Below, piece by piece: positions 1-20,489 of a stretch of 20,489 bases of DNA. The first letter of the stretch is position 1; each line of letters opens with the position of its first letter. Source of the stretch: a virus; the IMG/VR virus record IMGVR_UViG_3300020152_000061, positions 1 to 20,489 of that record. One strand, 5' to 3'. The notes under the pieces are model-generated. The model was not told where the DNA came from. It did not search any database and worked only from the letters and a program-made list of their open reading frames with translations. The translations under genes and the position numbers were made by a program.

Positions 1-3
1 GGG

Positions 4-228
4 TCATCGGTCGTCCCATTCTTCTCGGGCGAGGTCGTAAGCGGGGAGGGTGCTGGAGCCGTTGAGCCGGCCGTTCACGTATCCGCTGGCCTGCTCCTCG
101 CTCATCCAGGGGTGCTGTTCCATGGCCTGTGCGATGAGACCCCGGCGGATCTCCCGGCGCTCGACGTGCCATGCCTGGACGCCGCGGTTCATCTCCGCGT
201 AGGTCGGGCGGCGACGGGTGGCGAGCAT
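4..228 (-). CDS. Small phage protein of unknown function (74 aa)
   Basis: Unrecognised 74-residue soluble protein. It is Arg- and Glu-rich and probably helical, with a WMSEEQASGYVNGRL stretch near residues 40-54. The start is set by an ATGA overlap with the stop of the preceding gene at 228; a longer reading from 342 exists but lies wholly inside the neighbour. Its own stop (TGA at 6-4) overlaps a further ATG at 7-5, so another coupled gene may continue off the left edge. It belongs to the leftward early operon that begins with the acb2-like gene. No signal peptide, membrane segment or known motif is seen, so no function is offered. Confidence 0.6.
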   Translation of the reverse strand: MLATRRRPTYAEMNRGVQAWHVERREIRRGLIAQAMEQHPWMSEEQASGYVNGRLNGSSTLPAYDLAREEWDDR

Positions 229-542
229 CACTCGGCTGCCAGCATTGCCGGTGCTGTCACCCCAAGGGTGGCGGCGATCTCGGCTTCGGTGCGGGGCTTC
301 ACCACGAAGCGGTCGGCGTACCGCTCCAGTGCGGCGAGGCATTCGGCCACAGAGCCCATGCCGACGGCGCGGCAGTCCTCGTAGCCAGTGGAGCCGGTGC
401 GGATCCAGTGACTGACCCAGCAGGGCTCTCCGTCCTCCATGCCGACGGAGAAGGTGATGCGGCCCTGGCTACCGAGGCGGGTGCGCCAGATGCGGCGGAT
501 CTCGGCGCGGAGTTCGTCGATGGAAGGGTTGCGAAGGTCCAT
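228..542 (-). CDS. Phage protein of unknown function (104 aa)
   Basis: 104-residue soluble protein starting MDLRNPSIDELRAEI. The middle has a beta-rich stretch (residues about 23-45, ITFSVGMEDGEPCWVSHW), and the C-terminal half is helical and ends in an ETEIAATLGVT-like segment. The start at 542 is chosen because ATG forms an ATGA overlap with the stop of the upstream gene; a longer in-frame start at 617 would overlap that gene by 75 bp. Family not recognised. It is translationally coupled on both sides, so it is a genuine member of the leftward early operon downstream of acb2. Function unknown. Confidence 0.65.
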   Translation of the reverse strand: MDLRNPSIDELRAEIRRIWRTRLGSQGRITFSVGMEDGEPCWVSHWIRTGSTGYEDCRAVGMGSVAECLAALERYADRFVVKPRTEAEIAATLGVTAPAMLAAE

Positions 543-790
543 CACGCCACCATCCCGCCAGCATTGACGAGGGGCCGGGCGAACGGGATCACGTTGTCCG
601 CCGGCAGCGCGTACCACTCGCTCACACAGGAGACGTGGACCCGGACCCGTCCATGGCGGCGGGTGTCCACGGTGACGATCTCCCCGGAAGAGCTGCGGAC
701 GGAGCCGGCCACGGTGCCGGTGTCCGAGAGGTTCCAGGTGGTGACCAGCACAGAGGCGCCGGGGTCGAAGGTGAAGGGCTTAGAACGCAT
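542..790 (-). CDS. Phage protein of unknown function (82 aa)
   Basis: 82-residue protein with a beta-strand-rich pattern, including SVLVTTWNLSDTGTVAGSV and GEIVTVDTRRHGRVRVHVSCV, that suggests a small beta-barrel fold. This is inference from hydrophobic alternation only. A good AAGGAGG site lies about 10 nt upstream of the ATG at 790. Its 5' end overlaps the preceding 49-codon gene by 11 bp, and its stop overlaps the next start by ATGA. No catalytic motif, signal peptide or membrane segment is visible. Function unknown. Confidence 0.7.
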   Translation of the reverse strand: MRSKPFTFDPGASVLVTTWNLSDTGTVAGSVRSSSGEIVTVDTRRHGRVRVHVSCVSEWYALPADNVIPFARPLVNAGGMVA

Positions 791-929
791 TGACTGGTTC
801 CTCCTTGGTTGAGCAGTCGGTCGAGCCGCTAGCGATTTGCTCGACGGGCTGTTCAGTGGAGGGCTCCTGGTCGGGGCCTTCGTCCGCGCGCTCCAGAAGA
901 TCCCAGTAGTGGCTCTTTACGCGGGACAT
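780..929 (-). CDS. Small phage protein (49 aa)
   Basis: 49-codon gene starting MSRVKSHYWDLLERA and ending PVNAF, acidic in the middle. Support is positional. It fills the gap between the acb2-like gene and the 82-aa gene, overlaps the latter by 11 bp, and carries that gene's ribosome site inside its own C-terminus, an arrangement typical of coupled phage genes. Its own ribosome site is weak: no clear GGAG precedes the ATG at 929. There is no detectable domain. Function unknown. Confidence 0.45.
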   Translation of the reverse strand: MSRVKSHYWDLLERADEGPDQEPSTEQPVEQIASGSTDCSTKEEPVNAF

Positions 930-1072
930 AGGCGGATCTCGGAAAGGGCCGGGCTTACGCTTGCGCTGCCGGCTTAGGTGCCCCGGCGTAAGGGCGGTGG
1001 GAGGAACGCCATTCCGGGATTTCCCGCCCGGACGGGAACTGGTCAGGGAAGCTCTGCGGGTCGGCGCGCCGA

Positions 1073-1318
1073 TCAGAACGTCGTCGGCTGGGCGATGCCG
1101 CGGATCAGCGACATGAAGCCCTTCTGCAGGTCGGTCTTGCCGATTGCGATCCAGCGCTGGTCGAGCAGGACGACGCCGTCGTGCCGGTGCCGGGCCCCTT
1201 CGAGCCGGGTGACAAAGGCTCCGACCTGCTCGGCCAGATCCTTCGCCTCGTTCATCAGCGCGATCTCTTCTGCGGTGAGGTCGCGATAGCCTTTGATGTG
1301 CTTGTGCTGGTTGTCCAA
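1073..1318 (-). CDS. acb2: Acb2-type anti-CBASS cyclic-oligonucleotide sponge
   Basis: 81-residue protein recognised as an Acb2/Tad1 hairpin-domain member from its N-terminal signature DNQHKHIKGYRDLTAEEI, two helices, and the C-terminal signature DQRWIAIGKTDLQKGFMSL ending AQPTTF. Family knowledge: Acb2 oligomers bind cyclic di- and trinucleotides made by CBASS synthases, so the effector is never activated. Acts in the cytosol. With the TTG at 1318 as residue 1, Tyr falls at 11 and Lys at 26, the two positions I recall as ligand contacts in the Pseudomonas phage protein. The TTG start is preferred because a GGAGAGG site lies about 8 nt upstream and family members begin at DNQ; an in-frame ATG at 1444 would add 42 unlike residues. 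It is the first gene of the leftward early operon, behind a CI-type operator promoter. Family call is strong; activity is inferred. Confidence 0.87.
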   Translation of the reverse strand: MDNQHKHIKGYRDLTAEEIALMNEAKDLAEQVGAFVTRLEGARHRHDGVVLLDQRWIAIGKTDLQKGFMSLIRGIAQPTTF

Positions 1319-1434
1319 AGCAGTCCCTCTCCGAAGAGAGCCGGCGCCCAAGGGGCCAAGAGCGCCGGCTTCAGTTTCGTGCGCGGTGGATTTTCCGCGG
1401 TCGCTCCGGGAGGCTTCTCGGTGGCGACAGGGGG

Positions 1435-1463
1435 ATATTCGCATCGCGATGCGAGAACGTCAA
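1435..1463 (-). promoter_or_regulatory. Leftward early promoter (PL-like) ahead of acb2
   Basis: On the minus strand, -35 TTGACG (1463-1458) and -10 GAATAT (1440-1435) are separated by exactly 17 bp. The spacer contains a perfect 16-bp operator. The same layout, with the same -10 and nearly the same spacer, precedes the cro-like gene at 2716-2744, which supports this as a real promoter controlled by the same repressor. Predicted transcription start is near 1428, about 110 nt upstream of the acb2 start. Confidence 0.65.
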
Positions 1464-1485
1464 CGCAATTCGCACGAAGATGCGA
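1439..1485. promoter_or_regulatory. CI/Cro-type operators, leftward pair
   Basis: Two operators. The first, TCGCATCGCGATGCGA at 1439-1454, is a perfect 16-bp palindrome. The second, TCGCACGAAGATGCGA at 1470-1485, is a partial copy with both outer half-sites kept. Their centres are 31 bp apart, about three helical turns. The first lies in the -35/-10 spacer of the acb2 promoter, the second just upstream of its -35. The same motif recurs between cI and cro, so the likely binders are the window's own CI and Cro proteins. Confidence 0.72.
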
Positions 1486-1502
1486 AAAAAGATTTTTGGC
1501 AC

Positions 1503-1528
1503 AAAAAAGCCCGCCGGCCGAAGCGGGC
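1503..1528 (-). terminator. Rho-independent terminator after the cI-rap1a transcript
   Basis: On the minus strand, GCCCGC (1528-1523), an 8-nt loop, and GCGGGC (1514-1509) are followed at once by six T residues (1508-1503). It lies between the end of the Rap1a/Tai gene and the acb2 promoter, so it would end the lysogenic transcript and keep it from reading into acb2. Confidence 0.85.
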
Positions 1529-1603
1529 GGGTTCTGCGGGGAGGCGGGCGCCTACGGTTGCGACGATGGCTGTGCTTGCGACGACACCAGAATCAGTCGG
1601 CCC

Positions 1604-1966
1604 TCAGGGGCACGGGAAGTTGAGGTGCAGTGCGCTCAGAATTGCGATCGCTCCTCGGGTATCCGCCAGCTCGGCGGAGTTGTCGCGCGCCCACGTCCGA
1701 AATGCCGCCGCGGCCACCTCCGGCTTCAGGCCTTGCGGTGGGATGCAAAACACCTTGGCCTGCGGTGCGACGATCGATAAGGCGGCATGAGTGTCGAGGA
1801 CGGCACCAATAAAGGACAGGCACAGAGTGCTGATTACGTCGCTCGCATTGAGGTCTGTGCTGCACGCCGCATTCAGCAAGTCAGCTTTGATCGCCTGCGC
1901 CTTGGACTCTGTGACCCCTGAGAAGAGGAGCGCGGCCCCCAATGCGACGAATGCAGCAACCCTCAT
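1604..1966 (-). CDS. Rap1a/Tai-family secreted protein
   Basis: 120-residue exported protein. Residues 1-25 form a Sec signal peptide (MRVAAFVALGAALLF core, cleavage near AQA). The mature part matches the Rap1a/Tai family: LLNAACST near the N-terminus, a CLSFIGAV helix, FCIPPQG, and a terminal FPCP, with Cys at 35, 49, 74 and 119 likely forming two disulfides. Family knowledge: Rap1a/Tai proteins are periplasmic immunity proteins against peptidoglycan amidase effectors of type VI secretion, though many homologues have no tested role. The start is chosen for the signal peptide and a GGAGG site 5 nt upstream. It lies 49 bp after cI on the same strand and ends before a strong terminator, so it is probably made in the lysogen. 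Protection of the lysogen from rival amidases or lysins is inference. Confidence 0.82.
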   Translation of the reverse strand: MRVAAFVALGAALLFSGVTESKAQAIKADLLNAACSTDLNASDVISTLCLSFIGAVLDTHAALSIVAPQAKVFCIPPQGLKPEVAAAAFRTWARDNSAELADTRGAIAILSALHLNFPCP

Positions 1967-2015
1967 CACATCCTCCGCGCAAACCACACGACCGGCCGAT
2001 GCTCACCGCGCCAGG

Positions 2016-2615
2016 TTAGTTGGGCCGGATCCAGATCACGCGAGATGCCCACAACAGCTCGACATCCTCGCGAAAGGAGCCGGTTGCGTTCAGCAGGTTG
2101 TAGCGGTGCGGCACATAGCCGCGACGGAGGAACTTCACGAACATGCGGCCATCGCTCGTGCAGACGACGCACATCTTCCCGAGGCTGTCATCCGGCACGC
2201 CATCCGCTGAGCGCTGATAGTAGAGGATCCAGCCGTCCTGGATCGCTGGAAGCATGCTGTCACCCTTGACCCGGACCGCGACAATGTCAGTGCCGTCCGC
2301 ATCTGGTGGCGCCTCTACGCGCTCGAGTTCGCTCGTCTCGCCGCCCTCGACCAGTAGAACTTCTGCGCCAGCGCCGACGTATCCCACCAGAGGGACTCCC
2401 CCTTCTTCGCCCGTTAACGCCCAAACAGGAACGCCGGCCACGCGCGCCAACTTCTTGAGGGTGTCAGCGGATAGACTACTGGAGGCGCCGGTTAAGAAGT
2501 TTCTAATAGACCCCTCGCTTATCCCAGCCTTCTTCGCCCACGGGTACACCTTCAGCCCACGTTCGTCCATGAAGCGACGCAACGCTTCCCGGCGGAGTTC
2601 AGCCTCGTCGCTCAT
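2016..2615 (-). CDS. cI: CI-like repressor with LexA/S24 autoprotease domain
   Basis: 199-residue phage repressor. Residues about 1-70 form an XRE-type helix-turn-helix (WAKKAGISEGSIRNFL). Residues about 74-199 are a peptidase S24 domain with a GYVGAGAE cleavage motif (predicted cut A82-G83), nucleophile S120 in GDSM, and general-base K161 in FVKFL. It should bind the TCGCATCGYGATGCGA operators, hold early promoters silent in the lysogen, and self-cleave on RecA activation after DNA damage. The start is one of two adjacent ATGs (2618 or 2615); the second has GAG 7 nt upstream, while neither has a strong ribosome site. A reading from 2783 runs through the operators and is rejected. The 5' leader is about 60 nt. 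The Rap1a/Tai gene follows in the same transcript. Confidence 0.93.
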   Translation of the reverse strand: MSDEAELRREALRRFMDERGLKVYPWAKKAGISEGSIRNFLTGASSSLSADTLKKLARVAGVPVWALTGEEGGVPLVGYVGAGAEVLLVEGGETSELERVEAPPDADGTDIVAVRVKGDSMLPAIQDGWILYYQRSADGVPDDSLGKMCVVCTSDGRMFVKFLRRGYVPHRYNLLNATGSFREDVELLWASRVIWIRPN

Positions 2616-2692
2616 CATCAGCTCAAAGTGAGAGGTGCCGAAGTCTGCACCCAATCGCGTCACCCTGCCATTGGCCGCACTTAAATGCGATG

Positions 2693-2740
2693 CATCATCG
2701 CGATGCGAATTTCGCTTGCCTTTCTCGCATCGTGATGCGA
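2693..2740. promoter_or_regulatory. CI/Cro-type operators between cI and cro
   Basis: A near-perfect operator TCGCATCGTGATGCGA lies at 2725-2740. A second site, CATCATCGCGATGCGA at 2693-2708, has one perfect half (GATGCGA) and a degraded left half. Centre spacing is 32 bp, matching the 31-bp spacing of the acb2-side pair. A further half-site (TGCGATG) lies at 2687-2693. The region separates the divergent cI and cro genes, so it is the lambda OR equivalent. Confidence 0.75.
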
Positions 2741-2744
2741 ATAT
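2716..2744 (+). promoter_or_regulatory. Rightward early promoter (PR-like) for cro
   Basis: -35 TTGCCT (2716-2721), a 17-bp spacer and -10 GAATAT (2739-2744). The operator at 2725-2740 fills the spacer and overlaps the -10, so repressor binding would exclude RNA polymerase. The -10 ends 6 nt before the cro ATG at 2751, so transcription probably starts at or next to the start codon. Confidence 0.65.
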
Positions 2745-2750
2745 CGCGGC

Positions 2751-2975
2751 ATGTGCAAAGCCACCACGAACGACGTTGTGCATCGGATCGTCTCCTTCGC
2801 GACTGCGCAGGGGTGGTCCAAGAGTCGCTTAGCCGCCAACGCTGGGCTGCGCGACACCACGCTTCGGAACTTCGGTTCGGAGTCCTGGAACCCGACGCTG
2901 AAGATCCTTCGCAGGATCGAGGCCGTGATCCCGCCCGAGTTCGGGTGCAATGGGAACGGCGAGGAGGCGGCGTGA
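2751..2975 (+). CDS. Cro-like HTH repressor, probably leaderless
   Basis: 74-residue small DNA-binding protein with a helix-turn-helix around WSKSRLAANAGLRDTTLRNF (residues about 22-41) and no protease domain. Its place divergent from cI, across the shared operators, makes it the Cro equivalent: a second binder of the same sites that would turn down cI and early promoters in lytic growth. The -10 of its promoter ends at 2744, so the mRNA likely begins at the ATG with no ribosome site. A later GTG start at 2778 also lacks one and would cut the fold. Its stop overlaps a 12-codon ORF (2975-3013) behind a GAGGAGG site. Confidence 0.75.
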   Translation: MCKATTNDVVHRIVSFATAQGWSKSRLAANAGLRDTTLRNFGSESWNPTLKILRRIEAVIPPEFGCNGNGEEAA

Positions 2976-3031
2976 TGCAGGCCGCTTTCAATCAGCGCCA
3001 ATCGGCAGCGTAAGAGACGGAGGACACCCCC

Positions 3032-3289
3032 ATGCCCCCCGTCTCCCCGACCATCCGCACAGTCTCAGCCCCCGCTTCGACCGGCACGGATTCCTCCTAT
3101 TCTAGCGAGATCCCCACTCTGGCATTGCCGTGGTCCGAAGTCCTCGACTCCGAAGGTGAGGACAGCGAGACGATTGGCGAGGGTCAGCGCCACAAGATCG
3201 GGGTAGGCCGGGGTCACCTCGTCCTGCTGGCTATCGCCTGCGGCCTGTCCGTCTGGCTGGCCGACTATCTCCTGCGGCTGGTGGCCTGA
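3032..3289 (+). CDS. Tail-anchored small membrane protein (85 aa)
   Basis: 85-residue protein of unknown family. Residues 1-60 are Ser/Thr/Glu-rich and hydrophilic. Residues about 62-84 (HLVLLAIACGLSVWLADYLL region) form one membrane helix at the extreme C-terminus, so it is likely inserted with the N-terminus in the cytosol. The ATG follows GGAGG by 9 nt. It is an early rightward gene, 56 bp after cro. A role in superinfection exclusion or envelope change is possible from topology and position but is not shown by any motif. Confidence 0.65.
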   Translation: MPPVSPTIRTVSAPASTGTDSSYSSEIPTLALPWSEVLDSEGEDSETIGEGQRHKIGVGRGHLVLLAIACGLSVWLADYLLRLVA

Positions 3290-3292
3290 CCA

Positions 3293-3418
3293 ATGCGCCG
3301 GCCCCTCGATCTCCCTGAGCAGCGCCAAGCGCGCTCTGACCTCTTCCTCACCCATGCCCCGAGTGTGCGACCCACCGCCGCGCCTCGCTACTCCAATCGT
3401 TTGGAGCAAATTCCATGA
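3293..3418 (+). CDS. Small ORF (41 aa) coupled to next gene
   Basis: 41-codon ORF starting MRRPLDLPEQRQARSDL and ending RLEQIP, strongly basic. It begins 3 nt after the previous stop and ends in an ATGA overlap with the next gene, the junction type used across this operon. The ribosome site is poor (GGTGG only) and the protein has no recognisable feature. It may serve mainly to couple translation. Confidence 0.4.
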   Translation: MRRPLDLPEQRQARSDLFLTHAPSVRPTAAPRYSNRLEQIP

Positions 3419-3903
3419 CCCACCACCGCAAGGCCGGCTCCATCGAGGACAAGCTCCGCGAGGTGCTCAACGTCCTCTCCCCCGACGAGATCCAGCGCGC
3501 CACCGGCAAGAAGGTCGCCACCTTCTACGCGATCTCCAATCCGACCAACGACTACGTCCTCGACATGGACGACGCCGCGGCCTTCGACGCCGCCCTGATG
3601 CACCGGGGCCTGCTCCCCGTGTTCGCACCGATCTTCCAGGAGATGACCAAGGCCGCCCTGGCGCGCTTCGGCGGCGCGGCATCGGTCGAGATGGACCTGA
3701 TGGCCGGCATGTGCCGCCTGTCCAAGGAGGTGATCGAGCTTCACGTCGCCGCCAGCGAGGCGATGGCGGCGGGCAAGCTCACTCCGGCGCTTCGGCGGAC
3801 GCTCGCCCGCGAGTCCCAGGACGTGATGGACCACGCCCGGGAGATCCGAGACGCGGCGGAACCGCCCTATGGGACCGTGACCAAGCTGCGGGCGGAGGGC
3901 TGA
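3415..3903 (+). CDS. Putative phage regulatory protein (162 aa)
   Basis: 162-residue helical, soluble protein. The N-terminal part (DKLREVLNVLSPDEIQRAT, then KKVATFYAISNPTN, residues about 10-45) looks like a helix-turn-helix that recognises DNA. The remainder is amphipathic helix with many Ala and Glu, suited to oligomerisation. The position after cro and before the replication genes is that of a CII-like or early activator gene; this role is inferred from place and shape, not from a sequence match. Start is by ATGA overlap with the small ORF before it. Confidence 0.6.
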   Translation: MTHHRKAGSIEDKLREVLNVLSPDEIQRATGKKVATFYAISNPTNDYVLDMDDAAAFDAALMHRGLLPVFAPIFQEMTKAALARFGGAASVEMDLMAGMCRLSKEVIELHVAASEAMAAGKLTPALRRTLARESQDVMDHAREIRDAAEPPYGTVTKLRAEG

Positions 3904-3908
3904 TCGCC

Positions 3909-4106
3909 ATGGCCGATCACATGATCTCCGTCACCTTCGGCCTCGCTCAATTCACCCTTGGCGTCATCATCGGCCGCTGCATCTGGAAAAAGGCGCGCAA
4001 GGTTGCCAAGACCGTGATCTTCGAAGGCGAGGAAGAGGAGACCCTTCGGAACATCCGAGACTACTGCGACCGCGAGCTGGCATCGCGCTCCGGCGGGGAG
4101 GGCTGA
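3909..4106 (+). CDS. Small single-pass membrane protein (65 aa)
   Basis: 65-residue protein. Residues about 5-25 (MISVTFGLAQFTLGVIIGRC) form one membrane helix, followed by a Lys/Arg cluster (WKKARKVAK) that places the C-terminus in the cytosol, then an acidic EGEEEET tail. A GGAGG site precedes the ATG. It sits between two soluble, possibly regulatory genes with a 5-bp gap on either side. Family not recognised; function unknown. Confidence 0.62.
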   Translation: MADHMISVTFGLAQFTLGVIIGRCIWKKARKVAKTVIFEGEEEETLRNIRDYCDRELASRSGGEG

Positions 4107-4111
4107 TCGCC

Positions 4112-4495
4112 ATGCCCACCGAGCCTTTGACCCGCCACCAGCGGCACCAGTTGGAGATCCGCCGATCCCATCTCATCCGCTCCTCGGCCTACGCGGTCGG
4201 CGCCGAGCGCGAGGCCGTGAACACCGAGCTCCGCATGATCTGCGACACGCTCAACCTGGACGATATCCGGAGGGCGGAGTCTCGGACTTACGACCTGAAC
4301 CGCGACCATCCGAGCCGTCGCGCCACTCAGGCCTGCGATCGCACGAGTGGAAGCTCTGCCGTAGGCGCCAAGACGGACGCCATCAGGTCGCTACTTCAAG
4401 CCGGCACGGCCGCCAACGCGTACGAGATCGCGCGGGTGGTTGGCTGCCATCACAGCTTCGTCCGCAAGGTCGTGAAGTCCGTGAGGGCCGCCTGA
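4112..4495 (+). CDS. HTH-containing phage protein (127 aa)
   Basis: 127-residue protein. The N-terminal half is helical and charged (HQRHQLEIRRSHLIRSS). The C-terminal third (residues about 88-125) holds a convincing helix-turn-helix of the type SLLQAGTAANAYEIARVVGC followed by FVRKVVKSVR, as in small DNA-binding replication initiators or transcription regulators. GAGG precedes the ATG. It lies two genes upstream of the primase-helicase, so a role in origin recognition or early transcription is possible; that is inference. Confidence 0.6.
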   Translation: MPTEPLTRHQRHQLEIRRSHLIRSSAYAVGAEREAVNTELRMICDTLNLDDIRRAESRTYDLNRDHPSRRATQACDRTSGSSAVGAKTDAIRSLLQAGTAANAYEIARVVGCHHSFVRKVVKSVRAA

Positions 4496-4701
4496 TGCCC
4501 GACACCAATTCCAACCCCGCCGTGATCCCTTCCCAACCCATGACGTGCGGTTGCCAGATCGGGGTATGTCAACACGGCGGCGCCGGGGGGGAAGGATCCT
4601 CCCCGGCAACCCTTCCCGAGGTCGAGGGCTTCGTGACCCTCCGCCTCGCCATGTACCGGACCATCGCGGCGATGCTCGACGCCTGCCGGGCGCGGGGCTG
4701 A
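4495..4701 (+). CDS. Small protein of unknown function (68 aa)
   Basis: 68-residue protein starting at a TGATG junction. It has a Cys-rich patch (CGCQIGVCQHG, residues about 18-28) that could bind a metal or be redox active, a Gly/Ser-rich linker, and a C-terminal helix LRLAMYRTIAAMLDACRARG. It ends 3 nt before the primase-helicase ATG. No family recognised. Confidence 0.55.
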   Translation: MPDTNSNPAVIPSQPMTCGCQIGVCQHGGAGGEGSSPATLPEVEGFVTLRLAMYRTIAAMLDACRARG

Positions 4702-4704
4702 CCC

Positions 4705-6798
4705 ATGGTCGCCGTCGCAGCCCTCCCGATCGCTTCCGTTGCGCTGGAGCATGCCCGCCGAGGGCTGCACGTCTTCCCCTGCAATCCGACCAACAAGCGC
4801 CCCCTGGTCGAGGACTGGCCCGGCAAGGCCACCACGGATCCGGACGTCATCGCCGGCTGGTGGCGCCAGTGGCCCAACGCCATGATCGGCTTCGTGACCG
4901 GCGCCCGCTCGGGCTGCTGGGTCCTCGATGTCGACAACGACGACGAGAAGGGGCTCGACGGCGAGGCCAGCCTCGAGGAGCTGTGCGCCGCCAAGGGCTC
5001 GCTCCCTCCGACCGCCCTTGCGCAGACGCCCCGCGGCGGCCGGCATTTCTTCTTCAAGCACCCGGGCCGCAAGGTGGTGAACCGCGCTGGCCGCGACGGC
5101 GCCGAGATGGGCAAGGGCCTGGATGTGCGCGGCGACGGCGGGTATGTGATCCTCGCCGGCTCGCTCACGGCCACCGGCCGGCGCTATGCCTGGGTGCGCG
5201 ACCCCGCCGAGTACGGCTTCGCAGACGCCCCGGCATGGCTGCTGGACATGGTGTGCGAACGCGCCCCGGCGCCATTGCCGGCGAACACCTCCCTTCCCGT
5301 CGTGCGGGACCTCAAGACCCGCCATGACGCGCTGGCCTACGTCGCCGCCGCGATCAATGACGAGTGCCGCCAGGTCGCGCGCTCAGGCAAAGGCGGGCGC
5401 AACCACCAGCTCAACATCGCGGCCTTCGCGATGGGCCAGTTCGTCGGCGCCAAGCTGGTGGACCGCGGCCTGGTCGAAGCCTCTCTCCACGATGCCGCCG
5501 CCTGCTGCGGGCTGATCGCCGACGACGGCGACCGCGCGGTGCGGGCCACGATCAAGAGCGGCATAGACGCCGGCATGCAGCAGCCCCGGGAGATCCCCGA
5601 GCGGGCGCGCGAGACCGGACAGAACGGACAAAACGGACAAACGGCCGGACAAATTCGCCCGGCCCCACAGGTTCCCGAGGGCCACGCTGTACCTGACTAC
5701 GGGTCAGGAGATGAGCCCGAGGGGAAGAAGCGGCGCCTGAAGCTGGTCCTGTTCGACCAGATCGCGCCGCGCCTCAACTCCGCCAAGCTGGTCAAGGGAT
5801 GGCTCACGGAAGGGGCCATGTCGGTGGTCTACGGCGAGAGCAACTGCGGAAAGACCTTCGTCGCGCTCGACCTGGGGCTGCACATCGCCCTGGGCTGGGA
5901 GTGGCGGGGGAAGAAGGTCAAGCAGGGCGTGGTGGTCTACGTGGCCGCGGAAGGTGGCTTCGGGATCTCCAACCGTGTGGAAGCCTTCAAGCGGCATCAC
6001 GAACTCACCGACACCGAGGTGCCGTTCGCGATGGTCCCCTGCGGCGTCGACCTGTGCGACCCGGAGGCGGACACGGCCGAGCTGATCGAGGTCGTCAAGG
6101 AGGCTGCTGCGACGTACGGAGCGCAGGCCCTCCTGGTGGTCATCGACACGCTCGCCCGAGCCATGGCGGGAGGCAATGAGAACGCCCCCGACGACATGGG
6201 CTCGTATGTCCGGAACGTGGACCGGATCCGCGAGGAGACCGGCGCCCACGTCATGAGCATCCACCACTCGGGGAAGGACGCGGCCAAGGGCGCCCGCGGT
6301 CATTCGTCCCTCCGAGCGGCCACGGATACCGAGATCGAGATCACCCGTGACGACGGGTCGAAGATCGGCTGGATCCGGGCCACCAAGCAGAAGGAGCTTC
6401 CGACGGACGCGGAGGAAGCCTTCGAGCTGAAGGTGGTGGAGCTTGGATCGGACGAGGACGGCGAGTCCGTCACGTCCTGCGTGCTTGCCGAGACTGAGGG
6501 AGCTCGGGAGCGTCGCGGGGCAGACCGGACCTATCGCCTGCCCAACAGCACCAAGGTTGCGCTGGATCTCCTGAAGCGGGCCATTGTCGACGAAGGCAAG
6601 ATCCCGCCCGGCAGCAACAACATCCCGAACAACGTCAGGGCCGTCCAGGCGAGCGTCTGGAAGGAATACTGCTATGCCGGCCTCATCAGCGACAGCGACA
6701 GGCCGGAAGCCAAGCAGAAAGCCTTCAAGCGCGCGTTCGACGGCCTCCTTGCCAGCAAGGTCATCGGCTCCTGGGGAGGCTGGATATGGGTCATCTGA
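4705..6798 (+). CDS. Prim-Pol primase fused to RepA-like hexameric ATPase/helicase
   Basis: 697-residue replication protein. Residues about 10-200 are a bifunctional primase/polymerase domain: GLHVFPCNPTNKRPLV, catalytic D75 and D77 in LDVDND, H114 in GGRHFFF, and DVRGDGGYVI near 140-149. Residues about 350-610 are a RecA-fold RepA/AAA_25 ATPase: Walker A GESNCGKT (377-384), Walker B LLVVIDTLAR (D481), IHHSGKD near 518-524. It should unwind and prime phage DNA at the fork. The linker carries a GQNGQNGQ repeat (from residue 305) encoded by CGGACAAAA DNA repeats that recur just past the gene. Its stop overlaps the next gene, and RusA follows, making this the replication/recombination module. 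Confidence 0.93.
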   Translation: MVAVAALPIASVALEHARRGLHVFPCNPTNKRPLVEDWPGKATTDPDVIAGWWRQWPNAMIGFVTGARSGCWVLDVDNDDEKGLDGEASLEELCAAKGSLPPTALAQTPRGGRHFFFKHPGRKVVNRAGRDGAEMGKGLDVRGDGGYVILAGSLTATGRRYAWVRDPAEYGFADAPAWLLDMVCERAPAPLPANTSLPVVRDLKTRHDALAYVAAAINDECRQVARSGKGGRNHQLNIAAFAMGQFVGAKLVDRGLVEASLHDAAACCGLIADDGDRAVRATIKSGIDAGMQQPREIPERARETGQNGQNGQTAGQIRPAPQVPEGHAVPDYGSGDEPEGKKRRLKLVLFDQIAPRLNSAKLVKGWLTEGAMSVVYGESNCGKTFVALDLGLHIALGWEWRGKKVKQGVVVYVAAEGGFGISNRVEAFKRHHELTDTEVPFAMVPCGVDLCDPEADTAELIEVVKEAAATYGAQALLVVIDTLARAMAGGNENAPDDMGSYVRNVDRIREETGAHVMSIHHSGKDAAKGARGHSSLRAATDTEIEITRDDGSKIGWIRATKQKELPTDAEEAFELKVVELGSDEDGESVTSCVLAETEGARERRGADRTYRLPNSTKVALDLLKRAIVDEGKIPPGSNNIPNNVRAVQASVWKEYCYAGLISDSDRPEAKQKAFKRAFDGLLASKVIGSWGGWIWVI
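5616..5654. repeat. CGGACAAAA repeats inside the primase-helicase gene
   Basis: Four 9-bp units (5616-5624, 5625-5633, 5634-5642, 5646-5654) with consensus CGGACARAN. The first three are exactly tandem. Being 9 bp long they keep frame and encode Gly-Gln-Asn repeats in the linker between the primase and ATPase domains. The same unit recurs in direct and inverted copies at 6806-6876. Confidence 0.8.
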
Positions 6799-7142
6799 AA
6801 CCCACCGGACAAAACGGACAAAACGGACATGTCCGGTTTTTGTCCGCCGGACATGATCCGGACAAAACGGACAAACCCCCTTTAGGGGGTGTCCCGTTGT
6901 CCCGGATGTCCCAGGTCGGTTCGAAGCCTGGGCAGGAAAGCGGCAGGGCTGCGCTCGATGCCCTGGATTGGCGGGAGCATTTCGAGGAACGGGCGGCCAT
7001 CCTCGAGTTCGATGGCAAGCGGCATAGGGTCGACGCCGAGGCCATGGCCCTCGCCGAGACCGTCACGGCCTACGCCCTCTCTCACGGCATCGGCCCCTCC
7101 CGTGCCCTGACGGCTCTGCAGAGGATGGGGGTGGGGGCATGA
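6786..7142 (+). CDS. Phage protein overlapping the repeat array (118 aa)
   Basis: 118-residue protein. Residues 1-40 are low complexity and encoded by the CGGACAAAA repeat array (GQNGQNG, then DPDKTDKPP). Residues about 55-118 look like a small helical domain (LDWREHFEERAAILEFDGKR, then AEAMALAETVTAYAL and SRALTALQRMG). The start at 6786 is supported by a GGGGAGG site 6 nt upstream and a 13-bp overlap with the primase-helicase stop. A later ATG at 6906 would remove the repeat-coded part but has no ribosome site. Its stop overlaps the rusA start. Function unknown. Confidence 0.6.
   Translation: MGHLKPTGQNGQNGHVRFLSAGHDPDKTDKPPLGGVPLSRMSQVGSKPGQESGRAALDALDWREHFEERAAILEFDGKRHRVDAEAMALAETVTAYALSHGIGPSRALTALQRMGVGA
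6806..6889. repeat. Iteron-like array, candidate replication origin
   Basis: Seven 9-bp units of CGGACAAAA type in about 70 bp. Direct copies are at 6806-6814, 6815-6823, 6859-6867 and 6868-6876. One inverted copy is at 6838-6846. Two variants, at 6824-6832 and 6848-6856, carry ATG in place of AAA. The first variant forms a perfect 12-bp palindrome, CGGACATGTCCG (6824-6835). A CCCCC-TTTA-GGGGG hairpin (6876-6889) closes the array. Repeats next to a RepA/Prim-Pol gene resemble iterons of phage and plasmid origins; function is inferred. Confidence 0.55.
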
Positions 7143-7546
7143 TCCGCTTCGACATCCCAGGCAAACCCCAAGGCAAGGCCCGGGCCCGCTTCACCAAGGC
7201 CGGTCACGCCTACACCCCGGAGGGCACCCGCCAGCACGAGGGGTTCGTGAAGCACCTTGCCGCCCTGGCCATGCAGGGCAAGGACGTGCTGCGGGGTGCC
7301 GTGTCCTGCGTGGTGTCCGTCCAGGTGGAGCCGCCGCAGTCGTGGAGCAAGAAGAAGCGGGCCGAGGCGCTGTCCGGGAACCTCTGGCCGGTGGGAAAGC
7401 CTGACCTGGACAACATCGCCAAGAGCATCTGCGACGCCTGCAACGGCATCGTCTTCCTGGACGACCGCCAGGTGGTGGCGCTTCGGATGCAGAAGACCTA
7501 CGGCGACCGGAACGAAACGGCCGTCAGCTTTGCGGAGATCGGTTGA
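7139..7546 (+). CDS. rusA: RusA-family Holliday junction resolvase
   Basis: 135-residue endonuclease that cuts Holliday junctions and branched DNA made during phage replication and recombination, clearing concatemers for packaging. It starts MIRFDIPGKPQGKARARF, typical of RusA. The metal-binding core KPDLDN (87-92, acidic residues D89 and D91), CDACNGIVFLDDRQV (98-112, D108 or D109) and the basic patch SKKKR near 75 are all present. Length is close to E. coli RusA (about 120). The ATG overlaps the preceding stop. It completes the replication module with the primase-helicase. Confidence 0.93.
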   Translation: MIRFDIPGKPQGKARARFTKAGHAYTPEGTRQHEGFVKHLAALAMQGKDVLRGAVSCVVSVQVEPPQSWSKKKRAEALSGNLWPVGKPDLDNIAKSICDACNGIVFLDDRQVVALRMQKTYGDRNETAVSFAEIG

Positions 7547-7583
7547 TGGTCGACATCCTCCGCGCCCAGCAGATGGAGAAGGC

Positions 7584-7769
7584 ATGAGCGACGACATCGA
7601 CCAGGGATTGGCCCGTGCTGTGTGCTGGGCTCTCGCACAGTTCGGCCTTGGTGAGGCTGCGACCTATGCCGACCGGCTCGCGCCGATGATCCAGGAAGAG
7701 ATGGCGCGGCAGGGATTCGGCTTCGTTCTGCCGGTCCGCGCCTCCCTCCAGGAAGGAGACCAGAAGTGA
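7584..7769 (+). CDS. Small helical phage protein (61 aa)
   Basis: 61-residue soluble, helical protein (RAVCWALAQFGLGEAATYAD, then APMIQEEMARQGFGFVLP). A GGAGAAGG site precedes the ATG. The gene is joined to RusA through a possible 13-codon ORF at 7546-7587, and its stop overlaps the next gene's GTG. Family unknown. Confidence 0.6.
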   Translation: MSDDIDQGLARAVCWALAQFGLGEAATYADRLAPMIQEEMARQGFGFVLPVRASLQEGDQK

Positions 7770-7963
7770 GCGAATGTCCGCGCGTCGGCAAGTGGTTCCG
7801 CGGGTGTCGGTTCGAGGCGCGATACGATAAGGGCCCACCGCGCAATGGGAAGCTTGAGGGCTCGCGAGACTTCATCATCGCCTACGTCGAGAAGTCCAAG
7901 CCCATCACCTATGTCCGCGACGTGTGCCGGACCTGCGGTAAGACCATCGAGAGGCAGTCATGA
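7766..7963 (+). CDS. Cys-rich small protein, possible zinc ribbon (65 aa)
   Basis: 65-residue protein starting with GTG (GTGA overlap with the previous stop, GGAAGGAG about 5 nt upstream). It has Cys at about 4, 14, 51 and 54. The last pair is in a CRTCG knuckle, and between the pairs lies a beta-like GSRDFIIAYVEKSKPITYV stretch, which together suggest a one-zinc ribbon. Family not identified; zinc binding is inferred from spacing only. Confidence 0.6.
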   Translation: MSECPRVGKWFRGCRFEARYDKGPPRNGKLEGSRDFIIAYVEKSKPITYVRDVCRTCGKTIERQS

Positions 7964-8505
7964 CCACCCTCCGAGAGCAGACCCTAGACGCCGCCCCCCA
8001 GGGGTACGAACCCCTTGCCGAGGTTCTGAGCGATGCCCTGGCCCACGCCTCCAAGGGCAAGGGCGACGAGCGCCACGCCAACGGCAAGCCCTTCCTCCAG
8101 CAGCCCATGTTGGAGATCGGCCGCATGGTCGGCCCCGGCTTCTGCTTCGGCCAGGCCATGAAGAAGATCCAGGAGGCCGGCGGGATGCTGGCCCGTGGGG
8201 AGAGGGACAGGGCGATAGCCGAGCTGTGGGGCGCTATCAACTACACGGCGGGGTCGGTGCTGCTGATCCGGGAGCGGGCATTAGCGGCAAATCTCGATAG
8301 AAGCCCCGTGGATGCGCCCGAGCCCGCGAGCGCCACCCACGCCCATCTCGACGAGCAGACAGCGTCAGGCGCCTCCCCAGCGGCCGGCAATGGCGTGTCT
8401 GACGGGAGGAGGCATGTCAGTTGGCTCGAAGGCCCTTGTCATTGCGCTTGGTGCACTGGCCGGTCCCGCTTTCCCCAGGATCACATACCGGAAGGAGCGC
8501 AGTGA
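7960..8505 (+). CDS. Conserved-looking phage protein of unknown function (181 aa)
   Basis: 181-residue protein with two parts. Residues about 20-110 are a compact helical domain with GKGDERHANGKPFLQQPML, GFCFGQAMKKIQEAGGML, and a final helix AIAELWGAINYTAGSVLLI, a pattern I associate with unnamed phage proteins. Residues about 115-181 are a low-complexity tail rich in Ala/Pro/Ser with a late Cys-His cluster (GPCHCAWC). ATGA overlap sets the start at 7960. The tail may be poorly conserved: a second ATG behind a strong GGGAGGAGG site occurs in another frame at 8414. Function unknown. Confidence 0.6.
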   Translation: MTTLREQTLDAAPQGYEPLAEVLSDALAHASKGKGDERHANGKPFLQQPMLEIGRMVGPGFCFGQAMKKIQEAGGMLARGERDRAIAELWGAINYTAGSVLLIRERALAANLDRSPVDAPEPASATHAHLDEQTASGASPAAGNGVSDGRRHVSWLEGPCHCAWCTGRSRFPQDHIPEGAQ

Positions 8506-8819
8506 TGGCCGTCAGCCGCGTGTACATGATCTGCCACGCCTACGAGGCCGGCGTCGGCAAGGGCCGGGACGGGCAGGACGTGCCGAACCCCTATCCGACG
8601 AACGCTCCGCTGAGCGCCGAGCTGCACGAAGCATGGGGCTACGGCTACGACGAAGGCCGGCAGCAGGCCGAGGAGGCGGCGCGCACCTTCGAATGCGAGA
8701 CCTGCCACGATGGCATCGACGCCTGCGAGGGCGAGGAGTGCCGCGACTGCGGCCGTATCGGTGCGCCGTACCCGCCTCTCCCGTCCCCCACCCCCTCACA
8801 CACTGGAGAGCAGTCGTGA
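8505..8819 (+). CDS. Zinc-finger-like phage protein (104 aa)
   Basis: 104-residue protein beginning at a TGATG junction, with GGAAGGAG upstream. The N-terminal half (AVSRVYMICHAYEAGVGKGR, NPYPTNAPLSAELHEAWGYGY) precedes a helix EGRQQAEEAARTF and then a Cys cluster CETCHDGIDACEGEEC-RDC (residues about 66-85) with the spacing of a treble-clef or DksA-like finger. The Pro/Ser-rich tail is probably disordered. Family not recognised; binding of metal or nucleic acid is inference. Confidence 0.62.
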   Translation: MAVSRVYMICHAYEAGVGKGRDGQDVPNPYPTNAPLSAELHEAWGYGYDEGRQQAEEAARTFECETCHDGIDACEGEECRDCGRIGAPYPPLPSPTPSHTGEQS

Positions 8820-9079
8820 GCACGGATGCTGTGCGGGTCAACGCCGCTGACTGCAACCTCGCCCTTTCGTGGGACCGCATGTTCGACGGGCCGCCGTTCT
8901 CGGCCGCTCCTGACTGGCTGGAAGCCGCCGTCCGTGCCGGCGATGTCTGGCCTCACACCCGCGGGGGGACCGACTACGCCCAGTGGGAAGTGAAGACGCC
9001 GGCCGGCATGGCGAATGCGCGGCCGGGCGATTGGATTGTCCGCGGGCCCGACGGAGCCCTGTCGGTCAAGCTCGCCTGA
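8816..9079 (+). CDS. Phage protein of unknown function (87 aa)
   Basis: 87-residue protein with a GTG start overlapping the previous stop and GGAG 8 nt upstream. The sequence SAAPDWLEAAVRAGDVWPHT, then DYAQWEVKTPAGMANARPGDWIVRGPDGALSV, suggests a small alpha/beta fold like those of short phage proteins that end in GDWIV-G--G. No catalytic motif is seen and function is unknown. The 30 bp to the NusG-like gene holds that gene's ribosome site. Confidence 0.65.
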   Translation: MSTDAVRVNAADCNLALSWDRMFDGPPFSAAPDWLEAAVRAGDVWPHTRGGTDYAQWEVKTPAGMANARPGDWIVRGPDGALSVKLA

Positions 9080-9109
9080 CCCATCCCCCACCCCGTGGAG
9101 CCCCCGACC

Positions 9110-9628
9110 ATGGACACCGCAGCGTGCCTCTCCTGGTATGTCGCCGTCAGCAAGCCTCGCAGGGAAGACGATGCGAGGCGCGGACTGGAGGAACAGGATT
9201 ACATGGTATTCCTTCCGCTGTGCAAAGTCGAGCGCAGGCACGCAGGAAAGGTTGATGATGTCGTTGTGCCGTTGTATCCTCGGTACATGTTCGTCGGCCT
9301 CAATGATCGCCAGTCAATCCGCCCCATCGAGAACACGCGCGGCGTCGCGTTCGTCATGCGCAGCGCCAGCGGCAACGCGATCCGGGTTCCCGAAATGGTG
9401 GTCCGGAAGATCCACGATCGCATGGGCGAGGCCGGATACATCGACATGCGCTCCCCGGCCATGAAGTGGCTCCCCGGCCAGCACCTCCGCATCACCGACG
9501 GCCCCATGGCAGGGCACATCGGCAAGTTCCTGGCTGAGTGCTCCAAGGAGCGGGTGAAGGTGCTCCTGTCCTTCCTCGGGGCTCCCCTGGCTGCCGAGGT
9601 TCAGGCGAAGGCGTTGGAGGCGGCGTGA
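9110..9628 (+). CDS. Phage NusG/RfaH-type transcription elongation factor
   Basis: 172-residue NusG paralogue. Residues about 8-110 are the NGN domain (WYVAVSKPRREDDARRGLEE, FLPLCKVERR, and the signature VVPLYPRYMFVGL); residues about 120-170 are a KOW domain (LPGQHLRITDGPMAGHIGKF). NusG proteins bind the RNA polymerase clamp and make it processive or pause-resistant. The ATG at 9110 is preferred, with GGAG 9 nt upstream; a GTG at 9095 would add five residues. As one of the last sizeable early genes, just before hairpins and the late module, it is a good candidate antiterminator for late transcription, in the sense of RfaH or lambda Q; that role is inferred. Confidence 0.9.
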   Translation: MDTAACLSWYVAVSKPRREDDARRGLEEQDYMVFLPLCKVERRHAGKVDDVVVPLYPRYMFVGLNDRQSIRPIENTRGVAFVMRSASGNAIRVPEMVVRKIHDRMGEAGYIDMRSPAMKWLPGQHLRITDGPMAGHIGKFLAECSKERVKVLLSFLGAPLAAEVQAKALEAA

Positions 9629-9762
9629 TGCGTTCTTGGACCCTCATCCTTCCTGCTGCCCTATGGATCTGGCTGGTTCGGCGGAAGTGCGAGCGCATCA
9701 CGGTTGGTGGCCAGCCCGGTTGGATCGCAGGGCGCTGGGCTATCATCGAGTGCAAGCGGTAA
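9628..9762 (+). CDS. Small single-pass membrane protein (44 aa)
   Basis: 44-residue protein starting at a TGATG junction with GGAGG upstream. Residues 4-17 (WTLILPAALWIWLV) form a short membrane helix followed by RRKCER, so the C-terminus is cytosolic. The tail is GGQPGWIAGRWAIIECKR. Function unknown; coupled to the NusG-like gene. Confidence 0.5.
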   Translation: MRSWTLILPAALWIWLVRRKCERITVGGQPGWIAGRWAIIECKR

Positions 9763-9772
9763 GGAGCCGGCC

Positions 9773-10024
9773 ATGACCGAGCGAGAGCGCCTGCTGTTCG
9801 AAGCCAAGAATCATTGGGCTGACCGAGCGCGGGCTGCGGAGCGGCGGCTGGAAGCACACAAGGGCTGCTGGCAGACAGAGGCTGAACTGAACACCCGCCT
9901 TGAGCAGCTTGAAGAGGTCGCCGAGCACGCCCGCGCTGTCATTGAGGCCGAGAACGTGCGCGAGCGCGGCATGTACCCCGACGACGTGGCGGCGCTCGCA
10001 ATTGCGCTCGCTCGCCTTCCATAA
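9773..10024 (+). CDS. Coiled-coil phage protein (83 aa)
   Basis: 83-residue, almost wholly helical protein (ERERLLFEAKNHWADRARAA, then TRLEQLEEVAEHARAVIEAE), probably a coiled coil, with a short C-terminal YPDDVAALAIALARLP segment. A clear AAGGAG site lies 8 nt before the ATG. Family unknown. Confidence 0.65.
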   Translation: MTERERLLFEAKNHWADRARAAERRLEAHKGCWQTEAELNTRLEQLEEVAEHARAVIEAENVRERGMYPDDVAALAIALARLP

Positions 10025-10034
10025 AGGAACGACA

Positions 10035-10196
10035 ATGAGCCCCGTACAACGCGACATCCAGCGCCTCCGCGCCATGGAACTTGCCGCCACTGTCATGGCG
10101 GAGCTTGAGCGGAGCGATGACTATTCCAGGCCCGCTATCCGGGACGCCATCGTTGCCGTCGCCGAGGCAGCTTTTCGACGGTATGCCCCCGAGTAG
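10035..10196 (+). CDS. Small helical phage protein (53 aa)
   Basis: 53-residue, acidic, helical protein (RDIQRLRAMELAATVMAELE, then RPAIRDAIVAVAEAAFRRYA) with AAAGGA upstream. It is the last well-supported gene of the rightward early operon. A 16-codon ORF (10209-10259) with AAGGA upstream follows but is too short to support alone. Function unknown. Confidence 0.55.
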   Translation: MSPVQRDIQRLRAMELAATVMAELERSDDYSRPAIRDAIVAVAEAAFRRYAPE

Positions 10197-10306
10197 TAAG
10201 GACCCGCCATGCGCTTCCGAAAGCCCCGCCTCCGACGCGAATGGCACCGCCCTCTGTGAGAACAAATCCTAGACTACCCCAATCGGTTGTGGTAGGTATG
10301 TGTTCG

Positions 10307-10364
10307 CGCGGGCCTATCCCGCGATGATGCGCAGTGCCCGGTGAGTGATGTCACCCGGTACTGC
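10307..10364. terminator. Two adjacent strong hairpins
   Basis: The first has 6 GC pairs, CGCGGG (10307-10312) with CCCGCG (10318-10323). The second has a 14-position stem, 10331-10344 with 10351-10364, with one C-C mismatch, one G-T wobble and a 6-nt loop. Neither is followed by a T run, so they may be weak terminators, transcript-end protectors, or part of a larger RNA with the tRNA-like arms just downstream. They lie about 110 bp past the last early gene. Confidence 0.4.
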
Positions 10365-10388
10365 GGTAGCCATTCCAGAGTTGAGGTC

Positions 10389-10466
10389 GCGGGTTCGAGT
10401 CCCGCCGCCGCCCCGAGCGCAGGCAACGCGATGACGGGACCAACGGCGTAGCTCAGCGGATAGAGC
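10389..10466 (+). ncRNA. tRNA-like arms in permuted order (T-arm, then D-arm)
   Basis: 10389-10405 is a canonical T-arm: GCGGG, loop TTCGAGT, CCCGC. It is followed by an acceptor-like strand CGCCGCC (10406-10412). 30 nt on, AACGGCG-TA (10442-10450) leads into a canonical D-arm GCTC-AGCGGATA-GAGC (10451-10466). Five of seven acceptor positions pair between the two strands, and the linker can extend this helix and close it. Upstream 10367-10388 resembles an anticodon arm with TCC in the loop but pairs badly. No full tRNA can be folded and no CCA is encoded. It may be a captured piece of a host tandem tRNA locus (att-like) or a tRNA-mimic RNA. Confidence 0.35.
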
Positions 10467-10812
10467 GTGGTACGGGGCGCCCACCGGAGCCAACGGGCGA
10501 GAGTTTCGCGGCGTTTGGTTTCACAGGCTTGCGCCGCGTTCATCCCGGGTGGTCTGCAAGCCGCCTGGACAGCCCGCCCGGTCCCCACCGCGGCCGGCTT
10601 CTGATTCGAGATTGCAGCGGTGGCGCTTGGCGCAACTAGCCGCTCCGTCGATGACGGTCGCAAGACGGGTTGAACCGAAGTCAACGTCACCCGGGCGGTA
10701 AACCTTCGGCCCGCTGCAAGCACCCATTCCCCGGTTCGCAGGCCCCCGACACCTTCACGCCCCCGATCGCCCCTTGGTAACTGGAGAGCCGTTCGGGCGG
10801 CCTGCGATCAAG

Positions 10813-11211
10813 TCATGCCGCTCTGCCCATGGCTTCCTTGGTGGCCTTGGCGATAAAGCCGGAGCGGCTGTAGCCGTGAGCCTCGGCGTGCTTGTCGATG
10901 GCGTTGAGCACGTCTTCAGGGAGGGTGATGTTCACCCGCACAGCTTTCGCCTGCCGTACCGGGGCTTGAACAAGAACCGCCACCCCGTCGCGGTTGTCCC
11001 GATCGGCCATGATCTCGTCCATGGATGAGGGCTCGGGGATCGCTTCCCCGTCTTCCTCCATGATCTCGATGTGACCGGCCAGGGCCTCCGCTCCCATCTC
11101 AAGGGCTTCCTGCAACGTACTGCCCGCCGAGACGCAGCCCGGGAAGTCGGGAAAGGAGATGCCGAAATCGCTGCCGGCCTCCTTGTGGATGATGGCGATG
11201 TAATGACGCAT
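10813..11211 (-). CDS. hicB: HicB antitoxin
   Basis: 132-residue antitoxin. Residues about 1-70 are the HicB partial RNase-H fold (MRHYIAIIHKEAGSDFGISF, then PDFPGCVSAGSTLQEALEMG) that binds and masks HicA. Residues about 88-130 are a ribbon-helix-helix-like DNA-binding tail (KAVRVNITLPEDVLNAIDKH, then YSRSGFIAKATKEAM) for autoregulation. The ATG at 11211 follows an AAGGAGGGG site. It lies 32 bp after hicA on the same strand. The complex probably binds the inverted repeat upstream of hicA. Confidence 0.92.
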   Translation of the reverse strand: MRHYIAIIHKEAGSDFGISFPDFPGCVSAGSTLQEALEMGAEALAGHIEIMEEDGEAIPEPSSMDEIMADRDNRDGVAVLVQAPVRQAKAVRVNITLPEDVLNAIDKHAEAHGYSRSGFIAKATKEAMGRAA

Positions 11212-11243
11212 TGGCCTGTCCCCTCCTTGGGAGGCCCCGGCTT

Positions 11244-11432
11244 TCACCGGAGCCTGATGCCTGCCTGCTTCTCGATGCTCCGAAGGGTTCCCTCCGGGAT
11301 GTCCTTCTTCGGGTGAGGGACCGTCACAAGGCCCGGCTTGGTCGGGTGCTTGTAGTGGTGATGGCTGCCGCGAACCCGGTGGAGCTTCCACCCGTCCGCC
11401 TCGACTGCCTTGATGACGTCTCTGCTGTTCAT
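11244..11432 (-). CDS. hicA: HicA toxin (mRNA interferase)
   Basis: 62-residue toxin with the double-stranded-RNA-binding fold of HicA: NSRDVIKAVEADGWKLHRVR, catalytic H24 in GSHHHYKHP, VTVPHPKKDIPEGTLRSIEK. It cleaves mRNA and blocks translation when not held by HicB. The ATG at 11432 matches the family N-terminus; a longer reading from 11492 crosses the promoter. No ribosome site precedes it and the predicted transcription start is within 1-2 nt of the ATG, so hicA may be leaderless and weakly translated relative to hicB, which has a strong site. It lies between the early and late phage modules, opposite in direction to both. Confidence 0.92.
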   Translation of the reverse strand: MNSRDVIKAVEADGWKLHRVRGSHHHYKHPTKPGLVTVPHPKKDIPEGTLRSIEKQAGIRLR

Positions 11433-11492
11433 GTGTGTAGTTATGCGCATCGAAAGCGGGGCTGTCAAGGGGTGATGCGCATTGATACACAC
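11433..11492. promoter_or_regulatory. Inverted-repeat operator of hicAB
   Basis: Arms GTGTGTAGTTATGCGCAT (11433-11450) and ATGCGCATTGATACACAC (11475-11492) match in 15 of 18 positions as inverted copies. Each contains the palindrome ATGCGCAT, with centres 32 bp apart. The first arm covers the -10 and start of the hicA promoter; the -35 lies between the arms. The likely binder is the HicB tail or HicAB complex. The divergent gene at 11504 begins 11 bp beyond the second arm. Confidence 0.65.
11440..11468 (-). promoter_or_regulatory. hicAB promoter
   Basis: On the minus strand, a perfect -35 TTGACA (11468-11463), a 17-bp spacer and -10 CATAAC (11445-11440). Transcription would start near 11433, next to the hicA ATG at 11432. 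Confidence 0.65.
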
Positions 11493-11503
11493 GGAGGCGG
11501 CCC

Positions 11504-11683
11504 ATGCTCCACACCCTCCTGGTCGTGGCCGTCTTCTCCAACGGCATGGTCGCCAAGCTGAACGTCCACAACCTCCCCTCTGCCGAGGTCTGCACCAAGA
11601 TCGCCCAGGCTGAAGACATGGCCTGGCGCATGAAGGGTGCGACGGCCGTGGCGACGATCTGCCAGACGGAGCGGGAAGCGTGA
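11504..11683 (+). CDS. Small protein with hydrophobic N-terminus (59 aa)
   Basis: 59-residue protein, divergent from hicA, with GGAGG 7 nt before the ATG. It begins MLHTLLVVAVFSNG, a short hydrophobic start that could be a weak signal or anchor. The rest contains two Cys (30 and 53) that could form one disulfide if exported, and helix CTKIAQAEDMAWRMKG. No family is recognised with certainty. It is the first plus-strand gene after the non-coding interval and precedes the small terminase by about 50 bp. Confidence 0.6.
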   Translation: MLHTLLVVAVFSNGMVAKLNVHNLPSAEVCTKIAQAEDMAWRMKGATAVATICQTEREA

Positions 11684-11699
11684 CGGCTCTTTGAATTTC

Positions 11700-11736
11700 A
11701 ATCGAACAATCAAACGGAAATCAAAGGAATCAAACG
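11700..11736. repeat. A/T-rich AATCAAACG repeats ahead of the small terminase
   Basis: Four units, AATCGAAC (11700-11707), AATCAAACG (11708-11716), AATCAAAGG (11719-11727) and AATCAAACG (11728-11736), end directly at the terS ATG. The third unit supplies its ribosome site (AAAGGA). The block is much richer in A/T than its surroundings. It could be a late promoter region or a terminase recognition site; neither is shown. Confidence 0.5.
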
Positions 11737-12042
11737 ATGGCTCGGGGTGGTGCCAGGCCGGGCGCTGGTCGCAAGGTCGGCGCCATTCAGAAGGTCACAC
11801 GGGAAGCGCGGGCTAAGGCTGCCGCCACGGGCCTGCTGCCGCATGAGTTCCTGTTGGCGGTGAGCCGCGGCGAGATGGTGGACGACCACAAGCCGAGCTT
11901 CGAGGAGCGCCTGGACGCCGCCAAGGCCGCGGCCCCGTACTACGCGCCGAAGCTGTCCAGCATCGAGGCGAGCGGGCCGGACGGCGGCCCGATCCCGCAC
12001 CGGGTGGAGGTCGAGTTTGTCGACGGCAGCGACGACAGCTAG
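11737..12042 (+). CDS. Putative small terminase subunit
   Basis: 101-residue protein starting MARGGARPGAGRKVG, a basic N-terminus very common in short phage proteins just upstream of PBSX-type large terminases. The central helical part (ARAKAAATGLLPHEFLLAVS, then FEERLDAAKAAAPYYAPKL) is followed by a tail HRVEVEFVDGSDDS. It should bind packaging sites on phage DNA and present it to the large subunit. Call rests on position and the GGARPGAGRK motif. Its 3' end overlaps the large terminase start by 26 bp. Confidence 0.72.
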   Translation: MARGGARPGAGRKVGAIQKVTREARAKAAATGLLPHEFLLAVSRGEMVDDHKPSFEERLDAAKAAAPYYAPKLSSIEASGPDGGPIPHRVEVEFVDGSDDS

Positions 12043-13294
12043 GGCCAGGTTCCCGGCTAAGCTCCGCTGCCTGTTCGAGCCAGCCCGGTACAAGGTTCTC
12101 TACGGCGGTCGCGGTGGGGCGAAGTCCTGGGGCATCGCCCGCGCCCTGCTGATCCTCGGCGCACAGAAGCCTCTCCGCATCCTGTGCGCCCGCGAGATCC
12201 AGAAGAGCATATCGGACTCGGTGCACAAGCTGCTCAAGGACCAGATCGCGGCGCTTGGCCTGGCGGGCTTCTACGATGTTCAGCAGACGGTGATCCGGGG
12301 CAAGAACGGCACCGAGTTCACGTTCCACGGGCTGAAGCACAACGTCCACAACATCAAGTCGGCCGAGGGCGCCGATGTTTGCTGGGTCGAAGAGGCGCAG
12401 GCGGTCTCGCGCAACTCCTGGGAAACGCTGATTCCCACCATCCGCAAGGAGGGCTCGGAGATCTGGATCTCGTTCAATCCGGAGCTCGACACCGACGAGA
12501 CCTATGTGCGGTTCGTCAAGAACCCGCCGCCCGGCGCCGTCGTGGTCAAGGTCAACTGGAGCGACAACCCTTGGTTCCCCGACGTGCTCCGGGGCGAGAT
12601 GGAGGCCCTGAAGGCCCGCGACGAAGACGCCTATCTCACCGTATGGGAAGGCCACTGCAAGGCGGTCCTGGACGGCGCGATCTACGCCAATGAGATCCGC
12701 AAGGCGACCTCCGAAGGGCGCTTCATGCGGGTGCCCTACGATGCGTCGAAGCCTGTCACGACCTTTTGGGACCTCGGCCGCGCGGACATGACGAGCATCT
12801 GGTTCGCCCAGGTGGTGGGGTTCGAGTTCCGGCTGATCGACTTCTACCAGAACCGCGGGTTCGCGCTGAGCCACTACCTCAAGGCGCTTCAGGATCGGCC
12901 GTACGTCTACGGCGAGGACTGGCTGCCGCACGACGCCGAGAACGAGCTGCTGGCATCGGAGCGGACCATCGCCCAGCAGATGCAGGCGGCAGGGCGGACG
13001 GTGCGGATCGTCCCGAAGATCGGTGTTGCGGACGGGATCAACGCGGCGCGGACGCTCTTCCCGCGCTGCTACTTCGATGAGACGCGGTGCTCGGATGGCA
13101 TCCAGGCGCTCCGGCGCTATCGCTACAAGGTCGACCCCGACACGGGGCAGTACAGCAAGGACCCGCTGCACGACGATGCGTCGCACGCGGCTGATGCGTT
13201 CCGGTACTTCGCAATCGCCATGACCGAGCCCGAGCGCGAGAAGAAGCGCGAGGAGTTCCACGGCCACGGCGGTTCAGGCGGATGGATGGGCTGA
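12017..13294 (+). CDS. Large terminase subunit (PBSX/P22-type ATPase-nuclease)
   Basis: 425-residue packaging motor. N-terminal ATPase: Walker A GGRGGAKS (30-37), Walker B VCWVEEAQ (121-128), a coupling motif near WISFNPELDTDE. C-terminal RNase-H-like nuclease: D252 in TFWDLGRAD, D306 in LPHDAENE, and the HDDASHAADAFRYF motif (385-398) give the metal-binding acids. It pumps DNA into the prohead through the portal and cuts the concatemer. The TTG start at 12017 is used because no ATG or GTG lies nearby and GGAGG ends 6 nt upstream. It overlaps the small subunit by 26 bp and the portal by TGATG. Confidence 0.95.
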   Translation: MSTAATTARARFPAKLRCLFEPARYKVLYGGRGGAKSWGIARALLILGAQKPLRILCAREIQKSISDSVHKLLKDQIAALGLAGFYDVQQTVIRGKNGTEFTFHGLKHNVHNIKSAEGADVCWVEEAQAVSRNSWETLIPTIRKEGSEIWISFNPELDTDETYVRFVKNPPPGAVVVKVNWSDNPWFPDVLRGEMEALKARDEDAYLTVWEGHCKAVLDGAIYANEIRKATSEGRFMRVPYDASKPVTTFWDLGRADMTSIWFAQVVGFEFRLIDFYQNRGFALSHYLKALQDRPYVYGEDWLPHDAENELLASERTIAQQMQAAGRTVRIVPKIGVADGINAARTLFPRCYFDETRCSDGIQALRRYRYKVDPDTGQYSKDPLHDDASHAADAFRYFAIAMTEPEREKKREEFHGHGGSGGWMG

Positions 13295-15258
13295 TGGCTG
13301 ACGATCTCCTCAAAGAGGCCCGCGACGCCTTCCAGCTCTGCCAGGACAACGAGGCGGAGAACCGCGCCGAGGCCCTGGACGACATCCGCTTCGCCCGTCT
13401 CGGGGAGCAGTGGCCCGAGGCCGTCCGCAACGCCCGCGAGCGCGAGCAACGGCCCTGCCTGACGATCAACCGCCTGCCGGCCTACATCCGCCAGGTCGTC
13501 AACGACGCGCGGCAGAACAAGCCGACGATCAAGGTCAAGCCGGTGGACTCCGGCGCCGATCCCGAGACGGCCGAGGTCATCAACGGCCTGATCCGCAACA
13601 TCGAGTACGGCAGCAACGCCGACGTCGCCTATGACACGGCGGCCGACTGCGCGGTGACTTCGGGCATCGGCTATATCCGCGTCGGCATCGAGTACGCCCA
13701 CGACGACACGTTCGACAAGGACATCGTCATCCAGCGGGTGGCCAACCAGTTCTCGGTCTATGGCGATCCCCATTCCCAGGCCGCTGATTCCTCGGACTGG
13801 AACGTGGCTTTCGTCACGGATCTGGTGAAGCGGTCGGATTTCGAGCGCCGATACAAGGGCGCCGCCAAGGTCGATTGGAACGGCGGCGAATACGGCCACC
13901 TCGAGGAACCCTGGCTGCAGGACGAATCCGTCCTCGTGGCGGAGTGGTGGACCCGCGAGGAGGTCGCCCGGAAGATCGTCCGGCTGTCGGACGGGACCAT
14001 CGTGGACCTGGAGCGGTTCAAGGCCGCGCAGGACGCGTTCGCAGCCATCGGCCTTCAGGTGGTGGCGGAACGCGAGACCCGTTCCTGGAAGGTCACGCAA
14101 CGGCTTCTGACGGGCGCCGAGATCCTGGAAGAGAACGAGTGGGCGGGGAAGTACATCCCCATCATCCCGGTCTACGGCGACGAGGTGAACCTGGAGGGCA
14201 AGCGGTTCTTCCGCTCGCTGGTGCGGGACGCGAAGGACCCGCAGCGCATGTTCAACTACTGGCGCACGACCTCCACGGAACTGGTCGCGCTGGCCCCCAA
14301 GACCCCGTTCATCGGCGCGAAGGGCCAGTTCAAGAGCGACGCGCAGAAGTGGAACACGGCCAACAGCCAGTCGCACCCGTACATCGAATACGACCCCGTC
14401 CAGGGGATGACGGGCCCGCCGCAGCGCCAGCCCTTCGCAGGCGTGCCCGCCGGAGCCCTTCAGGAGGCCATGAACGCCTCGGACGACCTGAAGAGCATCA
14501 TGGGCCTGTTCGACGCCTCCATGGGCGCGCAGAGCAACGAGACCTCGGGCAGGGCGATCATCGCGCGGCAGCGGGAGGGGGACACCTCCACCTTCCACTT
14601 CATCGACAACCTGACGCGCGCCATCCGGCACACCGGCCGCATCCTCCTCGACCTGATCCCGACCGTCTACACCGGGGAGCGCGTCATCCGCGTGCTCGGC
14701 GAGGACGGCTCGGCGCAGACCGTGCCGCTCAAGCAGCCGGTGCAGAAGCCGGACGGCTCCACGAAGATCTACGATCTCACCGCCGGCAAGTACGATCTCG
14801 TGGTGCAGGCGGGCCCGTCCTACACCACCCGCCGCGAGGAAGCGGCCAACCAGATGGTGGAGCTGATCCGCGCCTATCCGCCTGCGGCCCCGGTCATCGG
14901 GGACCTTCTCGCCAAGAACCTGGACTGGCCCGAGGCCGACAAGGTCGCGCAGCGGCTCGAGGCGGTGGCCCAAGCTCAGACCGGCGGCGATCCCGCCATG
15001 GGCCAGAAGATGCAGCATATGCAGGGCGAGTTGCAGAAGCTTGCCCAGGAGAACCAGGCGCTCAAGACCGATACCGCGGTCAAGGCGCGCGAGCTGGACA
15101 TCAAGGCATTCGAGGCGGAGACGAAGCGCCTCGAGGCCATGGCGAAGCTCAAGGAGATCGAGATGGCGCCCGCCCTTGCGGAGATCACCGCACGGCAGGC
15201 CGCGAACACCCCGGACATAGCGCCGGGACCACAGGCACCGGCACCCCAGCCGATGTAG
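13294..15258 (+). CDS. P22-type portal protein
   Basis: 654-residue portal, the 12-fold ring at one capsid vertex through which DNA enters and leaves. Features of the P22 portal family: N-terminal ARDAFQLCQDNEAENRAEAL, LGEQWPEAVR, LTINRLPAYIRQVVNDARQN, then a YGDPHSQAADSSDW segment and the MNYW/PKTPFIG-like core near 325-350. The C-terminus (about 560-640) is a long coiled coil (KMQHMQGELQKLAQENQALK) like the barrel of P22. Start at the TGATG junction; an in-frame ATG 12 nt earlier is possible. P22's own portal is about 725 residues. A terminator follows directly. Confidence 0.93.
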   Translation: MADDLLKEARDAFQLCQDNEAENRAEALDDIRFARLGEQWPEAVRNAREREQRPCLTINRLPAYIRQVVNDARQNKPTIKVKPVDSGADPETAEVINGLIRNIEYGSNADVAYDTAADCAVTSGIGYIRVGIEYAHDDTFDKDIVIQRVANQFSVYGDPHSQAADSSDWNVAFVTDLVKRSDFERRYKGAAKVDWNGGEYGHLEEPWLQDESVLVAEWWTREEVARKIVRLSDGTIVDLERFKAAQDAFAAIGLQVVAERETRSWKVTQRLLTGAEILEENEWAGKYIPIIPVYGDEVNLEGKRFFRSLVRDAKDPQRMFNYWRTTSTELVALAPKTPFIGAKGQFKSDAQKWNTANSQSHPYIEYDPVQGMTGPPQRQPFAGVPAGALQEAMNASDDLKSIMGLFDASMGAQSNETSGRAIIARQREGDTSTFHFIDNLTRAIRHTGRILLDLIPTVYTGERVIRVLGEDGSAQTVPLKQPVQKPDGSTKIYDLTAGKYDLVVQAGPSYTTRREEAANQMVELIRAYPPAAPVIGDLLAKNLDWPEADKVAQRLEAVAQAQTGGDPAMGQKMQHMQGELQKLAQENQALKTDTAVKARELDIKAFEAETKRLEAMAKLKEIEMAPALAEITARQAANTPDIAPGPQAPAPQPM

Positions 15259-15280
15259 AGGCGCCTTCGGGCGCCTTTTT
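15259..15280 (+). terminator. Rho-independent terminator between portal and scaffold
   Basis: AGGCGCC (15259-15265), TTCG tetraloop, GGCGCCT (15270-15276), with five T residues at 15276-15280. It begins at the base after the portal stop. It sits inside the late operon, so it may be partly read through to set lower terminase/portal or higher scaffold/coat levels, or be bypassed by an antiterminated polymerase. Confidence 0.88.
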
Positions 15281-15313
15281 CACGACTCCACCAACCCCCG
15301 AGGAGTGGACCCC

Positions 15314-16180
15314 ATGGAAGCCGAGACCAATCCGGTCACTGCCGACGCGGGCCTTCCGGAAGCCCAGCAGACGGCCCCGGAAGTCTCCAACGAGCCCGAG
15401 TACCAGCCCGAGCCGGAGTTCGATGAGGCCGGCAACCCCATCGCCGATGCCGAGGACGACAGCGAGGAGCTGGAGCACGACGGCAAGAAGTACCGCATCC
15501 CCAAGGCGATCAAGCCCCTGGTGTTGATGCAGGCCGACTACACCCGCAAGACGCAGGAAGTCGCCGAGACGCGCAAGGCACTGGAGGCCCGGGAGACCGA
15601 GATCCGCCAGCAGGCCGAGACGCAACAGGCGTACATCGACGATCTCGCGGACCTCCGGGCGCTCGACAAGAGCCTGGAGCAGTGGAAGTCGGTCAACTGG
15701 CAGCAGATCGAGGCCGAGGACCCCCTGCGGGCTCAAAGCCTCTGGCGCCAGTACCAGCAGCTCAAGGAATCCCGCCAATCCATGGTGGGACAGCTCTCGG
15801 AGAAGTATCGGCAGCGGTCTGAAGAGGCGCAGCGCGATCGCGCCAAGCGCCTTCAGGAAGCCCAGGCGACGCTCGCGCGAGAGATCAAGGACTGGTCGCC
15901 GCAGAAGGCCAGGGAGCTCACCGAGTTCGGTGCCAAGCACGGGCTCTCGGAGAGCGAGATCGCGGAACTGAACTTCCAGCCCCGGCTGGTGAAACTCCTC
16001 GACCTGGCCCGCATGGGCGAACAGCTCGTCAGCAAGCAGATCGCAGCAGCCAAGGCCGCGCCGCAGCAGCCCGAGGCGAAGCCCGTCCCCACCGTGGGCG
16101 GGACCTCGCGGACGGCGAAGGACCCCCGTCGCATGTCGATGGAGGAATACGCGCGGTGGCGCGCCGCCGGCAACGGCTAA
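15314..16180 (+). CDS. Scaffolding protein
   Basis: 288-residue protein that directs coat assembly and is absent from the mature head. The N-terminus is acidic and disordered (PEYQPEPEFDEAGN). Then come a DGKKYRIPKAIKPLVL-QADYTRKTQEVAE segment typical of phage scaffolds, a long helical middle rich in Glu, Gln and Arg (about 75-240), and a basic C-terminus RRMSMEEYARWRAAG that would contact coat protein. The ATG at 15314 lies 8 nt after GAGGAG; a GTG at 15305 would add three residues but overlap that site. Placement between portal and coat supports the call. Confidence 0.88.
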   Translation: MEAETNPVTADAGLPEAQQTAPEVSNEPEYQPEPEFDEAGNPIADAEDDSEELEHDGKKYRIPKAIKPLVLMQADYTRKTQEVAETRKALEARETEIRQQAETQQAYIDDLADLRALDKSLEQWKSVNWQQIEAEDPLRAQSLWRQYQQLKESRQSMVGQLSEKYRQRSEEAQRDRAKRLQEAQATLAREIKDWSPQKARELTEFGAKHGLSESEIAELNFQPRLVKLLDLARMGEQLVSKQIAAAKAAPQQPEAKPVPTVGGTSRTAKDPRRMSMEEYARWRAAGNG

Positions 16181-16207
16181 CCGCAACCCCTCTCGGAGTT
16201 TTCCACG

Positions 16208-17449
16208 ATGGTAAACACCACCCTGACCGCCGACATCATCGCCAAGGAGGCGGTGATGCTCCTCGACAACGAGCTCGTGATGGCCAAGCAGGTCTTCCGC
16301 GGCTACGAGGAGGAGTTCTCCAAGAACATCAACGGCTACGAGGTCGGCGAGACGATCACGATCCGCAAGCCCACGGACTTCACGGTCCGCGACGGCGCGA
16401 CCATGTCCACCCAGGACGTGACCGAGGGCAAGACCACGATCACGGTCAACAAGCGCAAGGGCATCGACTTCAAGTTCACGTCGCAGGATCTCACGCTCAA
16501 GATCGGCCAGCTGTCCGAGCGCGTCATCAAGCCGGCGATGATCCAGCTTGCCAATCAGGTCGATCAGGACGTGATGGCGCTCTACAAGAAGGTTCCCTCG
16601 TGGGTCGGCACCCCGGGCCAGAAGATCGACGGCTACGCCGACTTCGCCCAGGGCCCCGAGCGCATGGACGAACTGGCCAACCCGCAGGACGGCCGCGTTG
16701 CGGTCCTGTCGCCGGCCGATCATTGGGGGCTGCTGGGTTCGCAGACGGCCCTGTACATGCAGGACGTGGCCAAGGGCGCCTATCGCAAGGGCGCGCTCGG
16801 CCAAATCGGTGGCGTCGACACCTTCATGAGCCAGAACGTCCCGACCCACACCGTGGGCGTCGCGACGGGCACGCCGCTGGTGAACGGGGGAAGCCAGACC
16901 TCCGCCTATGCCGACGTGAAGGACACCGGCACGCAGACCCTCGTGACGGACGGCTGGACGAACTCGACCACCGGCATCCTGAAGGCCGGCGACGTGTTCA
17001 CCATCGCGGGCGTCTACGCGGTCAACCCGGTGACCAAGGCCACGCTGCCGTTCCTGCGGCAGTTCGTCGTCATGGCCGATGCGGATTCGGGCGCCTCCAC
17101 GGGCCCGGCGACGCTGACGATCAGCCCGCCGATCATCGTCTCCGGTGCCTTCCAGAACTGCTCGGCGGCCCCGGCGGACAATGCCGCGATCACCGTGCAG
17201 GGCACGGGCGGCACCGGCTACCGCCAGAACCTCGTCTTCCACAAGAACGCCTTCGCGCTCGTGACCGTGCCCCTGGTGGAGCCTCCCGGCGCCGTCCAGG
17301 TCTCGCGCCAGAGCTACAAGGGCATCAACGTCCGCGTGATCCCTGTCTATAACGGCACGGACGACGAGTCGGCGTGGCGTCTCGACATCCTGTACGGCAC
17401 CGCCGCCATCGATCCCCGCCTGGCGCATCGCCTGAGCGGCAAGGCGTAA
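16208..17449 (+). CDS. Major capsid protein, P22 coat (gp5) type
   Basis: 413-residue HK97-fold coat protein, close in length to P22 gp5 (430). It starts MVNTTLTADIIAKEAVMLLD. The FRGYEEEFSKNINGYEVGET and ITIRKPTDFTVRDGATMSTQ segments, then KGIDFKFTSQDLTLKI, match the N-arm and early beta part of this family. The middle has an inserted beta domain, about residues 220-330 (TDGWTNSTTGILKAGDVFTI), like the P22 I-domain that stabilises coat folding. It ends with LDILYGTAAIDPRLAHRLSG. GGAG lies 9 nt upstream. Made in hundreds of copies; the terminator upstream of the scaffold and the hairpin downstream frame its transcript. Confidence 0.95.
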   Translation: MVNTTLTADIIAKEAVMLLDNELVMAKQVFRGYEEEFSKNINGYEVGETITIRKPTDFTVRDGATMSTQDVTEGKTTITVNKRKGIDFKFTSQDLTLKIGQLSERVIKPAMIQLANQVDQDVMALYKKVPSWVGTPGQKIDGYADFAQGPERMDELANPQDGRVAVLSPADHWGLLGSQTALYMQDVAKGAYRKGALGQIGGVDTFMSQNVPTHTVGVATGTPLVNGGSQTSAYADVKDTGTQTLVTDGWTNSTTGILKAGDVFTIAGVYAVNPVTKATLPFLRQFVVMADADSGASTGPATLTISPPIIVSGAFQNCSAAPADNAAITVQGTGGTGYRQNLVFHKNAFALVTVPLVEPPGAVQVSRQSYKGINVRVIPVYNGTDDESAWRLDILYGTAAIDPRLAHRLSGKA

Positions 17450-17467
17450 GCCACGCACTGAACTGAC

Positions 17468-17499
17468 GCAGAGGGGCGCCCTCCGGGGCGCTCTTCTGC
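17468..17499 (+). terminator. Long GC-rich hairpin after the coat gene
   Basis: GCAGAGGGGCGCCC (17468-17481) pairs with GGGCGCTCTTCTGC (17486-17499) over 14 positions with two G-T wobbles, loop TCCG. The 3' side is T-rich (CTCTTCTGCTGTT) but has no clean T run. It may be a weak terminator or an mRNA-stabilising end for the coat transcript. Confidence 0.55.
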
Positions 17500-17515
17500 T
17501 GTTCGGAGGCATCCC

Positions 17516-17677
17516 ATGACCCTGGACCCTCGCAAATGGCCGGCTTGGTACTACGGCCCTGCCGGAGAGGCGGCCATCTTCGAGCGCCCGGAAGACGTTC
17601 CCGCCGGCTGGGCCGACGCCCCCGGCAAGGCGTCGCCGAAGTCCGAAGCACCCAAGCGCAGACCGCGGGGTAAGTGA
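17516..17677 (+). CDS. Small phage structural-module protein (53 aa)
   Basis: 53-residue protein: aromatic N-terminus DPRKWPAWYYGPAGEAAIFE, EDVPAGWADAPG, and a basic tail ASPKSEAPKRRPRGK. Short proteins with a W-YGP---A-IF----VP-GW pattern are common just after the coat gene in phages, where some serve as head-completion or decoration accessory factors; function is not established here. GGAGG lies 6 nt upstream, and the stop overlaps the adaptor start. Confidence 0.72.
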   Translation: MTLDPRKWPAWYYGPAGEAAIFERPEDVPAGWADAPGKASPKSEAPKRRPRGK

Positions 17678-18315
17678 TGGCGATCACGACCTATGACGAG
17701 TTGAAGAGCGCCATTGCCGACTGGCTGCAGCGCGACGACCTCACCGCCGTCATTCCCACCTTCATCGCCCTCGCCGAGGTTCAGCTTTTCCGCACGGTGC
17801 GGCATCGCCGGATGATCTCGCGCGCCACCACGACGGTGGATGAGGAGTACGAGGAGCTTCCCGCCGATTTCCTGGAGATCATCTCCGCGAAGCTCGACAC
17901 CTCGCCCCCGCGCGTCCTGACCTCCATCGGCATCCTCGCCATGGAGGACAAGAAGGAGGGGGACGAGACCAACACCCCCGAGTTCTACGCCATCATCGGC
18001 GACAACCTGACCTTCTACCCGCGCCCGAGCGGATCGGACACGCTGGAAATCATCTACTACGCCAAGCCTGACGCGCTCTCGGACGACAACGCGAGCAATG
18101 CCCTGCTCGAGGAATGCCCCGACCTCTACCTGTACGGCGCCCTGCTCCAGGCAGCCCCCTACCTCGGCGACGATGGGCGTATCGCCACATGGGGCGCGCT
18201 CTACCAGCAGCGCATGACGGACCTGGAGAACGCGGACAGCGCGTCTCAGGTGGGCGCCACAAAGCTGGTGACCGAAATCGCCCTGTCCGCCACCAACCGG
18301 CGGTGGATGACGTGA
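17677..18315 (+). CDS. Head-to-tail adaptor (P22 gp4-like)
   Basis: 212-residue protein resembling the connector/adaptor proteins that bind below the portal ring: N-terminal helices TYDELKSAIADWLQRDDLTA and FIALAEVQLFRTVRHRRM, a middle ELPADFLEIISAKLDTSPPR beta part, the recurrent LTFYPRPSGSDTLEIIYYAK strand pair, and a C-terminal helix EECPDLYLYGALLQAAPYL with WGALYQQRM. This order is typical of podovirus and siphovirus adaptors placed after the coat gene. It should seal the filled head and carry the tail. ATG at the TGATG junction; a GTG 3 nt earlier is equally in frame. Confidence 0.78.
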   Translation: MAITTYDELKSAIADWLQRDDLTAVIPTFIALAEVQLFRTVRHRRMISRATTTVDEEYEELPADFLEIISAKLDTSPPRVLTSIGILAMEDKKEGDETNTPEFYAIIGDNLTFYPRPSGSDTLEIIYYAKPDALSDDNASNALLEECPDLYLYGALLQAAPYLGDDGRIATWGALYQQRMTDLENADSASQVGATKLVTEIALSATNRRWMT

Positions 18316-18500
18316 CCACCTGGACGCCCCAATCCGGCGGCTCGACCAGTTACCGCCAGGCCCGCGCCGGCTCCGTGTGGGACGGCGGCGCCTCCCTGTG
18401 GGACGTGAGCGGCAACGTCGCCCAATCCGCATGGGACGCAGGGGCATCGGCCTCCTGGGCCGCGCAGTCCGGCGGCTCCACCACCTGGACGGAGGCATAG
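18312..18500 (+). CDS. Trp/Gly/Ser repeat small structural protein (62 aa)
   Basis: 62-residue protein of unusual make-up: six Trp, many Ser, Gly and Ala. QSGGST occurs near both ends (residues 7-12 and 53-58) and the middle has W-D-x-G-A-S type repeats (VWDGGASLW, AWDAGASASW) at about 8-residue steps, consistent with short beta turns stacking Trp. The GTG start makes a GTGA overlap with the adaptor stop; the ribosome site is weak. It is likely a minor tail component from its position; family not certain. Confidence 0.6.
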   Translation: MTTWTPQSGGSTSYRQARAGSVWDGGASLWDVSGNVAQSAWDAGASASWAAQSGGSTTWTEA

Positions 18501-19238
18501 ATGGCATCGAGCATCGACGCATCCGTTCCGGTAGAGGGCAGCCCGACCACGGCGAGCGTGCGGGCGCAGTTCGCCACGGCCAAGAGCGAGATCGAGGCGC
18601 TTCAGGCGGCGGATGAGGCCCTGACGGCATCCCTCGACGGCAAGCAGGACGCGAGCGACATCCTCGACCTCCTCGGTGGCCTGACCCCGGCGGCTGACAA
18701 GCTCGTCCGCTTCACCGGCACGGCCTCCGCAGACCTCGTCACGCTCTCCACCGCGGGCGCCGATCTGATCGCGCAGACCAGCGGCGCGGCGATGCTGACG
18801 GCCCTCGGGCTGTCGTCCTTCGGGCAATCGCTGGTGGACGATGCCGACGCCGCCGCGGCGCGGACGACGCTGGGCATTGAGGACGCGGTCAAGGGCACGG
18901 CGCGCACCTTCACCGCGGCGCAGCGGTCCACCATCACCACGCTGGCGGACGGGACCACGATCACTCCCGACTTCGCGGCCAGCAACGACTTCACGGTGAC
19001 GCTGGAGGGCAACCGGACCCTCGCCAACCCCACGAACGCCGTGGCGGGGCAGGGCGGGTCCATCTTCATCGCCCAGGACGGCACCGGAAGCCGGACGCTG
19101 TCCTACGGGACTGACTGGGAGTTCCCGGGCGGCACGGCGCCGACGCTCACGACCACGGCCAGCGCGGTGGATCGGCTGGACTATGTCGTCCGCGCTTCCG
19201 GCTCGATCCACGCCAATCTCGCCAAGGACGTGAAGTGA
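18501..19238 (+). CDS. Tail fibre-like protein
   Basis: 245-residue probable trimeric tail protein. Residues about 1-65 are helical (SVRAQFATAKSEIEALQAAD) with a GKQDASDILDLLGGL stretch. Residues about 85-130 contain repeats of the type AAMLTALGLSSFGQSL and AAAARTTLGIEDAV, common in phage fibre shafts. Residues about 140-245 form a beta-rich head-like end (FAASNDFTVTLEGNRTLANP, IAQDGTGSRTLSYGTDWEFP, DRLDYVVRASGSIHANL). GGAGG lies 5 nt upstream. Position after the adaptor supports a tail role, most likely in adsorption. Confidence 0.8.
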   Translation: MASSIDASVPVEGSPTTASVRAQFATAKSEIEALQAADEALTASLDGKQDASDILDLLGGLTPAADKLVRFTGTASADLVTLSTAGADLIAQTSGAAMLTALGLSSFGQSLVDDADAAAARTTLGIEDAVKGTARTFTAAQRSTITTLADGTTITPDFAASNDFTVTLEGNRTLANPTNAVAGQGGSIFIAQDGTGSRTLSYGTDWEFPGGTAPTLTTTASAVDRLDYVVRASGSIHANLAKDVK

Positions 19239-19894
19239 TGGACTTCCCCGCGGCCATCGTCTCGGACGGCTCGATCCTCGCCGTCTACACGCATCCGCAA
19301 GCCTTCACGGGCCCGGACGGACGGAAGCACCCCGCGAGCGCCTGGCAGCACTGGGACACCGCCGACTGGGCCGAGAAGTGCCCCGGCTGGACGGCGCTCC
19401 CGGTGGTGGACGAGGCCCCCGAGCTCCAGGCCGGCGAGGAAGCGACCCGGAACCCCCAGGAGGACTGGACCATCGGTGCCGATGCCGTGACCGTCACCTA
19501 CACCGTCGCGCTCCGGGACATCGAAGCGCGACGGCAGGCGGTGGTGGACGCCATCAACGCCCATCGCGACTCCCTGGTGGCCCTCGGTGCCCCGTTTTCG
19601 GGGAAGCGCGTCGAGATGGACGAGCGGGGCAAGACCGACCTCACGGGCATGACCATCGCCGCCCTGCTGGCGTCCATGGAGATGGCCGAGTGGTCCGAGG
19701 ACTATCAACTCGGCTGGATCGCCATGGACAATGAACGCATCCCCCTCCCCACGGCAGCGGACGGCATGGCCCTCGGGCTGTCCTGCGCCTCTTGGTACGG
19801 CTCGCTGATGCAGTTCGCGCGGGACCTGAAAGACACCGTCCTCGCCTCCGACGATCCCGAGGCGGTGGACATCGCCACGGGCTGGCCGGAGTAG
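19238..19894 (+). CDS. DUF4376-type tail-associated protein
   Basis: 218-residue protein. The N-terminal part is beta-rich (AAIVSDGSILAVYTHPQAFT, SAWQHWDTADW). The C-terminal half (about 100-215) fits a DUF4376-like domain: ARRQAVVDAINAHRDSLVAL, a VEMDERGKTDLTGMTIAALL core, a short substrate-like LGWIAMDNERIPLPTAADG turn, and a final helix. Such proteins sit next to tail fibres and may be fibre assembly factors or part of the fibre tip; no function is proven. It begins at the TGATG junction with the fibre gene and is followed by a glycine-rich gene. Confidence 0.7.
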   Translation: MDFPAAIVSDGSILAVYTHPQAFTGPDGRKHPASAWQHWDTADWAEKCPGWTALPVVDEAPELQAGEEATRNPQEDWTIGADAVTVTYTVALRDIEARRQAVVDAINAHRDSLVALGAPFSGKRVEMDERGKTDLTGMTIAALLASMEMAEWSEDYQLGWIAMDNERIPLPTAADGMALGLSCASWYGSLMQFARDLKDTVLASDDPEAVDIATGWPE

Positions 19895-19898
19895 CGCC

Positions 19899-20489
19899 GT
19901 GGGGATGCTGGGCTTCGGGCGGATGCGGATGGGCGGAGGAAACTCCAAGTCCGTCACCATCAAGGCGTGGGGTGCTGCCGGCGGCCACACCGGGACGGGG
20001 GGCACGGGCGGGGCCGGCGGCTACGCGACGCTGACGGGGGATTTTCCGGTTGGTGCATCGCTTTCGCTCACAGTCGGAGGCGGTGGGCTCGCGCTCAATG
20101 GGGGGAACTCTCGCGCAGGCGGCGGCGGTCGCTCGGCCGTGTCCTACGACGCGACGGAGATCCTGACGGCAGGCGCGGGCGGTGGCGGCATCAATACCGC
20201 CATCGGCGGCGCGGGCGGCGGAACGTCCGGTGCGGCCGGCTCGACCGGCAGCGGCGCCCCGGGTCTGGGCGGCTCGCAATCGGCAGGCGGTGCCGCTGGA
20301 AGCGGCGGCTCGGCTGGCGCGCAGTTCTCCGGCGGTGATACGGCGGGCAGCAATCCGGCGAACGAGACCGGCGGGCGACCGGGCAATGGTGGCAACGGCG
20401 GCTCCGACGGTGCGACCTACTCGGCTGGCGGCGGTGGCGATGGCTATTACGGCGGCGGCGGCGGCGGCACGGCCGGGAATGATGCCGGC
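19899..20489 (+). CDS. Glycine-rich tail/adhesin protein (partial, runs off window)
   Basis: Open frame of 197 codons without a stop at the window end. The start is GTG at 19899, with GGAG 7 nt upstream; an in-frame ATG lies at 19905 but 13 nt from that site. After MRMGGGNSKSVTIKAWGAAG the sequence is dominated by Gly, Ser, Ala and Thr with runs such as GAGGGGINTAIGGAGGGTSG and GGGGDGYYGGGGGG. Early strands TIKAWGAAGG and LSLTVGGGG match the start of glycine-rich proteins at the end of phage tail operons, which fold as polyglycine-II-type bundles in known phage adhesins. Likely the variable receptor-binding tip; inferred from composition and place. Confidence 0.7.
   Translation, partial: MGMLGFGRMRMGGGNSKSVTIKAWGAAGGHTGTGGTGGAGGYATLTGDFPVGASLSLTVGGGGLALNGGNSRAGGGGRSAVSYDATEILTAGAGGGGINTAIGGAGGGTSGAAGSTGSGAPGLGGSQSAGGAAGSGGSAGAQFSGGDTAGSNPANETGGRPGNGGNGGSDGATYSAGGGGDGYYGGGGGGTAGNDAG

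Follow-up and report, generated by a model that had tools for sequence, protein, structure and literature searches.

In phage lambda, the anti-restriction gene ral and the gene gam are located in the pL operon and are controlled by CI. The placement of counter-defence genes in a pL operon under CI is old, and the anti-CBASS gene acb2 described here joins a known arrangement. The sequence-only reading of this DNA had regarded a direct control link as unusual for an anti-CBASS gene; this view was not upheld, as the OL/OR architecture of lambda wires any gene of the pL operon in such a way. The function of Ral has been described (PMC12707154). In the literature covered, to which the original Acb2 paper did not belong, no report on the regulation of acb2 by a lysogeny repressor was found.

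The DNA analyzed (the window) is a virus record of 20,489 bases. The site upstream of acb2 is very probably OL1/pL of a temperate phage organized like lambda, in which an HTH-S24 repressor would control both pR (cro) and pL (acb2).

Results

Organization of the early region

The repressor and cro genes diverge around OR, the lysogeny operon extends to a terminator, and OL, pL and the leftward operon follow. The individual features are as follows.

1073-1318, minus strand: acb2, 81 aa, predicted anti-CBASS nucleotide sponge; TTG start, GGAGAGGG 6 nt upstream
1340-1370, minus strand: strong hairpin in the leader, shortly before the ribosome site of acb2; dG -24.3 kcal/mol for 1335-1375, z -3.6
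1435-1463, minus strand: pL-type promoter of acb2; TTGACG 1463-1458, 17-bp spacer, GAATAT 1440-1435
1439-1454: putative operator OL1; perfect 7+2+7 palindrome TCGCATCGCGATGCGA
1470-1485: second, operator-like site (OL2) with 2 mismatches, 31 bp centre to centre from OL1
1501-1528, minus strand: intrinsic terminator between pL and the repressor/Rap1a-like operon, which it closes; stem 1528-1509, then T run
1604-1966, minus strand: gene for a Rap1a-like exported protein in the position of lambda rex; PF18602, 40 bits; signal-peptide-like start, GGAGGA
2016-2618, minus strand: CI-type repressor, HTH and S24 peptidase; PF00717, PF01381, phrog_4
2693-2708: second, operator-like site (OR2) with 3 mismatches, 32 bp centre to centre from OR1
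2716-2744, plus strand: pR-type promoter of cro; TTGCCT 2716-2721, 17-bp spacer, GAATAT 2739-2744
2725-2740: putative operator OR1; perfect 7+2+7 palindrome TCGCATCGTGATGCGA
2751-2975, plus strand: cro-like gene, 74 aa; weak PHROG repressor match (E 0.028) and position
3415-3903, plus strand: CII-like regulator, downstream of cro; phrog_101, E 5e-5

Residues Y11 and K26, which we take from the PaMx33 structure to be the ligand-binding residues of Acb2, were invariant in the Acb2 alignment A1. The acb2 product matched Pfam family PF24729 with 59.1 bits (cut-off 27), with the domain covering its full length, and the PDB structure of p26/Acb2 (8h2j) with an E value of 1e-17. Judged by sequence, the identity of acb2 is secure, and its product would be expected to act as a sponge. 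The TTG at 1318-1316 was assigned as the start codon because it is preceded by GGAGAGGG and aligns with residue 1 of the solved Acb2. The alternative ATG at 1444, which lies inside the promoter, was rejected on these grounds. The leftward early operon begins with acb2; no known families were detected in the leftward ORFs searched, up to the end of the record.

The S24 domain of the repressor scored 29.8 bits against PF00717, above the cut-off, and the protein contains the GDSM serine, the VKF lysine and an Ala-Gly bond in YVGAGAEV, so that it may well cleave itself upon SOS induction. Searches found no close relatives of the window repressor (best 35%) and no relatives of the window cro, and the window's own operator could therefore not be traced in siblings. 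Transcription from pR is predicted to start at the ATG of the cro-like gene, and the cro mRNA is probably leaderless.

The Rap1a-like gene is probably co-transcribed with the repressor. Its product belongs to a family of T6SS immunity proteins, is likely to be expressed in the lysogen, and represents a possible lysogenic-conversion gene. The terminator at 1501-1528 has a dG of -16 and a z of only -1.2, and its stability is hence largely G+C-driven. As the repressor and acb2 lie on the same strand, this terminator should insulate acb2 from transcription in the lysogen.

Duplicated promoter-operator unit

The segments 1434-1463 on the acb2 side and 2716-2745 on the cro side form an inverted pair of 30 bp, identical at 27 positions. 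The pair ranks first in the inverted-repeat listing of the window, and no such pattern was contained in any of 100 shuffles of the window. These values agree with the sequence-only reading, which had described the acb2 promoter as a near copy of the cro promoter; the minus-strand TTGACG and plus-strand TTGCCT hexamers that it had named, each separated by 17 bp from GAATAT, were likewise both confirmed. The two promoters have TTCTCGCATCGYGATGCGAATATC in common at 23 of 24 positions.

The palindrome TCGCATC-NN-GATGCGA, with 14 palindromic bases, is present in exactly two copies in the window. Two exact matches, two with at most one mismatch and three with at most two mismatches were counted, compared with means of 0.00, 0.017 and 0.24, respectively, in 300 shuffles. 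Perfect 7+2+7 palindromes occur three times in the 20.5 kb of the window, and OL1 and OR1 are two of them. They are versions of one 16-bp palindrome and differ at a single base in its middle. This difference had been correctly noted before, whereas the equation of the operator with the promoter spacer was inaccurate: the operator comprises most of the spacer together with the first two bases of the -10 box.

OL2 and OR2 are positioned upstream of the respective -35 boxes. Both are degraded and unremarkable when considered singly, and sites with three mismatches are expected about twice by chance. Their distances of 31 and 32 bp correspond to about three helical turns, and the near-equal spacing at both promoters suggests that OL1/OL2 and OR1/OR2 may be paired sites.

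The promoter hexamers are weak sigma-70 matches (3 of 6 for GAATAT), and a sigma-70 consensus scan of the window listed neither the acb2-side nor the cro-side promoter. The promoters are thus recognized through their duplication and position, not through consensus. The acb2 transcript would start near 1428. The whole arrangement is best read as repressor control common to acb2 and cro, as far as sequence can indicate.

Comparison across phages carrying acb2

Relatives of acb2 were taken from viral contigs and genomes, and the repressors were then located. An untargeted search for palindromes that the region upstream of acb2 has in common with the locus as a whole was dropped because chance palindromes saturated the score and left no power. 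It was replaced by a test against repressor-upstream regions, in which a palindrome common to this region and the 900 bp upstream of acb2 was sought at 15 loci, window included, where an HTH repressor lay in range.

The palindrome-sharing score was 18 for the window, L037, L020 and L009, 17 for L059 and 16.5 for L030. In these six cases, none of the 60 random segments per locus performed as well. In the null pooled over all loci, values of at least 17 were reached in 3.6%, and values of at least 18 in 0 of 900. Nine of the 15 loci gave no sign of operator sharing in this test.

At least six other phages exhibited a like arrangement with different switch sequences. Further matching cases, L027 and L128 (read as L162), were found by reading. 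The acb2 gene comes later in the operon in L128, and at the Azospirillum-type locus L009 (matching genome contig L093) it is the third gene.

The loci L020, L027, L030 and L037 encode Acb2 proteins that are 96-100% identical, and they differ in their repressors, cro genes and operators. In each of them, the operators upstream of acb2 match those of the phage's own repressor-cro region: TATAGGAATTCCTATT in L037, TTACC(N)4GGTAA in L030, TAAGCG(N)3CGCTTA in L020, and GTTAGC(N)4CTTAC in L027. When acb2-side and repressor-side regions were compared in a 7 x 7 arrangement, the diagonal was maximal (1 of 5040 permutations) at word lengths of 14, 16 and 18; this figure is descriptive, since most of the phages were chosen for having a match, and the test on 15 loci is the fairer one.

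The joint change of acb2-side and repressor-cro operators among related phages supports the reading that their control is shared, and it is on this co-change that the binding of one repressor to both operators can be presumed. It also lends support to the earlier proposal that acb2 is wired to the lysogeny switch. By orientation, acb2 lies on the pR side in L103, L117, L136 and L140. Early, repressor-linked placement of acb2 is thus recurrent, and pL placement is not a rule. No S24 match was found near the short repressors of L037, L020 and L027, so induction may proceed in another way there.

The top matches of the first scan in L023 and L072 were rejected as operators, as they look like hairpins flanking acb2, possibly terminators. 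In L023, L029, L033 and L072, acb2 is bracketed by near-identical hairpins, one some 40 bp before its start and the other some 300 bp beyond it. This suggests that acb2 in these four loci is a self-contained, possibly terminator-flanked cassette.

Leader region and exchangeable cargo

A boxA is the mark of a nut-type antitermination site. A boxA-like CTTTAACAA was found just downstream of OL in L020, L027, L030 and L037. The L030 leader is also carried, at about 85%, by nine Bordetella avium phages (vB_BaM-IFTN1-9), whose likeness to the pL leader of L030 and L037 includes boxA and the region of RF02917. In IFTN2 and IFTN8, the leader is located after the repressor operon, at the head of an operon that leads to exonuclease VIII (exoVIII), with RecT next in IFTN2. 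A different small protein, with function unassigned, occupies the position of acb2. Because the same leader precedes another first gene in these phages, the slot takes exchangeable cargo, and acb2 is cargo in the exchangeable first-gene position of the pL operon.

In L165 (Bordetella phage IFTN2), the segments 4410-4440 (OL) and 1810-1840 (OR) were observed to have the word CTAGTTTTTCTTG in common. Relatives free of acb2 thus have the same layout with yet another operator.

The structured RNA RF02917 of Rfam (Burkholderiales-2, called cis-regulatory) maps to the strand opposite the pL leader, immediately past boxA. It matched the minus strand at the following positions.

L030: 4756-4831
L037: 4755-4831
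L165: 4522-4595
L166: 4521-4594

The sense strand of this region folds about as well or better, which raises the possibility that RF02917 is in fact an early-leader RNA of phages whose model was built on the wrong strand. In L020, a terminator-like hairpin with a T run was observed at 4957-4985, downstream of boxA and directly before the acb2 start; acb2 of this phage may need antitermination.

Discussion

Other explanations for the duplicated site differ in how well they agree with these data. That the duplication arose by chance, or is left over from the copying of a promoter, and plays no part in regulation, is hardly credible, given the perfect two-fold symmetry of both copies, the second sites at matching spacing, and the recurrence of the arrangement, in different sequence, in further phages. 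The shared palindrome could instead be mainly a site for Cro or a host regulator, with pL and pR co-regulated, though not by the lysogeny repressor. Cro and CI usually use common sites in lambda, which speaks for this possibility; the change of the operators together with each phage's repressor-cro region speaks against it and renders it quite improbable. A host box is further disfavored by a scan of the viral collection, in which the pattern of operator plus AATAT had a single match, inside a coding gene (L098), rejected as chance. A host LexA box was rejected as well, as the site is unlike the known alphaproteobacterial LexA boxes.

It is also conceivable, if rather unlikely, that pL transcription is shared while the output of acb2 is set mainly in the leader, as with the N leader of lambda, either by a hairpin or terminator with antitermination or through processing by RNase III. 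In the window, L037 and L020, acb2 is immediately preceded by a strong hairpin, and the boxA of four loci and the RF02917 matches to the leader (opposite strand) of L030 and L037 point in the same direction. In the window, however, the leader contains no recognisable boxA, and its hairpin lacks a T run and is thus not an intrinsic terminator; it is a candidate attenuator or processing site, or may have no role. Control in the leader would moreover be compatible with control at the operator. Control of both promoters by the lysogeny repressor remains the preferred reading.

Under such repressor control, the repressor would occupy OL and OR in the lysogen, so that pL and pR would be shut and acb2 silent, and the terminator before pL would block read-through from the repressor operon into acb2. 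Upon infection, pL would fire before the repressor accumulates; upon DNA damage and SOS induction, the S24 repressor would be expected to cleave itself, and pL would fire again. Acb2 would then be made among the earliest proteins and would soak up CBASS cyclic nucleotides. The steps of this scheme, from repressor binding, repression and timing to SOS cleavage and sponge activity, are those that we infer from the locus, with acb2 presumably off in the lysogen and on at infection.

Acb2 can trigger the Panoptes defence (PMC12657218), from which we infer a reason to keep acb2 off in the lysogen. It is a tentative and rather doubtful extension that the slot behind OL was selected for silence in the lysogen, and not only for early expression, because a constant supply of Acb2 would set off Panoptes and other defences that use nucleotide decoys; the layered control by lysogeny operator, insulating terminator and structured leader would follow from this.

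A clear control circuit is thereby proposed for an anti-CBASS gene, and several temperate phages show that the slot for exchangeable cargo immediately after OL can house a sponge gene. The scheme predicts that a dormant prophage leaves the CBASS of its host intact, and that Acb2 is already available in the first minutes after infection or induction. The gene following OL and the leader in related phages is a place to look for new counter-defence genes.

Comparison with known systems

The locus resembles OL/pL and OR/pR of lambda in its divergent repressor and cro genes with common operators, in a second operator set at the leftward early promoter beyond the lysogeny operon with the first pL gene directly downstream, and in a pL operon that houses counter-defence genes (ral and gam in lambda). 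Several differences were also noted. Lambda has three sites per operator, whereas two are recognisable in the window. The first pL gene is N in lambda and acb2 in the window, and the boxA of the lambda nut site has no recognised counterpart here; boxA and the recombination genes exoVIII and RecT were encountered in related phages only. A Rap1a-like gene replaces rexAB, and cro is apparently leaderless, unlike that of lambda.

Aca-controlled anti-CRISPR operons are similar in that a counter-defence gene is placed under a phage-encoded HTH regulator. However, the Aca regulator is an autorepressor borne on the operon itself, while the regulator in the window would be the main lysogeny repressor of the phage; no HTH family was detected in the leftward ORFs 4-342, 228-617 and 542-790, which the search covered.

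Within the Acb2/Acb2-Tad1 family (PaMx33 p26, T4 Acb2), the window protein is comparable in its full-length match, in Y11 and K26, and in its start, MDNQHK.IKGYRDL. No lysogeny operator accompanies acb2 in lytic T4-like and jumbo phages, whereas acb2 of the window is located behind a putative one.
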